From: a bacterium
Lineage (GTDB): Bacteria; Armatimonadota; JACIXR01
Direction of reading: 5' to 3'
Length of the DNA: 64,000 nucleotides
Assembly: GCA_014360495.1 (NCBI GenBank)
Contig: JACIXR010000004.1
Location: 131,983 to 195,982 of the forward strand
Part shown: positions 1 through 64,000 of the stretch, piece by piece
Position numbering within the stretch: the stretch's first letter is position 1
Layout of the letters: each line of letters begins with the position of its first letter
The notes under the pieces: generated by a model
Seen by the model: only the letters and a program-made list of their open reading frames with translations
What the model was told of the DNA's origin: nothing
The model's database searches: none
Made by a program: the position numbers and the translations under genes

Positions 1-1947
1 TGGGTGTCGGGATATAGGGAATTGTTGAGGAGGGTGAAGGAGAAATGCGCTGGCAAGGTTGTAATAACCACCGAGAACAATGCTGAGCCCTATATGGACG
101 GCGTTGATGCTTTCCTAATCTGGAATCCTCGCCATCCCAACGAAATACCGATGATGACGGCTGTGTATAGCGGTTACACAATCTATTTTTCCAGCCCAAC
201 TCATGGGTTCAGCGACAAATTGTCCTTTGCTATGGTTCAAGGAAGGGATTTCATCTGGGGATGCCAGCTGGGTTGGATGGGATTTGAACTCCTCTCGCCC
301 GAGCATATAGATAAAGCGAAGTTCTTGAAGATGCTTGGTAAGTATAGAATGGCTTCGCTTAAATACATAATCTATGGTGAGCTCCTGGGCGAGATAAAGC
401 CCCTAAACGAAGTCCCAATGGTTGAGGGTAAATGGTTTATGTGGGGTGGGGGAACTTTAACTGCTCAGCTTCCCTCCGTTATGGGGACATATTGGAAGGG
501 CTCTGATGGAACGGTCGGCGCTTTGATTGTGAATGTCAGCGATAAGGAGCGTGTGTTTTCCTTTGCCTATCCTAAGGAATTACTGGGAGGCGCAAGGGCT
601 CTTGTGAGCGAGATAATGCCCGAGGGGAAGAAGCCCTTTCCCATTCCCAGCAAGCCCAACCGAATAAGCCTTTCTCTTCCTCCCTTCTCGGTGAAGGTCT
701 TGGAATTCAAGCCGCTCAAAGAGAGGGAGAAGGTTTCCCTAACCTCCATTTACAAATCCATCATCGCGAACGATTTGCATTGGGATTTGGAGTTAGATAA
801 GCCCGTTGTGGCAGAGGGAGAGAGATACGATATAGTTTTCAAGGCAAGGGCGAGCAAGCCTTTGCGATTACATCTGGAACTGGAAGGGGAGAGATTCCCG
901 ATTCAAATTGATGGAAAGAGGGAAAGCAAGCTCTTAATTTCCAAAACGGCTCCCGAGGTTTCATCAGCTGAGATTGTGCCCATAAGGGGAAAATTGTCGC
1001 TGGGAGATAATCAGATGATAGAAATCGTCTCATCCATAACCGTTTTGCCGAAGTATTCAATCAATCTCTCAGCCCGGGATTTAAGGGCGGGAGAGGAGTC
1101 TTATCTGAGAATCTCGCTTAAAAATAATTCTTCCCAACATCGTTCGGCTCGCCTCTTCCTTATCCTGCCTAAGGGATGGGAGTGTGAACCATCTGAGAGC
1201 TGGGAGGTGAATCTGCCAGCGGGAGAGGAGATAATTTGCTTGGCAAAGATTTTCGTTCCCTCCGATTTCCCCGCAGGCGAGGCGAAGATAAAAGCTTATT
1301 TAGGGGAGCAATCAACCGAGTTGAAGGTCAAAGTCCTCCCACCTTCTCCCCTTGCTGAATGCCCTTATTTCAAACCGACCTCTGAAGATTTTAGCGATTT
1401 GAAACAATTTCAGCCATTGACGATTAGCGGAGAGGGAGTGAAAATAAAGGATTGGCGAGGAGAGGAAGATATAATGGGGAGAGCTTGGGTTGCTTGGGAT
1501 GAGGAGAATTTCTATTTTCTCTGTGAGGTTCAAGACGATGTTTTTCATCAACCCTATTCGGGGAAGGATATTTGGGAGGCAGATTGCATTCAGATTGCTT
1601 TTCGTCCGATGGGAGTGGCGAGGGAACCTGAATATAGGGGAGTATATGAGTTTGGCTTAGCGAAGGTGAAGGAGGGAGATATCATATATCAGTGGGAACC
1701 CAAAGAAGGGAATGTTAGTTCAGGGAGCTGTAGGATAAATAGGAGTGGGAATCTCACTATTTATCAGCTATCCATACCTTTTAAAGCAATTGGCATTGAT
1801 AAAGTGGAGCCAGGCAAGGAAATAGGATGGGCTTTCACGATAAATGAGAACGACGGCGAAGGCTTTAGGGGGTGGCTTGAATGGGCGGGAGGCATTTGCG
1901 GAGGAAAAGACGCCTCCCTTTTCGGAAAGTTGATTTTCAAAAAGTGA
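1..1947 (+). CDS. Secreted glycosidase-like protein, C-terminal part (DUF6259-like barrel plus CBM9-like domain), 5' truncated
   Basis: The reading frame is open at base 1 (TGG codon), so the GTG at position 4 is probably not the true start and the gene begins upstream of the window. The first ~240 residues look like the end of a TIM-barrel glycosidase followed by a beta-sandwich (DUF6259-like, inferred from style and context). Residues ~245-450 are Ig/NPCBM-like beta modules. Residues ~455-647 resemble the family 9 carbohydrate-binding fold, with AWVAWDEENFYFLCEVQDD and a following EADCIQIAF strand typical of CBM9-like domains. It probably acts outside the cytoplasm on polysaccharide; the signal peptide would lie upstream of the window. 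The domain at the C-terminus is more certain than the enzyme class. Confidence 0.6.
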   Translation, partial: WVSGYRELLRRVKEKCAGKVVITTENNAEPYMDGVDAFLIWNPRHPNEIPMMTAVYSGYTIYFSSPTHGFSDKLSFAMVQGRDFIWGCQLGWMGFELLSPEHIDKAKFLKMLGKYRMASLKYIIYGELLGEIKPLNEVPMVEGKWFMWGGGTLTAQLPSVMGTYWKGSDGTVGALIVNVSDKERVFSFAYPKELLGGARALVSEIMPEGKKPFPIPSKPNRISLSLPPFSVKVLEFKPLKEREKVSLTSIYKSIIANDLHWDLELDKPVVAEGERYDIVFKARASKPLRLHLELEGERFPIQIDGKRESKLLISKTAPEVSSAEIVPIRGKLSLGDNQMIEIVSSITVLPKYSINLSARDLRAGEESYLRISLKNNSSQHRSARLFLILPKGWECEPSESWEVNLPAGEEIICLAKIFVPSDFPAGEAKIKAYLGEQSTELKVKVLPPSPLAECPYFKPTSEDFSDLKQFQPLTISGEGVKIKDWRGEEDIMGRAWVAWDEENFYFLCEVQDDVFHQPYSGKDIWEADCIQIAFRPMGVAREPEYRGVYEFGLAKVKEGDIIYQWEPKEGNVSSGSCRINRSGNLTIYQLSIPFKAIGIDKVEPGKEIGWAFTINENDGEGFRGWLEWAGGICGGKDASLFGKLIFKK

Positions 1948-1971
1948 ATCTTTAAAATCCATATTTGCAAT

Positions 1972-2285
1972 TGGAGAAGAACTGAAGATTCGGCTTTTCT
2001 GGAAATTGGAAGTGAGTTGAAAGGAGTAAAAAGCTTTCATATAAAAGGGATTTTGGGGAATGGCGAGATGAGAAGGGAACAGCAAGTGGAAGATTCTTTA
2101 GCAGGGAAGAGGTGATAATTTCCGGCATAGAACCCAAGCTGGGAAGGAAAGTGCAAGCTTTTGAAGAGGTTTTCTATTTCGCTAAGCCTATTTCGCCAAG
2201 TGCCAAGGAGGTTAGCTTCATCTACGAGCTATTCCTTTCACCACATACGGTTTATTCCTGCAGTTTTGATAATATAAAGCTTTAA
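1972..2285 (+). pseudogene. Decayed fragment, possibly of a carbohydrate-binding jelly-roll domain
   Basis: No intact gene lies here, but two adjacent frames each give sensible protein. One frame runs from about 1972 and includes AFLEIGSELKGVKSFHIKG. The other takes over near 2060 and ends at TAA 2283-2285 with VYSCSFDNIKL. That closing strand is like the end of CBM4/9-type jelly rolls (consensus like FDDVKL). A frameshift around 2060-2070 joins the two parts. No start codon or SD sequence is seen. It looks like the remnant of a secreted protein related to its upstream neighbour; the domain assignment is a guess. Confidence 0.4.
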
Positions 2286-2303
2286 AGTGAGGTGGTTTAT
2301 AAA

Positions 2304-2908
2304 ATGTGGAGAAACGGCTTTATCAGGGTGAGAGGGCTGATTATCGTTGTGGTTATTTTCTTTCTTTTGCTTTGGGGCGCTTTCATCTATAAAAGTTTGG
2401 CGAGCTTAACGAATCCCAAAGCAAGGTGTGAATATGTGGGGGCGGGACATTATGAGGATAGGCTCTACGGTTTCTCATTTGACCTCCCAATGGCAAGTTA
2501 CATTCACAAGTCAGAGTTGAAAAAGCAAATTTCCAAGCCCCAGCGAATTGCTGTGATTGGTGGGCTGTTTGCGAAATCCCCTGGGTTGGGAGACTTTCTA
2601 CGAGAATTTTCCTTTGCGCAGGGAAGGCGAAGCCAGAGTGTAGACATTGTTGCTTCCTTCCAAGTATATGATGACTGCTATAAAGGGTTTCAGAAAGGTA
2701 ATCCTTTATAATGGGAAGGCATATTTAATGGATGTGCGTGTTTTGGCGATGGGGAAGAGCAAGCCGAGAGAAGAGGATATGGGTGGAATCTGAACCCTTC
2801 AAGAATCCTGCCCCTGAAGAATTGATGCTATTAAACCAGCTATCGCCGGAGCTCCTGGCTTTGAAAAATAAAGTCGTAAACACCCTTCCGAAATTCGCAA
2901 AGGATTGA
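2304..2908 (+). pseudogene. Broken gene for a small membrane-anchored protein (two frameshifts)
   Basis: An ATG at 2304 follows the SD-like GAGGTGG at about 2288-2294. The first segment (to 2711) has a short basic N-terminus and one membrane segment (LIIVVVIFFLLLWGAFIY), then a soluble region. At about 2695 the plausible sequence jumps to another frame (KVILYNGKAYLMDVRVLAMG, stop 2791-2793). At about 2774 it jumps again to a third frame (RIWVESEPFKNPAPEEL, stop 2906-2908). Stitched together this gives a bitopic protein of ~200 residues with a helical C-terminus. The family is not recognised. Sequencing error could explain one shift, but two shifts next to another remnant favour real decay. 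Confidence 0.5.
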
Positions 2909-3002
2909 TAAGGGCGGGCTTGATTTCCTCCGTGTATTTCTACTACAATGATTTTTAAATCTATTATATTTTTTACTTGATTAAAATAAGGAGGGATTAA
3001 TT

Positions 3003-4853
3003 ATGAGCGAAATTCAGGTTGCCATCGCCGTGGACTTAGTCCTGAAGCTTTTCTTCGACCTCTCGCCTAATGCTGCTGAATGGAAGGAAATAAGCCCAAA
3101 TCTCTATAGGGCGGGTGATTATCTTCTGAAAGCGGAGATAGAGAAAAGCGAAGGGAGAGCGATAATCTCTTTCTCTCTTTCTCGGAGCGATGAATCTACC
3201 TTCACAGTCAACTCCTATGGGTTCACCTGCGATGCTCCCATCTCTGAAATCCATAGAGTCTATCCGTTTTCCGATTGGTTCACCCCCGGTCTTCCCTGGG
3301 AGGTGAACCACACAACAGCGGGAAACAGGGGAATTCCCTGCTTAATGCTTCTCCGAAGGGATGGGCAGAATAAGCTGACAATTGGCTTTGCAGACCAAGT
3401 CTATGAAAGCCAAATCCACGGTTATCTCCGCTTTTCAGGTGAGGGGCTCTATCATATTGAGGGGAAAAAGCTCTTTCTCCAAAGCACTAAGCTAACCGTA
3501 AAGGAGCTCAAGGATGCGATTTATGTCTCCATTGATCCTCGCAATTGGTTTGATGTAGCGAAGGATTATGCGACTTTCGTTGATGATTTCTCAGGCTATA
3601 ATCCCAACCCCATCCCCGATTGGGCTTATGAGCCCGTTTACTGCTCGTGGTATCCCTATGAGGATAATATAAATGAAAAGATAATATGGGAGAACGCAAA
3701 GATAGCGAGAGAGGTCGGCATAGGGACTTTTTTGATTGATGCCGGCTGGAATACCGAGAGAAGCGGTGAATGGAGCTGGATAGATGGAAGATACGGCGAT
3801 TACATCCCCTGCGCCAGCAAATTCCCTGATTTCAAGGGATTGATTAAGCGAATGCAGAGGGAACTCGGTCTCAAAGTTGAGGTTTGGTTTGCTCCTTTCT
3901 GGCTGGGTTCGGAGAGCGAGACATATAAAAAGGGCTTGAAAGAAGCGAGATGCAAGGTTTTAGAGGGAGGAAAGCTAATTGACAACATCAATTTATGCCC
4001 TCAAAATCCCCTAACGATAAAGAGGATAGAGGAAATTGTCCGATATTTCTTTGAGGAGCTCGGAGTGGATGGGGTATGGGTGGATTTCGTGGATTCCCTT
4101 CCTTGGGAATGTTCCGCCCAACACGAACATATTTATCACACCATCGGAGAAGGAGCGACGGCTTGTTTGGAGAGGCTTTACAAGACCGCAACCTCAATCC
4201 GTCCGGATGCGGTTATAGAATACAGGATATTTCACGGAAATTTGAACACGAAGAGGTTCTTGAATGTGCAGGAGACGACCGATACTCCCCATAACTACGA
4301 TGACAATCGGCGGCTCGGGGTTTATGTGAGAGCCTTCGCCAAAGGGGTTGTGGTTAAAACTGACCCAACGATGTGGAGCGCCAAATGTCCTCCAGAAGAG
4401 GTGGCGAAGCACTGCGCTACGATGATAATGGGAGGAGTTCCTGCTTTCTCCTTAGACCTTCCCTCCCTTCCTCAATCCCATCTGCGAATCCTGTCCGCTT
4501 ATCTCTCCTTCTATAAAAAGCACAAAGATGCTTTGCTAAAGGGCAACTTCCGCCCGTTAACTGCTCTTCCTTCTTTTCCCATCAACATCATTGAGGGGAA
4601 GGAGAGTTTTCTCTATATTGGGCAGGAAGCCGTCCCTCCCATCACAATCTCTGATGATTGTGAAGAGCTTTACATCTTCAACTGCACTGAACGAGACACA
4701 CTTTCCTTCCCTCTTAAGGGAATGGAGAAATTTAAAAAGTTGGTTGTTTACAACGAATATTTAGAGGAGATAAAACAGAGCAACCTTTCCTCACATGAAA
4801 ACTTGTTCAGCGCTTCAGTGCCGATAGGAGGGATGGTGAAGCTAACTCGTTAG
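3003..4853 (+). CDS. Alpha-galactosidase-like glycoside hydrolase (melibiase, GH36/GH27 clan)
   Basis: 616 residues with an N-terminal beta-sandwich (~1-200) and a catalytic (beta/alpha)8 barrel (~205-500). The barrel carries the order seen in GH36-type enzymes: DAGWN, a KFPDFKGLIKRM segment, VEVWFAPFWLG, then GVDGVWVDF with the probable nucleophile Asp361. The acid is probably near Asp427 in TTDTPHNYDD. A beta C-terminal domain follows. No signal peptide is visible, so it is probably cytoplasmic. The ATG follows the strong SD AAGGAGGG. Its stop overlaps the stop of the convergent gene on the other strand by four bases. The exact substrate (alpha-galactoside or another alpha-glycoside) cannot be read from the sequence. 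Confidence 0.75.
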   Translation: MSEIQVAIAVDLVLKLFFDLSPNAAEWKEISPNLYRAGDYLLKAEIEKSEGRAIISFSLSRSDESTFTVNSYGFTCDAPISEIHRVYPFSDWFTPGLPWEVNHTTAGNRGIPCLMLLRRDGQNKLTIGFADQVYESQIHGYLRFSGEGLYHIEGKKLFLQSTKLTVKELKDAIYVSIDPRNWFDVAKDYATFVDDFSGYNPNPIPDWAYEPVYCSWYPYEDNINEKIIWENAKIAREVGIGTFLIDAGWNTERSGEWSWIDGRYGDYIPCASKFPDFKGLIKRMQRELGLKVEVWFAPFWLGSESETYKKGLKEARCKVLEGGKLIDNINLCPQNPLTIKRIEEIVRYFFEELGVDGVWVDFVDSLPWECSAQHEHIYHTIGEGATACLERLYKTATSIRPDAVIEYRIFHGNLNTKRFLNVQETTDTPHNYDDNRRLGVYVRAFAKGVVVKTDPTMWSAKCPPEEVAKHCATMIMGGVPAFSLDLPSLPQSHLRILSAYLSFYKKHKDALLKGNFRPLTALPSFPINIIEGKESFLYIGQEAVPPITISDDCEELYIFNCTERDTLSFPLKGMEKFKKLVVYNEYLEEIKQSNLSSHENLFSASVPIGGMVKLTR

Positions 4854-5188
4854 GAAGTGCATTCGGGACACTTCCAGTCCGTTCCTGCGGGAGGAGTAGG
4901 ATGGTTGGGGGAATGAGGCGGATTGAAGAGGTGCCACCAGTGGCATTCAGTGTAGAAGGCTTCCTCGGGAGTTTCCGTATATTTGAACCAGAAGAAGGAA
5001 TAGTTTCCCTTTTTAGCACTTTCCTTTATCGCTGTGCCTAAGGATGAATCGGCTCTACCGACGACCTGATGGACCTTACCATCCTGGGAGAGGATGAATG
5101 CTCCCGGCTTCTGGGCGTCGGAGACGAAGTAGTCCACCCAGTCCAAAGGATAGGGTCCCTGCATATCCAGCGGCAGCGGTCCTTTCAT
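4850..5188 (-). CDS. Small GIY-YIG-like protein
   Basis: 112 residues from ATG 5188, chosen because GGGAGGTG lies seven bases upstream; a GTG at 5197 overlaps that SD. The core has GAFILSQDGKVHQVVGRADS, in which the second strand and GRAD resemble the VYYVGRT part of a minimal GIY-YIG fold. A helix with a conserved-looking Glu (PEEAFYTECHWWH) follows, and the protein ends GTDWKCPEC. I recall similar short uncharacterised proteins annotated as GIY-YIG nuclease family. Whether it cuts DNA is unknown. It stands alone with its own promoter and overlaps the convergent alpha-galactosidase stop codon. Confidence 0.55.
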   Translation of the reverse strand: MKGPLPLDMQGPYPLDWVDYFVSDAQKPGAFILSQDGKVHQVVGRADSSLGTAIKESAKKGNYSFFWFKYTETPEEAFYTECHWWHLFNPPHSPNHPTPPAGTDWKCPECTS

Positions 5189-5214
5189 ATTAATCACCTC
5201 CCTTCTAATGAGAA

Positions 5215-5242
5215 ATTATCAGATAACTCTTAAGTTTGTCAA
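5215..5242 (-). promoter_or_regulatory. Sigma70-like promoter for the GIY-YIG-like gene
   Basis: On the minus strand, TTGACA (plus-strand 5237-5242) and GATAAT (5215-5220) are separated by 16 bases and lie ~27 bases upstream of the ATG at 5188, with an SD between. Confidence 0.55.
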
Positions 5243-5312
5243 GGCAATTTTAAAGGAAAGGATGTCGGATATGCTTCCTCTCTTGGGATTGCCACGGGCT
5301 CCCTTTTGGAGC

Positions 5313-5567
5313 CCTCGCATCTATGGGTATAGGTTTTAGCGACAATTCCTTCCGTAGCGGGATAAGAGCTCCATTGTCATTGCGAGCCTTCTGCGGAGCA
5401 GAAGGCGTGGCAATCTCGTATTTAATCATAGAGAAGGAATGAAATTGCCAGGTCCTCCTTTGTCGGACTCGCTTCTTTGGATATAGATTTTTATATGAAA
5501 CATTTTGTTTTTCGTTATTTGAAATCCGCCTTTTTCAAAAACCTTTACCCATGCCAGCAATGACAGT
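5313..5567. repeat. 255-bp long dispersed repeat, copy 1
   Basis: This stretch matches 49892-50146 with no indels and only about six substitutions by eye. It is a composite of shorter motifs found between operons across the window: CATTGCGAGCC, GGCGTGGCAATCTC, TTTTCAAAAACC and ATGCCAGCAATGACAGT. It contains a perfect hairpin CCTTCTGC-GGA-GCAGAAGG. A further repeat piece (GCCACGGGCTCCC and its complement) precedes it from 5290. The rest of the gap, 5568-5875, holds a short repeat fragment and no gene that I can recognise. Confidence 0.85.
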
Positions 5568-5875
5568 AAGTAGCCTTACCTTCGGGAAGCCTTGCAATTA
5601 GAGGGATAGATTCCTGCTACATCTAAGGAGGACTGGTGAGACGGGAAGGAACTTATTGCCGGGATTTCGGAAGGAAATCTCTTGATGATAAAAGTGAGGA
5701 TAATCCACCTTGCTCGGCTGAGCATCTTTACCTAAAATGCCTTGGTTATTAAGACAAGTTATACAGGTCTTTGAAATTATCGTGTGCCCTTAACTGTTTC
5801 AATTTTCTCTTTTACAAAACAATCCCACAACTATAAACTTATTATCAGTTAAAACTTTTTACTTTCAATTTAAAA

Positions 5876-7780
5876 ATGGCTATCTATCTCTTCGTAATAT
5901 TAGGCGTAATAATACTTGCGTTGATGACCCCCTATATTGAAATCGTCATCTGGGGGACGCAAATAGGCTCTATCACTCCACCTCCCGGTCCCCTTATCAT
6001 CCTTTTCTTCTTGGTATTCATCTTGAATCCCCTTTTGCTTCGTGTTCGGCGAAGGGAGATTTCCCGAACGCATCTGCTTTTCCTTTACGCCGTGCTCCTC
6101 TTAATCGCCGTTCTCCCCTCCTGCCAATTCGCCCAATGGCTTCCATCGGTCGTCACAGGTCCATTCTATTTCGGAACCCCTGAGAACAAGTGGCTTCCCC
6201 TTACGAAGTACATTCCGCATTGGTGGACTCCATTGGATAAAAGCAAGATAAAATGGTTCTATGAGGGATTGCCTCCAGGAGAGCATATTCCCTGGGGAGA
6301 ATGGGCTCGTCCCTTCTTAGCCTTTGCCCCAATGGTGATGGCATTTTACTTCACCCTCTTTTGTCTTTCCTTCATCCTTCATAAGCACTGGATAGAAAAC
6401 GAAAAGCTAACTTTCCCTCTAGTTCAGCTTCCCTTGGAGATTACGAGCCAGGCGAGGAACATCTTCAAGGACAAGCTCTTTTGGCTCGGCACGGCTGTTC
6501 CTGTCAGCGTCCATCTTCTAAACGGTCTCAGCTATCGCTTTCCCTTCATTCCCTCAATCCCTTTACGAGATATTAACATAGGCATCTATTTTTCCTCTCG
6601 CCCTTGGAATGCAATCAATCCCTTTTTCATCTGTATTTATTTTTGTCTCATTGGCTTCGCCTTTTTAACGAGCAGGGATGTCCCTTTCAGCATTTGGTTT
6701 TTCTTCTTGCTATATAAGCTCTCCTGTGTCTTCGGCTCGGCGATGGGTTGGACGCCCGGTTGGGAGGATAGGAGCTTACGAGGGACTTCCTTCCCCTATA
6801 TTGAGGCACAGGAGGTGGGTTCAATGCTCGCCCTCGTGGGGATGGGTCTCTGGGGAGCGAGAAGGCATATAAGGGAGATGTGGGGGATTGCGTTTAAAAG
6901 AACAAGAGACGACCCTGAGGCTCCGCTTTATCGTCTATCTTTCATAGGTGGAATTCTGGGATTCGTTGTGCTGGTGATATGGGGGATTTTCGCTGGTATG
7001 TCCCTCTGGCTTTCCTTCACAATCTTCTTCTTGTCTATTTTGTTTGCCCTTGGCGTGAGTAGGCTCATGGCTGAGGGTGGGGTGAACTTTCTATGGGCGG
7101 CGCAGAGCGGTCCAAATTATCTGATATTCGCCCTTGAAGGAGGGCGAATATTGAGGATAAGGGAATGGCTTGTCCTACTATCGCTCCCCTATTTTATCTG
7201 GAATTTCAAGGGACCAGTTGGTCCCCAGAGTTTTGAATCATTTAAGATAACTCAAGAGGCAAGGCTCTCTAACAAGGGGTTGTTTTATATCTTCCCAGTA
7301 GCGATGCTCTTAGCTATGGGAATCGCGTATTTCTATGTTATTTACATTGTTCACACAAAGGGTGGAGGGGTTTCCCTATGTGATTATCGCTTCGTTCATG
7401 TGGGGCAGAGACCATTTATGGAGCTCGTCTCCGTGACAGACCATCCTGAGAAGATATTGCCTATAAGGGTATTGATGATGGTTTTCTCCTTCGCATTCAC
7501 CATATTTCTCTTCTCAATGCGTTGGCGATTTTTGTGGTGGAGATTCCACCCCATCGGTTATGTAACGAGCACGATTTGGGCGACTAATTATATGTGGTTC
7601 TCCCTCTTCCTTGGCTCCTTTTTCAATTATGTTATCACAAAAGTGGGTGGGTTGAAGCTTTACAGGAGGGCAAGGCTTTTCTTCCTTGGTTTCATAATGG
7701 GCGACTTTCTAATGCTCGGTTTCTGGCTTCTAATAGATGCCTTTGTGGGAACAAGAGGCTTCAGACTGTTCGGCAACTGA
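5876..7780 (+). CDS. DUF6785/DUF6784-like multispanning membrane protein (OPT-like transporter)
   Basis: 634 residues with about a dozen hydrophobic segments through the whole length, starting right at the N-terminus (IYLFVILGVIILALMTPYIE). The long loop with ENKWLPLTKYIPHWW, the segment HKHWIENEKLTFPLVQLPLE and the charged LYRLSFIGGILGF region match the style of DUF6785 family proteins, which resemble oligopeptide (OPT) transporters. The substrate is unknown. In similar genomes these genes lie near glycosidases and URO-D-like proteins, as here. ATG 5876 has no SD sequence. The upstream 60 bases are AT-rich, but no clear promoter was found. Confidence 0.65.
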   Translation: MAIYLFVILGVIILALMTPYIEIVIWGTQIGSITPPPGPLIILFFLVFILNPLLLRVRRREISRTHLLFLYAVLLLIAVLPSCQFAQWLPSVVTGPFYFGTPENKWLPLTKYIPHWWTPLDKSKIKWFYEGLPPGEHIPWGEWARPFLAFAPMVMAFYFTLFCLSFILHKHWIENEKLTFPLVQLPLEITSQARNIFKDKLFWLGTAVPVSVHLLNGLSYRFPFIPSIPLRDINIGIYFSSRPWNAINPFFICIYFCLIGFAFLTSRDVPFSIWFFFLLYKLSCVFGSAMGWTPGWEDRSLRGTSFPYIEAQEVGSMLALVGMGLWGARRHIREMWGIAFKRTRDDPEAPLYRLSFIGGILGFVVLVIWGIFAGMSLWLSFTIFFLSILFALGVSRLMAEGGVNFLWAAQSGPNYLIFALEGGRILRIREWLVLLSLPYFIWNFKGPVGPQSFESFKITQEARLSNKGLFYIFPVAMLLAMGIAYFYVIYIVHTKGGGVSLCDYRFVHVGQRPFMELVSVTDHPEKILPIRVLMMVFSFAFTIFLFSMRWRFLWWRFHPIGYVTSTIWATNYMWFSLFLGSFFNYVITKVGGLKLYRRARLFFLGFIMGDFLMLGFWLLIDAFVGTRGFRLFGN

Positions 7781-7917
7781 AGTGAACCTTGCGATATAAG
7801 AGATTTTTATATGAAGATTTAAGGAAAAATAGGGTTTTTTCTCTCTAGCGTAATTGAGAGGCGGAGGAGCCAGTTTAAAAGATTTTCCCTTTTCCTCCTC
7901 AAGGTAATATTAAAGCC

Positions 7918-9042
7918 TCAAAGGTCGTAGTATTCCTTGTAAGCCTCTAAGTAAGCTAAGAAGTTCTCGGGCTTAACTCCTCTATGGATAACATTGCTTG
8001 TCATCAATATATGCCTTTTCCCTCCACCTTCATCCAAACATCTCTTCACTGCTTCTTTTACCTCCTTTGGCGTTCCCAGAGTCAAGAGCCATCTGCAATC
8101 AACATTTCCCACTAATGTTATCCTATCTCCGAACCTTTCCCTCAAGAGTGGTATCTCCATTCCCGCCGCCTTGTCTATCTCCTCATAGCCGTCAACTCCC
8201 GCTCCCAAGAGGAAGTCGTCAATTATGGGCCAGAGATTGCCATCCGAGGCGTGAATGACAAGCGCTCCCAGAGAATGGAGGTAGTCGGAAAGCATCCGCA
8301 CGGCGGGAAGGAGGACTTCTCTATAGCAGGAAGGGGAAATCAAGGGACCTTTATCGCTCGCCAAATCGCCGCCTATCCCAATCACATCAGCCCCTTCCTC
8401 TATCAATCTCTTGCCCAATTCCATCGCCCATAAGGCTTGCCTTCTATAATATTCCGCTAAAAGCTTTGGCTCGGTTATGAACCATGCCAGCATATAAGTT
8501 GGGAGGACGGCGACGGGAAATGTATAGAGCGAACACATGATGGCTAAATTTAATCCCCTTTCCTTCATCTTTCTCTTCGCTCTGCGGAAGAACTCAAATT
8601 GGTCATCTCTGAACTTCGGCGGTTGAAATTCCCCCTCCAGGAGCCATTTTCTCATCTCCTCTTCCTCGTTCTCCCTTTTTATCTTCGGAATGAAGGTATC
8701 CATGTCCGATTCGGGACAATATTTTATGAAACCGCCTTCCACTTCCCAGAGGTAATTCCCGATTCTCTTGGGGCGCTCATAATCTTTGGGTATGTTCAAG
8801 CCGAGCCTGACCATATCAAAACCGCAAATCTCCGCCACATTAATCGCATCCTCAGCCATCTCTTCAATCAACCCATCCCAATCGCCTGCCTCAAGGAATT
8901 CCATCCTATAGGGGAAGTCGTCAACAGCTGAAGGCTTCCCTAAAATCTCTCTCACGCTGGGAGACTTGACCTCCCTTTCAAAGATTGGTGTTCTATCGGG
9001 AGTGCCCTTGAAAGCGGAAATAACTCTCTTCCTTGGCGTCAT
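7918..9042 (-). CDS. Uroporphyrinogen decarboxylase-like (URO-D/MtaA superfamily) protein
   Basis: 374 residues from ATG 9042 (MTPRKRVISAFKGT, the usual start of this family). A longer frame begins at 9114, but a promoter sits inside that extension. URO-D barrel features are DRTPIFEREV near the start, RRQALWAMELGKRLIEEGAD, GIGGDLASDKGPLISPSCY, a DGNLWPIIDDFLLGAGVDGY segment and RITLVGNVDCRWLLT. In non-haem bacteria such proteins are often corrinoid methyltransferases or enzymes of unknown substrate; no partner corrinoid protein is nearby. The mRNA is probably leaderless. A second member of the superfamily is at 53982. Confidence 0.75.
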   Translation of the reverse strand: MTPRKRVISAFKGTPDRTPIFEREVKSPSVREILGKPSAVDDFPYRMEFLEAGDWDGLIEEMAEDAINVAEICGFDMVRLGLNIPKDYERPKRIGNYLWEVEGGFIKYCPESDMDTFIPKIKRENEEEEMRKWLLEGEFQPPKFRDDQFEFFRRAKRKMKERGLNLAIMCSLYTFPVAVLPTYMLAWFITEPKLLAEYYRRQALWAMELGKRLIEEGADVIGIGGDLASDKGPLISPSCYREVLLPAVRMLSDYLHSLGALVIHASDGNLWPIIDDFLLGAGVDGYEEIDKAAGMEIPLLRERFGDRITLVGNVDCRWLLTLGTPKEVKEAVKRCLDEGGGKRHILMTSNVIHRGVKPENFLAYLEAYKEYYDL

Positions 9043-9049
9043 AGGGTAG

Positions 9050-9078
9050 ATTTTATACTTGTTTAGAATCCTTATCAA
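9050..9078 (-). promoter_or_regulatory. Promoter of the URO-D-like gene, probably leaderless
   Basis: Minus-strand TTGATA (9073-9078), 17-base spacer and TAAAAT (9050-9055). Only seven bases separate the -10 from the ATG at 9042, so transcription should start at or within one or two bases of the start codon. No SD is present. Confidence 0.6.
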
Positions 9079-9088
9079 CTGGTAAAAT
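9059..9088 (+). promoter_or_regulatory. Divergent promoter of the GH2 gene
   Basis: TTGTTT (9059-9064), 18-base spacer and TAAAAT (9083-9088). It overlaps the opposing promoter of the URO-D-like gene, so the two transcripts may compete for polymerase. GGAGG follows at 9095-9099. Confidence 0.45.
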
Positions 9089-9107
9089 TTTAGCGGAGGT
9101 GCCAAGA

Positions 9108-12100
9108 GTGTCATATTTCAAGAAAATTGCTATTTTCCTTTTCCTTGCTTTAGCCCTTTCCGCCCATCCGCAGGTTTTCGTTTGGCTTGAGGGGGAGAAG
9201 CCTAGCGAGGCGAATCAGCAGTTTGATGTTGCTAAAGTCAATGAGGTCTTGAGCGAGGGAGCTTGGCTTGTGAAAACACTGAGCAAAGAGGATGTATTGG
9301 CTGGTAAGTTGGGAAATGGTCTGCGTCTCGTCTATAACTTTCATATTGAAGAAGAAGGGAATTACTATTTTTGGATTAGGCTTGGCTATGAATTCGTCAG
9401 GGCTCCTATCGTTTGGCAAATAGACGAGGGAGAGAAGCGAGAGATAAAATCGGATGAGCTGACGACTAATTTGACCGAGTTGGGTCCTTGGTACGAGGTA
9501 GCTTGGTTGAAGGTAGGGGAGGTTTTCCTTTCCCATGGCAATCATAAATTGACGATAATTGCCAATAATCCCGGTCCCGATGGACGCTTTCTTCTTGCCA
9601 TAGATGCGATAGCATTCGTCAAGGGAGATTGGGTTCCCGATGGGAATTTGAAGCCGGGCGAGGAGCCGAGCGGCGAATTGGATGTCAAAGCGATGGACAA
9701 TATCTTTCGCTTCTCCAACGAGATTTTGTCTAGAATAAAAGAAGGGAAAAGGGGTGAACTGTCTCTCAACGGATTGTGGCAGGTTTGCCGATACGACGAT
9801 TTGGATATGGATAGAGGCACTTATGAGCCTCTGCGGGAACTTCCACCTCAACCCCATTGGCGTGGCATCAATGTCCCTTCCAATCTCCATTCCCTTCCCC
9901 CCTTGAATATGGCGCATAGGGTTTGGTATCGCTGTAGGGTGGAGATACCGAAGGAACTATCGGGAAAGAGCTTCATTTTAGATTTCTCTGGGACTAACTG
10001 GATAGCCTCTGTGATAGTGAACGGCGTCTTCATCGGTTGGCATAAGAGCACTCGCGTTCCATGGAAAATAGACGTAACGAAGGCAGTTAGACCTGGAGAG
10101 ATAAACGAGATATTGATAGGGATAAAGGACGCTTGGTATGCCATTGATTCCCAATTCCACAAGTCATCCCTAAATAGGATGAGAAATGTTCCCATTCAGA
10201 ACTTCGGGCACATCCGTTTCGTCGCCCCAATTTATCCTTCCACAAAGGGAGATGCGGATGGGACGGAATGCGGAATCACTGACCCCGTTTCCCTCATCGT
10301 CGCGGGAGAGGTTTATGTGGATGATGTGTTCATAAAGACAAGCGTTAAAGATGGACAAATAACAGTAGAATTGAGGCTGAAGAGCAATGCGGAAATCCCT
10401 AAGAGAGTTTCCCTTGAATCGGAGGCGGTCTTTGATAAAACGAAAGAAATAGAGAAGAAATTCCCTGTTCAAAACATTGAGATTCCCCCTAATGGTTCTG
10501 TCGAATGTCAAGTCGCAGCTGAATGGAAGGATGCGAGGTTATGGGTTCCCGGCGATGACCCAGCCAATCTCTATCGTTTTCGGATGAGATTGTTAGCAGA
10601 TGGAAATCTAATTGATGAAACTGAGACGACTTTCGGTTTCCGGGAAATAACTATTGATGGCATATATATCAGGGTTAACGGTATCCGATACAATTTTTGG
10701 AATCTACTGGATGGTTTGAAAGGGAGGACGCCGGAGGAGATGCTTGAGCATTTCAGGAAGGGGAACAATAGGTTTGAGAGATTCAGCGAGGACCTCAGAT
10801 TGAGGCGTTTCTTCGGTCCTCGCAGGTTTCAGCTTGATTGGACGGACGCTCATGGCATTCCTGGACGCCTATCAACGATGATAGATGGGATGTTCATAAA
10901 CTACGACCTATCAAATCCCCTGGTATGGGAGAACTTCCGCGAGCATATTCAGCAGGTAGTCCTTGCCTATCGCAATCATCCTTCCATATTCTTCTATAGC
11001 CTTGAAAACGAGATAGGCTTCATAAATGGGCGTCTTGCCTATAGGCATATAATGGATAAAGTGGAGAGTGAGCTCAAGAGGTTGATTGAGGTGGCGAAGA
11101 CCTACGACCCCACACGCCCCTGCTTTCTTGATGGAAGCGGTGCTTTGAGGGACCAGAGCGCCGATATAAATTGCCTCCATTATCCTGAAGCACAGTGGGA
11201 TGAATATCCTGAGGGAGCCTATGAGCTAAAATTCGATAAGTATGTGGAGGAGATGGGTTGGAATTGGGATAGGCAAAGACCATTGGCGATGGGGGAGATG
11301 ACATTTTTCTCCGGCAAGAACGCCGACCACGCCTGGATAGGCGGGGATAAGGTCTTTGAGGGGCGGTATTTTGCCAAGCGAGCCTATGCTAAATTCGTGA
11401 ATTTGTTGCTGGAGGCGTATCGCTGGAACGATGTAGCCATCCTCTGCCCTTGGATGGGGATGGATGATTTCCCCGAATGCTGGAGGACTCTCTCGCCCTT
11501 GGCTGCTTTCGTAAGAGAGCAGAATTGGAGATTCTTCTCCGGAGATAAGGTGTTAAGAACAGTCAAGGTTTTCAATGATACGCTTTCTTCAAAGCCGATA
11601 AGGTTTTCCTGGCAGGTTCAAATAGGGGAGAAGAAAATCGCTGGCGAAGAGAAAACCTTGCATATAGAGCCGGGTTTCGGCAAGGAGATGAAGATATCGT
11701 TTGGCTTGCCGAAAGTGGATAAGAAAACAATCGCAAAATTGACCCTGAGCGTCAGCCAGGAAGGGGAAAAAGGGTTTCAAGATGTCAAGATATTTTCCAT
11801 CTTTCCTCCTATTAAGGGAATCTCTATTAAACATCCTATCTATGTCTTCCCCATTGATAACAAGCTGATTGATTTTTTGAAAAAGTGGGGGATTTCTCCC
11901 AAGCCGATTGGCTCGCTTGAAGAGGTTAGAAACTTCCCTGCCATCTTGATAATATCTCCAAATTCCCTATCCTCAGACATGGCGAATTCCGATTTTCTCT
12001 CCAGCTTGGTGGCGAAAGGAGCAAGGATAATTTGTCTTGAGCAGACGAATCCAATCAAAGTGATTGGCTCGCTGAATTTGAAGCCGACTCAGCATGAAGC

Positions 12101-13475
12101 GAGCTATAATTTCCCCCTCGGTGTCTTTTCTCAGATATTTTCCAATTTGGGACAGGAGGATTTCTCCTGTTGGGCGGGGGATTCTCCCACAGCGGAGTAT
12201 GTTTGGGAGAAGCCGGCGGGAGGGGCGCGCTCTCTGGTGGTATGCGGTCCGGGATTGGATTTCGCGAGTCTCCTTGAAATAAAGCTCGGAAAGGGAGTAT
12301 TATTAGCATCTCAGCTCAAAATCGGGGAAAAGTTGGATATGGAACCCTCCGCTCAACTCCTCTTTGCAAATCTCTTGAAATACGCTGATTCATATCAACC
12401 GCCGGAGAAAAGGCTTCTCGCTTATGTCTCGCAGGAAAAATTGAATTTCCTGAAATCAAATGGATATAGAATAGAGGAGGTCAAAAGCCTGAGTGAAGCG
12501 CTCTCGCAGGCTTCGGCTGTTCTTATCGTTGAAGCTGATAAGAGCAGGATAGGAGAGCTCCTTGCCAATAAAGGGAAAGTTGAGGATTTCGTTAATAAGG
12601 GCGGTTGGATAATGCTTTGGGGATTGGCTCCCGATGGTATGGAGGATTTCAACAAACTGCTTGGAACGAAGCATCTTATAAGGGAGTTTCGCTTGGAGAG
12701 GGTTTCCCTGAACAGGGACCCATTGAACGAGGGGTTGGGCAATTGCGATGTCCTTCAGTATACGGATGAGGAAATAATGTTCGGAGACAAATGGCTCTCG
12801 CAAAATGTCTATACTTATTGTGTTGATGGTGAGGATATAGCGCCCTTCTGTAGGCTTCCCAATCAGCCCGAGGGACCGTATCGTCCAACGAAGGACGACC
12901 ATGACCCCTTCAATTTGGTGAATGGGATGACGGGGCATGATTTCTGGCGCTATATCTATCAGATTTGGTATGGGGATTGGAATCCCGAGGGCTCGCCTCC
13001 CTTCATTTTCCGATTACCTGTGCCGGCGAAGATTAAGAGCATTGAAATCTGGAATAATGCCTATTACGACACGATAAAGGATTTGGAGATTCAAATGGAT
13101 GGGAAAAGGGTCTTGATGACAGAGCTTCCCGATGCGATGGCGCCGAAATTGATAAATTTGGATGGAAAAGAGGCGAAGGAAAGCATATCGTTCATAGTTA
13201 GAAGCGTGAGGAAGCATCAAGATATGCCCCTGGTTGGTATTGATAATGTGAGGATAATAAGGGAGCTCCCCGATTGGTATAAAGGAAGGGTTTATCCACT
13301 AGACAATGTGGGGGGATTGGTACGATATCCGAGGGGAAAGGGAGGATTTATTTTGAACCAATTGAACATCTCCGCTCCCGATACGAAGGAGAATATGAGT
13401 AAGAAAAGGAGGATTTTAGAGGTCATTCTCATGAATTTGGGAGTTTCGTTAGAGAGTTTTCAAGAAAGGCAATAG
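9108..13475 (+). CDS. Giant secreted glycoside hydrolase family 2 enzyme
   Basis: 1455 residues. GTG 9108 is preferred because GGAGG lies eight bases upstream; GTG 9099 overlaps that SD. A signal peptide (KKIAIFLFLALALSAHP) leads. Residues ~25-170 form a CBM35/6-like module, ~220-350 the GH2 sugar-binding domain (SLNGLWQ ... VIVNGVFIGWHK), ~390-520 an Ig-like domain and ~525-830 the catalytic barrel. FFYSLENEIGF gives the acid/base Glu635, and PLAMGEMTFF the nucleophile Glu730. The region ~910-1240 holds two GATase-like domains also present in the GH2 at 41081. The last part (~1270-1380) is discoidin-like (FRLPVPAKIKSIEIWNNAYY). Probably a beta-galactosidase or beta-glucuronidase-type enzyme; substrate unknown. 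Confidence 0.8.
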   Translation: MSYFKKIAIFLFLALALSAHPQVFVWLEGEKPSEANQQFDVAKVNEVLSEGAWLVKTLSKEDVLAGKLGNGLRLVYNFHIEEEGNYYFWIRLGYEFVRAPIVWQIDEGEKREIKSDELTTNLTELGPWYEVAWLKVGEVFLSHGNHKLTIIANNPGPDGRFLLAIDAIAFVKGDWVPDGNLKPGEEPSGELDVKAMDNIFRFSNEILSRIKEGKRGELSLNGLWQVCRYDDLDMDRGTYEPLRELPPQPHWRGINVPSNLHSLPPLNMAHRVWYRCRVEIPKELSGKSFILDFSGTNWIASVIVNGVFIGWHKSTRVPWKIDVTKAVRPGEINEILIGIKDAWYAIDSQFHKSSLNRMRNVPIQNFGHIRFVAPIYPSTKGDADGTECGITDPVSLIVAGEVYVDDVFIKTSVKDGQITVELRLKSNAEIPKRVSLESEAVFDKTKEIEKKFPVQNIEIPPNGSVECQVAAEWKDARLWVPGDDPANLYRFRMRLLADGNLIDETETTFGFREITIDGIYIRVNGIRYNFWNLLDGLKGRTPEEMLEHFRKGNNRFERFSEDLRLRRFFGPRRFQLDWTDAHGIPGRLSTMIDGMFINYDLSNPLVWENFREHIQQVVLAYRNHPSIFFYSLENEIGFINGRLAYRHIMDKVESELKRLIEVAKTYDPTRPCFLDGSGALRDQSADINCLHYPEAQWDEYPEGAYELKFDKYVEEMGWNWDRQRPLAMGEMTFFSGKNADHAWIGGDKVFEGRYFAKRAYAKFVNLLLEAYRWNDVAILCPWMGMDDFPECWRTLSPLAAFVREQNWRFFSGDKVLRTVKVFNDTLSSKPIRFSWQVQIGEKKIAGEEKTLHIEPGFGKEMKISFGLPKVDKKTIAKLTLSVSQEGEKGFQDVKIFSIFPPIKGISIKHPIYVFPIDNKLIDFLKKWGISPKPIGSLEEVRNFPAILIISPNSLSSDMANSDFLSSLVAKGARIICLEQTNPIKVIGSLNLKPTQHEASYNFPLGVFSQIFSNLGQEDFSCWAGDSPTAEYVWEKPAGGARSLVVCGPGLDFASLLEIKLGKGVLLASQLKIGEKLDMEPSAQLLFANLLKYADSYQPPEKRLLAYVSQEKLNFLKSNGYRIEEVKSLSEALSQASAVLIVEADKSRIGELLANKGKVEDFVNKGGWIMLWGLAPDGMEDFNKLLGTKHLIREFRLERVSLNRDPLNEGLGNCDVLQYTDEEIMFGDKWLSQNVYTYCVDGEDIAPFCRLPNQPEGPYRPTKDDHDPFNLVNGMTGHDFWRYIYQIWYGDWNPEGSPPFIFRLPVPAKIKSIEIWNNAYYDTIKDLEIQMDGKRVLMTELPDAMAPKLINLDGKEAKESISFIVRSVRKHQDMPLVGIDNVRIIRELPDWYKGRVYPLDNVGGLVRYPRGKGGFILNQLNISAPDTKENMSKKRRILEVILMNLGVSLESFQERQ

Positions 13476-13540
13476 ATTTTCTTAACTTTAAAGTTCTGTA
13501 GTGATACCGCTCTTTTCGTCATTGTGATACTAATCCTCTC

Positions 13541-13612
13541 TGTCATTGCGAGGTGCGAATAGATGAAGCAATCTCAACAGAGATTGCCACGCCCACCTTC
13601 GGTGGGCTTCCA
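13541..13612. repeat. Dispersed palindromic repeat
   Basis: Contains TGTCATTGCGAGG, GAAGCAATCTC, GAGATTGCCACG and the hairpin GCCCACC-TTC-GGTGGGC. Same family as the repeats in most other intergenic gaps here. Confidence 0.75.
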
Positions 13613-13744
13613 AAGACAAAAATATGTAGAGACTGTTGTACCTACTTTTCATTTGAAAGGTCAATTTTTCTTAAATATTCCCTTTTTTATTTTTTCCTCT
13701 GTAGTGTAAGATTAGATTGAATTAAAAATGAGGAGCTGATTGAG

Positions 13745-15772
13745 ATGATAAAGAGGAAATTGTTAACGATTCTTCTCTTATCTTTATTTCCCTTCCTATC
13801 CTTACCCGAGCAGAAGCTCGGCAGATTCTCCCAGGTTATCTCCCAAAGGGAGGGATATATCTGGAACATCCACTACGCGGTATATGTGGAAAGGGGATTT
13901 AAGGTCTTCGCTATCCTCCCTCAACGAGGAGACGACGCTTTCGGCAAATCTCTCTACGCCGGCTTCCTCACTCTCCTTATAGATGACCAATATCTCTATT
14001 CTCTTTTCCCCGACCCAAAAGATGGTACCGAGATAATAGAGGCTGATGAGAATCATATTATCGTTGCGAAGAGCGCTTCAACCCCTGATTTCAATGCGAG
14101 GACATTCTGCGAGATTTGGATTGGCTATCCCTATCTTCGCTTTTGGGCGGAGATAGAACCGAAAAGAAATCTCCATATCCAATATGTTCTCACCGGCTAC
14201 CCTTGGGCTGAGCTAACCGCCCCCTCCAACTGGATACTTTCAGATGGAGAAATCAAAGAGATTAAAGAAGGTTATATTTTAGCTCCGGGAAGTAAATTGA
14301 AGAATGGCTATATAGCCTTCCATCCATCCGAGCCTGTCACCTATCTTTTTCTCTTCACTCATCACCCTTTATCAATCTTCAAGAACGAATGGGAAATCCG
14401 CGTATCCTTCTCCAATTCCCTTTCGCCCGGCAGGAAGTATACACTTCCGCCTCTATATTACGCCGTTCTGCCATCGGATTACAAAACGATAAAGAAGGAA
14501 TTGGTTGAGAAGCTCTGGCGTTCTTGCTTCTCAGCTCCCGAAACAATTGAAACTAAGTTCGGTAAAGACGGCAAGGGCGCCTTTGTTCAATATCACATCA
14601 AGTTCAAAAAAGAGAAAGGAGAATTCTCTGTTAATCCACTCAAAATCCTTCCCATCCCTCCCACTATAAGCGAGTTAGCTAAACCCTCCTTTACTATTTC
14701 CTCCTTGCTCGGCGATGTGGGCTATATAGATGGTGAAGGGGCAAGGATTTATCTTCCCATCCCAGCGAATATCAATTCGCTCACTGTGAAATTTCCTCCC
14801 CTCCAGAGGGAGAAGCAGGAAATCGTTGAGAAACATTTAAAGGAGATTTTGAGACATCAAAATCCCGATGGAACATTCTCCTTTTCCCGTGGGCGTCCCT
14901 TCTATGATGGGCTCACCACTTCCGCACTCATCCAACTTTATCCCATACTTTCCTCACCTCTTAAAGATAATGTGGCAGAGGCTGTGAGAAAATGCTTGGA
15001 TTATTGGTGGGGAAGGTTGGAGAGGGATGATAAGTCTGGAATTCATTGGTTTCCAGAGCCACCACCCTCAATTCCCCAAGTTGACTACCCCGAGATAACT
15101 TCCACTCTCCTATATCCCACCGCTGCTTACGCCCAGCTCGTGGATAGGAAATACATCTCCCAAATACTTGACAAAGCCATCCAATTAAGGGAAAGCTTGC
15201 CTCCCGCCTACGATTGGACGGGAAGCGCCTATGCTTTCCCCGGTCCCGATTACCTTCATATAATAGTTGAATCAACCGTTGGCGGTTATCTCGCCTATGC
15301 AAGCTTATACCACATTTTCAATATGGCGGGAAGAAAGGATTTAGCGGATGAGTTCTTCGCGAGAGCCTCCTTTGCTTTCCGGGCGATGGAGCTTTATAGA
15401 CATAGAAAAGAATACAAGGAAGAAGAAATCGTTTCGGAGATAAAGTGGGACAGCTTCAAAATAAAGATTGAGATACCCTGGGATTACACGATGTATACTT
15501 GGTTTTCCTTTGTTCCCCTTTGGTGGCTTACGAAGGAGGATGTTTATAATTTGTGGAATGTCTTGGAAAGGGAGAAGTGGTGGAGATATTATGAGAAAAG
15601 CCCCCAGCGAGCTTATGATTACGCTCATTTAATTGCAATACATAGGTTCAAGAAGGAGGATTGGAGGAAATATTTGTCGGAGTTCGAGGACAAGCCCTTT
15701 GCCTACGATTACTTTGATTACACTCCTGTTTTCACCGTCATAGCTTATCCCTGGCTCGCTCTTCCAGATTAA
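13745..15772 (+). CDS. Secreted protein of unknown function with a probable alpha/alpha-barrel domain
   Basis: 675 residues. ATG 13745 follows GAGGAGCTGATTGAG. An N-terminal signal peptide (KRKLLTILLLSLFPFLSLP) indicates export. Residues ~30-270 are beta-rich. Residues ~345-640 are helical with the spacing of an (alpha/alpha)n toroid: EIVEKHLKEILRHQNPDGTF, AEAVRKCLDYWWGRLER, VGGYLAYASLYHIFNMAGRK. Aromatic clusters such as DYWWGR, FVPLWWLT and EREKWWRYYEK would suit sugar binding. I do not recognise the family. It sits downstream of the GH2 gene across a 269-base repeat-bearing gap, and a role in polysaccharide breakdown is only inferred from context. Confidence 0.7.
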   Translation: MIKRKLLTILLLSLFPFLSLPEQKLGRFSQVISQREGYIWNIHYAVYVERGFKVFAILPQRGDDAFGKSLYAGFLTLLIDDQYLYSLFPDPKDGTEIIEADENHIIVAKSASTPDFNARTFCEIWIGYPYLRFWAEIEPKRNLHIQYVLTGYPWAELTAPSNWILSDGEIKEIKEGYILAPGSKLKNGYIAFHPSEPVTYLFLFTHHPLSIFKNEWEIRVSFSNSLSPGRKYTLPPLYYAVLPSDYKTIKKELVEKLWRSCFSAPETIETKFGKDGKGAFVQYHIKFKKEKGEFSVNPLKILPIPPTISELAKPSFTISSLLGDVGYIDGEGARIYLPIPANINSLTVKFPPLQREKQEIVEKHLKEILRHQNPDGTFSFSRGRPFYDGLTTSALIQLYPILSSPLKDNVAEAVRKCLDYWWGRLERDDKSGIHWFPEPPPSIPQVDYPEITSTLLYPTAAYAQLVDRKYISQILDKAIQLRESLPPAYDWTGSAYAFPGPDYLHIIVESTVGGYLAYASLYHIFNMAGRKDLADEFFARASFAFRAMELYRHRKEYKEEEIVSEIKWDSFKIKIEIPWDYTMYTWFSFVPLWWLTKEDVYNLWNVLEREKWWRYYEKSPQRAYDYAHLIAIHRFKKEDWRKYLSEFEDKPFAYDYFDYTPVFTVIAYPWLALPD

Positions 15773-15780
15773 AATTTGAA

Positions 15781-15809
15781 TTTCCATATCTTTTACTCGG
15801 ATTTATAAT
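15781..15809 (+). promoter_or_regulatory. Promoter of argJB with a very short leader
   Basis: TTTCCA (15781-15786), 17-base spacer and a perfect TATAAT (15804-15809). The ATG of argJ is at 15820 with no SD, so the mRNA would start about four bases before it. Confidence 0.55.
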
Positions 15810-15819
15810 TCTTCTTACT

Positions 15820-16965
15820 ATGCCTCCGAAGGGTTTCTTGTTCTCAGGAGTGAATTGCGGTTTGAAGAAGGGAAAGCCCGATTTGGGCATCATCTATACG
15901 GAAAAGCCTGCTAATTGGGCGGGGGTGTTCACGACTAATGCATTTAAATCGGCTCCCGTCATAGTTTCGCAAGGGAAAATGGGCAAAAAAGTTAGAGCGA
16001 TAGTTGTCAACTCGGGAAATGCTAATGCGGGCACGGGTGAGGAAGGAATCTCCGACGCGGAGGAGATGTGTGCCGAGGTAGCGAGAAACCTGGGAATAAA
16101 GGAAGAGGAGGTTTTGGTAGCATCAACTGGGGTTATAGGGGAAAGGCTTCCAATGGAGAGAATCAGGGAGGGAATAAAGAGAGCGGTAGGGCAATTATCC
16201 TCTGATAACTTCCCCAAATTTGCGGAGGCGATTATGACCACCGATACATTCCCCAAACTCGTGGAAAAGGAATTGGATGGCGGAAGAGCTTTCCTATTGG
16301 GAATGGGGAAAGGAGCGGGAATGATTCATCCCCAGATGGCTACTATGCTCGTCTTCCTCTTAACTGACGCGGATTTTCAATCCCATCAACTTAAAGAATG
16401 CCTGAAAAAAGCGGTAGATGTCTCTTTTCACTGTTTAAGTGTGGATGGCGATACCTCAACGAACGATTCCGTCTTCGTTTTAGCTAATGGGATGAGCGAG
16501 ATGAACGACGTTTTCACCTTCCAAGGGGCTTTAAATGAAGCTTGTGTTGATTTGGCGAAGATGATAGCGAGGGATGGAGAGGGTGCAACAAAGCTAATTT
16601 TGATAAAGGTGAGAGGAGCGAAAAGCGAAGAAGAGGCAAGGGGAGTGGGGCGAAGGATAGCGGTTTCCCCATTGGTGAAGACAGCCTTCTTCGGCGCCGA
16701 CCCCAATGTGGGTCGCATCCTATGCGCTATAGGAAACTTTCCCTTTGAGACGGCGCCAGCGGTTGATATCTTCATCTCGGGAGAAAAGGTAGCGGAAAGT
16801 GGGGCGATTATAAAATTCAATAAGGAGGAACTGCGAGATTTTCTGAAAAATAATCGGGAGATAGAGGTGGAGATAGATTTGAAGCGTGGGAACTCATTCG
16901 CCATTGTCTATACTTGCGATTTATCCTATGATTATGTGAAGATAAACGCTGAATACACGACATAA
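15820..16965 (+). CDS. argJ: Bifunctional ornithine acetyltransferase / N-acetylglutamate synthase ArgJ
   Basis: 381 residues, the usual ArgJ length. It makes N-acetylglutamate and recycles the acetyl group from N-acetylornithine in cyclic arginine biosynthesis. The self-cleavage motif is clear: KGAGMIHPQMATMLVF with nucleophile Thr175 in ATML. NSGNANAGTG near residue 70 and VDGDTSTNDSVFV near residue 210 are also typical. It is the first gene of argJ-argB, with nine bases between the two genes. The start has no SD and lies just after a promoter. Other arg genes are not in the window. Confidence 0.93.
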   Translation: MPPKGFLFSGVNCGLKKGKPDLGIIYTEKPANWAGVFTTNAFKSAPVIVSQGKMGKKVRAIVVNSGNANAGTGEEGISDAEEMCAEVARNLGIKEEEVLVASTGVIGERLPMERIREGIKRAVGQLSSDNFPKFAEAIMTTDTFPKLVEKELDGGRAFLLGMGKGAGMIHPQMATMLVFLLTDADFQSHQLKECLKKAVDVSFHCLSVDGDTSTNDSVFVLANGMSEMNDVFTFQGALNEACVDLAKMIARDGEGATKLILIKVRGAKSEEEARGVGRRIAVSPLVKTAFFGADPNVGRILCAIGNFPFETAPAVDIFISGEKVAESGAIIKFNKEELRDFLKNNREIEVEIDLKRGNSFAIVYTCDLSYDYVKINAEYTT

Positions 16966-16974
16966 GGAGGAAAA

Positions 16975-17820
16975 ATGGAGGATTTGAAGAAAAGAGCAGA
17001 GGTCTTAATTGAAGCCCTTCCCTATATAAGACGCTTTTGGGGGAAGAAGATTGTGATAAAATACGGCGGTTCCGCTATGGAGGACCCATCTCTGAGGGAT
17101 GAGGTATTGCGAGATGTTCTCCTCCTTCATTATGTGGGGATGAAAGTTGTCCTTGTCCATGGGGGAGGAAAGGAGGTAAGCGAGTGGATGAAGAAATTTG
17201 GGAAAGAGCCAGTTTTCGTTGATGGGCAAAGGGTAACGGATGTGGAATCGCTTGAGATAGCGGAGATGGTGTTGGCGGGAAAGACGAATAAGGATTTAGT
17301 GGCGAGGCTTTGGAAGCTTGGAGGGAAAGCTGTGGGAATATCGGGAAAGGACGCGGGTTTTATCATAGCCAAAAGAAAGGAAGGGTTGGGGGAAGTGGGA
17401 GAGATAGAGAGGGTGGACCCTCACATATTGGATGTCCTAATGGATGATTCATATATTCCCGTGATATCATCAATTGCGATGGATGAGGAAGGAAAGGGAT
17501 TGAATGTGAACGCCGATACGGCAGCTGGACATATAGCAGGAGCGATTAAAGCCGAGAAGCTACTGATTTTGACGGATGTGAGGGGCGTTTTGGAAAGGGC
17601 AGACGATGAGGGGAGTTTGATATCGGTTATAAATTTTGAGGATTTGGATGGAATAATAGAGAGGGTGGGAGGTGGGATGAAGCCGAAGCTGTTGGCTTGC
17701 AAGATAGCGCTTCTTAAGGGAGTAAGAAGTGCTCATATAATAGATGGAAGATTGCCCCATTCCCTGTTGATGGAGATATTCACGGATAGGGGCTTGGGAA
17801 CGATGATAATCAAGGATTGA
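16975..17820 (+). CDS. argB: Acetylglutamate kinase ArgB
   Basis: 281 residues. It phosphorylates N-acetylglutamate, the second step of arginine synthesis, and is paired with argJ directly upstream. Amino-acid kinase motifs are KIVIKYGGSAM near residue 25, VVLVHGGGKEVSEWMKK near residue 60, NVNADTAAGHIAGA near 180 and KLLILTDVRGVL near 195. ATG 16975 has AAGGAGGAAAA immediately upstream. VGGGMKPKLLACKIAL near the C-terminus is part of the arginine-binding region in feedback-inhibited ArgB proteins, so allosteric control by arginine is plausible. Confidence 0.93.
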   Translation: MEDLKKRAEVLIEALPYIRRFWGKKIVIKYGGSAMEDPSLRDEVLRDVLLLHYVGMKVVLVHGGGKEVSEWMKKFGKEPVFVDGQRVTDVESLEIAEMVLAGKTNKDLVARLWKLGGKAVGISGKDAGFIIAKRKEGLGEVGEIERVDPHILDVLMDDSYIPVISSIAMDEEGKGLNVNADTAAGHIAGAIKAEKLLILTDVRGVLERADDEGSLISVINFEDLDGIIERVGGGMKPKLLACKIALLKGVRSAHIIDGRLPHSLLMEIFTDRGLGTMIIKD

Positions 17821-17829
17821 CCCTTAACT

Positions 17830-17908
17830 GCCATTGCGAGCCCACCGAAGGTGGGCGTGGCAATCTCTTTTGAGAGTGCTTCGTTTCTTCGCTCCTCACA
17901 ATGAAAGG
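17830..17908. repeat. Dispersed palindromic repeat in a convergent gap
   Basis: GCCATTGCGAG, then the hairpin CCCACC-GAA-GGTGGG, GCGTGGCAATCTC, a GCTTCGTTTCTTCGCTCC arm and CACAATGA. It lies between the convergent ends of argB and the beta-propeller gene and may also help terminate transcription. Confidence 0.75.
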
Positions 17909-18017
17909 GGGGGCGGCTCGCAACGGCAAAATTATAGAACGACCAGAAATACTACGCAGTGTTACCTTTGTTAAAAAGGCGTCTTTACAACACCAAAAAA
18001 TAAAAAGCCAATCTCCT

Positions 18018-20081
18018 TTATGGTAGTTTCAAACGATAAACGAAAACTTTGTTCTTCCAATCCTCCTCAACGAATACTATGTATTCGCCATTTTCCCTCT
18101 TAATCGCTCTAATTGCATCGGGAAAGTCCACCCATCCGCTTTCCTTGGGGGTTATCTCGCCAACCTTCTTGCCGCTTCTTATCTCATAAATATGAACGAT
18201 GGCGCTAAACCCCTCTACCGCGAAGAGATAATCACCCGCCGTGCAAAAAGCTTTCACAAAACGTTTCACGCCCTCATAGGGGAGCTTAAACCTCACGCTC
18301 GGGTTCCTGTTCCCCTTCATCCATCCATCAAACCCGAGAATCTCCGAACCAACTATCCCCCATTCATCGCCAGTCTTTGGATTATCCACTGTATAACCGC
18401 TAAGATACATAACATCTTCTTTTGGATGATATTCTATGCGAAGGAGGTGGTTGAGGGGAGAAGGCATATGGAAAACTTTTGCCGATTCCCTTTTATATAT
18501 GGGATTTCCAAATTTATCTAATCCGAGAAGAGGGAAGTAATAGATAGTCCCATCTTGAAGCCCGTACCAAACTCCGCCCTCCTCATCTACCCACCAAGCC
18601 CAGAATTCCGGTTCCTCCACTCCATCAGCATCATAAAATTCATCGGCTTGGAAATTTCCATCGCCGTTCATATCCCTCCATATCCATCGCCCTTTAGCAG
18701 GTTGAGGGACATCCAAGAAAAGCCTATCCCTCAGGTGTTCTCTTGAGAACATAACGGATGGGACAGCTATCTCCCCAGTGAAGCGATATATAACGAGAAT
18801 GTGTTCATACATCCCCCTCATAATCAGGAACTTCTTGCCTTTAATATAGCGAATCAATGGCGCTTCCAAATTGTTTATCCGAGGGTCTTTAGGATAGCGC
18901 AGTGGGTCAATGGTTAGGGAATACCATTTCCATTCGCTTCCTGGTTCTGTCTTATTCCAATCCATTTTATAATGCTTGGTGGCGGTATATACATCTATCC
19001 CATCGGTTGTAGGGTCGGCATCGGCTGTGTGAACGAACTCCAAGCCTACAAGCTCCCAAAGCAATTTCCCGTTTGGAGTGAAAGCTCGCAATACCGCACC
19101 ACAACCAGGAAGTTGACAACCCACATAGATGTTTCCTTTTCCATCCAACCCAATCCCCCTTATTCCCGCGAATCTCAGAGGAGAGACAATCCCACCAGCC
19201 CCATAAATCCCTCCCTTCTCCCCAAATGTCCCAACCAATTTTGGCTTCCTCTCCAAATCAGAATAGATTAAAATCTGCTGTGCTTTCCCATCATCTCCAA
19301 CGAGAAGGCGTCCCTTGTTATCTATACAGAGAGCGGTAGGCAGGACGGAGCTGTTAAATTTTATGCTCTGGGGAAGGGCTTTCCCTTCGGGAGAATATCG
19401 CTGTATCCTGCTTTCCTTCTGCCCCTTTTCTATTACCCATAAAGTGCCCTTATTATCAATCGCGATTCTATAAGGATTTTCCACTTTCCAACTACGAATG
19501 AACTTCATAGTTTCAACATCATAGACCTTTATCTCATTTGCGTAATTATCGCTTATGTAAAGATATCTATCATCAACCGCTAATCCCTTTATCTGGGCTT
19601 TATCTCCTTCTTCATCTGGGACTTCGTGGAGAATCAGCATTGCCCCAAATCTTCCTCCGCCACCTTGGAAGGGTGCCAAGGTGCCATCCTTGTTGTAGCG
19701 TGATACGCCTATCCAACATTTTCCTTTAGGTGGATATTCCTTGCCTTGCAGATGTCCTCCCTCGTTGCCCTGCAAGTGAGCGATGAAGATATATTTGGAA
19801 TTCACAGCTACAGCGAACCCTCCAAGTGTTCCCCAGCCGTGGGTTTCCCTACAAGCTCCAATGACATCTCCATCTTTATAAATCCCGAATTCCCTTCCGG
19901 CTTCATCCCAAACGCTTGCGGTATAGACCGTTCCATCAGGGGCAACGAACATTCCATCAATGAAATCCTGCACCCATTTATCTCCTCCGCCGAAGCTATT
20001 TCCCAGCCAGCTGACCTTGTATTCAAAAGGGAAAGAGAAAAGGGAAAGCAGGAGAGGCAAAAGCAAGAATTTTCCTTTCAT
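18018..20081 (-). CDS. Secreted NHL-type beta-propeller protein
   Basis: 687 residues. ATG 20081 follows AAGGAGAG. The signal peptide is KGKFLLLPLLLSLFSFPF. The body consists of NHL/SMP-30-like blades: GLAVDDRYLYISDNYANEIK, PYRIAIDNKGTLWVIEKG, TALCIDNKGRLLVGDDGKAQ, GIRGIGLDGKGNIYVGCQL. The segment DMNGDGNFQADEFYD near residue 480 resembles an EF-hand-like calcium loop. Such proteins usually bind ligands or partners outside the cytoplasm; no catalytic residues can be assigned. It stands alone and is transcribed away from the PfkB kinase. Confidence 0.75.
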   Translation of the reverse strand: MKGKFLLLPLLLSLFSFPFEYKVSWLGNSFGGGDKWVQDFIDGMFVAPDGTVYTASVWDEAGREFGIYKDGDVIGACRETHGWGTLGGFAVAVNSKYIFIAHLQGNEGGHLQGKEYPPKGKCWIGVSRYNKDGTLAPFQGGGGRFGAMLILHEVPDEEGDKAQIKGLAVDDRYLYISDNYANEIKVYDVETMKFIRSWKVENPYRIAIDNKGTLWVIEKGQKESRIQRYSPEGKALPQSIKFNSSVLPTALCIDNKGRLLVGDDGKAQQILIYSDLERKPKLVGTFGEKGGIYGAGGIVSPLRFAGIRGIGLDGKGNIYVGCQLPGCGAVLRAFTPNGKLLWELVGLEFVHTADADPTTDGIDVYTATKHYKMDWNKTEPGSEWKWYSLTIDPLRYPKDPRINNLEAPLIRYIKGKKFLIMRGMYEHILVIYRFTGEIAVPSVMFSREHLRDRLFLDVPQPAKGRWIWRDMNGDGNFQADEFYDADGVEEPEFWAWWVDEEGGVWYGLQDGTIYYFPLLGLDKFGNPIYKRESAKVFHMPSPLNHLLRIEYHPKEDVMYLSGYTVDNPKTGDEWGIVGSEILGFDGWMKGNRNPSVRFKLPYEGVKRFVKAFCTAGDYLFAVEGFSAIVHIYEIRSGKKVGEITPKESGWVDFPDAIRAIKRENGEYIVFVEEDWKNKVFVYRLKLP

Positions 20082-20141
20082 TCCTCGTCTCTCCTTTCTT
20101 TGTGAGAAATTTTTGATAGAATTTTATTATAGAGTTGAATT

Positions 20142-21083
20142 ATGGAGAAGTTCGTTTTAACAATTACACTGAACGCAGCGGTTGACAAAACTTATGTGGT
20201 TAATAACTTCACCCTTGACAGGGTGCATAGACCACAGGAGATGAAATCGGTAGCGGGAGGGAAGGGGATAAATGTGGCGAGGGTTTGCAAGACTTTGGGG
20301 AAGCCAAGCTTGGCGAGCGGTTTCGTGGGCGGTCATAACGGAAGGTTCATAGAGAATCATCTTAAAATGGAGGGAATTCCCCATGATTTCGTCAGGGTTA
20401 AGGGGGAATCGCGTCTCTGCATAGCTATTGTTGATTTGGTTAATAAGACGCAGACGGAGGTTAACGAGTGGGGACCGCCGGTGGGGGAAAGGGAGGCGAG
20501 GAGGTTGGAGAAGAAGGTGAAGGAGCTTTTGCCGGGAGCGAGTTTTCTCGTCTTCTGCGGGAGCGCGCCCCCGGGAACGCCTCCCGATATATTCGCCCGC
20601 TTGACGATGCTCGCTAAGGATTTTGGAGTGCCGGCGATACTTGATACAAGCGGAGAGCTACTGAGATTGGGCTTGGAGGCTCATCCATTTATGGTGAAAC
20701 CGAATATAAGGGAGTTGGAATATCTGATTGAGGGAGATTTGAACGACGAGGACGATGTTATGGAGGCTATGCGGGCGCTTTCGGACAAGGCGGAGGTCGT
20801 CGTGGTGACGATGGGGAAAGAGGGGGCGATAATGCTTGCTGAGGGAAGGATTACCTATACTCCCGGCTTGGATGTCCCATTTGTATCGGCAGTCGGTTCT
20901 GGGGATTCATTTCTCGCTGGTTTCATCTGCGGCTTGCTTGACGGACTTTCCCTTGAGGATTGCCTTCGTCTTGGGAATGCCTGCGGTGCGGCGAATGTAA
21001 TGGTTGTGGGAGCAGGGATGGCAAGGAAAGAAGATATTGAAAGACTTTATAAATTAGCGACTTGCAAAGTCATTGCTGATTAG
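20142..21083 (+). CDS. PfkB-family hexose kinase (1-phosphofructokinase/tagatose-6-phosphate kinase type)
   Basis: 313 residues. LTITLNAAVDKTYVVNNFTL at the N-terminus and KSVAGGKGINVARVCKTLG near 40 are typical of FruK/LacC kinases rather than ribokinase. The second PfkB signature SAVGSGDSFLAGF carries the catalytic base Asp255. It would phosphorylate a fructose or tagatose phosphate with ATP in the cytoplasm; which one cannot be decided. The ATG has no SD, and an AT-rich TATAGA lies just before it, so a leaderless mRNA is possible. It is a single-gene unit, with no PTS gene nearby. Confidence 0.85.
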   Translation: MEKFVLTITLNAAVDKTYVVNNFTLDRVHRPQEMKSVAGGKGINVARVCKTLGKPSLASGFVGGHNGRFIENHLKMEGIPHDFVRVKGESRLCIAIVDLVNKTQTEVNEWGPPVGEREARRLEKKVKELLPGASFLVFCGSAPPGTPPDIFARLTMLAKDFGVPAILDTSGELLRLGLEAHPFMVKPNIRELEYLIEGDLNDEDDVMEAMRALSDKAEVVVVTMGKEGAIMLAEGRITYTPGLDVPFVSAVGSGDSFLAGFICGLLDGLSLEDCLRLGNACGAANVMVVGAGMARKEDIERLYKLATCKVIAD

Positions 21084-21101
21084 AGGAAGCGATTTTCCTC
21101 C

Positions 21102-21340
21102 TTTGCCACGGGCTCCCGCAGGGGGCCCGTGGCAATCTCGTCTTTAAGAAGTCCCCTGGACGGTCATTGAGAGTCCACCGAGGAGAGGTTACCTATTGCC
21201 ATTGCGAGCCCGCCAAAGGGGGCATGACAATCTCATGAGATTGCTTCGTCTCTTCGCTCCACGCAATGACAGTGGGGTCAGCCTCGCTGTGTAGGGAATT
21301 AACAATCCCGAATGCGTGAGCGTTCACGAGTGCAATGACA
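21102..21340. repeat. Cluster of dispersed palindromic repeats
   Basis: Several family members in a row. A GCCACGGGCTCCC...GGGCCCGTGGC hairpin lies at 21103-21132. A complete unit from GCCATTGCGAG to GCAATGACAG lies at about 21198-21272. A degenerate piece ends near 21340. No gene is seen in this gap between the PfkB kinase and tatA. Confidence 0.75.
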
Positions 21341-21369
21341 GAGAGGGGTAGGCTTGCAATGGAGGAGAC

Positions 21370-21398
21370 TTGACATCCTCCTTTCCAGACCTTAAAAT
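21370..21398 (+). promoter_or_regulatory. Promoter of the tatA pair
   Basis: TTGACA (21370-21375), 17-base spacer and TAAAAT (21393-21398), 17 bases before the GTG start at 21416. Confidence 0.65.
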
Positions 21399-21415
21399 TG
21401 AATAAGTGAGACAAA

Positions 21416-21637
21416 GTGGACATAGGGTTCAGTGAGCTTCTTTTTATCCTAATTCTTGCCCTTCTATTCTTCGGACCGCACAAGCTTCCCCAAATAGGAA
21501 GGGCGATAGGAAAGGCGGTGCGGGAGTTCAAGACAGCCTATGAGAAATTTATGAATGAAGAACCAGAGGAAAAGAACGAACTCCCTCCCGCTGATAAGCC
21601 TGAGAACCTTGATTTTGAGCAAAAGGAGGCGAAATAA
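21416..21637 (+). CDS. tatA: TatA/TatB-family twin-arginine translocase subunit
   Basis: 73 residues: one membrane helix (FSELLFILILALLFFGPHKL), the FGPHKLPQIGRAIGKAVREF hinge and amphipathic helix, then an acidic tail. It forms part of the Tat pore for folded proteins in the cytoplasmic membrane. GTG 21416 has only a weak SD. The next tatA starts directly after its stop codon. The longer tail could mean a TatB-like role, but TatA and TatB cannot be separated by eye. No tatC is in the window. Confidence 0.85.
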   Translation: MDIGFSELLFILILALLFFGPHKLPQIGRAIGKAVREFKTAYEKFMNEEPEEKNELPPADKPENLDFEQKEAK

Positions 21638-21835
21638 ATGGAGTTCGGCAGAATAGGACTTCCTGAACTACTTTTAATATTCCTTCTCATAATTCTCCTC
21701 TTCGGGGCGAAGCGCCTTCCAGAGTTGGGCAAGGCGATAGGGCAGGGGTTGAGGGAATTCAAGAAAGCTATCTCCAGCGCCGGAGAAGAGGAGGAGAAGG
21801 AAGAGGAAAAGGAAGAAAAGAAAGAAGAGAATTGA
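21638..21835 (+). CDS. tatA: TatA-family twin-arginine translocase subunit
   Basis: 65 residues: a membrane helix (LPELLLIFLLIILLFGAKRL), then FGAKRLPELGKAIGQGLREF and a Glu/Lys-rich tail. The core is closer to classical TatA than that of its neighbour. The SD AAGGAGGCG lies inside the end of the upstream gene, with no intergenic gap, so the two are translated from one message. Two adjacent tatA-like genes may supply the TatA and TatB functions. Confidence 0.88.
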   Translation: MEFGRIGLPELLLIFLLIILLFGAKRLPELGKAIGQGLREFKKAISSAGEEEEKEEEKEEKKEEN

Positions 21836-21968
21836 GTTAGCGGGTTTAGTCGCGAAATTAATGTAGCCACATAGGAACTGCTCCCGATTGCCCAAAACTC
21901 GTTGAGAACTTTTAAGAATTTTCCAATGAGTTTCGTTTATACATCAAAACAAGTTAGTGATTTAAAAC

Positions 21969-22553
21969 TCAGCGGAAAGAGTGTATTATCAACTCTATTC
22001 CCTTCCTAATCAGCATTATCGCGATACTAGCGAGCAGAAGGCTTGCTACTTTTGATATCCCCTTCATCAATCCTTCCCCCAAGAACTCTTTAATCCAATC
22101 GCCCCAAAGAAGTATAAGGGCGCTGATTAAACAGACAACCGCCAAGGCGCTCAGGGTTATAACATATCCATAAAGGCTGCTGAGCATCATAGTGGTTGTA
22201 AGGACAGCGGGACCGGCGAGGAGGGGAGTGCCCAGGGGAACGATGGAGAAATTCTGACTTTTCATCTCTTGCGTTTGCAGAGTTTCGGTGAATGTGAGGA
22301 TGGAAATCAAGAGGAGGAAAATCCCTCCCGCTATCATGAAATCCCCAAGATTCAAGCCGAGAATCTCAAAGAAAAGCTGTCCAAGAAAGGCGAAAAGAGC
22401 GCTTATGAGAAAAGCCGTCAATATGCCCTCCCATACCACCTTCCTTCTCTCTTCTTGCTTCAAACCAACAGTCAGGGCGAGGTAGAAGGGCAATAATCCA
22501 ATTGCGTCCATCGCAATAAATAGAGCAAATAAGGCCTTCCAAAAATCCCACAT
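21969..22553 (-). CDS. MarC-family integral membrane protein
   Basis: 194 residues with six hydrophobic segments and the MarC/UPF0056 signatures: ALFIAMDAIGLLPFYLALT at the N-terminus, an ILTFTETLQTQ stretch and IVPLGTPLLAGPAVLTTTM in the middle. The transported substrate of this family is unknown; the old link to multiple antibiotic resistance is not supported. It starts 21 bases downstream of the DUF5703-like gene on the same strand and may be read from that gene's promoter. Confidence 0.88.
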   Translation of the reverse strand: MWDFWKALFALFIAMDAIGLLPFYLALTVGLKQEERRKVVWEGILTAFLISALFAFLGQLFFEILGLNLGDFMIAGGIFLLLISILTFTETLQTQEMKSQNFSIVPLGTPLLAGPAVLTTTMMLSSLYGYVITLSALAVVCLISALILLWGDWIKEFLGEGLMKGISKVASLLLASIAIMLIRKGIELIIHSFR

Positions 22554-22574
22554 ACCAAAAATAATTTTAACTGC

Positions 22575-25319
22575 TCATTTAACCACAATCACATCTTTTA
22601 GCCTTTCCTTTGGCTCGACTTTGAGTTCTATCAGCTTTCCTCCCACGAACTTCCCTTCCACCGTTGTCCTATAGGGGGCGTGGAGCTTGAAATGAACATC
22701 CCATTCCTTCGGCCAAGCGGGAAAGAGGAAAATCTTTCTTCCCTCTGTCTGCATAAGCATCGCTTGAAGAGCCCTCATCAAGACACCTCCATGGTCTTGG
22801 TCGGGCGTCCAGTCGTAATTAGGTCCCCAAAAGGCGGGAAATCTGCATTGGGGATTCTTTGACCTCGCTCTTCCCACAATATATTCCTTAGCTTCCTCTG
22901 TCAAACCAAGATAAGCCATAAAGATATCATCCTGCCGCCAGCCGAAATTTCCCCTGTCAAGCCGATGGTTAAGCGCCTGAATGCCAAGCTCTCTGTTCTC
23001 CTTCTCAAATGAAACCAGCCGGAAGGGGAAAACAGCGTAAAGCTCGGGATTCTCAACATTCATCTTCACATCATATCTCTCAGCTGGAGCGAGCATCTTT
23101 ATCCCATCAACCTCTCTAATGGGTAGGGGAGGAATCTTCTTTTGAAATTCCCTGAAGAAATTGAGCTTATCGGGAGGGAGTGCCCCTTCGGGTAGCGAGA
23201 GAATGCGGGCTGTTACAGCCTGAAGACCGGCGATTTCCGGCATCGGATTCCTGCATTCCCACCAAGTCTCAAGCGCCTGGGATGGCTCCATAACAAGCTT
23301 GCCATCGGGACCTGTCTTGTAGAAATTGTTGAAGAACATCAATATCTCGTATGCGATGGGTATGACCTTCTCCTTGAGGAATTTCTCGTCTTCCGTGTAT
23401 TTGTAATAATCAAGCATCATATTGACTAACTCAAGCCCTCCCACCCATTCGTATTTATGCCAGCGGGAGCTTTGGAGCTTGTCCTCCCTCTCAGCAGCCG
23501 GTTTCTCCCAGCCATAGGTATCCATGAAGACAGCGCCCCAGGGGTAGATGCACTCGGGATAGTAGGCGCCCTCAAAGCCGAAATATCGCCTAGTGCGGTA
23601 CTTACAGACCTCAAAGACCTCACCAGCATACATATTGAATAAACCCATCATTATATCAAAATCCCCGCTTGCGCAGTTGCTTATGTAGGGCAGGCGAGTA
23701 TTTTGCCACCAATAACCTGGACCCCATCTTCTATAATCCGCATCCCCAAAGCAACCCGGCCAGGGCATGACGAAAAGGGAGCCATTAAATTTGATTGGAT
23801 AGGCTCCCCTTCCAGCGCAGGCAGTTATGAAGCGTTGAAGAGTATACCCCAGAGCCACATCGAACCCGGGGGAATTCCTATCCCCGGAAATCAATTGACC
23901 ATCAAGATAAACCTGCAGTTTATCAGGCGCTATGACGACAGCGACATGATGCCACTTTCCCGGCTGGAGGACATTCTCCGCGGAAACGGTTCTCCCTCCA
24001 ACGATTAACCGAAGGCTTTTTCCAGGCCAAGTATCAAAGAGGAAACCGTCAGATTGACCTGGAGTGATTTTATCAATAATCCTTCCTCCCTTATCGTTCT
24101 CGTCAATTTTTATAAACGCTTCCCAGGTGTGGGCGCCCAATTCATCTATGTTTACATCCAAAACATCGCCAGGTGAAGGTTTAAAGTAGCTGGCAATGAC
24201 ATTTTCTCCTTTTAGCTTCTGTTCCTTGTTTTTAGAGAGGGCAAGGATTTCCTTTTCGGACAGGGCGCCTCGCAAGAGGGATAGGCGAGCTATTTCACCG
24301 GAAAATCTGCTTCCTCCTTCTTGGTCTATCCCAACCTTTAATTGATGGGAGTTTTGGGGGATGACTTTCCCTTCCCTTGAAACCTCCCTATCGGAGATGA
24401 AAATCCAGCTTCTATTCCAAAAAGCCTCCCACCAAGCGATATGCTTCTTCCTCCTGCTCTCAAAATCAACGGATTCTATCTTTTTGGATAGGGCTTTTAT
24501 ATCCTTCAACCATTTTTCGGGGTTGGAGGGCTGTTCGCTCAAGACATAAACGCTTATGAGGTGATGGGTTTTCTTCTCGCTCCTCAATTTCGTATCGCTA
24601 ATTCTCTTCCCTTCACTAACTTTTATGAACGCGCCGAATACACGATTTATTAATGGGTCGTGCCAGGGGGCGTCAAGGAGGTCTTGGAAGCGCATCGTGA
24701 GCTCGGGTCCATGGGATTCCCTGTTAAAGTGATACCAACCGATGCCTTCCTTTTCGTCTTTGATTATCTCATCTGGTTTGATGATGACTTCTGGTGGATT
24801 GGGGCAGGCGTTGTATATATCGCTTACCTCAAAGGAGGGTAGGGGAGTGGGTTCGGTTCTCCAGAGTTCAAAAGAGACATCTGCGGTTGTGGGCTGTTTG
24901 CTATCAATTGTTACATTGATGACGGGATTATTCGCATCCACCCATATATGGATTTCAATGGGATTTTGGGAATTCGGGGGAGTGGCTTGGATGAGGATTT
25001 CCCCATTGCGAAGGACGAGTTCTTGGCGAAACTTACCACCCTTGCGGAAGGGATTGGGGGTGAGGGAGATTCTCACCTTGCCGACTTTTAGAAGGCGATT
25101 GTATTCGTCCCAGGAATCTGATTTTCCAATATAGAAGAAGAGGTCGCTGTCCTCTTGAGCCCAGAGGTTTAAAGTTATTTCGCCGTTGCCGAGAGGCATG
25201 GAGCCGAGCGCGTCTCTGGAGGGTGAATCCCAAACGACATTGTAATCATCCAATTTAGGAAGAGCGTGCGCGATTAGGGAGACGAGGCAAATCAGAAGAA
25301 TTGAAAGGTGAACATTCAT
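22575..25319 (-). CDS. Secreted DUF5703/GH95-like glycoside hydrolase with an inserted LamG-like domain
   Basis: 914 residues. ATG 25319 is chosen because GGAGG and a signal peptide (VHLSILLICLVSLIAHA) fit; a longer frame starts at 25403 inside the promoter. Residues ~25-300 match DUF5703 (DSPSRDALGSMPLGNGEITL), the N-terminal domain of fucosidase-like GH95 enzymes. Residues ~315-485 form a concanavalin-like module (PGKWHHVAVVIAPDKLQVYL). The helical catalytic barrel then resumes with LQRFITACAGRGAYPIKFNG and continues to a beta C-terminus. Probably an exported alpha-L-fucosidase or galactosidase-type enzyme. The inserted module may bind glycan. Confidence 0.72.
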   Translation of the reverse strand: MNVHLSILLICLVSLIAHALPKLDDYNVVWDSPSRDALGSMPLGNGEITLNLWAQEDSDLFFYIGKSDSWDEYNRLLKVGKVRISLTPNPFRKGGKFRQELVLRNGEILIQATPPNSQNPIEIHIWVDANNPVINVTIDSKQPTTADVSFELWRTEPTPLPSFEVSDIYNACPNPPEVIIKPDEIIKDEKEGIGWYHFNRESHGPELTMRFQDLLDAPWHDPLINRVFGAFIKVSEGKRISDTKLRSEKKTHHLISVYVLSEQPSNPEKWLKDIKALSKKIESVDFESRRKKHIAWWEAFWNRSWIFISDREVSREGKVIPQNSHQLKVGIDQEGGSRFSGEIARLSLLRGALSEKEILALSKNKEQKLKGENVIASYFKPSPGDVLDVNIDELGAHTWEAFIKIDENDKGGRIIDKITPGQSDGFLFDTWPGKSLRLIVGGRTVSAENVLQPGKWHHVAVVIAPDKLQVYLDGQLISGDRNSPGFDVALGYTLQRFITACAGRGAYPIKFNGSLFVMPWPGCFGDADYRRWGPGYWWQNTRLPYISNCASGDFDIMMGLFNMYAGEVFEVCKYRTRRYFGFEGAYYPECIYPWGAVFMDTYGWEKPAAEREDKLQSSRWHKYEWVGGLELVNMMLDYYKYTEDEKFLKEKVIPIAYEILMFFNNFYKTGPDGKLVMEPSQALETWWECRNPMPEIAGLQAVTARILSLPEGALPPDKLNFFREFQKKIPPLPIREVDGIKMLAPAERYDVKMNVENPELYAVFPFRLVSFEKENRELGIQALNHRLDRGNFGWRQDDIFMAYLGLTEEAKEYIVGRARSKNPQCRFPAFWGPNYDWTPDQDHGGVLMRALQAMLMQTEGRKIFLFPAWPKEWDVHFKLHAPYRTTVEGKFVGGKLIELKVEPKERLKDVIVVK

Positions 25320-25346
25320 TTGCTTTATCCTCCTTTCTTTTTTGCA

Positions 25347-25375
25347 AGGATAAAGTAAGTTAGAAGATATTTCAA
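25347..25375 (-). promoter_or_regulatory. Promoter of the DUF5703-like gene
   Basis: Minus-strand TTGAAA (25370-25375), 17-base spacer and TATCCT (25347-25352), followed by AAAGGAGG and ATG 25319. The same TATCCT -10 is used at the GH2 gene at 41081. Confidence 0.55.
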
Positions 25376-25390
25376 GGGGAAAATATTTAT

Positions 25391-25545
25391 GTTCGCCCGC
25401 CAAAAGACGGGCTACTCACAGTCATTGCTGGTATGGATAAAGGTTTTTGAAAAATGAAAAAAGACGAATCAGATTTAAAAATGGCGCATATAAAAATCTA
25501 TACCCATGGATGCGAGTCCGAAAGGGCGGGAAGGCGTGGCAATCT
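25391..25545. repeat. Dispersed repeat, inverted relative to the 255-bp repeat
   Basis: Carries complements of motifs in the 255-bp repeat: a TCATTGCTGGTATGG segment, AAAGGTTTTTGAAAA, and then ATATAAAAATCTATACCCAT and GGCGTGGCAATCTC. It lies in the gap between divergent genes; no gene is seen in 25404-25638. Confidence 0.7.
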
Positions 25546-25585
25546 CTGATGATTAGCATACCTCACCGGCAATGAACCCAGAGAA

Positions 25586-25614
25586 TTGATAAAATCACTT
25601 TTGGATTGTATAAT
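25586..25614 (+). promoter_or_regulatory. Promoter of the phasin-like/UbiB-like operon
   Basis: TTGATA (25586-25591), 17-base spacer and TATAAT (25609-25614), followed by AAGGAGGT before ATG 25639. Confidence 0.7.
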
Positions 25615-25638
25615 TCTCAATGAAGGAGGTCTGATAAT

Positions 25639-25923
25639 ATGAGGGCTAAAGAAAGCATTTTGGATTTAGGTTTCGGCATCCTCGCTCACATCGCCCAAAG
25701 ATGTAAGGAACTAAAGGAACAGGGGAAGGAGTTAAGGGCTAAGCTCACCGAAAAGCTAAAGGAAAGCAAGACTCAGGGACGGGAAATAAGAGAAAAAATA
25801 GAGCAGGAGCTTGCGGATAAGAAGCAGAAGTTCTTTAACTGTTTAGGATTGGTCAGCAAGAGGGATATTGAGGAGCTGAAAGCTAAATTAGCTGAGATAG
25901 AGAGAAAGCTTAGCGGAGAATAG
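25639..25923 (+). CDS. Small phasin-like coiled-coil protein
   Basis: 94 residues, almost entirely charged helix: CKELKEQGKELRAKLTEKLK, then a bend at FFNCLGLVSK and RDIEELKAKLAEIERKL at the end. The final LVSKRDIEELKAKL pattern is typical of phasin-family/PhaF-like proteins and of related coiled-coil proteins often found next to ABC1 kinases. It has a strong promoter and SD (AAGGAGGTC). The UbiB-like gene starts four bases after its stop, so the two are co-expressed and may form a unit at membranes or lipid granules. No PHA synthase gene is in the window. Confidence 0.7.
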   Translation: MRAKESILDLGFGILAHIAQRCKELKEQGKELRAKLTEKLKESKTQGREIREKIEQELADKKQKFFNCLGLVSKRDIEELKAKLAEIERKLSGE

Positions 25924-25927
25924 GCTA

Positions 25928-27592
25928 TTGTTCCTTCCTCGCCCACTTCGTAGGCTCAGGAATCTGGGAAGAATCGCCAAAATCGGCGAGATAGCGGTAA
26001 GACATGGTTTCGGCTATCTCGCGGAAAGGATAGGTGGGAGGCGATTTCGTAGGGGGAGTTTGGAGGAAAGGGCGAGGTTTGCGAGCGAAGGGGCGCGGCT
26101 CAGGATGTTTTTGGAGGAGCTGGGCTCCACCTTTGTTAAGCTCGGACAATTGGCTTCTACAAGGGTTGATATTTTTCCACCCGCAATAATAAGAGAGCTA
26201 AAGAAGCTTCAGGATTCCGTTCCTCCCGCTCCCTTTTCCCAAATCAAAGCAGTTATTGAAAGCGAGCTCGGCAAGCCACTAAACAAAATATTCAAGGAAT
26301 TCGCTGAGGAACCCATTGCTTCAGCTTCCATTGCTCAAGTGCATTTAGCGAGGACTTTCCAAGACGAAGAGGTGGTGGTGAAGGTTCAGCGTCCCGGTGT
26401 GGAGAAGAGGGTTTTGGAGGACTTGGAGCTTCTTTTGGATATCACTGAATTGGCGGAGAAGCGACTTCCCCAAGCAAGGCTTTATGGAGTCCACGAGATA
26501 GCGCAGGAATTGGCTAACTCTATGCGGGACGAGTTGAATTTCCTCGTTGAGGCTGAGCACGCCGATAGATTGCGTCAGGCTTTATCAAATGAGCCCAATG
26601 TCTACATCCCGAAGATATACTGGGAGCTATCCACTCCCTATGTCCTCACTATGGAAAGGATAAAGGGAACGAAAATAACGGATTATATACAAACTCTTGA
26701 GGGAAATTCCGCTCGGAAGAAGCTCGCTCATGAGCTCGCCGAGCTATTCTTCAGACAAATAGTCATCCACGGCGTCTTCCATGCCGACCCTCATCCGGGA
26801 AACATATTCATTCTTGAAGATGGGAAAATCGCCCTTATGGATTTTGGTTTGGTTGGCTTTCTCAATAGAAGTCTGAAGAACAATCTCCTTCGCCTCTCTC
26901 AAGCCCTCATTGACCAAGATGTTGAGACTATAGTGGAGCTTCTTTACATTATCGGGATAGTTCCCGAGGATGTGGAGACCCCTATGCTTTCAGCTGATAT
27001 TGAAAATCTCTTCTCTCGCTATTCCTATATTCCTCCGAGCAAGATGAAATTGAGCGACCTATATTATTCCGTTAGCGATATAACGAGGAAATACAGGATA
27101 CGAATGCCGAGAAGCTTTGCCCTTTTGGGAAGATGTGTGGCGGAGCTTGAGGGTTTGTGCTTGGAGATTGACCCTGATTTCGACCCGAGAAAGGTGCTGG
27201 AACCACTTGCTAAGAAATTTTTAGCTCAACAATTCGCTCCCCAAAATCTATTGAGAGAGACTATCCGCAGTGTGAGGGAGAACACGAATGTTTTGCTGGA
27301 GCTTCCGAAGCAGTTAGCCCAGGTTTTGGCGAAGGCGGATAAGGGGGCTTTAAAGGTGAGGTTTGAATATGACCGCATAGACCGCCCTCTTTTGAGGTTG
27401 AACATAATAGCGAATAGGCTTTCATTCTCAATAATCGTAGCCGCTATTCTCGTTGCTTCTTCTTTGGTTATGCAGACGAATATTGGACCATTTCTCTGGG
27501 GATATCCCATCTTCGGGATAGTTGGCTACATATTGGCGGGGATAATGGGTTTTTGGCTCCTTATATCAATAATCCGTTCGGGGAGATTATAA
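25928..27592 (+). CDS. ABC1/UbiB-family atypical kinase
   Basis: 554 residues starting at TTG 25928, four bases after the upstream stop. The family signatures are present: the KxGQ motif in TFVKLGQLASTRVDIFPP, the Ala-rich loop EPIASASIAQVH, the catalytic stretch HADPHPGNIF and LMDFGLVG. The last ~60 residues contain two membrane segments (IIVAAILVASSLVMQ and a YPIFGIVGYILAGIMGF stretch). UbiB proteins are membrane-bound ATPases that support quinone or lipid metabolism. No ubiquinone genes are nearby, so the lipid partner is unknown. The TTG start is favoured because the homologous N-terminus (RLRNLGRIAKIGEIAVRHG) begins at once. Confidence 0.88.
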   Translation: MFLPRPLRRLRNLGRIAKIGEIAVRHGFGYLAERIGGRRFRRGSLEERARFASEGARLRMFLEELGSTFVKLGQLASTRVDIFPPAIIRELKKLQDSVPPAPFSQIKAVIESELGKPLNKIFKEFAEEPIASASIAQVHLARTFQDEEVVVKVQRPGVEKRVLEDLELLLDITELAEKRLPQARLYGVHEIAQELANSMRDELNFLVEAEHADRLRQALSNEPNVYIPKIYWELSTPYVLTMERIKGTKITDYIQTLEGNSARKKLAHELAELFFRQIVIHGVFHADPHPGNIFILEDGKIALMDFGLVGFLNRSLKNNLLRLSQALIDQDVETIVELLYIIGIVPEDVETPMLSADIENLFSRYSYIPPSKMKLSDLYYSVSDITRKYRIRMPRSFALLGRCVAELEGLCLEIDPDFDPRKVLEPLAKKFLAQQFAPQNLLRETIRSVRENTNVLLELPKQLAQVLAKADKGALKVRFEYDRIDRPLLRLNIIANRLSFSIIVAAILVASSLVMQTNIGPFLWGYPIFGIVGYILAGIMGFWLLISIIRSGRL

Positions 27593-27649
27593 GGGTCTCA
27601 GATTTATTATGACGCCCTTCCTTTTTCTCCTTGCGAGCCTGAACCTCTT

Positions 27650-27722
27650 TGTCATTGCGAGGAGCGAAGCGACGAAGCAATCTCAGGAGATTGCCACAGC
27701 TTCCCTTACGGGAAGCCTCGCA
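27650..27722. repeat. Dispersed palindromic repeat
   Basis: GTCATTGCGAGGAGCGAAGC, then GACGAAGCAATCTC, GAGATTGCCAC and the hairpin GCTTCCC-TTAC-GGGAAGC. A nearly canonical member of the family. Confidence 0.8.
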
Positions 27723-27785
27723 TGATTTTTCCCGAATAACTACTCCATTTAAACTTCACCCAAACCTTCCTCTACAAAAAATCAA

Positions 27786-27814
27786 TTGATATTTTCCATG
27801 CCAACCCTTAAAAT
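27786..27814 (+). promoter_or_regulatory. Promoter of the sugar isomerase operon
   Basis: TTGATA (27786-27791), 17-base spacer and TAAAAT (27809-27814). The SD AGGAGGTG follows before ATG 27846. Confidence 0.65.
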
Positions 27815-27845
27815 ATTCAAAAATACTCTTCAGGAGGTGTTTTTT

Positions 27846-28820
27846 ATGGAACTGAAGCTTGGCGCAGGTCTATGGGTTTTCGGCAACACTATGGATAGGT
27901 TCTGCACCAAAGGTTACAAAGAACCTATCAGCGTCCTTGAGATGTTAGACCTCGCGGGTAAGGTCAAGGGCTTGAAGGGAGTTGAGGTTCATCAGACGGA
28001 TTTTGAAGAGGTCTCGGTGGATGAGTTCAAGAAGAAGCTACAGGATTTGGGGCTCGTCGTTTCCGTTGTCAATGTAAATGTGTGGGGAAGCGGGAAATGG
28101 AAATACGGTGCCTTCACCCACAGAGACCCCAAGATAAGGAGAGCGGCGATAGATGAAGCCAAGAAAGCCGTGGATTACGCCCGCCAGCTTGGCGCTCCAT
28201 CCGCTGGGCTCTGGCTTGGTTCGGATGGCTTTGACTATCCCTTCCAAGTTGACTACATCACCCACTGGAACCTCCTCATAGATGGAATAAGGGAGGTAGC
28301 AGAATATGCCGCTCCCGACATAAAAGTGGGAATTGAATACAAGTTGAAGGAACCCCGCACCCATATGAGCATTTCCGATGCGGGAAAGGCTTTGGCTATC
28401 GTCCTCGCTTTAGAGATGGATAATGTCGGTGTTGTTATTGATTTCGGACACGCTTTAATGAGCGGTGAGAATCCCGCGGATTCCGTCGCCTTCCTCGCCC
28501 GCTATGGAAAGCTCTTCAATGTCCATTTCAACGATGCCTACGGTCTCTGGGATGACGATATGATTGTCGGCTCTTTGAGGGTTTGGGAAACGATAGAGTT
28601 CCTCCTCTACTGCAAGCTCACCAACTATCAGGGTTGGTTCTCCCTTGATATGTTCCCTTATAGGGAAGACGCTGTGGCTGCCGCGGATATGGCGCTCCGC
28701 AACATTGAGGCGATGTGGGAGTTGGCTAACAAGATTGACCTTGAAGAGCTGAAGAAAGCTCAGGAGACCATGGACGCGGTTGAGACGCAGAAGGTCATTA
28801 GAAAGCTCATCTTCAAATAA
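27846..28820 (+). CDS. Xylose-isomerase-like TIM-barrel sugar isomerase/epimerase
   Basis: 324 residues. ATG 27846 is chosen since AGGAGGTG precedes it and the frame further upstream is promoter. The AP-endonuclease-2/xylose isomerase barrel is evident. The metal ligands expected in this fold can be seen as Glu in KVGIEYK, Asp-His in VVIDFGHAL, His-Asn-Asp in FNVHFND, and a late Asp in GWFSLDMF. It is the first of three genes (isomerase, flavoprotein, ribokinase) with short gaps. With ribokinase in the same operon, conversion of an aldose to a ketose that is then phosphorylated is likely; the sugar is not identified. Confidence 0.78.
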   Translation: MELKLGAGLWVFGNTMDRFCTKGYKEPISVLEMLDLAGKVKGLKGVEVHQTDFEEVSVDEFKKKLQDLGLVVSVVNVNVWGSGKWKYGAFTHRDPKIRRAAIDEAKKAVDYARQLGAPSAGLWLGSDGFDYPFQVDYITHWNLLIDGIREVAEYAAPDIKVGIEYKLKEPRTHMSISDAGKALAIVLALEMDNVGVVIDFGHALMSGENPADSVAFLARYGKLFNVHFNDAYGLWDDDMIVGSLRVWETIEFLLYCKLTNYQGWFSLDMFPYREDAVAAADMALRNIEAMWELANKIDLEELKKAQETMDAVETQKVIRKLIFK

Positions 28821-28823
28821 AAG

Positions 28824-30176
28824 ATGGAAAGAGATATCGTAATAGTGGGCGGCTGCGCGGCTGGGATGAGCGCAGCCGCCCAAGCCCGCAGAATTGACCC
28901 TTCAGCGAGGATAACCGTTTTTGAAAAGGGAGGTTATATATCCTACGCGCCCTGCGGAATTCCATATTTCATAAGCGGTGAAGTCAAGAGATTTGAGGAC
29001 CTTCTCGTTTATACTCCCGAGAAATTCGCACAGCAGAGGAATGTAGATGTGCTCGTCCATCACGAAGTGAGGAGGATAATTGTGGGCGAGCGAACGGTTG
29101 AAGTCCTTGATTTGCGGGAGGGAAGGGAGTTCAAGAAGCCTTTCACCGCTTTGCTGATTGCAACAGGAGCTCTCCCCATTGTCCCTCCTATCCCGGGGAC
29201 GGATTTGAAAGGGGTTTTCAAGGTTCGGGATATGGACGATGCTTTACAATTGAAGAAATTCATAGAGGAGGAAAAGCCTAGGAAAGCCGTAGTTGTAGGT
29301 GGTGGCTATATAGGCTTGGAGATGGCTACCGCCCTTCGCCAGATTGGTATTGATGTCTCCCTTGTGGAGATGAAGGAGCATGTCCTTCCAAATCTGGACG
29401 AAGAAATAACTTCAATCATAGAGAGGGAATGTAGGGATAACGGGGTGGAACTTCTCTTGGGAGAGAGCCTTTTGGGGTTGGAAGGGGATGGGAGAGTGAG
29501 GCAGGTTCTAACCTCCGCAAGGAGGTTGGATTGCGAGCTCGTGATACTTGCTCTCGGGGTTAGACCGAATGTGCAATTGGCTAAGCAGGCGGGCATCCCA
29601 TTAGGGATAACGGGAGCGATTAGGGTGAAGGGGAATCAGGAAACTGATATCCCTGGGATTTACTCAGCGGGAGATTGCTGTGAGACGAAGCATATCGTAA
29701 GCGGAAAGCCCTATTGGTTTCCCCTTGCTACAGTCGCGAATAAGCAGGGACGGATAGCGGGAGAGAATATGGCAGGCGGAAGGCTACTTTTCCCCGGAAC
29801 TGTGGGAACGCAGGCAATTAAGGTTTTTGGTTTAGAGGTTGCAGTTGCGGGATTCTCCGAGAAGGAGGCTATTGCTCTGGACTATGAGACAGCGAGCGTA
29901 ACCGTTCGCTCCTCATCCAACGCTTCTTATTATCCCGATTCACAGGCAATAACGACTAAGATGGTGATGGATGTGAAAACGAGGAGGGTTTTGGGGGTTC
30001 AGATGGTGGGAAGAAAGGGGGTTGCGAAGAGGATAGATTCAGCGGCTGTTGCCCTTCACGCTCAGATGACGGTTGATGAAATTGCCTGGCTTGACCTTTC
30101 CTACGCTCCGCCTTTCGCTCCCGTTTGGGATGCCCTGATTCACGCGGGACAAAGCCTTAGAGCGAAGACAATTTAA
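28824..30176 (+). CDS. CoA-disulfide reductase/NADH oxidase-like flavoprotein
   Basis: 450 residues. An FAD-binding Rossmann fold (DIVIVGGCAAGMSAAAQARR) is followed by the single redox Cys in YAPCGIPY, typical of CoA-disulfide reductases and peroxide-type NADH oxidases. A second Rossmann fold for NAD(P)H (KAVVVGGGYIGLEMATALRQ) lies near residue 155. The FAD-contact GIYSAGDCCE near 275 and the dimerisation domain with SSNASYYPDS at the C-terminus are also seen. It likely recycles CoA disulfide or removes oxygen or peroxide. It sits three bases after the isomerase, an unusual neighbour for sugar genes. Confidence 0.85.
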   Translation: MERDIVIVGGCAAGMSAAAQARRIDPSARITVFEKGGYISYAPCGIPYFISGEVKRFEDLLVYTPEKFAQQRNVDVLVHHEVRRIIVGERTVEVLDLREGREFKKPFTALLIATGALPIVPPIPGTDLKGVFKVRDMDDALQLKKFIEEEKPRKAVVVGGGYIGLEMATALRQIGIDVSLVEMKEHVLPNLDEEITSIIERECRDNGVELLLGESLLGLEGDGRVRQVLTSARRLDCELVILALGVRPNVQLAKQAGIPLGITGAIRVKGNQETDIPGIYSAGDCCETKHIVSGKPYWFPLATVANKQGRIAGENMAGGRLLFPGTVGTQAIKVFGLEVAVAGFSEKEAIALDYETASVTVRSSSNASYYPDSQAITTKMVMDVKTRRVLGVQMVGRKGVAKRIDSAAVALHAQMTVDEIAWLDLSYAPPFAPVWDALIHAGQSLRAKTI

Positions 30177-30202
30177 AATTCTTTGAAAGGGGGAATTTGC
30201 TT

Positions 30203-31129
30203 ATGAAGAAGATTCTCGTAGTAGGACCATCAAATACTGATATGATAATTAAGCTGGAGCGTCTACCAACTCCGGGTGAGACAATAATCGGTGGGGATTT
30301 CGCCACTGCTGGAGGAGGGAAGGGGGCAAATCAAGCGGTTCAATGCGCCCGCTTGGGCGCGGATGTAATCCTCCTTGCGAGAATCGGCAAGGACCCATTT
30401 GGTGATAGGTCGGTTGAGCAGTTCCAGAAAGAGGGAATAGATACCTCTTTCATAATAAGAGATGAGGAACATCACTCAGGCATAGCCTTGATATTCGTTG
30501 ATAAAAAGGGAGAGAATATGATAGCGGTTGCTCCCGGCTCAAATAGCTATTTAAGCGGGGAGGATGTAAGAAGGGCAAGGGAGGCTTTCAAGCTCTCATC
30601 CACCCTCCTTCTCCAATTGGAGATTCCCCTTGAGCCAGTAGAGACAGCCGTTCACCTTGCTAAGGAGGAAGGGTTGACGGTTATACTCAATCCCGCGCCT
30701 GCCCAGCCGCTTCCCCAATCGGTTCTCCAAAATATTGACATCCTCGTTCCCAATGAGACGGAGGCGAAAATCCTCTGTGGTTTCCCTCCCGATGGAGAAG
30801 TTTCGCCTAAGGAATTGGGGGAGATGCTTTTGGAGAAGGGAGTCAAGAAAGTGATAGTGACTTTGGGCTCAAAGGGAGCGATGTATATTGATGGAGAAGA
30901 GATGTTTGAGGTTCCCGCCTTCAAGGTTCAATCGGTTGATACAACCGCTGCGGGAGATTCGTTTTGCGGTTCATTGGCGGTGGCGATTGCTGAGGGGAAA
31001 GAGATGAGAGAAGCGATAAGATTTGCCAGCGCCTGCGCCGCAATATCCACCACGCGCTTGGGCGCACAACCCTCCCTTCCCAGAAGGGAAGAGGTGGAGG
31101 AGTTTCTCTCAAGATATAAGGAAGGATAG
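30203..31129 (+). CDS. rbsK: Ribokinase
   Basis: 308 residues. ATG 30203 follows AAAGGGGG; a TTG at 30197 is too close to that SD. Ribokinase signatures are the start KILVVGPSNTDMIIKLERLP, then GGGKGANQAVQCARLGA, GIDTSFIIRD and the catalytic DTTAAGDSFCGSLAV with base Asp252. It would make ribose 5-phosphate from ribose and ATP, or act on a related ketopentose from the isomerase two genes upstream. Third gene of the operon; 26 bases separate it from the flavoprotein. Confidence 0.88.
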   Translation: MKKILVVGPSNTDMIIKLERLPTPGETIIGGDFATAGGGKGANQAVQCARLGADVILLARIGKDPFGDRSVEQFQKEGIDTSFIIRDEEHHSGIALIFVDKKGENMIAVAPGSNSYLSGEDVRRAREAFKLSSTLLLQLEIPLEPVETAVHLAKEEGLTVILNPAPAQPLPQSVLQNIDILVPNETEAKILCGFPPDGEVSPKELGEMLLEKGVKKVIVTLGSKGAMYIDGEEMFEVPAFKVQSVDTTAAGDSFCGSLAVAIAEGKEMREAIRFASACAAISTTRLGAQPSLPRREEVEEFLSRYKEG

Positions 31130-31175
31130 GGAGGATGGATTAGGTCAGCTTTCCGTTATTGCAATCCGTCCCTCT

Positions 31176-31218
31176 CTGTCATTGTGAGGGCTCCCTGCGG
31201 GAGCCCTCACAATGACAG
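31176..31218. repeat. Perfect 20-bp inverted repeat of the dispersed family
   Basis: CTGTCATTGTGAGGGCTCCC and its exact complement are separated by only three bases (TGC). A partial second unit (CTACGGGCTCGCAATGACA) follows to 31252. It lies between rbsK and the TPR gene. Confidence 0.85.
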
Positions 31219-31334
31219 TAGGTAACCCGCCTGCTACGGGCTCGCAATGACAAAGAGAGCTGTTGTCTTTCCTAATTCTCTCTTTATCTCCCTCCCTTTT
31301 CCCTTTATAATTTCCCTAAAAGGAGGTTGAATAG

Positions 31335-34300
31335 ATGAGGAAATTCGCCCTTCTTTTCCTCCTCACCATCTTCGCTTTAGCTCAGGACAAAGCCCTCCAG
31401 GAAGGAGAAGCTTATTTTCAAGCCAAAAGTTATCAGAAAGCGATAAATTCCTTCCTCCAAGTGATAAGCAAGGGAGGCTGGAATGAGGACATCGCCAAAG
31501 CAACCCTCCGCATCGCCCAATGCTATCTCGCCCTTGATGATATCAAGAACGCGAGGAAATACTTTGAAACCGCCGCTAAAGACACTGGAGAGATAGGTCT
31601 TCAAGCCAAGCTCGGGCTCGCCCTCTGCGATATCCAGGATGAGAAATACGATTCCGCAATAGATTCCCTCACGGAGCTCATAGATAGGAAACCTCCCGAT
31701 AAAATCCTCCCCTATGCTTACTATAATCGTGGAATAGCCTACGAGAGAAAGGGTTGGATGGTTCAGGCAATTGAGGATTTCAGTGAGACCGTGAAGAAGG
31801 GAAAGGGAGATGACGCCCTTATTTCCTCAGCGCAAGCCCATTTAGCAACCTGTCAGGCTCGTTATGCGCAATTTCAAGAGGAGGAGAACAACTATCTTCA
31901 GAGGATAAATCAATCACGAAGAGCGGACGAGATTAGGGATTTGTATCACGAATTGGCGAGGAAATGCGCCAATATAGGTGAAATTGATAAGGGGATTGAA
32001 TATGAGATGAAGAGCTTGGATTACTCATATAATGACGAAACATATAACGCTGGGGCTTGGATGAACATAGCTTGGCGCTATGTTATGAAGAGGGATTACG
32101 CGAAAGCTGCTGAGGCGTTCACGAAGGTCGCCAATGATTATCCCTATAGCGAATACGCTCCAGAGGCTTTGTTGAGGGCGGGGGATATGTTCTCAAGAGT
32201 GGGGAAGCAAGAGGAGGCATTAGCTGTTTATCAAGAATTCCTTCAGAGATATCCCAATGACCCAAGAGCTTCCTCCGTTCCTCAAAACATTATGTTCATA
32301 GCCTGGGCATATGCGGATAAGCGAGAATACGAAAAGGCGGGAGTGATATTCCTTTCAATAGCTAACGCTTTTCCCGGTAGTGAAGTGGGAATGGAGGCTT
32401 TGTTGAGGGTAGGGGATATGTTTTTCAAGGCAGGCAAAACAGATGATGCGATAAATATTTACAATAAATTCATAAAGCAATATCCAAATGACGAAGGAAC
32501 TATTTCCGCAATGATGAACCTCGCTTGGTGCTATGCACAGAAAGAGGATTACGAGAGGGCAGCCCAGACCTTCAAGATGATAGCGGATAACTTTCCCAGG
32601 AGCGAGCAAGCTCCGGAGGCACTTTTAAGAGCAGGGGATATGTTCTCAAAGGCGGGGAAGATGGATGAGGCTATAAAAGCCTACCAGGATTTCGTTGATA
32701 AATATCCAAACGACCCCCAAGTTCCTTCCGCCTTAATGAATGTAGCTTGGCGTTACTCGGATAAAAAGGATTACGCTAAATCGGCGGAAATTTTCCGTAA
32801 AGTAGCCGATAAATATCCGAATAGTGAGGTAGCAAAAGAGGCGCTTCTCAGGGCGGGGGATATGTTTTCTAAGGCGGGAAAGCATGAGGATGCTATCAAG
32901 GCTTATCAGAAATTCGCTCAGAAATATCCCGATGACGAGCAGGTATCAAAAGCCCTCCTTGATATCGCTTGGCGCTATAGGGCTATCTATCTTGAAACTG
33001 GAGATGAGAACGCAAAGAAGCAGAAGGAAGCTATCCTTCAGGAAATCGCTAAACGCTTCCCCGATACGGAGATGGCTTATTTCGCCCTTGGTCTCTATTA
33101 TGAGGATAACGGTCAATACAATCTCGCAATTGAGCAATACAAGAAATGTGCTGAGAAGAACGGAACGCAGAAGGATGTAGCCCTCTTCGGCGTTGCCACC
33201 TGCTACTACGATATAACCATGATTAAAGAAGCCCATGAATATTATGCGAAGTTAGTTGAGGAATGTCCCGATTCTCCCCTCATCCCCAACGCGACATTCT
33301 TCCGCGGGCAAACGAGCGCCGAGCTCGGTGATTATAAGAGCGCTATAAAGGATTATCAGGAAGTGAAGGAGAAGTATCCAGAGAGCTATTACGCTCCCAT
33401 CGCCTGTGCCTTCATCGCGACCGCCCATGAGCATCTCTACGATTTTCGTTCCGCTATAAAGGAATATCAGGAATTCACGGATGTGTTCAAAAAAGCGGAG
33501 AAGTTGCCAGCGCATCTGCGTCATCTTTCCTCAATGCGGGGAGTCGTATTTTTGCGAATCGGCTCTTGCTATCTCAATTTAGGGGAATATGAGAAGGCAC
33601 TGGAGGTATGGAGGAATATAAAGAACGAGTGTCCCGAGTTGAAATGGGTGGGAATTGTTGCGGATAGGGTGGCGGACAGCTTGGAGAGGATAAAGAAGGC
33701 TTATGGTGGGAATCTTCCGAAGATTGCTTTGAAGAATTACACTCCTCCAGAGCACACTCGCACTCCCGTTGCGGGGATAATCACTCCCAGGAATGTGGGG
33801 TTGACGAGGGGGTTGGAGGGGAGGCATATAATAGTCTATGGGACGCAGGGGACGGAGGAGGAAAGGCAGTCCGCATTATTCGTTGCCCAAACTCTGCAGA
33901 GGATGGAGATTAAGAGCTCTCGTATGAAGGTGGATATAAAGGCGGATGTTGAGGTTACGGAGAAGGATATAAAGAATAGACCATTGATTTTAATAGGGAC
34001 GCCGGGCTCAAATAAGTTGATAGAGCAATTGAAGGAGAAATTGCCGGTAAAGGTGGATAAGGGGGAGGTGATTGTTGGGAACAGGAAATTCAGGGGAAAT
34101 GATGTTGGGGTATTTTTCGTTGCGCCCAATCCCTTGAATTTGGAGAGCTATGTTGTTGTGATTGAGGGGTTGACGGCTGATGCGTTGAGGAATGCGGTGA
34201 ACATCCATCACGATAGCGACCCTAATCCTCTATTGATTCAAACGGATTATCTCGTCTACGATTCCCAGTCAGGTGGTCCGGAGAAGCCTGTGTTGGAGGA

Positions 34301-34346
34301 GGGTTTCTTCATAAAGGAGACAATAGAAAACTGGCATCCGCTTTGA
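31335..34346 (+). CDS. Large exported TPR protein with a conserved beta C-terminal domain
   Basis: 1003 residues. ATG follows AAAAGGAGG. A signal peptide (RKFALLFLLTIFALA) leads. Residues ~20-800 are tetratricopeptide repeats. In the middle, four units of 74-77 residues are very alike, each with ALLRAGDMFSKAGK..EAIKAYQ and a KYPND turn (DNA copies start at about 32163, 32394, 32616 and 32838). The last ~180 residues (RHIIVYGTQGTEEERQSA, PLILIGTPGSNKLIEQL, VGVFFVAPNPLNLESYVVVI) form an alpha/beta domain seen at the end of some secreted proteins of planctomycete-like bacteria. Probably a periplasmic scaffold for protein assemblies. Confidence 0.8.
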   Translation: MRKFALLFLLTIFALAQDKALQEGEAYFQAKSYQKAINSFLQVISKGGWNEDIAKATLRIAQCYLALDDIKNARKYFETAAKDTGEIGLQAKLGLALCDIQDEKYDSAIDSLTELIDRKPPDKILPYAYYNRGIAYERKGWMVQAIEDFSETVKKGKGDDALISSAQAHLATCQARYAQFQEEENNYLQRINQSRRADEIRDLYHELARKCANIGEIDKGIEYEMKSLDYSYNDETYNAGAWMNIAWRYVMKRDYAKAAEAFTKVANDYPYSEYAPEALLRAGDMFSRVGKQEEALAVYQEFLQRYPNDPRASSVPQNIMFIAWAYADKREYEKAGVIFLSIANAFPGSEVGMEALLRVGDMFFKAGKTDDAINIYNKFIKQYPNDEGTISAMMNLAWCYAQKEDYERAAQTFKMIADNFPRSEQAPEALLRAGDMFSKAGKMDEAIKAYQDFVDKYPNDPQVPSALMNVAWRYSDKKDYAKSAEIFRKVADKYPNSEVAKEALLRAGDMFSKAGKHEDAIKAYQKFAQKYPDDEQVSKALLDIAWRYRAIYLETGDENAKKQKEAILQEIAKRFPDTEMAYFALGLYYEDNGQYNLAIEQYKKCAEKNGTQKDVALFGVATCYYDITMIKEAHEYYAKLVEECPDSPLIPNATFFRGQTSAELGDYKSAIKDYQEVKEKYPESYYAPIACAFIATAHEHLYDFRSAIKEYQEFTDVFKKAEKLPAHLRHLSSMRGVVFLRIGSCYLNLGEYEKALEVWRNIKNECPELKWVGIVADRVADSLERIKKAYGGNLPKIALKNYTPPEHTRTPVAGIITPRNVGLTRGLEGRHIIVYGTQGTEEERQSALFVAQTLQRMEIKSSRMKVDIKADVEVTEKDIKNRPLILIGTPGSNKLIEQLKEKLPVKVDKGEVIVGNRKFRGNDVGVFFVAPNPLNLESYVVVIEGLTADALRNAVNIHHDSDPNPLLIQTDYLVYDSQSGGPEKPVLEEGFFIKETIENWHPL

Positions 34347-34359
34347 AAAGTTTTGCGAA

Positions 34360-34500
34360 GGCAACCCGAAGTGAAGCCTCGCATCTGAGGTCCTCCTTTT
34401 TCAATCTGATTCTTCATCTTTTATTTATTTTTCAAAAACCTTTACCCATGCCAGCAATGACAGTAAGGAGTTCTGCCTTTGGCGGGTCAGAAATGACAGT
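34360..34500. repeat. Dispersed repeat fragments
   Basis: Includes GAAGCCTCGCATC, GGTCCTCCTTTTTC and TTTTCAAAAACC followed by ATGCCAGCAATGACAGT, the same end as the 255-bp repeat, and a TTCTGCC...GGCGGGTC arm. No gene lies between the TPR gene and the MBL-fold gene. Confidence 0.65.
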
Positions 34501-34547
34501 AAATAGTCTATGGAGGGCTCATAGGGACAAGTAAGCTGAAGGCTCCT

Positions 34548-35375
34548 TCAGAATTCGTATTGGAAGCCGACGAAGAGAGGAGTGGTTATCCAATCCTTTT
34601 GGAGGGAAAATCTGTTAATTGCCCTCCAGCCAGTGCAATGACCGGCGTAAATCTCTCTCACACCAAACTTGGAAAGCGCTTCGCAGGTCCTCTCCAATCT
34701 CTCCTCTGATGCTCCTCCCAGATGAAAACCCCCCATTATCGTCTTTACTTCCCTATTTGGAAATATCTCCCTGACTTTTGTAAGCGAGTTTATCAAGCCG
34801 GCATGACCGCATCCGAAGAGAACTATCAATCCCTTCTCAGCATCCAATATGAGAGCTTGGTCATCCCTTATTATGTCCGGCTTACTGCAATTTGGGTCAA
34901 GGAAAAACCCTTCTCCTGCATCCTCAAAATCCGTCTTCCTCTCTATCTCGCCCGTCGCAATAATTCCAGGAAGAACCTCCCTCGGCTTATCATCCCCTAT
35001 CAATTCAGCGTATTTTCTCAAATCGCTTTCCTTAAAGGGAATGCCGATAGCCCTACTTATCCCACCTCCACAGCTGAAATGAACCTTCTTAAAGGCATTA
35101 GGATGAGCAATGACTTCAATCTTTTTCTTTAATGTTTTTAGAACTGGAAGCAAGCCACCTGTGTGGTCGTAATGACCATGGCTGAGAACAATCTTATCTA
35201 TCCTCGTTAAATCTATCCCCAAAGTTTTCGCATTTTTTATGAGCAAATTGCTCTGACCAGTATCAAAAAGGATATTTCCCCTATCCGTCTCGATATAAAG
35301 GGAAAGCCCATGTTCCGCGTATAACCCCCTATGTAAGGTGTTGTTTTCCACGAGAACGATTATTCTTCCTTTCAT
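34548..35375 (-). CDS. MBL-fold metal-dependent hydrolase
   Basis: 275 residues. Metal motifs of the metallo-beta-lactamase fold are present: LSHGHYDHTGG (HxHxDH) near residue 68, GCGHAGLINS near 195, GGFHLGG near 220 and YAGHCTGW near 240. The arrangement and FDTGQSN fit the subgroup often annotated as dihydropterin-linked beta-ribofuranosylaminobenzene 5'-phosphate synthase-like proteins. The true substrate in bacteria is unknown. Its ATG overlaps the stop of mrp by four bases (ATGA), so the two are translationally coupled. The pairing with an Fe-S carrier ATPase suggests a metal or redox role. Confidence 0.8.
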   Translation of the reverse strand: MKGRIIVLVENNTLHRGLYAEHGLSLYIETDRGNILFDTGQSNLLIKNAKTLGIDLTRIDKIVLSHGHYDHTGGLLPVLKTLKKKIEVIAHPNAFKKVHFSCGGGISRAIGIPFKESDLRKYAELIGDDKPREVLPGIIATGEIERKTDFEDAGEGFFLDPNCSKPDIIRDDQALILDAEKGLIVLFGCGHAGLINSLTKVREIFPNREVKTIMGGFHLGGASEERLERTCEALSKFGVREIYAGHCTGWRAINRFSLQKDWITTPLFVGFQYEF

Positions 35376-36181
35376 CTCTCCACTATTTCTCTGATTGAAC
35401 GAACTATCTCAGCGAAAATCTTCCCCGTTTGGCTGTTCTGGTAGTTAGGGAGGAAGGGTTTCCCTTCGTCTCCACAAGCAACGAGATTGGGGTCTATGGG
35501 CACTTTCCCAAGGAATCTTATCCCATATTTTTCTGCCATTTTCCTCGCTCCACCTCCCTTGAATATATCCACCCTCGCTCCGCAATAGGGGCAGATGAAG
35601 CCGCTAAGATTCTCTATCACTCCAACTATTGGAATCGCGAGATGATTGCAAAAGGTTATGCTTCTCCGCACCGCTGAGAGAGCGACCTCTTGGGGAGTAG
35701 CAACAATGATTGCTCCATTCATTTTACCGAGAAGCTGGGCGATGGAAAGGGGTTCATCTCCCGTTCCTGGCGGGGAGTCAACAATCAAGTAATCTAACTC
35801 TCCCCATTCCACATCTTCCAAGAATTCCTTTATCAATTTATACTTCATTGGTCCTCGCCAGATTACGGCTGAATCCTCTTCGGGAAGCAAAAAACCTATT
35901 GACATAACCTTCAAATTATCGCCGATTTTGACGGGGATAAGGGATTCGTCCTTTATCTCAACTCTTTCCTTGCTCAAGCCGAGCAACTGGGGAATGGTTG
36001 GTCCGTGAATATCTATGTCAAGGAGACCGACTTTCTTTCCCTCTAAAGCGAGGGCTGTTGCGATATTAGCTGAAACCGTGCTTTTGCCAACTCCACCTTT
36101 CCCCGATAGAACCAATAGCTTGTATTTAATCTTGCTCATTCTCTCCTGAACTTTCTCTAGTTCTTGACCTGGCATCTGCAT
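35372..36181 (-). CDS. Mrp/NBP35-family Fe-S cluster carrier ATPase
   Basis: 269 residues. The deviant Walker A LSGKGGVGKSTVSANIATAL near residue 25, the switch LLDIDIHGPTIPQLLG, VDSPPGTGDEPLS, and the CPYC pair in LSGFICPYCGARVDIF are diagnostic of Mrp/ApbC proteins. These bind and transfer [4Fe-4S] clusters as dimers through the CxxC. ATG 36181 lies after GGAGGTG with an 11-base spacer; a second ATG two codons later is also possible. It is coupled to the MBL-fold gene. Upstream lie a hairpin and a DUF5320-like gene, a family often near Mrp genes in anaerobes. Confidence 0.9.
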   Translation of the reverse strand: MQMPGQELEKVQERMSKIKYKLLVLSGKGGVGKSTVSANIATALALEGKKVGLLDIDIHGPTIPQLLGLSKERVEIKDESLIPVKIGDNLKVMSIGFLLPEEDSAVIWRGPMKYKLIKEFLEDVEWGELDYLIVDSPPGTGDEPLSIAQLLGKMNGAIIVATPQEVALSAVRRSITFCNHLAIPIVGVIENLSGFICPYCGARVDIFKGGGARKMAEKYGIRFLGKVPIDPNLVACGDEGKPFLPNYQNSQTGKIFAEIVRSIREIVER

Positions 36182-36241
36182 AAGGGAAAATCACCTCCAA
36201 GGGGAGATTATATCTGCGGCGGGATACATAGGAAAATTTTC

Positions 36242-36275
36242 TTGGAGGGGGAAGGCTTTCGCCTTCCCCCTCCAA
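36242..36275 (-). terminator. Strong hairpin downstream of the DUF5320-like gene
   Basis: A perfect 15-bp stem, TTGGAGGGGGAAGGC and its complement, with loop TTTC. On the minus strand it follows the DUF5320-like stop (36280) and precedes mrp. The following AAGAAAATTTT is only a weak U-tract, so partial read-through into mrp is possible. Confidence 0.6.
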
Positions 36276-36279
36276 AATC

Positions 36280-36627
36280 TCACTTCTCTTCTTTTTCCAG
36301 CTCTTGTAGGCGTTTCTCAATCTCCTCGAGTGCGCGCTTCAAGCTTTCAGCTTGCCCCTTCAGAATTTCCTTCTCCTCATCGCTGGTTGCCTCAGCTGGA
36401 AAAAAGTCATATCCCGGAGCGGTTGGCGCGCCTGGGTAGCCGAATCTCGCCCATCCGGGGAGACCTGTTGCCCAGAACATATGTCGCCAACCTCTTCCTC
36501 TTCCCCAGAAGCCGAAGCCCGGTGTGGGGTTGAGGAAGCCAGGGACAGGATAGCCGGAGCAGTAGCCTGCTCCTCTTCCCGTGCGTGGACCACGACCCAA
36601 GGGACCTGTCCTGTCGCCGAAAGGCAT
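36280..36627 (-). CDS. DUF5320-like small Gly/Trp/Arg-rich protein
   Basis: 115 residues from ATG 36627 (SD AAAGGAGGTG). The N-terminus MPFGDRTGPLGRGPRTGRG is the hallmark of DUF5320 proteins. A Gly/Pro/aromatic middle (GRGRGWRHMFWATGLPGWAR) and a C-terminal coiled coil (EEKEILKGQAESLKRALEEI) follow. The function of the family is unknown. It is often found near nitrogenase-cofactor-like or Mrp-type Fe-S proteins, as it is here. The promoter carries a Fur-box-like palindrome, so it is probably metal-regulated. Confidence 0.8.
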   Translation of the reverse strand: MPFGDRTGPLGRGPRTGRGAGYCSGYPVPGFLNPTPGFGFWGRGRGWRHMFWATGLPGWARFGYPGAPTAPGYDFFPAEATSDEEKEILKGQAESLKRALEEIEKRLQELEKEEK

Positions 36628-36643
36628 AGAAATCACCTCCTTT

Positions 36644-36662
36644 ATTGAAAATGATTTTCAAT
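36644..36662. promoter_or_regulatory. Fur-box-like palindrome, site 1
   Basis: ATTGAAAATGATTTTCAAT is a 9-1-9 perfect palindrome. It lies between the -10 and the SD of the DUF5320-like gene, so a bound Fur-family protein would block the promoter. Confidence 0.7.
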
Positions 36663-36666
36663 AACA

Positions 36667-36694
36667 ATTATAGTTTGTTTTTTTTAAAAGTCAA
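36667..36694 (-). promoter_or_regulatory. Promoter of the first DUF5320-like gene
   Basis: Minus-strand TTGACT (36689-36694), 16-base spacer and TATAAT (36667-36672), immediately upstream of the palindrome. Confidence 0.65.
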
Positions 36695-36738
36695 ATTTTT
36701 CTTTGCAATTGCGAGTCTGTCGAAGGTGGATTATTTAC

Positions 36739-36778
36739 TGCCATTGCGAGGGCTACTGCGTGGAGCCCCTGGCAATTT
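36739..36778. repeat. Short dispersed palindromic repeat
   Basis: TGCCATTGCGAGGGCT, a short loop and GGAGCCCCTGGCAATTTC, an imperfect member of the family. Confidence 0.55.
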
Positions 36779-36805
36779 CTTCTTTTGACCCTCTTGATTT
36801 TAAAC

Positions 36806-36835
36806 TTGCGTCCTTTCTACCTCGCTCTTTATAAT
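36806..36835 (+). promoter_or_regulatory. Promoter of the creatininase-GNAT-glycosidase operon
   Basis: TTGCGT (36806-36811), 18-base spacer and TATAAT (36830-36835), then AAAAGGAGG before ATG 36861. Confidence 0.5.
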
Positions 36836-36860
36836 CAAGGGGGAAAAGGAGGAATCCTCA

Positions 36861-37658
36861 ATGAATTGGAAATGGGAGTATCTCAGCGTCTCGGAATTTG
36901 AGAAAGCGAGGGAGCTCGCCGACCGACTCGCCCTCATCCCTATCGGTTCCCTTGAAACCCACGGTCCACACCTTCCCCTCGGCAATGACGCCCTCACGAT
37001 AGGGAAAATAGCGGAGCTTGTCGCCCAAATTGAACCTGTGGTCATCCTGCCCACGATTTTTTATACACAATCCTATCAGGCAAAACCTCATCCCGGAACC
37101 CTCTGCATCCACTCCCAACTCCTCACAGCCTTTCTGGAAAACATCTGCGATGAGGTATACAGAAATGGGTTTGAGAAAATCCTTCTCCTTCATGGGCACG
37201 GTGGAAATGTCCCTATGATGGAAGGATTCCTCAGACTTGTGGCGGATAAAGCTAAACCCTATGCGGTTTACAGCCTTCCTCCCTGGGCGGGTTTAATGGA
37301 TGTAATCAACGAGATAAGGGAGACGGAAGATATAGGGCATGCTTGTGAGATTGAGACGAGCATATCCCTCTATCTCTTTCCCGAAGCGGTCAATTTGGAG
37401 TCTGTGAAAGGGAAGATTTATGAGCGAAAGAGGGATTTGGATGTCTATCCCGCCCAAACTCCTGTTGATTGGATGGCTAATTGGCCTGAAGCTCCCGTGG
37501 GAATTCCCGAGAAGGCGACAAGGGAAAAGGGGGAGAGATTGGTGAAGGCATGGATTGAGTTGATTGTTGATGTCATACGGAGGATAAAGAGGGACGAAAT
37601 CGTCCCTCAATTGATGAAAAAGCTTCAAAATTCACAGTTTATAAGAAAGGAGGAATGA
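36861..37658 (+). CDS. Creatininase-family amidohydrolase
   Basis: 265 residues. Metal-binding motifs of the creatininase/formamide hydrolase family: IPIGSLETHGPHLPLGND near residue 30 (Glu, His, Asp ligands), the HGHGGN loop near residue 113 and CEIETSISLYLFP near residue 160. Family members open cyclic or linear amides such as creatinine or formamide intermediates; the substrate here is unknown. It opens a three-gene operon in which the GNAT gene starts at its stop codon. A role with a modified sugar (N-acyl or lactam) would fit the neighbours but is only an inference. Confidence 0.85.
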   Translation: MNWKWEYLSVSEFEKARELADRLALIPIGSLETHGPHLPLGNDALTIGKIAELVAQIEPVVILPTIFYTQSYQAKPHPGTLCIHSQLLTAFLENICDEVYRNGFEKILLLHGHGGNVPMMEGFLRLVADKAKPYAVYSLPPWAGLMDVINEIRETEDIGHACEIETSISLYLFPEAVNLESVKGKIYERKRDLDVYPAQTPVDWMANWPEAPVGIPEKATREKGERLVKAWIELIVDVIRRIKRDEIVPQLMKKLQNSQFIRKEE

Positions 37659-37660
37659 AA

Positions 37661-38782
37661 ATGGAAGGACCGAGAGGAACGAAAAAGGAGGAATTTTGGG
37701 ACCTCATAGAGCTGGTTAATTTAGTGTTTCGCCCGGAGACGCAGGCGATGAAGGAGGAATATCGTATCCTTTTCAATGAGGAGAATCTTGATAATCTTCG
37801 GGTAATTGTTGAGGAGGGAAAGCCCGTCTCCCACATCGGCACGCTCGAAAGGGACATATCTATTTATAATTGTCGCTCAAGGGTTGGGTTGGTAGGAGCT
37901 GTATGCACGCATCCAAACTATCGCAACAGGGGATACGCTACAATCTTGTTGAACGATTGCATAAAGAGATTTGAGGAGCACGGCTGCGATTTTATGCTCG
38001 TCTCTGGGATAAGAAGGCTCTATGATTCCGCCGATTGCCTTCTCATCGGGGAAGTTTATAGGCTGGAGGTGAGGGAAAGGGATTTATGGAGGTTTGAGAA
38101 GAAAGAGGAAATCTCAATTGAGGATTCACCGGAGAGATATCTGGAGGAGATGATTAGAGCCTATGAGGAAAAGGTTGTGAGGTTCATAAGACCGAGGAAG
38201 GATTGGGAGATAGCAATCAAGAGCAAGTTCGTTATGAACGCACCATGTGAGTTCTTGATAATAAAGGAGAAGGAGGAGTTCAAGGGGTATTTCATCGTCC
38301 ATTTCTGGGAGGATGGAAGGATGGCGGAGGTTAGGGAGTATGCGGGAGATGGGAAGGCTCTAATTGATGCCATCCCACATATATTTGAGAGATATGGACT
38401 TGCGGGATTCGTTTTTCCCGTTCCCTGTGAGGATAGGGGGTTGGCGAAGCAAATTCAGGACAAAGGGGTCTGGACGACGATTATTCCGATATCTGGAACC
38501 GTGAGAATCCTCAATTTCACAAGACTTATGGAGAGGATGAGACCCTATTTCAGGGAGAGGATTGGTGTGGAGGCGGATAAGGTGAGATTCGAGGAGAGGG
38601 ATGGGAGGTATATCGTCTCGCTCGGAGAAGAGGAATTCGTAATGAAGGATAGACGCACAATGACCTGGACCATTCTCTCACGCCCGGGAGGATACGAGAT
38701 AGAAGGGGAGGGTAAGCTAAGGGGTTTGATGAGGAAAATGCTACCCATTCCCTTCGTTTGGTATGGAATCAATTACATTTGA
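37661..38782 (+). CDS. GNAT-family acetyltransferase with a C-terminal extension
   Basis: 373 residues. ATG 37661 lies seven bases after GGAGG; an ATG at 37655 overlaps the creatininase stop and is less well spaced. The N-terminal ~150 residues contain the acetyl-CoA loop VCTHPNYRNRGYATILLNDC (R-x-x-G-x-A type). The remaining ~220 residues continue with a second GNAT-like half (EMIRAYEEKVVRFIRPRKD) and a sterol-carrier-like end, as in Eis-type acetyltransferases. The acceptor is unknown. It is translated as part of the creatininase operon, and its 3' end overlaps the longer reading frame of the next gene. Confidence 0.75.
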   Translation: MEGPRGTKKEEFWDLIELVNLVFRPETQAMKEEYRILFNEENLDNLRVIVEEGKPVSHIGTLERDISIYNCRSRVGLVGAVCTHPNYRNRGYATILLNDCIKRFEEHGCDFMLVSGIRRLYDSADCLLIGEVYRLEVRERDLWRFEKKEEISIEDSPERYLEEMIRAYEEKVVRFIRPRKDWEIAIKSKFVMNAPCEFLIIKEKEEFKGYFIVHFWEDGRMAEVREYAGDGKALIDAIPHIFERYGLAGFVFPVPCEDRGLAKQIQDKGVWTTIIPISGTVRILNFTRLMERMRPYFRERIGVEADKVRFEERDGRYIVSLGEEEFVMKDRRTMTWTILSRPGGYEIEGEGKLRGLMRKMLPIPFVWYGINYI

Positions 38783-38801
38783 AAGGAGGAAAGTAAAAGA
38801 A

Positions 38802-40850
38802 ATGAAATGGTTTGAGAGGGATTTCAGGAGAAATCTCATTGATATGCATATTGATGACTGGGATGAGCGTTTCCTCTCCCAGCTTGAGCCGAAGAGATAT
38901 GTTGAGCTACTTAAAAAGGCGAATGTATCAACCGCTATGATTTATGCCACTTCCCATATCGGTCATTGCTATTGGAGAACGAAGACGGGTCATATGCATA
39001 GGGGGATAAAAGGAAGGGATATAACAGGCGAATTGATAGAGCTTTGCCACAAGGCGGGAATGAATGTCGTAGTTTATTACAGTCTTATTTATAATAATTG
39101 GGCTTATGATAACCATCCTGAGTGGAGGATGAGGCTGGCTGATGGAAGGGAAGCGCGGGCTTGGACTGGGCGCTATGGGGTTTGTTGTCCCAATTCCGGC
39201 TACAGGGATTTCGCCCTTAGTCAAGTTGAAGAATTCTGCAAGAAATACGATTTTGAGGGGATTTTCTTTGATATGACCTTCTGGCCAATAGTTTGCTACT
39301 GCCCATCTTGTCAGGAGAGATTCCTCAGGGAAACGGGCAAGGAGATGCCGAAAATCATAAACTGGGATAATCCCGCATGGATGGAATTTCAGAGAAAGAG
39401 GGAGGAATGGCTATCGGAATTCGCGCGGGTTATGACGGAGAAGGTTAAGAGCTTGAAGCCAGAGGTCTCCGTTGAGCATCAGTTCTCAACCTGCGTTGCG
39501 AATTGGGTTTTCGGCGTGACGGAGGCAATCGCATCTGCGAGCGATTATTGTGGCGGGGATTTCTACGGCGGAGCTTTGCAGGAAACCTTCATTTGCAAGC
39601 TCTATTACAATCTAACGAGAAATCAGCCTTTTGAATTCATGACGAGCATATGCATTCACCTGAACGACCACACGACTACTAAGCCGAAGGAGCTTATGGA
39701 GGCGCAGACATTTTCCGCAATAGCTAACGGAGGCGCTTTCCTCTTCATTGACGCCATAGACCCAATAGGAACTTTGAACGAAAGGGTTTATGAGACGATG
39801 GGGGAAATCTATGAGAAGGTGAAGAGATACGAGAAGTTCATCGGCGGTGAGCTTGTTCAGGATGTTGGCGTCTATTTCAGTTTTGAGTCCAAATTCGACC
39901 CGCAGGATAATGGGAAGAGCGTTTTGGAGACATCTGGAAGGCAACCCCATCTTGACTGCGCCCTTAACACAGTTAAGAGCCTCCTCAATGCCCATATTCC
40001 CTTTGGGATAATAACTAAGAGGAATTTGGGGAAGCTCAAGAACTATAAGGCGGTGATATTGCCGAATGTCTTATATATGGATGAAGAGGAAGCGGAGGCA
40101 CTGAGGAGCTATGTCGCTTCTGGAGGCAAAATTTACGCCAGCTATCAGACATCTCTCTACGGGGAGAAGGGGAAGAGGGGCGATTTTCTCCTTGCAGATG
40201 TCTTCGGCGTTTCCTATAAGGGAGAGACGAAGGAAGGGGTAACTTATGTTAGCCCGGCGAGGGAAGATTCATCCCTATTCGGCGACATCACACCCCGATA
40301 TCCCCTGCTTCTTTTCCATCAGCAGATAATAGCCAAACCCCTGAATAAGGAGGAGATTCTCGCCAAGATAACGCTTCCCTATACCGACCCCGCGGATAAA
40401 ACGAAGTGTGTCTCAATTCATTCCAATCCGCCTGGAATGGAGACGGAACATCCGGCGATAATCTGGCGGAAGTTTGGGGAAGGGGAGGTAATTTGGGTTG
40501 CGGGACCACTGGATATGGTCGGTGAGGAGAGACATAGGGAATTCTTTCAGAGGTTGATAAGGAGGTTGGTGGGAGAGGGTTTTTCATTTGAAGTTGATGC
40601 TCCCAAGGCGGTTGAAGTGACTATGTTCAGGCAGGAGGAAGGATATATCATAAATCTCCTGAATTTCCAGACCGAGCTTCCCAATATTCCCGTTTTTGAT
40701 TTAAAGGTGAGGATAAAGAAGGATGGCAAGGCGCTGAAGAAGGCTGTGATGCTCCCAGACGAGATTGATTTGCCGATTAATGAGAAGGAAGGATTTTGGG
40801 AGATAAAGATTCCGAGATTGGATACATATTTGATGATAAAGGTGATGTGA
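38802..40850 (+). CDS. Cytoplasmic glycosidase-like protein (GHL6/GH29-like barrel with GH42-type trimerisation domain)
   Basis: 682 residues from ATG 38802 (MKWFERDFRRNLIDMHIDDW), with GGAGG 12 bases upstream. A longer frame from 38763 would run into the GNAT gene. The barrel (~10-370) has VYYSLIYNNWAYDNHPEWR, GVCCPNSGYRDFALSQVEEF and FEGIFFDMTFWPIVCYCPSC, a layout seen in hypothetical glycosidases of the GHL6 group, with candidate catalytic Asp in FFDMTF. Residues ~370-590 form a GATase-like domain (NYKAVILPNVLYMDEEEAEA) as in beta-galactosidase trimerisation domains. No signal peptide, so it acts in the cytoplasm. Substrate unknown. Cysteines in CYCPSC could bind a metal. Confidence 0.7.
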   Translation: MKWFERDFRRNLIDMHIDDWDERFLSQLEPKRYVELLKKANVSTAMIYATSHIGHCYWRTKTGHMHRGIKGRDITGELIELCHKAGMNVVVYYSLIYNNWAYDNHPEWRMRLADGREARAWTGRYGVCCPNSGYRDFALSQVEEFCKKYDFEGIFFDMTFWPIVCYCPSCQERFLRETGKEMPKIINWDNPAWMEFQRKREEWLSEFARVMTEKVKSLKPEVSVEHQFSTCVANWVFGVTEAIASASDYCGGDFYGGALQETFICKLYYNLTRNQPFEFMTSICIHLNDHTTTKPKELMEAQTFSAIANGGAFLFIDAIDPIGTLNERVYETMGEIYEKVKRYEKFIGGELVQDVGVYFSFESKFDPQDNGKSVLETSGRQPHLDCALNTVKSLLNAHIPFGIITKRNLGKLKNYKAVILPNVLYMDEEEAEALRSYVASGGKIYASYQTSLYGEKGKRGDFLLADVFGVSYKGETKEGVTYVSPAREDSSLFGDITPRYPLLLFHQQIIAKPLNKEEILAKITLPYTDPADKTKCVSIHSNPPGMETEHPAIIWRKFGEGEVIWVAGPLDMVGEERHREFFQRLIRRLVGEGFSFEVDAPKAVEVTMFRQEEGYIINLLNFQTELPNIPVFDLKVRIKKDGKALKKAVMLPDEIDLPINEKEGFWEIKIPRLDTYLMIKVM

Positions 40851-40878
40851 GGATATAAGGAAGAGACATTTTTCTTCG

Positions 40879-40991
40879 GCATTGCAAGGAGCGATGCGAC
40901 GAAGCAATCTGTTGAGATTGCCACGGCTTCCCTTACGGGAAGCCTCCCAATTACAGCGAGGAGTTCCGCCTTCGGCGGGTTCGCAATGAGA
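40879..40991. repeat. Dispersed palindromic repeat
   Basis: GGCATTGCAAGGAGCGA, GACGAAGCAATCTG, GAGATTGCCACGGCTTCCC, TTACGGGAAGCC and a second arm GTTCCGCC-TTC-GGCGGGTTC with CGCAATGAGAG. A full family member, closest to that at 27650. Confidence 0.78.
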
Positions 40992-41019
40992 GTTAGAGGA
41001 AGCTTCCCCATAATTAATA

Positions 41020-41048
41020 TTGACAATTTGTTTTTCAATAATTATCCT
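41020..41048 (+). promoter_or_regulatory. Promoter of the second giant GH2 gene
   Basis: TTGACA (41020-41025), 17-base spacer and TATCCT (41043-41048), with AAGGAGG before the TTG start. Confidence 0.62.
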
Positions 41049-41080
41049 CAAATTGAAAATCAAAAAGGAGGCGAGAAAGG

Positions 41081-44000
41081 TTGAAGGTCTCAATAGGTTT
41101 TATTGCCACTGGCTTGCTTTTCTCCCTCATTCCGACACTATCCGCATCAAGGCTGATGGTTTCCCTTGATGGACAATGGGAATTCGTTAAGGTTTCCTCC
41201 CTTGATGAGCCGCCACCAGCCTCGGGCTGGCAGAAAATAACCATACCCGGCACCCTCTATGGCTTCAACTACGAGAGAGCTTGGTTCAGGAGGACGATAA
41301 ACATCCCAAAGGAATGGCAGGGCTCCCGCGTCATCCTTCGCTTCGGTGGGGTGAAATATAACAGCAAGGTTCTGGTGAATGGGAAGTATGTCGGCGGATG
41401 TTTCAATGGCTATGATGCATTTGAGCTGGACATAACTGGTGCTGTTCGCTTCGGTGGGCAGAACGAAATCCTCATCGGCTGCCATGATTGGACTGGTGTC
41501 TTCGTGGGGGAAAAGGTAGATTTCACCTCCACAATGGCGAGGAGGAATGTAGAGCTCAGGGAGGTTCCCCAAGATAGAATCATCTCACCAATCGGTGGTC
41601 ATTTCGCTCAATACGGCATTTGGAACAGCGTCTATCTCCTTTCCGTCCCCGATGTCTATGTCAAAGAAGTTCTAATAAGACCCTCAATCCGCCAGAATCA
41701 GCTTAAAGTGTATGTGAAAATCCAAAATGCAGGAAATAAGAGCGAGAGGATAACTCTGAAGGGAGATATCTATCGCTGGGATGGAAAGGGAAGGGATAAG
41801 TCTGGTCAATGGGGAGTAAAGGGGAAGGCTATCGCCAGCAAGAGCTCGGGAAAAGTTGAGATTCCCGCTGGCGAAACGAGGGAAATTACCATAATCTATG
41901 AGAAGCCTCCCCTTGAAACTTGGTCTCCCTACACTCCCGTTCTATATATTTTGGAGCTCAAGTTGGAGCCGAGCGGTGATGTCTTGAGGGAACGCTTCGG
42001 CTATCGGGAGCTTTGGACGCAGGAGGGGGATTTCTATCTCAACGGAAAGAAAGTGCATTTCCTTGCCTCCTCCTGGTGGCCTCCAACTCAGGGCGTAACA
42101 AGGGAATTCGTTTTGAGCCAGCTCCTTTCCTTGAAGAAAATGAACGCCGTTGCCTTTCGCACCCACACCCAACCCTGGCAGGATATCTACTATGAAGTGG
42201 CTGATGAGATAGGGCTGATGATGATTCCTGAGGCTGCAATTTGGAACGACGATACGAGCTATCGCGTATTTGACCCCAAATTCTGGGAGAATTATGCCCA
42301 GCATCTTCGCTCTATGGTTCGTCATCTTTACAACCACGCCTCAGTAGTTATGTGGAGCTTGGAGAACGAGCTCACTGGTCCGAGAGTGAACGAGGAGCAT
42401 CCCGATACAGTTGAGAATTTGGCGAGGATGGGAAGAATCGTCAAGGCGGAGGACCCAACTCGCCCGATAACCTATGAATCCGATGGCGACCCGGGAGGAG
42501 TCGCCGATGTGATAGGTATGCATTATCCAAACGAGTTTCCCGAAAAGCGTCTTTGGCCCAATGATGCTTATTGGCTAAACGAACCACGCTATCATTACGG
42601 CGGTGGTGGATTCATCGGCAAACAACCCTTCCTCTGGGACCATAAAAAGCCCCTTTATATAGGAGAATATCTCTGGGTGCCTATGAGTTCCCCTGCGCCC
42701 AATACATTGTTCTTCGGCGACGAAGCCTATAAAGACTTGTCCAGTTATAGAACTTTATCAAAGGCGCTGGCTTGGAGAATGCAGATTTTAGCCTATCGCT
42801 ATTTTGATGTCAGCGGGCATTCGCCCTGGACCGTCATTGAACAGGGAGCGCTTGACGAAACCAATCCCTGCTGGGTGGCACAAAGGGATATGTATCGTCC
42901 TCTGGCAGCTTTCCTTAAGGAATACGATTCTCGCTTCTACTCAGGCGAGAAAATAGAGAGGACGGTTTGGATTTTCAACGATACTATGAAGGATTTATCG
43001 CAAGTAAATTTCAGATGGGCTCTCTTAGATGGAGATAAGGTTATTGAGCAGGGCGGTGAAACGCTCTCCATGAAGAGCGGGGCTATGATTGAGAAGAGGA
43101 TAAACATCTCGTTGCCGAAAGTTGAATCTCGCAGAAAATTGAAATTGATATTGACAGCTGATGCACAGGGAGCTCCCTCTTTCAAGGAGGAATGGTTAGT
43201 AGAGGTCTTTCCAACCTTGACAAAGGAAATCTTCCCAGCTGTTCCCATCTGGTTCTACGACCCCAAGGGGACGCTGACCACCGTTTTGCGGGAGCTCGGT
43301 GCAGAGTTTAATTCTCTTGATAATCTCGCGGATTGGAAAGGAGAGGGAATCCTCGTCATTGCTCCCAAAGCTTTGTCTTCCTTGCGGAAGGAAGGAGTGG
43401 TTATAGGAGGAGAGGAGGGTGGAAAGATTCTATCTGATATGGTAGATAAAGGTGGGAAAATCCTCGTTTTGGAGCAGGACACTTCGGCGGGCGATTTGCT
43501 TCCCGTTTCCCTGGATAATCAATCCTCAACTTTCGCCTTTCCCCAGATTTCCGTTCATCCAATCCTAAAGGGTATACATAATGAGGATTTGCGTTGGTGG
43601 AGAGGGGATAACATTGTGAGCGAGAACGAGCCAATTAGACCCATGCAGGCGGGAGCTCTGCCACTTGTTGTAACGGGAGCGGGCGATGGGCTATCCCACG
43701 CACCATTAATTGAAATCAGGCAAGGGAAGGGAATTTGGCTAATTTGCCAGCTTAAAGTGGGGAGCAAGCTGAAAAGCGAGCCTATGGCGGGATTGCTTCT
43801 TGAGAGAATGCTTTATTATCTCGCTAAGTATTCTCCTCCTCAAGGCGAAACGCTCGTCTTCGGTCCCTCTTCTCTTGAGGAAAAGCTAAGGGAACTACGC
43901 CTCGCTTATCGCCCATTAAAGAATTACGATGAGCTCCGCTATCCTGCCGTCAATCTCCTCGTAATTCAGGGCGGTGGAAGGGAAATAGAGGAAAACATAA

Positions 44001-45220
44001 CTCGTATGAAGGAATTTCTGCAGGCGGGAGGAAAAATCCTATGGCACAGACCGAAATCGGATGACCTCTCCGCAATTGAAGAGCTCACGGGTCAAAAAAT
44101 CACGATTCAACCTTATAGGGGTCCGATTTTACGAAAGGATGAAGTGAAGGGCGATATTCTGCCTTACTTAACGAGAGAGGACCTCTACTGGCTTGGTCCA
44201 ACCAGTGGAGCTTGGTGGGAAAGAGCCCCATTAGCGATGGACTCAGCCGATGGAATTTTCACATCCGAGATGGCACTTGAGAGCGCTAAGAGGTATCCTG
44301 CGGTAAAAGGCGGTTCGCTTACCGGTGTTCTGGAGGTTCAAGGGGAGGAGCTGGGATTTTTCGGCGCAGGGAGAGCGGAATGGGAGATAGATTTCCCTGA
44401 GACGGGAGTTTACAACTTCGGCTTGGTTGCGAGAGGAACGCCCTGCTACGGAGTCTATCCCCTCGTTGAGATTTACCTTGATGGCGAGAAGGTTGCGGTG
44501 CTTTATATCGGCAGCCAGGAGAGAAGACTCTATTCCTGTTCATTCCAAGCGAAAAAAGGTAAGCATAAATTGGCTATAGCTTTTGTAAACGATGCTTGGG
44601 CTCCTCCCGAGGACCGAAATCTTTGGGTGGAGAGCTTCATCATAGGGAAGGTGAAGGGAAAGGATAGTATGGAGGATTTGACTTCCCCTTCGGCTATTCT
44701 CTATATTCCCGTTGGTAAGGGCACCTTGATTTTGAATTCTCTCAGATGGGATGAGCCGCCGGCGGGAAATGGAATCAAGGCGAGGCGCTTCATAGGAAGC
44801 TTGCTCAACGCTTTAGGAGCAAAATCTATGCCAATGGGCAACATCGCGGTTTTGAAAGCGGAGATGTTAAAGCCGGTGGGGGAAATCCCCTTTCTTGGAA
44901 GGGGCAAGGGGTTTATAGCGTTGGCTTCCAATGGCACATTGGAGAGCGATATTGAGGTGGCGAAGGAGGGGGATTATAGGATAACAATTGTGGCGAGGGG
45001 AACGCCTTTGGGCGGTATTTATCCGATAGTTAGATTTGAGATTGATGGGAAGGAGCTTGGAGAAGTGGAGTGTAAGGGAGAGGATTGGAGTCCACACTCA
45101 ATTGTGGCGCATCTGACAGCTGGAAGGCACAATTTCCGGTTGAGCTTCATAAATGATGAGTGGAAGCCGCCCGAGGACAGGAATCTGTGGATAGCTCGGG
45201 TGGAATTTGAAGAGCTTTAG
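41081..45220 (+). CDS. Giant secreted glycoside hydrolase family 2 enzyme with two C-terminal CBM60-like modules
   Basis: 1379 residues from TTG 41081 (SD AAGGAGG, ten bases before). The signal peptide is KVSIGFIATGLLFSLIPTLSA. GH2 domains: sugar-binding (SLDGQWEFVK ... SKVLVNGKYVGG), an Ig-like module, then the barrel with acid/base Glu430 in VVMWSLENELTG and nucleophile Glu529 in KPLYIGEYLWVP. Residues ~720-1050 hold two GATase-like domains, as in the GH2 at 9108. Two homologous modules (~1100-1187 and ~1285-1378) share ARGTP..G.YP, then NDxWxPPEDRNLW, like calcium-dependent xylan-binding CBM36/60 domains. Probably an exported beta-galactosidase, mannosidase or glucuronidase acting on xylan-rich material. 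Confidence 0.82.
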   Translation: MKVSIGFIATGLLFSLIPTLSASRLMVSLDGQWEFVKVSSLDEPPPASGWQKITIPGTLYGFNYERAWFRRTINIPKEWQGSRVILRFGGVKYNSKVLVNGKYVGGCFNGYDAFELDITGAVRFGGQNEILIGCHDWTGVFVGEKVDFTSTMARRNVELREVPQDRIISPIGGHFAQYGIWNSVYLLSVPDVYVKEVLIRPSIRQNQLKVYVKIQNAGNKSERITLKGDIYRWDGKGRDKSGQWGVKGKAIASKSSGKVEIPAGETREITIIYEKPPLETWSPYTPVLYILELKLEPSGDVLRERFGYRELWTQEGDFYLNGKKVHFLASSWWPPTQGVTREFVLSQLLSLKKMNAVAFRTHTQPWQDIYYEVADEIGLMMIPEAAIWNDDTSYRVFDPKFWENYAQHLRSMVRHLYNHASVVMWSLENELTGPRVNEEHPDTVENLARMGRIVKAEDPTRPITYESDGDPGGVADVIGMHYPNEFPEKRLWPNDAYWLNEPRYHYGGGGFIGKQPFLWDHKKPLYIGEYLWVPMSSPAPNTLFFGDEAYKDLSSYRTLSKALAWRMQILAYRYFDVSGHSPWTVIEQGALDETNPCWVAQRDMYRPLAAFLKEYDSRFYSGEKIERTVWIFNDTMKDLSQVNFRWALLDGDKVIEQGGETLSMKSGAMIEKRINISLPKVESRRKLKLILTADAQGAPSFKEEWLVEVFPTLTKEIFPAVPIWFYDPKGTLTTVLRELGAEFNSLDNLADWKGEGILVIAPKALSSLRKEGVVIGGEEGGKILSDMVDKGGKILVLEQDTSAGDLLPVSLDNQSSTFAFPQISVHPILKGIHNEDLRWWRGDNIVSENEPIRPMQAGALPLVVTGAGDGLSHAPLIEIRQGKGIWLICQLKVGSKLKSEPMAGLLLERMLYYLAKYSPPQGETLVFGPSSLEEKLRELRLAYRPLKNYDELRYPAVNLLVIQGGGREIEENITRMKEFLQAGGKILWHRPKSDDLSAIEELTGQKITIQPYRGPILRKDEVKGDILPYLTREDLYWLGPTSGAWWERAPLAMDSADGIFTSEMALESAKRYPAVKGGSLTGVLEVQGEELGFFGAGRAEWEIDFPETGVYNFGLVARGTPCYGVYPLVEIYLDGEKVAVLYIGSQERRLYSCSFQAKKGKHKLAIAFVNDAWAPPEDRNLWVESFIIGKVKGKDSMEDLTSPSAILYIPVGKGTLILNSLRWDEPPAGNGIKARRFIGSLLNALGAKSMPMGNIAVLKAEMLKPVGEIPFLGRGKGFIALASNGTLESDIEVAKEGDYRITIVARGTPLGGIYPIVRFEIDGKELGEVECKGEDWSPHSIVAHLTAGRHNFRLSFINDEWKPPEDRNLWIARVEFEEL

Positions 45221-45233
45221 AGAGATTCTTTTT

Positions 45234-45257
45234 GGGGGCGGGCTTACGCCCGCCCCC
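45234..45257 (+). terminator. Rho-independent terminator of the GH2 gene
   Basis: Stem GGGGGCGGGC / GCCCGCCCCC with loop TTAC, starting 13 bases after the stop codon and followed by a C run and TTTTATTT. Confidence 0.75.
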
Positions 45258-45267
45258 CCCCTTTTAT

Positions 45268-45519
45268 TTACCCTTCCCTTTTCAGCTCCTCAAGCCTTTT
45301 CTCTATCTCCGCGAGAATCTGCTTCAAATTCTCCGATTGCTCCCTCAAGAGGGATATTTCTTCCTCTTTGGAGAGCCTGCCAGTAAAGTAGGGGAACCAC
45401 CACCAGCACCAACCGCTGCCCCAAGCGGGAAGACCGCGGGCGGCTCTAAGCCAGCCGGGCATTCCCGTGAGCCTCCACCAATGTCGCCAACCTCTTCCAA
45501 AACCTCCGAACCAGAACAT
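45268..45519 (-). CDS. Second DUF5320-like small Trp-rich protein
   Basis: 83 residues from ATG 45519 (SD AAAGGAGGTG). MFWFGGFGRGWRHWWRLTGM and a short Trp-rich stretch (GSGWCWWWFPYF) lead into a coiled coil (LREQSENLKQILAEIEKRLE). The middle and C-terminus match the DUF5320-like protein at 36280 (GRGWRH, TGxPGW, LAEIEKRLxELK), but the MPFGDRTG head is missing. The density of Trp is extreme. Its promoter has a Fur-box-like palindrome, and fur is the next gene upstream on the same strand. Function unknown; membrane or metal association is a guess. Confidence 0.72.
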   Translation of the reverse strand: MFWFGGFGRGWRHWWRLTGMPGWLRAARGLPAWGSGWCWWWFPYFTGRLSKEEEISLLREQSENLKQILAEIEKRLEELKREG

Positions 45520-45539
45520 AGATAATCACCTCCTTTTGA

Positions 45540-45554
45540 TAATGATTATCATTA
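45540..45554. promoter_or_regulatory. Fur-box-like palindrome, site 2
   Basis: TAATGATTATCATTA, a 7-1-7 perfect palindrome very close to the classical Fur consensus (GATAATGATAATCATTATC). It lies just downstream of the -10 of the DUF5320-like gene. Confidence 0.78.
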
Positions 45555-45557
45555 ATA

Positions 45558-45586
45558 ATTATAACTGAAAAGTGGGCAAAAGGCAA
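45558..45586 (-). promoter_or_regulatory. Promoter of the second DUF5320-like gene
   Basis: Minus-strand TTGCCT (45581-45586), 17-base spacer and TATAAT (45558-45563), with the palindrome directly after the -10. Confidence 0.65.
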
Positions 45587-45730
45587 GGTATATGAGAAGA
45601 GGGAAGAGAAAAGTTTATTTTTGGTTACGGAATGTGTTATTTAAAGGATGCTTCAAAAATGAGATTTTCACGACTTCGGCTTCACAGAACGCTTCCAATA
45701 ACAGAAAAGGGATTAGCTCCCAAACACGGC

Positions 45731-45810
45731 TGTAATTGCGAGGCTCTCCCTAAGGGAAGCTGTGGCAATCTCCGGAGATTGCTTCGTCGTTTCGCTCCTC
45801 GCAATGACAG
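45731..45810. repeat. Dispersed palindromic repeat
   Basis: TGTAATTGCGAGGCTCTCCC, AAGGGAAGCTGTGGCAATCTC, CGGAGATTGCTTCGTCG and TCGCTCCTCGCAATGACAG. No gene is visible in 45587-45879 apart from this. Confidence 0.78.
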
Positions 45811-45879
45811 TGGCTGAGGCTCGAATATTTTTACAAGGAGAAACAAGCTTCAAACTCACAATGAGAAAAAGGGAACCCT

Positions 45880-46365
45880 TTATTTCGTCTCGTCTACTTT
45901 ATTCTGGCAATCCTTACATATTCCATAGAAATTGAAGAAATGGTCGGTGATTTTAAAATCATACTTTTTCTCCAAATTCTCCTCCACTTCCTTCAAGAGC
46001 TCCTTCTCCTTTTCGCTAATCTCTTCATAGTCAATTACCTTATGACAGCGAAGGCAGATGAGGTGGTGATGATGCCCCTTGGTCTCTGGACCCTGAGCCA
46101 ACTCATATCTTGCCTTTCCCTCCCCAAAATCCAATTTGTGCACTAATCCCATATTGGATAAAAGCTCAAGGGTTCTGTAAATCGTCGCCAAACCTATTTG
46201 GGGATACATCTGCTTAACCATAAAAAATATCTCGTCTGCGCTGAAATGTCCGGGAGCCCTTGAGAGGACATCCAGTATTATCTCCCTCGGCGTCGTTATC
46301 CTGCAACCGCAGTTTCTCAACCAGTGACGCCACCAAGGTGGTCCCATGGGTCCTCTTCTCGGCAT
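45880..46365 (-). CDS. Fur/PerR-family metalloregulator with an aromatic N-terminal extension
   Basis: 161 residues. The winged helix (TTPREIILDVLSRAPGHFSA, then QIGLATIYRTLELLSNMGLV) binds DNA. A His cluster (KGHHHHLICLRCHKVIDYEE) and the second Cys pair (YGICKDCQNK) give the structural Zn site CxxC...CxxC. The sensory site contains His and Glu as in Fur/PerR/Zur; which metal cannot be told. The first 20 residues (MPRRGPMGPPWWRHWLRNCG) are an extra arm that resembles the WRHWWR part of the DUF5320-like neighbour. Its own promoter carries a Fur-box-like site, so autoregulation is likely. Confidence 0.9.
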   Translation of the reverse strand: MPRRGPMGPPWWRHWLRNCGCRITTPREIILDVLSRAPGHFSADEIFFMVKQMYPQIGLATIYRTLELLSNMGLVHKLDFGEGKARYELAQGPETKGHHHHLICLRCHKVIDYEEISEKEKELLKEVEENLEKKYDFKITDHFFNFYGICKDCQNKVDETK

Positions 46366-46378
46366 TTAATCACCTCTA

Positions 46379-46395
46379 TTGAAAATTATTTTCAA
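46379..46395. promoter_or_regulatory. Fur-box-like palindrome, site 3 (fur autoregulation)
   Basis: TTGAAAATTATTTTCAA, an 8-1-8 perfect palindrome almost identical to site 1. It lies between the -10 and the SD of the fur gene. Confidence 0.75.
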
Positions 46396-46399
46396 ATAG

Positions 46400-46428
46400 A
46401 TTTTACAAGTCTTAACTCATTTCGGCAA
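46400..46428 (-). promoter_or_regulatory. Promoter of the fur-family gene
   Basis: Minus-strand TTGCCG (46423-46428), 17-base spacer and TAAAAT (46400-46405), followed at once by the palindrome. Confidence 0.62.
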
Positions 46429-46436
46429 GTCTCTGC

Positions 46437-47594
46437 TCATTTCCAACAGTTCACTATGTGTTTTAATCCGACTTTGTTTCTTATCTGATCAAAGGCTTCC
46501 TCTATCTCCTCCGGTGGATGGATATGTTCATCACTGAGGACCAAATCGTCAGCCTTAACGAGCTCCTTGCTTAAAAGCTCTATTGATTTCTTGAAGAAAT
46601 AATGGATTGGTTTGGGCTTGTGGGGTGGGGTTGTGGAATAGATGCAGGCGCCCTTTATATCCAACTGCTTTTCATATATCTCAAATGGCTCAACCTCTCC
46701 CATCGCGCCCATAGGGGAAACGCCGAACACCAGAATTTTTCCTCCCTTTTTCGCTATCTTTATCCCAAATCCCAAAGCTTGAGGTGCACCAGCCGTTTCT
46801 ATCACGCATTCAACCCCTTCACCATTTGTGATTTCCTTAATCTTCTCCTCTCCCTCTGTCCTTGAATTGACATATTCATCTCCTATTTGAAGCTTCCTGG
46901 CTGTATTCAAACGCCCATCGTCTACATCTATGATTATCAGTTTTGAGGGCATATAAAGCCTCATCGTGCGGGCGAAGAGGCTTCCGATTGGTCCCGCGCC
47001 CATTATCGCAACTGACATCCCTGGGTCGGGCTGGAGCCTCTCTACTCCCCAAAGGATGCAAGCGAGGGGCTCAATGAAATACCCCTTTTTCTTCCAGAAT
47101 TCCTTATCTCTGCTGGATATCTTAACAGCTTGCTCAGCGGGAAGTTTGCAGTATTGAGCGAAACCGCCATTGAAATGAACGCCGATATGCTGAACTTTCT
47201 CGCAGAGGGCGGAGATGAACTGGGAACAGAAATAGCAGGTTCCACCCTCTCTACGCCAGCTGCGAGCCTCTCCGTGAAGGCAGACTATATTGGGGTCCGC
47301 GACGACCAAATCTCCCACATCCAATGGTTCCATTCCGAGGCTCACCCTTCTTTCATTGACTCTTCCCTTTAACTCTACAACTTCACCCCAAAACTCGTGT
47401 CCCAAAACGACTTCTTCGGGGATAAACCTTGGGTCCCTGAAACGTCCGAGGGAAACCGTCAAGTCGGTTTGGCAGATTCCACAGGATTCCACCTTCATCA
47501 ATAGCTCCCCGTCATTTAGTTCGGGGATGGGAATTTCCTTCGTGCTGGGGAGCCATCTACCATCTTCGGTTTTCCTAAAAACAGCCGCTTTCAT
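46437..47594 (-). CDS. Zinc-dependent alcohol/polyol dehydrogenase (MDR family)
   Basis: 385 residues. Catalytic-zinc motifs are ESCGICQTDL and VVLGHEFWGEVVEL in the N-terminal half. A Cys-rich stretch (GGTCYFCSQFISALCEKVQH) is probably the structural zinc site in unusual spacing. FIEPLACILWGVERL and the Rossmann motif AIMGAGPIGSLFARTMRL bind NAD(P). It would oxidise a sugar alcohol or secondary alcohol; with xylulokinase in the same operon, a polyol to D-xylulose step (xylitol- or sorbitol-type) is a reasonable inference. Last of three genes; two bases separate it from the flavodoxin gene. Confidence 0.85.
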   Translation of the reverse strand: MKAAVFRKTEDGRWLPSTKEIPIPELNDGELLMKVESCGICQTDLTVSLGRFRDPRFIPEEVVLGHEFWGEVVELKGRVNERRVSLGMEPLDVGDLVVADPNIVCLHGEARSWRREGGTCYFCSQFISALCEKVQHIGVHFNGGFAQYCKLPAEQAVKISSRDKEFWKKKGYFIEPLACILWGVERLQPDPGMSVAIMGAGPIGSLFARTMRLYMPSKLIIIDVDDGRLNTARKLQIGDEYVNSRTEGEEKIKEITNGEGVECVIETAGAPQALGFGIKIAKKGGKILVFGVSPMGAMGEVEPFEIYEKQLDIKGACIYSTTPPHKPKPIHYFFKKSIELLSKELVKADDLVLSDEHIHPPEEIEEAFDQIRNKVGLKHIVNCWK

Positions 47595-47596
47595 TT

Positions 47597-48034
47597 CTAT
47601 TCACCTCCTATTTTCGTGATTCGTTCCCCATAAGCCTCGCACTCCTTCAATAATTCCTCTGTTGGAACGCCTACCGCTATTGGTCCTTCCTCCACCTCCA
47701 TACCGTGGATTTCAAGCGCCAATTTAAGGGCGAGGAGGGCGTCCTTGCCATCCTTCAATGTAGCGGAGGAGACGAAGCACCCGCCTTTCTTCCCCTTTAA
47801 CTGCCCATAAAATTCAACCGAATCGTCAATGAACTTCTTCATCTGCCAGGACATATTCGCGAAATAGCAAGGGGAGCCAAGGATTATGATATCGGCGTCC
47901 AAGAGCTCTTTGGGACTGGCTTCATCAACGCTTCTCAGGATTACCTCTCCATTCTTCTCCGCTCCTTTAGCTATAGCCCTTGCCATCCTCTCGCATATCC
48001 CTTGTGGCGAATGGTAGATTATCAAGGTCCTCAT
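47597..48034 (-). CDS. Flavodoxin-like FMN protein
   Basis: 145 residues. The FMN phosphate loop at the N-terminus is TLIIYHSPQGICERMARAIA, the second loop is IIILGSPCYFANMSWQMKKF, and a third FMN-contact region is GKKGGCFVSSATLKDGKDAL. This is the short WrbA/flavodoxin-like NADPH-dependent FMN reductase style. It lies between xylulokinase and a zinc alcohol dehydrogenase, 15 and 2 bases away. The reason for an electron carrier in a pentose operon is unclear; it might reoxidise the cofactor produced by the dehydrogenase. Confidence 0.82.
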   Translation of the reverse strand: MRTLIIYHSPQGICERMARAIAKGAEKNGEVILRSVDEASPKELLDADIIILGSPCYFANMSWQMKKFIDDSVEFYGQLKGKKGGCFVSSATLKDGKDALLALKLALEIHGMEVEEGPIAVGVPTEELLKECEAYGERITKIGGE

Positions 48035-48049
48035 AATCTCGCCTCCCTT

Positions 48050-49573
48050 TCAAATTAGATTAGCCAATTGGCGGAAATGGTCCTTAAGGGAGAAGTAGAG
48101 GGAACGATAAAGAGTATAGAGCTTATCGTAAACCTCCACATCCTCTTTAACTGGTTCGGTTTTCTCCTTTAGATAGATTGTAGCCTTACAAGCTTCTTCC
48201 ACTGATGAATAAAATCCTGTTCCCACGCTTGCTAGCAGGGCAACTCCAAAGGAGGGACCTTCCTCCAAATTGAGGGTATAGTTAGGCATATTGAAAATGC
48301 TCGCGGTTATGCTTCTCCAGAGTTTGCTTCTTGCTCCGCCACCTATCATCCTTATCTCCTCAACGGGGATATTCATTTCCTTCATAATCTCATAGGAGTC
48401 GCGCAATCCGAAGGAGACCCCTTCCATAACGGCTCTCGCGAGATAGCCTTTAGTGCATCTATATGTCACGCCGAAGAAAACGCCTCTTGCGTAGGGGTCG
48501 GCGTGAGGAGTTCTCTCACCCGTTAAGTAGGGAAGGAAAATCAACCCTTCACAGCCAGCAGGGGCTCTTTCCGCTTCCTTATTTATCAGCTCGTATTCGT
48601 CAACGCCAATCAATTTGGCCACAGCTCTTTCTGGCTCGCCGAGGGCGTCTCGGAACCAGCGGTAAGAACCGCCTGCTGAAAGCATCACCCCCATAACATG
48701 CCATTTTCCAGGGACAGCGTGGCAGAATGTATGGAGGCGAAGCCCCTTATCTATCACCGGCTCTTCTGTGAAGGCGAAGACCACGCCGGATGTCCCCAAG
48801 CTGACGAAAATCTTGCCTCTTTCAACCACTCCTGCTCCAACACCGCCAGCCGCTTGGTCTCCTCCTCCGCCAACAACAGGTATTCCTTCAGGAAGCCCTG
48901 TTTCCTCGGAGGCAATTTTTGAGAGGCGACCAGTTATCTCGGGAGATTCATAGACTTTAGGTAGGATATCCATAGATAAGCCGATTCCCTCAACCATCTC
49001 CTTTGACCATCTGCGATTCTTGACATCAAAAAGGCTCGTTCCGGAGGCATCCGAGACCTCGCTTGCATATTCACCCGTTAAGCGATAGCGAATGTAATCC
49101 TTGGGCAAAAGAACTTTCGCCAATTTCTCAAAGTTGGAGGGTTCCTTGTCCCTCAGCCAGATGATTTTAGGAGCGGTGAAGCCCGTAAGGACGGGATTAG
49201 ATGTATATTCAATCACCTTATCCTTGCCGATTTTATTCGTAATCCATTCGCATTGTTCAGCTGTCCTTTGGTCGCACCAGAGGATTGCTGGGCGGATGAC
49301 CTTCCCATTTTTATCAAGGAAAACCGAGCCATGCATCTGACCGGATAGCCCTATTCCCTTTATTTCATTCGGATTTATTCCCCGTGCAATGGCTTCCCTT
49401 ATTCCCTCAACTGTTGCCCGCCACCAATCCTCTGGGTCCTGCTCTGCCCAGCCGGGCTGCGGCGTGAGCATAGGATACTCCTTTGATATGCTTGCCTTGA
49501 TTTCACCTTTCTCATTGATGGCGAGGACACGGGTGGAGGTGGTTCCTACATCTATTCCGAGAAAAAGAGGCAT
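48050..49573 (-). CDS. xylB: Xylulokinase
   Basis: 507 residues, the normal XylB length. FGGY-kinase motifs: LGIDVGTTSTRVLAINEKGE at the N-terminus, GIGLSGQMHGSVFLD near residue 75 (the xylulokinase-type Gln-Met-His), ILWCDQRTAEQC near 95, VVGGGGDQAAGGVGAGVV near 225 and MIGGGARSKLWRSITASIF near 395. It phosphorylates D-xylulose for the pentose phosphate pathway. First gene of the operon xylB, flavodoxin, alcohol dehydrogenase, with its own promoter. No xylose isomerase is adjacent; the isomerase-like protein at 27846 could supply xylulose. Confidence 0.92.
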   Translation of the reverse strand: MPLFLGIDVGTTSTRVLAINEKGEIKASISKEYPMLTPQPGWAEQDPEDWWRATVEGIREAIARGINPNEIKGIGLSGQMHGSVFLDKNGKVIRPAILWCDQRTAEQCEWITNKIGKDKVIEYTSNPVLTGFTAPKIIWLRDKEPSNFEKLAKVLLPKDYIRYRLTGEYASEVSDASGTSLFDVKNRRWSKEMVEGIGLSMDILPKVYESPEITGRLSKIASEETGLPEGIPVVGGGGDQAAGGVGAGVVERGKIFVSLGTSGVVFAFTEEPVIDKGLRLHTFCHAVPGKWHVMGVMLSAGGSYRWFRDALGEPERAVAKLIGVDEYELINKEAERAPAGCEGLIFLPYLTGERTPHADPYARGVFFGVTYRCTKGYLARAVMEGVSFGLRDSYEIMKEMNIPVEEIRMIGGGARSKLWRSITASIFNMPNYTLNLEEGPSFGVALLASVGTGFYSSVEEACKATIYLKEKTEPVKEDVEVYDKLYTLYRSLYFSLKDHFRQLANLI

Positions 49574-49604
49574 AGAATAACCCCCTTTCGTTAATTATTG
49601 GAAA

Positions 49605-49634
49605 ATTATACTACTTTTGGGCTTTGTTATACAA
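49605..49634 (-). promoter_or_regulatory. Promoter of the xylB operon
   Basis: Minus-strand TTGTAT (49629-49634), 18-base spacer and TATAAT (49605-49610), then AAAGGGGGT before ATG 49573. Confidence 0.55.
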
Positions 49635-49739
49635 GGATTTTTTAAATAAATGAGAGAGGCGTGATGATTTCGTATTTAGACAAAGAGAAATTTGTTCATC
49701 ACTTCGCTCCCTGCGATGAGAGGGAGTTTTGTCATCGCG

Positions 49740-49891
49740 GGCTTCATGTAAAAGAGACTTATTTACAGCGATAGCTGGTATGGGTAAGGGCTTTGAAAAT
49801 AGGCGGGACTGGCAAGTTCTATGCTTTTTTCTCATTGCTCCCCGTAGGGAGCCCGTGGCAATCTCATGAGATTGCTTCGTCGCTTCTCGCT
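49740..49891. repeat. Dispersed repeat cluster preceding the long repeat
   Basis: GATAGCTGGTATGGGTAAGG (complement of the ATGCCAGC motif), TCTCATTGCTCCCC, a GGGAGCCCGTGGCAATCTC piece and GAGATTGCTTCGTCGCTTC. Earlier in the gap (49635-49739) only degenerate fragments are seen. Confidence 0.65.
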
Positions 49892-50146
49892 CCTCGCATC
49901 TATGGGTATAGGTTTTAGCGACAATTCCTTCCGTAGCGGGATAAGAGCCCCATTGTCATTGCGAGCCTTCTGCTTCGCAGAAGGCGTGGCAATCTCGTAT
50001 TTAATCATAGAGAAGGAATGAAATTGCCAGGTCCTCCTTTGTCGGACTCGCTTCTTTGGATATAGATTTTTATATGAGACATTTTGTTTTTCGTTATTTG
50101 AAATCCACCTTTTTCAAAAACCTTTACCCATGCCAGCAATGACAGT
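49892..50146. repeat. 255-bp long dispersed repeat, copy 2
   Basis: Matches 5313-5567 in the same orientation without indels. The hairpin stem CCTTCTGC/GCAGAAGG is identical but its loop is TTC instead of GGA. From 50147 to 50382 only short degenerate pieces follow and no gene is seen. Confidence 0.85.
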
Positions 50147-50382
50147 GAGGTTTTGACCTCGCTATGGCAAAGAGTTGTCATTTAAAACCTACACCTATAG
50201 ATACGAGGGTTCCAGGAGGGAGCCAATGGCAATCTTATACTATGAAGAAACCTAATTGTCATTGAGAAGCTTCTAATAAGTGAAGACTGGAGATTAGAGA
50301 AAGAGGCTGGCTGAGCAATTAAAGAGTAGGAAATTGTTTTTGAAAAAGTGGAATCAACCCCGTTATGAAATCCCATATTTCA

Positions 50383-50411
50383 TTGACCCGTTTCCCCCTT
50401 CGTGGTAAAAT
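50383..50411 (+). promoter_or_regulatory. Promoter of the STN-coaX-acyl reductase operon
   Basis: TTGACC (50383-50388), 17-base spacer and TAAAAT (50406-50411), then GAGGTGAT before TTG 50430. Confidence 0.65.
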
Positions 50412-50429
50412 TCTTTAGAGGTGATACAA

Positions 50430-51248
50430 TTGAGAACCATTGCTTTGTTAACCATTTGCCTTTATGTTTCCTCTATTTGGGCAGGGCAGATAGCCTTAGA
50501 CCTCCAATCCACCCCCGTGAACGAGGTCCTCACCAAGCTATCCCAGGAGACAAAGGAAGAGATAATCACCGAGGGCACTTTACAAGCGAGACTAACTGGA
50601 AGCATTCGCTGTTCCACCCTTGAGGAAGCCCTGAACGCGCTTACCGTTTTGCAGCCGAGTTTGAAATGGGCAAAGCTGGTTTTCCCATCCGGTGAGAAGA
50701 TATCCAAAGAAGACATAATTATCACAGCAAAAGCTCTTAAAATGGTTAGAATCTCCAAGGTTGTTGCAGAAGGTAAGGATGGCGATTTGGTCTTTATGCG
50801 TTCCAGCAAGGCTTCTTTAGGGGAAAAGAATTTGAGAACTGTATATGTCGTTTGGGAGGAAATCGGTCCCGCAAACATAGCTCAGCTCGCTTCCATCTCA
50901 TCTGCGAAGTTATCGCCCCAAGATTATCTCAACCTTAACTGGTTTATGCTCAACTCTTTCCTTTCTATGACTCCTGAGGAGAGAAAGCAGGTGTTATTCG
51001 GGGCATTTAATATGATTTTCAATGACCCCGCTCTTCTTCAGAGGATAATGAGCGAATATTTCTCTATGTTGACAACCCTCAGTCCTGAGGAGATGGGGCA
51101 ATTGATTGGCGCTTCATTTAGGGCTATGCAATCAATACCGCCGGAATTTTGGAATCAGATGATGCAATCAATGAGTCAATGGATGCAGATGATGGGACCC
51201 CAGCTCCAGCAAATGATTCCTCAAATGCCCGGAGGTGGCACTCAATAG
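50430..51248 (+). CDS. Exported protein with an STN-like (secretin/TonB short N-terminal) domain
   Basis: 272 residues from TTG 50430, chosen because GAGGTGAT ends four bases upstream; a GTG at 50421 overlaps that SD. The signal peptide is RTIALLTICLYVSSIWAG. The next ~65 residues (IALDLQSTPVNEVLTKLSQE and IRCSTLEEALNALTVL) match the STN fold that precedes secretin and TonB-receptor barrels. No barrel follows; instead there is a helical region and a Met/Gln-rich tail (MMQSMSQWMQMMGPQLQQMI). First gene of a coupled operon; its TAG stop overlaps the apparent coaX start. Function unknown. Confidence 0.7.
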   Translation: MRTIALLTICLYVSSIWAGQIALDLQSTPVNEVLTKLSQETKEEIITEGTLQARLTGSIRCSTLEEALNALTVLQPSLKWAKLVFPSGEKISKEDIIITAKALKMVRISKVVAEGKDGDLVFMRSSKASLGEKNLRTVYVVWEEIGPANIAQLASISSAKLSPQDYLNLNWFMLNSFLSMTPEERKQVLFGAFNMIFNDPALLQRIMSEYFSMLTTLSPEEMGQLIGASFRAMQSIPPEFWNQMMQSMSQWMQMMGPQLQQMIPQMPGGGTQ

Positions 51249-52012
51249 GAAAGTCTCTCCTCGCCATAGACATAGGGAACACGAAGATACACATCGGCTT
51301 ATTTGAAGATAAGGAGCTTGTTAGTTCCTTTAGTCTATCATCTCGTCGCTTGCTCACCTCCGATGAGTTCTCGTTAATGCTTGAAAGCCTTCTGAATCGC
51401 TTTGATAGGAACATCCAATCCATTGAGGAAGTGGTGGCGGGAAGCGTTGTTCCCTCATTAAATGTAATAATAAAAGAAGCGTTCGCCTCTTACGGAAAGA
51501 AAGCCTACTTTATGGGAGAGGATTTCCCAGCGCCGATTCGTATCCTTTACAAAAACCCCGAGGAAGTGGGGATGGACAGATTAGCGAACGCAATTGCCTG
51601 TCGTGAGCTCTATGGATGTCCAGCGATTATAGTTGATTTCGGCACCGCTATAACCTTTGATGTCCTCTCCGGGAAAGGGGAATATCTCGGTGGTATAATC
51701 GCCCCTGGAGTTGAGATATCTCTTCAGGGATTGTTTACCGCAACTGCCCGCCTTCCAAAAGTAGATATAGATGTTCCCAAGGAGGTAATAGGGAAAAGCA
51801 CGAAAGAAGCGATAAGAAGCGGAGTCGTCTTCGGGACGGTTGAGTTAGTTGAGGGGTTAATTGAAAGGATTAAGGAGGAAATGGGGGAGACGATAATCGT
51901 CTTGACGGGAGGGATGGGCGAATTCTTTGCTAAGCAGGTTTGTTTCTCCTGCGTTGTTGATAAATTTTTAACATTGGAGGGCTTATGCCTTGCCTGGGAA
52001 AAGAGTAGTTAG
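51245..52012 (+). CDS. coaX: Type III pantothenate kinase CoaX, apparent ATA start
   Basis: 255 residues. It makes 4'-phosphopantothenate, the first committed step to CoA. Motifs: LLAIDIGNTKIHIGLFEDKE (phosphate loop), EEVGMDRLANAIACRELYG, IIVDFGTAITFDVLSGKGEY, LGGIIAPGVEISLQGLF and IIVLTGGMGEFFA. Homologs begin one or two residues before LLAIDIGN. The only codon there with correct SD spacing (GGAGGTGG at 51231-51238) is ATA 51245, which overlaps the upstream TAG stop. The in-frame ATGs at 51149 and 51179 lie inside the previous gene. The enzyme call is firm; the start is uncertain. Confidence 0.88.
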   Translation: MGKSLLAIDIGNTKIHIGLFEDKELVSSFSLSSRRLLTSDEFSLMLESLLNRFDRNIQSIEEVVAGSVVPSLNVIIKEAFASYGKKAYFMGEDFPAPIRILYKNPEEVGMDRLANAIACRELYGCPAIIVDFGTAITFDVLSGKGEYLGGIIAPGVEISLQGLFTATARLPKVDIDVPKEVIGKSTKEAIRSGVVFGTVELVEGLIERIKEEMGETIIVLTGGMGEFFAKQVCFSCVVDKFLTLEGLCLAWEKSS

Positions 52013-52901
52013 CGTGAGCTTGGGTTCCTCTAAGAGGGATAGCAGAGTGGAGATAGAACTTCTTGGCATCCCTTATGTTATGGAGAGAATAGGAACGGAT
52101 GGAGATTTCCAGAAAGCCCTCTCTTTGATAAAGGAATTAGATGGGAATGTAGATGCGATTGGGCTGGGGGGAATAGACCTTTATCTTATAACTGGATGGA
52201 AGAAATACATAATAAAGGATGCAAAGAAGCTCGCTGATGCGGCGAAGGTCACCCCGGTGACCGATGGTGCTTTCTTAAAGCTTGCCTTGGAAAAGGAAGC
52301 TATAAATATGCTCCAAAGGGAAGGGATAGTGAATTTCAAGGAGAAGAAGGTTATGCAGATAACGGCTGTTGATAGATTCGGGATGGCTTCAGCTCTTGCT
52401 TCTTTGGCAAAGGAGATTGTTTTCGGGGACTTGATGTTTTCCTTCGGTGTCCGCATCCCCATGCGTTCAATAAGAGCGGTTAATATTCTGGGTTTCCTTT
52501 TCCTCCCCTTTATCTGCAGGCTTCCCTTCAAAATGCTATATCCAGTTGGGCAGGAGCAAGAGAAGCCTTCAGAGCCGAAATTCGTTGATTTCTTCCAATG
52601 GGCTGATGTGATTGCGGGAGATTTTCATTACATAAAACGCTATTCTCCTCCCGAGCTTCCCGGAAAGATAATCATAACAAATACAACCACGAAAGAAGAT
52701 GTTAACATGCTAAAAAGTAAAGGAGTTAAGATGTTGATAACTACAACTCCTGCTATACAGGGAAGGAGTTTTGGGGTGAATGTTTGGGAGGGGGCTGTGG
52801 TGAGCTATTTGGGGAAGAGGGCGGACGAGATAAGCGAGGAGGAATTCTTGGAGGTCATGCGTTCCTTCGGCTGGCAACCGAGGGTGGAGGTGTTTGAGTG
52901 A
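51990..52901 (+). CDS. Conserved protein of the group annotated as quinate 5-dehydrogenase-like
   Basis: 303 residues from TTG 51990, seven bases after GGAGGG; it overlaps the coaX end by 23 bases. KRVVSVSLGSSKRDSRVEIE, VDAIGLGGIDLYLITGWKKY and KKLADAAKVTPVTDGAFLKL are memorable conserved stretches. I recall this family being labelled quinate 5-dehydrogenase in Firmicutes-like genomes, but I see no Rossmann GxGxxG and no shikimate-dehydrogenase motifs. The label may rest on gene neighbourhood only. The 3' end overlaps the acyl reductase gene by four bases (GTGA), so the two are surely made together. Confidence 0.6.
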   Translation: MPGKRVVSVSLGSSKRDSRVEIELLGIPYVMERIGTDGDFQKALSLIKELDGNVDAIGLGGIDLYLITGWKKYIIKDAKKLADAAKVTPVTDGAFLKLALEKEAINMLQREGIVNFKEKKVMQITAVDRFGMASALASLAKEIVFGDLMFSFGVRIPMRSIRAVNILGFLFLPFICRLPFKMLYPVGQEQEKPSEPKFVDFFQWADVIAGDFHYIKRYSPPELPGKIIITNTTTKEDVNMLKSKGVKMLITTTPAIQGRSFGVNVWEGAVVSYLGKRADEISEEEFLEVMRSFGWQPRVEVFE

Positions 52902-53965
52902 ACAGATTCGCCTTTATCATCCATCCCATATCACCAGAGGATATAAAGAAAAGCCTGAAACCTCTTGCCATTCTACCGGTTCCGTTATTGGAGGCGATAA
53001 CGAAGCATTTCCCTCCGTTTAAGGTATCCATGATAAGAGGAGTGCGTTCGCCCACGGGAGCGGAAACGGAGGGATGGTTCATAGGAATTCCCTTAACGCC
53101 TCGCCAATTTCTTTCTTATCCCCTTGATTTCGTTTACAAAAGGCTTATTCAAGCGGGGAAACTGGCGGAGAAGCTGGGAGCAAAGATAGTGGGTTTAGGG
53201 GCTTTTACCTCCGTTGTGGGAGATGGAGGGATAACGCTTGCGAAGAACATCAATATTGGGGTGACGACGGGAAACTCATATACGGTCGTAACTGCTGTTG
53301 AGGGAGCGATAGAGGCGGCTAAATTGGTGGGTATAAATCCGAAAGAAGCAGTAGCGGCGGTTGTCGGAGCGGGCGGTTCAATAGGCTTTACATCCGCGAG
53401 GTTACTGGCGAGGGAAGTGCCGAAAATGAACATCATAGGAAGAAGCGTAGAGAAATTGGAGAAAGTGAAAGAGACGATAGAAGGGGAGACGGATTGTAAA
53501 GTTGAGATAAAGAGGAATGTAAGCGAGGGATTGAGGGAAGCGGATATAGTGCTCACTGTGACATCGGCGATGGAGGAGATAATCTTCCCCGAGGATTTAA
53601 AGCGAGGAGCGGTGGTCTGCGATGTGGCTCGTCCAAGGGATGTCTCAAAGAGGGTGGAGGAGGAAAGGAGGGATGTATTGGTGATAGAAGGTGGGGTAGT
53701 GGCGGTCCCTGGGGATGTTGATTTCGGCTTTGATTTCGGATTTCCTCCCAAGACCGCTTACGCCTGTATGGCGGAGACCATGATTTTAGCCTTGGAGGGA
53801 TACGAGGGAAACTTTACTCTGGGGAAGGAGGTAACTTTAGAGCAGGCGGATACGATAGCGAAGTTAGCGAAAAAGCATGGCTTTCGCCTCGCAGGGTTCA
53901 GAAGCTTTGAGAAGCCAGTCCTTCCCGAGAGGATAGAGGAGGTCCGAAGGCTCGCAGGCAGATAG
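52898..53965 (+). CDS. Long-chain acyl-ACP reductase-like protein (cyanobacterial AAR-like, COG5322-type)
   Basis: 355 residues from GTG 52898. The architecture follows cyanobacterial acyl-ACP reductase: KIVGLGAFTSVVGDGG, then TTGNSYTVVTAVEGAIEAAK, the NADPH Rossmann loop AAVVGAGGSIGFTSARLLAR near residue 150, VIEGGVVAVPGDVDFGFDFG, and TAYACMAETMILALEGYEGN. Cys290 in YACMAE lines up with the catalytic Cys of AAR, which forms the acyl-thioester. That similarity comes from my memory of the AAR sequence. It may reduce an acyl-ACP or acyl-CoA to an aldehyde. No aldehyde deformylating oxygenase is in the window. Alternative: a semialdehyde or shikimate-type dehydrogenase. Confidence 0.72.
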   Translation: MNRFAFIIHPISPEDIKKSLKPLAILPVPLLEAITKHFPPFKVSMIRGVRSPTGAETEGWFIGIPLTPRQFLSYPLDFVYKRLIQAGKLAEKLGAKIVGLGAFTSVVGDGGITLAKNINIGVTTGNSYTVVTAVEGAIEAAKLVGINPKEAVAAVVGAGGSIGFTSARLLAREVPKMNIIGRSVEKLEKVKETIEGETDCKVEIKRNVSEGLREADIVLTVTSAMEEIIFPEDLKRGAVVCDVARPRDVSKRVEEERRDVLVIEGGVVAVPGDVDFGFDFGFPPKTAYACMAETMILALEGYEGNFTLGKEVTLEQADTIAKLAKKHGFRLAGFRSFEKPVLPERIEEVRRLAGR

Positions 53966-53981
53966 GATAGAGGTGAACAGA

Positions 53982-55100
53982 ATGACTAAAAAGGAGATGA
54001 ATTTGAGAATCTTCAAAGGCGAGGAGATTCCTCATCCTTTCTTCCAGCCGAGATTAGAGCCTTGGTATGCTTGGCATAAGCAATTCAACAAACTGCCGCC
54101 TCGCTACCAGGATAAAAGTCTATTGGAGCTCTATGATGAGCTGGATATCTCAATGAGATATGTTCACTACTACACGGGAATGCCCGACCCAGTGGAGGTT
54201 AAATACAGCGAGAAAGTGAAGATTAATTACGAGTTCGGCGAAAACGAGGCAATGGAGATTATAGAGACACCCTTCTGCCAACTCGTTAGGAAGCTGAAAA
54301 TCAATCCCGATGGAGTCTGGCATACAGTGAAATTCCCCGTGGGGAATTCCCTTGAGGAGCTAAGAGGTTTGAAGTGGCTTTATCAAAACACAACTTATCA
54401 TTTCTCAAAGGAGAAGTTTCAAGAGGGCAGCGATTTCATCGGGGATAGGGGAGAGCCCCAGTTTTGGGTGCCGAAAAGCCCTTACCAAGCCCTTGCCCAG
54501 ATTTGGATGAAGTTGGACCAATTCATATATGCCTTAAACGACCACAGGGAGGAAGTGGAGGATTTGATGAAGGCAATAGACGATGCATATGACCCACTTT
54601 ATGAGGAAATCATCGGTTCGGGGATGGTGAGGATTATAAATTTCGGGGAAAATATTCACGACCATCTTTTCTCTCCAGCTTATTTTGAAAAATACTTGAT
54701 TCCCTTTTACGAAAAGCGTTCAGGTCAATTGAGGAAGGCGGGAATCTTCACTCACATCCATATAGATGGTTATTTCAAGAGCCTTTTGAAGTATCTCAAA
54801 TATCTGCCATTTGATGGCTACGAAGCCCTGACTCCTTTGCCTCAAGGGGATGTGAGTTTGGAGGAAATAAAGGAGCATATAGGGGATAAGGTGCTCCTGG
54901 ATGGTTTGCCAGCCGTCCTTTTCTCTCCCGAGATTTACCCTTCAAGAGAACCATTGGAGGAGTTCACGGAGAAGATAATAAAGATGTTTCACCCAAGGTT
55001 AGTTCTAGGGGTTTCCGATGAGGTGCCGGAAGGCGGAGGCGAGGAAGCCCTTGAGAGAGTTAGATGGGTGGCAAACTATTGCAAAAGCTTTAGGAAGTGA
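53982..55100 (+). CDS. Uroporphyrinogen decarboxylase-like (URO-D superfamily) protein
   Basis: 372 residues from ATG 53982 with GAGGTGAAC just upstream; a GTG at 53973 is too close to that SD. The URO-D barrel shows in LEPWYAWHKQFNKLPPRYQD, SPAYFEKYLIPFYEKRSGQL, IFTHIHIDGYFKSLLKYLKY (metal-binding His region), GYEALTPLPQGDVSLEEIKE and RLVLGVSDEVPEGGGEEALE at the end. It is probably a methyltransferase-like or unknown-substrate enzyme rather than the haem enzyme. Last gene of the STN-coaX-acyl reductase operon, 16 bases after the reductase. Only weakly similar by eye to the URO-D-like protein at 7918. Confidence 0.78.
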   Translation: MTKKEMNLRIFKGEEIPHPFFQPRLEPWYAWHKQFNKLPPRYQDKSLLELYDELDISMRYVHYYTGMPDPVEVKYSEKVKINYEFGENEAMEIIETPFCQLVRKLKINPDGVWHTVKFPVGNSLEELRGLKWLYQNTTYHFSKEKFQEGSDFIGDRGEPQFWVPKSPYQALAQIWMKLDQFIYALNDHREEVEDLMKAIDDAYDPLYEEIIGSGMVRIINFGENIHDHLFSPAYFEKYLIPFYEKRSGQLRKAGIFTHIHIDGYFKSLLKYLKYLPFDGYEALTPLPQGDVSLEEIKEHIGDKVLLDGLPAVLFSPEIYPSREPLEEFTEKIIKMFHPRLVLGVSDEVPEGGGEEALERVRWVANYCKSFRK

Positions 55101-55203
55101 AATTTTAAATCCTTGCAAACGGGGGAAGAAGTTTTCAAAATTGGTCCGAGGAAGAATCTCAAAGTGCACATGATGTGTGTTCTTCTCCCGATGAATAATT
55201 TCC

Positions 55204-55233
55204 TTGCTTAATTTTCTCTGAACTCTTTATAAT
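55204..55233 (+). promoter_or_regulatory. Promoter of the amidohydrolase genes, probably leaderless
   Basis: TTGCTT (55204-55209), 18-base spacer and TATAAT (55228-55233). ATG 55243 lies nine bases after the -10 and has no SD. Confidence 0.5.
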
Positions 55234-55242
55234 TAATAAACT

Positions 55243-55995
55243 ATGGTGATAGACGCTCATCTCCACTTGCGAGACGATGTTTATGTAGGAGAGGAAGGCA
55301 CTCCCGAGAACCTCGTCAAAATGATGGACGAGGTGGGGGTTAATAAGGCTGTCCTCCTACGACTCTATGTTCCCGCAAGAAAAGCCATGGAGGAACTTCA
55401 AGATGCGAGGAGTAAATATCCCAGTAGATTTATCCCTTTCTTCTACGCCCTTCCTGACTTTGTTGAACCGACGCTTAAATTAACGGAAGAAGCGATCAAG
55501 AAACGAGGCTTTAAGGGGATTAAAATGCACGCTGGAATTTGTCGCCTTGAGAGTTATATCGTTGACCCCGTCTTCGCTTTGGCGAGCGAGTTAGATGTTC
55601 CCCTCCTAATAGACCCGGCGGGCGATTACCAAAATACGGAGAGGCTAGCGAAATCTTTCCCCAAAGCGAAGATAATCGTAGCCCATTTAGGTTATTATCT
55701 CTGTTCCGATGGCGACCTCGTTGACCGTTTCATTAACTTAGCAAAAGATTATCCCAATCTTTACCTTGACATCAGCGGAGTTCTATTGGTTGATAAAATT
55801 GAGAAGGCGATTTCTGAGGTTGGGTATGAGAGGGTAATCTGGGGAACGGATGGACCGAGTAATCAGCCAGACCCTGTTTCATTCACAAGGAAAGAGATGG
55901 AGAAGGTGTTAAAGCTTGAAATAGAGGAAAGGAAGAAGAAAGCGATTTTAGGAGAGAACATCGCCAATCTTTTAGGAATAGAAAACGATGAATGA
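55243..55995 (+). CDS. Amidohydrolase-family (metal-dependent TIM-barrel) hydrolase
   Basis: 250 residues. MVIDAHLHLRDD gives the HxH metal ligands on strand 1. GFKGIKMHAGICRLESYIVD, KIIVAHLGYYL (metal or catalytic His) and ERVIWGTDGPSNQPDPVSF (late Asp) complete the amidohydrolase-2 set seen in ACMSD/resorcylate-decarboxylase-like enzymes. Substrate unknown; reactions in the group are hydrolytic or decarboxylating. It starts right after a promoter and is followed 15 bases later by a related protein that lacks the ligands. Confidence 0.82.
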   Translation: MVIDAHLHLRDDVYVGEEGTPENLVKMMDEVGVNKAVLLRLYVPARKAMEELQDARSKYPSRFIPFFYALPDFVEPTLKLTEEAIKKRGFKGIKMHAGICRLESYIVDPVFALASELDVPLLIDPAGDYQNTERLAKSFPKAKIIVAHLGYYLCSDGDLVDRFINLAKDYPNLYLDISGVLLVDKIEKAISEVGYERVIWGTDGPSNQPDPVSFTRKEMEKVLKLEIEERKKKAILGENIANLLGIENDE

Positions 55996-56010
55996 AGAGA
56001 GGTGTTGCCG

Positions 56011-56691
56011 ATGGAGATAATAGATGTAAATGTTCAATGGGGTTTTTACCCCTTAGCGATGATTGACGCCAGTCCTCAGAGGGTTTCCAATTTATTAAAG
56101 GAAGCGGGAATAAGCAAAGGCTTGGCGATTTCCTTTAAATCTTCGTTCTTATCCTATAGGGAAGGGAATAGGGAAACGCTCTATATATCTCAGCAAAATC
56201 CTTTTTTCCTTCCTGTTTTCGCCGTAGACCCAAGGGATTATCCGAGGTGTATGAAGGAAATAGAGGAAGCGAAAGAGAAGGGCTTCATTGCCCTTCGTCT
56301 ATTCCGCAGGCACTCTGAGAACGGAACTGTCTTGAAAGAGATATTCCGTTCTGCTGCTAAGCTATCCCTTCCCATCCTATGCGATTTCGTTCCTCTTGTT
56401 TTGGATATAACTCCTTTGCCTCCCGTAGTTCTCCTTGAGATACCGCTTGAGGAGCTTGGGGAAGCTTTTTACCTCCTTGAAAGGGAAGAAGTATACATAG
56501 AATTCTCTCCTTTTCTAATTGGCTCGGGAAGGGCAAGCGATAATTTGAAGGGCAAACTTCTTTTCGGCTCCCGCCTTCCCTTCCTTCCACCATTTCTACA
56601 TTTGAAATTAATTGAAGAACAATTCCCTTCATCTGAGGATAGGGAGTTGATTTTGAGCCTAAATGCAAAGAAGATATTTTCTCTTTCTTAA
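56011..56691 (+). CDS. Degenerate amidohydrolase-like protein lacking metal ligands
   Basis: 226 residues from ATG 56011 (AGAGAGG eight bases upstream). MEIIDVNVQWGFYPLAMIDA takes the place of the HxH strand of the preceding protein, with Asn-Val-Gln instead of His-x-His. KGFIALRLFRRHSENGTVLK corresponds to the KGIKMH strand, and GKLLFGSRLPFLPPFLHLK to the WGTDGP end. A fold without the metal site suggests a non-catalytic partner of the neighbouring amidohydrolase, or a different active site. Its 3' end overlaps the porin-like gene by 29 bases. Confidence 0.65.
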   Translation: MEIIDVNVQWGFYPLAMIDASPQRVSNLLKEAGISKGLAISFKSSFLSYREGNRETLYISQQNPFFLPVFAVDPRDYPRCMKEIEEAKEKGFIALRLFRRHSENGTVLKEIFRSAAKLSLPILCDFVPLVLDITPLPPVVLLEIPLEELGEAFYLLEREEVYIEFSPFLIGSGRASDNLKGKLLFGSRLPFLPPFLHLKLIEEQFPSSEDRELILSLNAKKIFSLS

Positions 56692-57619
56692 TTTCGTGTT
56701 TTTCTCTCTCCGATGTTTCGCTGGAGGAAACATCGCCCTTGATTCCCGTTTCATCACCAACGAAAAAAGCAACATCCTCCTCTATGGGGAAGAGATAAAT
56801 TATAAATACGAATTGCCTGCCGGCACAATTTACCTCCAAGCCCTAAACCAATCGCCTAAAGGTGAGAGAAACGATTTACGAATAGGCGAGGCTTGGTTCA
56901 CAATCAATTTCGCCGATAATAAACTCATAGCAAAGGTTGGTCGTTTTCCCTTGCCCTTCGCTTTAAACGCAGTTTATGACCCCCATTTTCAGGTAATTCA
57001 GCCGCTATATCAGCAAAGCATTGGCTTAAGGCTTGATGAAGGTGCTTGCCTCCAGGGTAGCTATGGACCATACAAATTTATTCTCTCCGCCTCTCATGGA
57101 ACAGGGGGCTCAAAGAGCGAGAGAACCACATATATTTTAAGAGTTGAGAGGAAGATACCTGATAATCCCTTCTTCAAAGGGAACTTCGGCTTTTCCCTTC
57201 TATCTGGAAGACTTCCTTTAGTTGATGAGCAAGGAATAACTTCCCAATTGATAGATAAATCAAGGGTTGGCCTGGATTTTCAAGCCTTGGTTGGGAGTTT
57301 TCATCTGCTCGGTGAAGCTCACATCGGTGGAGATAAGGACATCAATGTCGGAGGTTTCTTCCTTCTTGCGAAGACACCCATAAAAAATAAGATTGAATGT
57401 CTTTTTTCCTGGCGCTCTTTTAATTTTGATATGGATAAGGAGAGGGAAGTCCGATTGGGAGGAGCTGGCATCTCTTGGGAAATTGATAAACACAATAGAC
57501 TTTCTTTTGTCTATCAGAGGGATTTTTATAATAAGAAAAACTTTTATACTCTCCAGCTTCTCACGAGCTATTCCTTTGATGAGCTTGCCAAGCTTCAGAG
57601 GAAATTTAGAAAGGAGTGA
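56663..57619 (+). CDS. Outer-membrane beta-barrel (porin-like) protein
   Basis: 318 residues from ATG 56663, inside the end of the previous gene. The signal peptide is RRYFLFLNFVFFSLRCFAGG. The rest alternates polar and aromatic residues in short strands (YKYELPAGTIYLQALNQSPK, NKLIAKVGRFPLPFALNAVY, NRLSFVYQRDFYNKKNFYTL), as in porin-type barrels; VGRFPLPFALN is typical of phosphate-selective or nutrient porins. It does not end in an aromatic residue (FRKE). It supports a diderm envelope. The substrate may be linked to the amidohydrolases or to NagA, whose gene starts five bases downstream. Confidence 0.68.
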   Translation: MQRRYFLFLNFVFFSLRCFAGGNIALDSRFITNEKSNILLYGEEINYKYELPAGTIYLQALNQSPKGERNDLRIGEAWFTINFADNKLIAKVGRFPLPFALNAVYDPHFQVIQPLYQQSIGLRLDEGACLQGSYGPYKFILSASHGTGGSKSERTTYILRVERKIPDNPFFKGNFGFSLLSGRLPLVDEQGITSQLIDKSRVGLDFQALVGSFHLLGEAHIGGDKDINVGGFFLLAKTPIKNKIECLFSWRSFNFDMDKEREVRLGGAGISWEIDKHNRLSFVYQRDFYNKKNFYTLQLLTSYSFDELAKLQRKFRKE

Positions 57620-57623
57620 TTAT

Positions 57624-58757
57624 ATGATTTTTCTTAGAAATGGAGAGATTTACACTCCGGAAGAGGTTATAAAGGGAAATATATTGATTGAAGATGGGAA
57701 GATTAAGGAAATCGGCGATTTAAATCCACCAATGGGGGCGGAAGTGATTGATTTAGGTGGGAAGATAGTTGCACCGGGGTTTATTGATGTTCATACTCAC
57801 GGTTTGGGTGGGTATGATGCGATGGATGGGAGGTCAGCGATTGAGGAGATATCCGCTCTCTTGCCTCGCTATGGTGTGGTTGGTTTTCTTCCCACTGGTG
57901 TTGCCAGTTCACATCAGAAGCTGATTGATTTTTTGAAGGATGTGAGGGAAGCAAGGCGAAGGGGAGCAAAGATATTGGGGGCGCACTTGGAAAGCCCTTA
58001 TATAAGTATGGATAAGCGGGGAGCCCAGCCACCCGAAGCAATCCGTCCTGTTGATATGAGGGAAATTGAAGAACTGATTGAGGCGGGAGTGAAGATGGTG
58101 ACGATTGCTCCCGAGGTGGAGGGCGCCTTAAAAGCTATAAAAAGATTGAAAGAAGCGGGTGTTATAGTTTCATTGGGGCATAGCAATGCGAGCTGGGAAG
58201 AAGCTTTGAAAGGGATAAACGCAGGAATAAGCAAGGCTACTCATACCTTCAACGCTATGCCGTCCCTTCACCATCGCAATCCTGGGTGTGTGGGATTGAT
58301 GCTTGTTGATGAGAGGATTGCTTGCGAGGTCATAGCGGATTTCATTCATCTTCATCCAATCATAGTAAAGCTTATCATCAAGGCTAAGGGAAAGGATAAA
58401 GTGATACTCATCACGGATTCCGCCTCTTATGCTGGTTTGCCGGATGGGGAATATAAGTGGATGGATGGGAGGATAGTGGTAAAGAGGGAAGGGAGAATTG
58501 CCTTTAAGGATGCCCCGGATGTGCTTGCGGGAAGCACTTTGACCCTTGACCAAGCAGTTAGAAATGTCGCTTCCCTCGGTTTTCCCTTAAAAGAGGTTAT
58601 TCAAATGGCGAGCCTAAATCCAGCGAGGGAAGCAGGTTTGGAGGGGATGGGGAGAATAAGGGTTGGCGGAAACGCCGATTTGGTCGTATTAGATAGTTCT
58701 CTTCAAGTTCAAATCACGATAATAAATGGTGAAATTATTTATAAAAGACTTGACTAA
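57624..58757 (+). CDS. nagA: N-acetylglucosamine-6-phosphate deacetylase NagA
   Basis: 377 residues from ATG 57624 (SD AAAGGAG). The frame is open much further upstream, but only inside the porin-like gene. APGFIDVHTHGLGGYDAMDG gives the HxH, HLESPYISMDKRGAQPPEAI has the family Glu ligand, and SLGHSNASWEEALKGINAG with ATHTFNAMPSLHHRNPG are NagA signatures. VILITDSASYAGLPDG carries the catalytic Asp. It converts GlcNAc-6-P to glucosamine-6-P and acetate. No nagB is adjacent. The released acetate could connect to the PduL gene just downstream, although PduL starts from its own promoter. Confidence 0.92.
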   Translation: MIFLRNGEIYTPEEVIKGNILIEDGKIKEIGDLNPPMGAEVIDLGGKIVAPGFIDVHTHGLGGYDAMDGRSAIEEISALLPRYGVVGFLPTGVASSHQKLIDFLKDVREARRRGAKILGAHLESPYISMDKRGAQPPEAIRPVDMREIEELIEAGVKMVTIAPEVEGALKAIKRLKEAGVIVSLGHSNASWEEALKGINAGISKATHTFNAMPSLHHRNPGCVGLMLVDERIACEVIADFIHLHPIIVKLIIKAKGKDKVILITDSASYAGLPDGEYKWMDGRIVVKREGRIAFKDAPDVLAGSTLTLDQAVRNVASLGFPLKEVIQMASLNPAREAGLEGMGRIRVGGNADLVVLDSSLQVQITIINGEIIYKRLD

Positions 58758-58779
58758 ACAAACCTTATCGTTTTAAAAT
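58750..58779 (+). promoter_or_regulatory. Promoter of the pduL operon overlapping the nagA stop, probably leaderless
   Basis: TTGACT (58750-58755), 18-base spacer and TAAAAT (58774-58779). The -35 overlaps the end of nagA. ATG 58790 is ten bases after the -10 with no SD. Confidence 0.52.
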
Positions 58780-58789
58780 TTTAATTACT

Positions 58790-59470
58790 ATGCTGACTGA
58801 GGAACAATTGGCGAAAATTATAGCGGAGAAAGTTGCCGAGGAGCTCCTCACTTTTAGACGCTGTGAGGAGTGTGTTCGCAATAGGGATATCAGGAGGATT
58901 CCAGATAACTTCATTCCCATAGGGGTTTCCGCGCGTCATATGCATATCTCCCAGGAAGACCTTGAAGCCCTTTTTGGGAAAGGTTATCAATTAAGAAAAG
59001 AGAGGGATTTGTATCAGCCGGGAGAGTTCGCTTCATCTGAAGTTGTTCAAGTAGTCGGTCCAAGAGGAGTTCTTAGGGTAAGAATCCTCGGACCTGTGCG
59101 GAAACAAACCCAAGTGGAACTTTCCCGCACCGATTGCATAACCATAGGCATAGATGCGCCCTATAAATATCCAGGCGATTTAAAAGGAGCTGCCCCAATA
59201 ACGATAGTCGGTCCCAAAGGGGCAATCTACAAGGAAGCGGCGATAATTCAAGCTCGCCACATTCATACCCCACCCGAAGCAGCTCAGCGATTGGGTATAA
59301 AGGATGGCGAGCTCGTGAGCGTTAAAGTCGCTGGGGAGAGAGGCGTGATATTCACGAATGTTTTGGTGAGAGTGTCTGAGAGATACCTACTTCAAATGCA
59401 TTTAGATACGGATGACGCTAACGCCGCGGGGGTAAACTGCAATAATTTGGCTGAATTAGTGAGGCTTTAG
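58790..59470 (+). CDS. PduL-type phosphotransacylase
   Basis: 226 residues. The two duplicated PduL His motifs are clear: FIPIGVSARHMHISQEDLEA near residue 47 and IIQARHIHTPPEAAQRLGIK near 157, which hold the two zinc ions. GAAPITIVGPKGAIYKEAAI and LQMHLDTDDANAAGVNCNN complete the family. It interconverts acyl-CoA and acyl phosphate (acetyl or propionyl). The extra ~35 residues at the N-terminus include CEECVRN and resemble a microcompartment-targeting or metal-binding arm, but no shell genes are present. Its TAG overlaps the GTG of the aspartate dehydrogenase gene, so they are coupled. Confidence 0.9.
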   Translation: MLTEEQLAKIIAEKVAEELLTFRRCEECVRNRDIRRIPDNFIPIGVSARHMHISQEDLEALFGKGYQLRKERDLYQPGEFASSEVVQVVGPRGVLRVRILGPVRKQTQVELSRTDCITIGIDAPYKYPGDLKGAAPITIVGPKGAIYKEAAIIQARHIHTPPEAAQRLGIKDGELVSVKVAGERGVIFTNVLVRVSERYLLQMHLDTDDANAAGVNCNNLAELVRL

Positions 59471-60273
59471 TGATTAGGGTAGGCATAGTTGGCTGCGGGA
59501 CTATAGGAAGTGAGATTGCTGTAGCGATAGATGAGGGGAGGGTGAATTGTGTCCTTGTCGCTTTATGGGATAAGGAGAGGGAGAAAGCCGAGGTTCTTCA
59601 AAATCGCCTAAAAAATCAATCCCCGAGAATTGCTCCACCTCTGTCCTGGGTGGATGAGGTGGATTTAATAGTGGAATCGGCTTCCCAAGAAGCAGTAGGC
59701 GAGTTATTACCTCTTGTCATTGAAAAGGGAAAGGATATTTTAGTGATGAGCGTGGGCGGATTGATAGGGAGGGAGGAATTGATAAACAGAGCGAAGGAGA
59801 AAAATTGTCACATCTTCATTCCCTCAGGTGCCCTCGCTGGCTTGGACGCCGTTCAATCCGCAAATATAGGGGAGATAAAGAGCGCTACTCTCACAACCAT
59901 CAAGCCACCAAAGGCTTTATCAGGCGCTCCTTATATAGCCCAGAAAGGCATTGACCTTTTCTCCTTCAATGAACCAACTATCATATACGAGGGAAATGCC
60001 AGAGAAGCTATAAAGTTCTTCCCAGCAAATGTCAATGTAGCAGCTGCTTTATCCCTGGCGGGAATAGGCGTTGATAAAACAAAGGTAAGAATCGTAGTTG
60101 ACCCAAGGGCAAAGACGAATATCCATAAAATAGAAGTAGAAGGCGATTTCGGGAAAATAACCACTCAGACGGAAAATAATCCTTCCCCCTCCAACCCTCG
60201 CACAAGCTACCTTGCCGTTCTCTCCGCTATTGCCCTCCTTAAAAAATTAACTTTACCACTGAGAATCGGGTGA
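59470..60273 (+). CDS. nadX: L-aspartate dehydrogenase
   Basis: 267 residues from GTG 59470. NAD(P)-binding MIRVGIVGCGTIGSEIAVAI, then LIVESASQEAVGELLPLVIE, HIFIPSGALAGLDAVQSANI and NVNVAAALSLAGIGVDKTKV are the aspartate dehydrogenase signatures. It oxidises aspartate to iminoaspartate (for NAD synthesis) or runs in reverse to make aspartate from oxaloacetate and ammonia. Because an ACT protein and aspartokinase follow in the same operon and no nadA/nadC is present, supply of aspartate for the aspartate family is the more likely role. That is an inference. Confidence 0.88.
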   Translation: MIRVGIVGCGTIGSEIAVAIDEGRVNCVLVALWDKEREKAEVLQNRLKNQSPRIAPPLSWVDEVDLIVESASQEAVGELLPLVIEKGKDILVMSVGGLIGREELINRAKEKNCHIFIPSGALAGLDAVQSANIGEIKSATLTTIKPPKALSGAPYIAQKGIDLFSFNEPTIIYEGNAREAIKFFPANVNVAAALSLAGIGVDKTKVRIVVDPRAKTNIHKIEVEGDFGKITTQTENNPSPSNPRTSYLAVLSAIALLKKLTLPLRIG

Positions 60274-60279
60274 TGTGGA

Positions 60280-60753
60280 ATGGTGCAACGATTTGAGAAA
60301 GATATGGTTATTAGTGAGATAGAGTGCAGAAGGGGGTATACTTGCGTTAAGGTGAGGTTTAAGGAGAAAAGCGAGGTAGGGAAGATTTTAGGGACTCTTG
60401 CAGAGGCTGACATCCATTTTACCATTCCAAAGATACACGAAAACTCCCTCAACTTCGTGCTTCCCCAGAGCGAAGAAAAGAGAGCATTGGAAATATTGAC
60501 GGACATGGGTTATAATCCCCAATTGCTTTCCGGGTGCTCTCTCGTGATAGTCTATGCTCCAGATATGAGAAACCTCTTTGGGATTATGGTGCAAATATTG
60601 GAAGCAATGCTCAAGGAGGGCGCTGAAGTGCTTCAGGTGGGGGATGCTTATAACTCCGTTTCCTGTTTGATAAGAGACGAGAAATTAAAGGGTGCGATTT
60701 CTTCTTTAAAGGAATCTTTTCCAAATACGGCGATAAAATGTGAGCTAAGCTGA
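60280..60753 (+). CDS. Stand-alone tandem ACT-domain protein
   Basis: 157 residues with no catalytic domain. Two ACT-like halves of beta-alpha-beta-beta-alpha-beta type: MVISEIECRRGYTCVKVRF with VGKILGTLAEADIHFTI, then SGCSLVIVYAPDMRNLFGIM with LEAMLKEGAEVLQVGDAYNS and VSCLIRDEKLKGAISSLK. The second half has the Asn-Ser-Val-Ser strand typical of the regulatory part of aspartokinases. It lies six bases after the aspartate dehydrogenase and 13 before the aspartokinase. It probably binds an amino acid (lysine or threonine) and tunes one or both neighbours. Confidence 0.78.
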   Translation: MVQRFEKDMVISEIECRRGYTCVKVRFKEKSEVGKILGTLAEADIHFTIPKIHENSLNFVLPQSEEKRALEILTDMGYNPQLLSGCSLVIVYAPDMRNLFGIMVQILEAMLKEGAEVLQVGDAYNSVSCLIRDEKLKGAISSLKESFPNTAIKCELS

Positions 60754-60766
60754 AGGAAGGAATGGT

Positions 60767-62119
60767 ATGAGGATAATAGTTCAGAAGTTCGGTGGAACTT
60801 CTCTTGCTGACCAAAGCGGGCGAGTACAAGCCGCGAAAAAGGTCGTTGAGGCAATTCATAAAGGTTTTTCACCTGTTATGGTAGTTTCCGCTATGGGAAG
60901 GAAACCCCAGCCTTATGCCACGGATACCCTCCTTTCCCTCCTTGAGGATATCGCTAAAGAGGTTGATGTTGAGCCAAGGGAAAAAGACCTCATAATGGCA
61001 TGTGGGGAGATAATCTCCACCGCCGTTATGGCGCAATTGCTCAAGACATTGGGGATTAAGGCTATCGCCCTAACAGGGGCTCAGGCGGGGATAATAACCA
61101 CTCCCGATTATGGAAATGCTCGTATTGTGCGTATAGATACGGAATATTTGCTTTACCTTTTAAGTGAAGGTTATGTTCCCGTCGTGGCGGGATTTCAGGG
61201 GATGGCTGAGGCTGTATCGCCACAAGTGCACGGTGATATAACGACTCTGGGGAGGGGAGGGTCCGATACGACTGCAACAGCGCTGGGCGCCGCCCTGAAA
61301 GCGGAGAGAGTTGAAATTTACACGGATGTAGACGGGGTTATGACAGCTGACCCTAATCTCGTCAGCGATGCAAGGGTTCTTCCCCGCCTCTCTTATGAAG
61401 AAGTAAGCGAGATGGCACACCAGGGGGCTAAGGTTGTCCACCCAAGAGCTATAGAAATCGCAATGGAATATGGCGTGGATGTTTGGGTTAAAAATAATTA
61501 CAGCGACCACCCAGGCTCCCTAATCACTTCCCAGGAGTCGCTTTCTCCGGAGGAAAAGGAAAGGATAACAGCGATAACAAATCTCGGTTCAATCGCCTAT
61601 CTCCATATAAGTGTTCAAGAGGAGGACAAACCATATGTGGAAGTGGAAATCTATAAGATGCTGGGCAAATTGCGAGTGAACGCTTACCTGACCTCTATGA
61701 GCAACGATAGAATAACTTTCGCTGTTACACGCCAAAATTTATGGAGAGTAAGACGCCTTCTTGACAGTGTAGTCGTGCCTGTCTTTAAAAGGGGAAAGCC
61801 GAGACTTTATTTATTTGATACCGGCTCCGATAGGATGTCCTTCCTGATCCAAAGAGAGGAGCTCATGAAATTACACGGCTCCGCTGAGGTGGAGGTTATA
61901 CCCGTGGAGATAATGGAGAACACCTCCTTGGTTTCGGTCATCTTCTCTCAGCCTACTCTTCTTCAAAAAGTAATGGTCAGACTCCTCTCCGTGCTTAATA
62001 AAGAAGGGATATCCTTCATTCAGATAGCTGATTCCCGTCTCTCTGCCTCTGTGCTCTTGAATGATAGCGATGCTCCCCGTGCAGTTAGAGCCCTTCATAA
62101 GGAATTCGCCCTTTCTTAA
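60767..62119 (+). CDS. lysC: Aspartokinase
   Basis: 450 residues. The amino-acid kinase domain (~1-265) starts with IIVQKFGGTSLADQSGRVQA and has IMACGEIISTAVMAQLLKTL, GFQGMAEAVSPQVHGDITTL with the GRGGSDTTATALGAAL loop, and IYTDVDGVMTADPNLVSDA. Two ACT domains (~280-450) follow, ending ISFIQIADSRLSASVLLN. It makes aspartyl phosphate for Lys, Thr and Met. ATG 60767 follows GAAGGAATGGT. It ends the pduL operon. Since it already has ACT domains, the ACT protein upstream is an additional control element. Confidence 0.92.
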   Translation: MRIIVQKFGGTSLADQSGRVQAAKKVVEAIHKGFSPVMVVSAMGRKPQPYATDTLLSLLEDIAKEVDVEPREKDLIMACGEIISTAVMAQLLKTLGIKAIALTGAQAGIITTPDYGNARIVRIDTEYLLYLLSEGYVPVVAGFQGMAEAVSPQVHGDITTLGRGGSDTTATALGAALKAERVEIYTDVDGVMTADPNLVSDARVLPRLSYEEVSEMAHQGAKVVHPRAIEIAMEYGVDVWVKNNYSDHPGSLITSQESLSPEEKERITAITNLGSIAYLHISVQEEDKPYVEVEIYKMLGKLRVNAYLTSMSNDRITFAVTRQNLWRVRRLLDSVVVPVFKRGKPRLYLFDTGSDRMSFLIQREELMKLHGSAEVEVIPVEIMENTSLVSVIFSQPTLLQKVMVRLLSVLNKEGISFIQIADSRLSASVLLNDSDAPRAVRALHKEFALS

Positions 62120-62156
62120 ATTTGATTCTTTTTAAGTGTGGCAATCTCTTTCAAAA

Positions 62157-63282
62157 TTATAGCGAGTTTAAACTAAATGTTCTTTTATAAGCTACAATTG
62201 CCACCCTTATGTCAAAATAACACACCAATCGTCTTTCTTCATAATTAAATTCATTGTTATACCTCCTTACCTTATTTTGGTATACTTTGTCAAGCTTTTT
62301 TACTAACTCTTCTATTTTCATTGAAAGTTCAAATGGGTTTATCTCTTCCCGCAGTGCCCTTAGCTTTTCCTTCTCTTCCTCCGGTATATTTTGAAGAGAA
62401 CATACCCTCCCATAGGGCGTGTTTACATCGTATAGCTTTTTCACTTTGCCGCCTTCCCTAATCTTACCTATGAGCTTCATCGTCGGATGGAAAAGATTGT
62501 GTCTCAATGCTAAAAGCCTTAAAAGCTCGGAAAGTATTACAAACTCTTCCTCCCTATCATATCTTCGCCAACCGGTATACTGTCTGACAAGAAACCAGTT
62601 CTTGCTCTCCACATAAGGGGCATCGTTCTTGTGATAGGGGCGAGACCGCCTAAACTCTATACCCTTACTTGGGCAGAATTTATACATATGGGCGTTTATA
62701 AACTCCGAACCGTTATCTACATGTATCCTCTTCACAGATATCGGCATGCTCATTACTATATCATTCATTCCCTCAACAACCCATTTCATTGCTTTATTGG
62801 GGAGCAAAAGCAACATAGTTCAATCCGTGGTTATTTCCGTAGCGGTAAGGGTAAAAGCAAATTCGCCTTTCGCTGACTCGCCACTATGATATAATAGGTC
62901 TACCTCTATGGTCCCTAGCTCCTTCTGTTTATCAAAGTAGCTCTCTACCATAATTGATTTCTTCACATTTGAGTTGAAGGGATTGCTTTTATACTTATTC
63001 TTTGTTTTCCATTTCTCCCTTATAGGTTTCAACAACCTTTCTATGGTTGAGGCGCTCATTTTGAGCAATTTTTCCTTGTCCTCTGGTTTTACGTCTCTCA
63101 ATTCCTCGCTATCAAACAGCCTGTCAGCGTTATATCTTATGTAGTAGCAGTGCTTGGAGGAGATAAAACCGGAAGCCTTCCAAATCTTTTCCAGGGGAGG
63201 AATAAGCTCAGCAGTATATATCTTTTATGTTTGCTATCTTTTGCTTACGGGTATATAATCCTTTAGGTATAGAGGCAAGCAT
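62157..63282 (-). pseudogene. Inactivated DDE/integrase-type transposase
   Basis: Translation probably began at ATG 63282 (SD AAAGGAGGTG at ~63290-63299). A frameshift near 63222 follows MLASIPKGLYTRKQ...KDIY; the frame then continues TAELIPPLEKIWKASGFISS. At 62820-62822 an in-frame TGA replaces the Trp expected in TTDW. The DDE triad is intact on both sides: Asp in GTIEVDLLYHSGE, Asp in RIHVDNGSEFIN, Glu in NDAPYVESKN. The two halves are in the same frame, so one substitution broke the catalytic domain. The N-terminal helix-turn-helix appears shortened. Clear terminal inverted repeats were not found. Confidence 0.85.
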
Positions 63283-63413
63283 CTTCTTACACCTCCTTTT
63301 AGAAGGGTTTATAATGGAATAAATTGTAAGGGATGCTCGCCTCTTTCTTCCAGCAGATTTTTTGAAGAAACAAGCCTGTTTCGAATTAATTATTTTTGAG
63401 GAACGGCGCCAAT

Positions 63414-63442
63414 TTGACAAAGTGTTTTAAAATTGTTATTAT
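63414..63442 (+). promoter_or_regulatory. Promoter of the G5/3D-domain gene
   Basis: TTGACA (63414-63419), 17-base spacer and TATTAT (63437-63442), with GGAGGTG at 63478. This close fit to consensus shows that the TTGACA is a promoter element, not an IS end. Confidence 0.7.
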
Positions 63443-63481
63443 TAAGTTGGCAGGCGATCGGCTTAAAAATAACTTTCGGAG

Positions 63482-64000
63482 GTGAGTGTCATTATTTTAA
63501 GAAGGTGTTTGCCTTTCCTGCCCCTGATGTTTTTTATTGCCATTTATGGGCTGAGCAGGGAGGTGGAAAGAATAATCGCTGTGGAAGAGATTCCTCCGCC
63601 CATCCAACTGAAGCCGGATAGAAACTTAAGGGAGGGAATAAGAATCACACTTAAAGAGGGAAAACCGGGATTAAAGAAGGTCCGTTATGAGATTATAAGG
63701 GTGCGCGGGAAAGAGGAAAAAAGGGTTATTGAAGAGAAAGTAATTCGTCCACCCATCCCCACGGTAGTTCTTCAGGGAACAGGTCGGCATTTGACTTCTC
63801 GTGGCGGTGTAAATAGGGTAAGGAAGGTATTGAAGATGGTCGCTACCGCTTATTGTGCTGGGCGTGGAGGAGTCGACAGGGTAACGGCTACAGGAGTGAG
63901 GGCTGAATACGGTATAGCTGCGGTTGATAGTAGAGTCATCAAATTGGGAACTCTTCTTTATGTTGAAGGGTATGGCTTGGCTTTAGCAGCAGATAGAGGT
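63482..64000 (+). CDS. Exported G5- and 3D-domain protein (YabE/Rpf-like), 3' truncated
   Basis: An open frame of at least 173 residues runs off the window; it has no stop, so its end is not visible. The N-terminus has a signal or anchor segment (LRRCLPFLPLMFFIAIYGLS). Residues ~60-105 are a G5-like domain (KVRYEIIRVRGKEEKRVIEE, ending PTVVLQGTG). Residues ~118 to the end are a 3D domain, a double-psi barrel named for its three conserved Asp (MVATAYCAGRG, TATGVRAEYGIAAVDSRVIK, LALAADRG). Such proteins are peptidoglycan-cleaving or wall-remodelling factors. GTG 63482 overlaps its SD; ATT 63491 would be better spaced. Confidence 0.8.
   Translation, partial: MSVIILRRCLPFLPLMFFIAIYGLSREVERIIAVEEIPPPIQLKPDRNLREGIRITLKEGKPGLKKVRYEIIRVRGKEEKRVIEEKVIRPPIPTVVLQGTGRHLTSRGGVNRVRKVLKMVATAYCAGRGGVDRVTATGVRAEYGIAAVDSRVIKLGTLLYVEGYGLALAADRG

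Follow-up and report, generated by a model that had tools for sequence, protein, structure and literature searches.

The protein encoded at 52898-53965 of the window (the whole 64,000-nucleotide stretch analysed here, from an Armatimonadota genome of the JACIXR01 lineage) is predicted from its model to have the acyl-ACP-reductase (AAR) fold. Its gene is paired with that of a 303-residue partner, and nearly all Armatimonadota and Deinococcus-Thermus carry this pair, which is also common in Bacillota. We tentatively place the two proteins on a route that would run from acyl-thioester through aldehyde to alkylamine for membrane lipids, a reading that we put just short of an even call. The pair is a testable candidate for building unusual alkylamine membrane lipids.

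Gene order in the window

The open reading frames and their overlaps were found as the original prediction had described them:

50383..50411, + strand: promoter-like site TTGACC-17-TAAAAT (10/12 matches; TG before the second hexamer)
50421..51248, + strand: open reading frame for an STN-like exported protein, 275 aa; first gene of the run
51149..52012, + strand: coaX, type III pantothenate kinase (Pan_kinase E 1.2e-64); overlaps the STN-like gene
51990..52901, + strand: partner protein, 303 aa, of an uncharacterised family (TTG start; AlphaFold, Foldseek)
52898..53965, + strand: predicted AAR-like NAD(P)H-dependent acyl-thioester reductase, 355 aa (GTG start; sequence and fold)
53973..55100, + strand: URO-D-superfamily-like protein, 375 aa (weak methyltransferase match)

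The first gene starts at GTG 50421 or TTG 50430, and directly before it lies the best promoter-like site of a scan that, as a whole, gave no more sites than shuffled sequence. The partner gene overlaps coaX by 23 nt, and the GTG start of the AAR-like gene shares the partner's TGA (52899-52901) in a GTGA overlap. The labels proposed for the two outer genes are weaker than their reading frames. An STN domain fits the first protein by eye, but Pfam gave no hit to one at E<=1, and no Pfam or NCBIfam family matched that protein; the URO-D-like label derives from a sub-threshold methyltransferase match of 20.7 bits. Recurrence of the STN-like gene (neighbour cluster c57) is confined to the same genus, and the same limit applies to the URO-D-like gene (cluster c58) downstream of the pair, which was seen in L067, L068 and the window alone.

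The identity of CoaX was borne out, with an NF009855 score of 270.7 bits that exceeds the curated cut-off of 233, although its true start is uncertain. The supply of CoA, which had been taken as a signal of the pathway, was rejected because coaX is a mere neighbour of the pair in a widespread housekeeping cluster (coaX-dusB-HTH-partner-AAR-greA-lysS, with birA and bioY also members). The order coaX-partner-AAR recurs in L067, L068 and L096, which are the two genomes of the same genus and one of the Abditibacteriales.

Fold and motifs of the AAR-like protein

In cyanobacteria, AAR makes fatty aldehydes. The model of the AAR-like protein (pLDDT 94.7) presents the three-domain AAR fold, and cyanobacterial AAR accounts for its seven top fold matches in the PDB (TM 0.75-0.78; 24-27% identity in the fold alignments), the best by Foldseek being 6jzy (E 9e-25). 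The next-best fold match behind AAR is the carmabin TAD (E 8e-18). By sequence, PDB matches were obtained to 4ppm (1.3e-31) and 6jzq (1.2e-24), and the AAR/PigE match spans residues 39-341. The protein reached 115.6 bits against TIGR04058, the NCBIfam equivalog model of AAR with a cut-off of 449.7, so that it is AAR-like in its predicted working yet is not filed as AAR. Against PigE (NF053554) it scored 213.3 bits, compared with 850 required, and the N-terminal domain alone was matched.

All elements of the predicted AAR layout are present, namely TTGN (residues 123-126), VVGAGGSIG (residues 155-163) as the dinucleotide loop, and YACMAE, which carries Cys290. Within that loop, VGAGGSIG (156-163) agrees with the GATGDIG-type loop (GxGxxG). 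Cys290 aligns with the catalytic Cys294 of AAR, whose role is described in PMC7089970; a Cys is found at this position in 82 of the 87 aligned sequences, and its loss is confined to five divergent copies. Cys290, GxGxxG and TTGN are kept in nearly all copies, which speaks for catalysis. The original prediction that a non-photosynthetic bacterium has an acyl-thioester reductase resembling AAR is thus supported by fold and sequence.

The partner protein

No Pfam or NCBIfam family was found for the partner, no PDB relative was found by sequence even with a 79-sequence profile, and no plasmid match was found. Its AlphaFold model (pLDDT 94.8) has acyl-thioester reductases as top Foldseek matches (carmabin TAD and AAR; TM ~0.5), with TAD the best of them (E 2.5e-7). 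The predicted fold is AAR/TAD-like with two domains, without the catalytic Cys and without GxGxxG, and the family has conserved polar residues of its own; D92, K97, E101, D128, R129, D147 and D211 are invariant. By hhalign the partner is collinear with the AAR family across 250 columns, a weak match (E 0.089, probability 0.65%). The pairing with the reductase provides a first functional frame for a family that is a core gene in at least two phyla, though without a Pfam or NCBIfam model.

Distribution of the pair

The AAR-like protein and the partner were each detected in 40 of 41 Armatimonadota genomes, and 20 of the 39 genomes that have both keep the two genes side by side with their order unchanged. 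In Deinococcota, each was present in 61/61 genomes. The Bacillota-type sample contained both in 133 genomes, the partner alone in 21, the AAR-like protein alone in 3 and neither in 43 (Fisher odds ratio 91); a Moorella genome (L108) and Thermoanaerobacter wiegelii (L093) carry the pair. The partner had been proposed as an obligate mate of the reductase, and the conservation of the pair across phyla supports a near-obligate one. The reductase was absent from 21 of the 154 partner-positive Bacillota-type genomes, and a Cys-less copy is kept in the AAR slot of some operons (L117, L135, L136 and L148); both observations count against the route proposed below, since the partner may serve some purpose other than reduction. 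We rejected prodiginine-like secondary metabolism, given that the AAR-like gene is single-copy, near-universal and outside any such cluster.

Links to PlsY and class III aminotransferases

Six Armatimonadota genomes of three families encode a fusion with PlsY N-terminal to the AAR domain (PF02660 E 6e-42), and this fusion is their only PlsY. Such fusions also occur in Deinococcota and form one clade (100/100); the PlsY motifs are intact in Armatimonadota and degenerate in Deinococcota. The genome of the window has a separate, unfused PlsY (G000:C1:79905-80429). We note that an acyl- or ether-lipid role would account for the PlsY fusion just as well.

Class III aminotransferases are linked to the AAR-like relatives by fusion (L095, L202-L204), and the fusion adjoins the partner in L095 and L157. 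One operon has the order partner-aminotransferase-SRPBCC-AAR (L118), and in another genome an aminotransferase adjoins AAR-partner (L124). Moreover, in ~20 partner-positive Bacillota-type genomes the sole AAR domain lies in a fusion-sized frame (about 850-1080 aa). The class III aminotransferase of the window's genome (G000:C12:20416-21672) is 56% identical to that of L118 and 51% to that of L124, and it was found in about 38 of the 41 genomes of the phylum. It is unlinked to the pair here, and class III aminotransferases are versatile; both observations count against an alkylamine route.

The aminotransferase and PlsY fusions and operons favour an alkylamine, or some other glycerolipid component derived from an acyl group, over alcohols or alkanes. 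Of the lipid pathway originally suggested, acyl-thioester reduction is retained, and the alcohol product is refined accordingly.

Proposed route and alternatives

In the route that we tentatively favour, the AAR-like protein would belong with AAR, PigE and the TamH reductase as an acyl-thioester reductase: the acyl chain of acyl-ACP or acyl-CoA would pass to Cys290 and then be released by NAD(P)H as a fatty aldehyde. The unlinked class III aminotransferase would most likely turn this aldehyde into a long-chain alkylamine, which may enter membrane glycerolipids in the manner of the N-glyceroyl-alkylamine phosphoglycolipids of Deinococcus-Thermus and Moorella. The partner would act on the same route, either as an additional enzyme or within the reductase as one of its subunits.

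Relatives of the reductase turn thioesters into amines (PigE, PMC8341465; TamH, PMC9594044). The reductase domain of PtTamH gave no amine from C12-CoA (PMC9594044), which counts against the route. N-glyceroyl alkylamines are known in Thermus (PMC9636437) and in Moorella thermoacetica (PMC13274423), and in Bacillota they are a recent find (Bale et al. 2025, as cited in PMC13274423). The main phosphoglycolipids of Thermus have an alkylamine chain from an unspecified pathway, in a paper in which the word 'gene' is absent (PMC9636437). Our literature search has so far found no genes of alkylamine membrane lipids and gave nothing usable on the lipids of Armatimonadota. For T. wiegelii, no N-glyceroyl alkylamines are given in Table 1 of PMC13274423, in a column restricted to iso-diabolic-acid-related compounds; set against the pair in its genome, this entry counts against the route.

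More broadly, the AAR-like protein, the partner and the class III aminotransferase could be core alkylamine-lipid genes across Armatimonadota, Deinococcota and many Bacillota. Armatimonadota would then make unreported alkylamine lipids, and the partner would found a new enzyme family acting on an aldehyde, amine or acyl intermediate. We regard this extension as possible but rather doubtful. With a pair that is universal in the sampled Deinococcota, present in Moorella and fused to PlsY and aminotransferases, a small and concrete gene set is available for knock-out.

Alternatively, aldehydes from the AAR-like protein could lead to alcohols or alkyl-/vinyl-ether glycerolipids, with the PlsY fusion passing the chain to glycerol phosphate. 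This would be consistent with fusions that supply the only PlsY, motifs intact, of six Armatimonadota genomes, and with the wide occurrence of ether lipids in the Bacillota concerned (PMC13274423). We nevertheless consider it unlikely, since known bacterial ether formation proceeds by PlsA/Ger on finished esters (PMC13274423), the aminotransferase fusions are left unexplained, and Deinococcota, all of which have the pair, are known for alkylamine and not ether lipids (general knowledge; PMC9636437).

The conservation of Cys290, GxGxxG and TTGN argues against a pair that mainly regulates or maintains the acyl-ACP and acyl-phosphate pools (acyl recycling, aldehyde detoxification), with catalysis secondary. 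Such a role would suit the housekeeping cluster, the 21 genomes with an AAR-less partner, the retained Cys-less copies and the PlsY fusion with its degenerate motifs in Deinococcota, but we hold it to be improbable as well.

Automatic annotation would make the protein a shikimate-, quinate- or ornithine-type dehydrogenase of a small metabolite, and Shikimate_DH is indeed alone among Pfam families in clearly exceeding its cut-off (51.7 bits against 24.3). That match is confined to the Rossmann half (residues 147-255), whereas the AAR/PigE match is full-length and the whole-chain fold is far closer to AAR than to shikimate dehydrogenase (AroE; E 2.8e-5, TM 0.34); we therefore rejected this very improbable assignment, as fold and sequence side with AAR and PigE. 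A cyanobacterial-type alkane pathway, for which the AAR fold and motifs would speak, can practically be dismissed, because the aldehyde-deformylating oxygenase (PF11266) was found in 0/41 genomes of the phylum with a positive Synechococcus control, and another decarbonylase would be needed.

Comparison with known systems

Compared with cyanobacterial AAR (TIGR04058; PDB 6JZQ/6JZU/6JZY), the AAR-like protein shares the fold (TM 0.77), the Cys, GxGxxG, TTGN and the length. It differs in its low identity, its score far below the TIGR04058 cut-off, the lack of an aldehyde-deformylating oxygenase (ADO) partner gene and the presence of another partner. PigE is closer than AAR by sequence score (213 bits; 4ppm). 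The reductase domain of PigE (N-terminal) and of TamH / PP_2782 is a thioester reductase fused to a class III aminotransferase, and it has the catalytic Cys in common with the AAR-like protein. Unlike these, the AAR-like protein is stand-alone, single-copy and near-universal in its phylum, has an uncharacterised partner, and lies outside any pigment or alkaloid cluster. The carmabin TAD (PDB 9E50/9E4U/9E56), which comes from a natural-product pathway, resembles both the AAR-like protein and the partner in fold. PlsY, the acyl-phosphate:glycerol-3-phosphate acyltransferase, is fused to the AAR domain in relatives and is separate in the genome of the window.

Gene organization around the reductase

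Translation confirmed that all ORFs of the original prediction are present as described in the source genome (2.55 Mb, 97% complete). The run includes the following genes, with coaX between the first two:

50421/50430-51248, STN-like outer gene
51990-52901 (+), 303-aa partner; TTG start within coaX, 23-nt overlap with coaX
52898-53965 (+), 355-aa reductase resembling cyanobacterial acyl-ACP reductase (AAR); GTG start overlapping the partner stop (GTGA)
53973-55100, URO-D-like outer gene

The identity of CoaX is certain. For the two outer genes, Pfam and NCBIfam gave only weak support to the names STN-like and URO-D-like. A dispersed repeat (core CGTGGCAATCTC) gave 12 window matches at ≤1 mismatch vs. 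0.21 expected, with copies at 5406, 13580, 17856, 21128, 25535, 40914, 49854, and 49985; several degenerate copies occupy 49620-50400, upstream of the operon. After the operon lie two neighbouring Amidohydro_2-type proteins (55243-56691). At 58790-60273, inspection by eye suggests a PduL-like phosphotransacylase, whose gene overlaps that of a protein resembling aspartate dehydrogenase.

Identity of the reductase and its partner

NCBIfam ranked two models highest for the reductase: PigE, matched in its N-terminal domain at 213 bits, and cyanobacterial AAR, at 115.6 bits and so well short of the equivalog cut-off of 449.7. Its top PDB sequence matches, over most of the chain, were PigE (4ppm, 1.3e-31) and AAR (6jzq, 1.2e-24). 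The AlphaFold model (pLDDT 94.7) first matched seven AAR chains (E to 9e-25, TM 0.75–0.78) and then the carmabin TAD domain; shikimate dehydrogenase ranked far below AAR and was rejected as an identity. Cys290 aligned to Cys294, the catalytic Cys of AAR (PMC7089970), and was kept in 82/87 sequences. The GxGxxG loop is retained as well, and so is TTGN, which reads TNGG in the PlsY fusions. The AAR-like layout originally proposed is thus upheld by fold and motifs, because of which the reductase is predicted to work like AAR, though it falls short of the formal AAR membership cut-off.

The partner had no Pfam or NCBIfam family match and no PDB sequence match, even with a 79-row profile. Its predicted structure was confident (pLDDT 94.8), and Foldseek placed the carmabin TAD domain first, with AAR also among the best matches (TM about 0.5 for both) and glutamate-dehydrogenase-type folds surrounding the two. 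Partner and AAR sequence profiles aligned collinearly but not significantly, and the partner has neither the catalytic Cys of AAR nor the GxGxxG loop. It probably has a fold distantly related to that of AAR but an altered function, and a separate set of invariant polar residues (R33, D92, K97, E101, D128, R129, D147, Y184, D211) suggests an active site of its own.

Distribution and gene order

Reductase and partner were each found in 40/41 Armatimonadota genomes. They are adjacent in 20 of the 39 genomes having both, always with the partner first and a gap of −1 to 317 bases. All 61 Deinococcota genomes contain both. Among 200 genomes from the phylum to which Thermoanaerobacter wiegelii belongs, counted by hand from tables (reductase scored present at E < 1e-18), 133 had both, 21 the partner only, 3 the reductase only, and 43 neither (Fisher odds ratio 91, p 4e-24, uncorrected for kinship). 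Conservation of the 51990-52898 gene pair was therefore borne out by co-occurrence in Armatimonadota, Deinococcota, and the Bacillota-type sample.

A scan of named genomes gave, across Bacillota, the order coaX, dusB, HTH protein, partner, AAR, greA, lysS, each genome (Thermoanaerobacter, Moorella, Heliobacterium, Natroniella, and others) having parts of it; dusB, greA, lysS, birA, and bioY were named by eye from representative sequences. Since coaX accompanies dusB, greA, and lysS across Bacillota, it is a mere neighbour in a housekeeping cluster, and CoA supply, the original pathway clue, is discarded. The conserved HTH-containing protein (~190 aa) lies mostly directly 5' of the partner in 43 loci (e.g., 5424-5993 in locus L117) and is a possible regulator of the pair. 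Between partner and greA, four loci from other genomes carry degenerate AAR-slot copies, with the catalytic Cys lost and the dinucleotide loop mostly lost:

L117:7049-8110
L135:7069-7893
L148:6937-7854
L136:7069-8091

Unrelated-looking proteins occupy this slot in L130, L134, L142, and L144.

Links to PlsY and aminotransferases

Deinococcota, and six Armatimonadota genomes from three families, carry the reductase as the C-terminal half of a fusion with PlsY, the acyl-phosphate:glycerol-3-phosphate acyltransferase. These fusions form a single, fully supported clade, which also takes in one Bacillota-type genome; the loci with PlsY-AAR fusion proteins are L041-L046, L193-L198, and L201. Deinococcota have a degenerate PlsY half, and both Thermus genomes checked (2/2) have separate PlsY genes. 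In the six Armatimonadota genomes the PlsY motifs are intact and no PlsY was found apart from the fusion, on which the first step of glycerolipid synthesis in these genomes thus seems to rely.

Fusions of the reductase with a class III aminotransferase adjoin the partner in several Bacillota (L095, L157), and in ~20 partner-positive Bacillota-type genomes the sole reductase domain lies within a frame of fusion size. The order in Oleimmundimicrobium (L118) is partner, aminotransferase, SRPBCC, reductase, and an aminotransferase adjoins the pair in an Eremiobacterota genome (L124). The window genome's aminotransferase (56% identity to that of L118, 51% to that of L124) has orthologues in ~38/41 genomes of the phylum. 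One further fusion (L202:8081-10615) has the PigE order, reductase then aminotransferase, and clusters phylogenetically with PigE; it lies a few genes from an 875-aa protein that by eye resembles an RND/MMPL-type membrane protein.

Proposed role

The known alkane route is ruled out, because aldehyde-deformylating oxygenase was absent from all 41 genomes while the Synechococcus control was positive. The pair may instead act in ether-lipid synthesis or control acyl pools, and several points weaken a link to alkylamine lipids. The window genome's aminotransferase is on a different contig, unlinked to the pair; some Bacillota have the partner without the reductase, or with a copy lacking the Cys; and the literature searched gave no report of alkylamine lipids in Armatimonadota. 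T. wiegelii holds the pair, and Table 1 of PMC13274423 lists no such lipids for it, in a column covering iso-diabolic-acid-related compounds only.

Nonetheless, the best single explanation is that the reductase route serves alkylamine membrane lipids, since AAR-type reductases are combined both with class III aminotransferases and with PlsY, and the groups in question contain known producers of alkylamine phosphoglycolipids, namely Thermus (PMC9636437) and, as described in PMC13274423, Moorella thermoacetica. Gene content, fold, motifs, and linkage of this route are observed, and we infer its substrate, amine, lipid, and the chemistry of the partner. A further point against it is that the PtTamH reductase domain gave no amine from acyl-CoA (PMC9594044). 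Among known reductase–aminotransferase fusions, TamH with its ACP partner converts a C12 chain to an amine (PMC9594044). The aminotransferase domains of the Thermaerobacter and Thermincola fusions are active (PMC10829540), and PigE is reported to carry out thioester reduction followed by transamination (PMC8341465).
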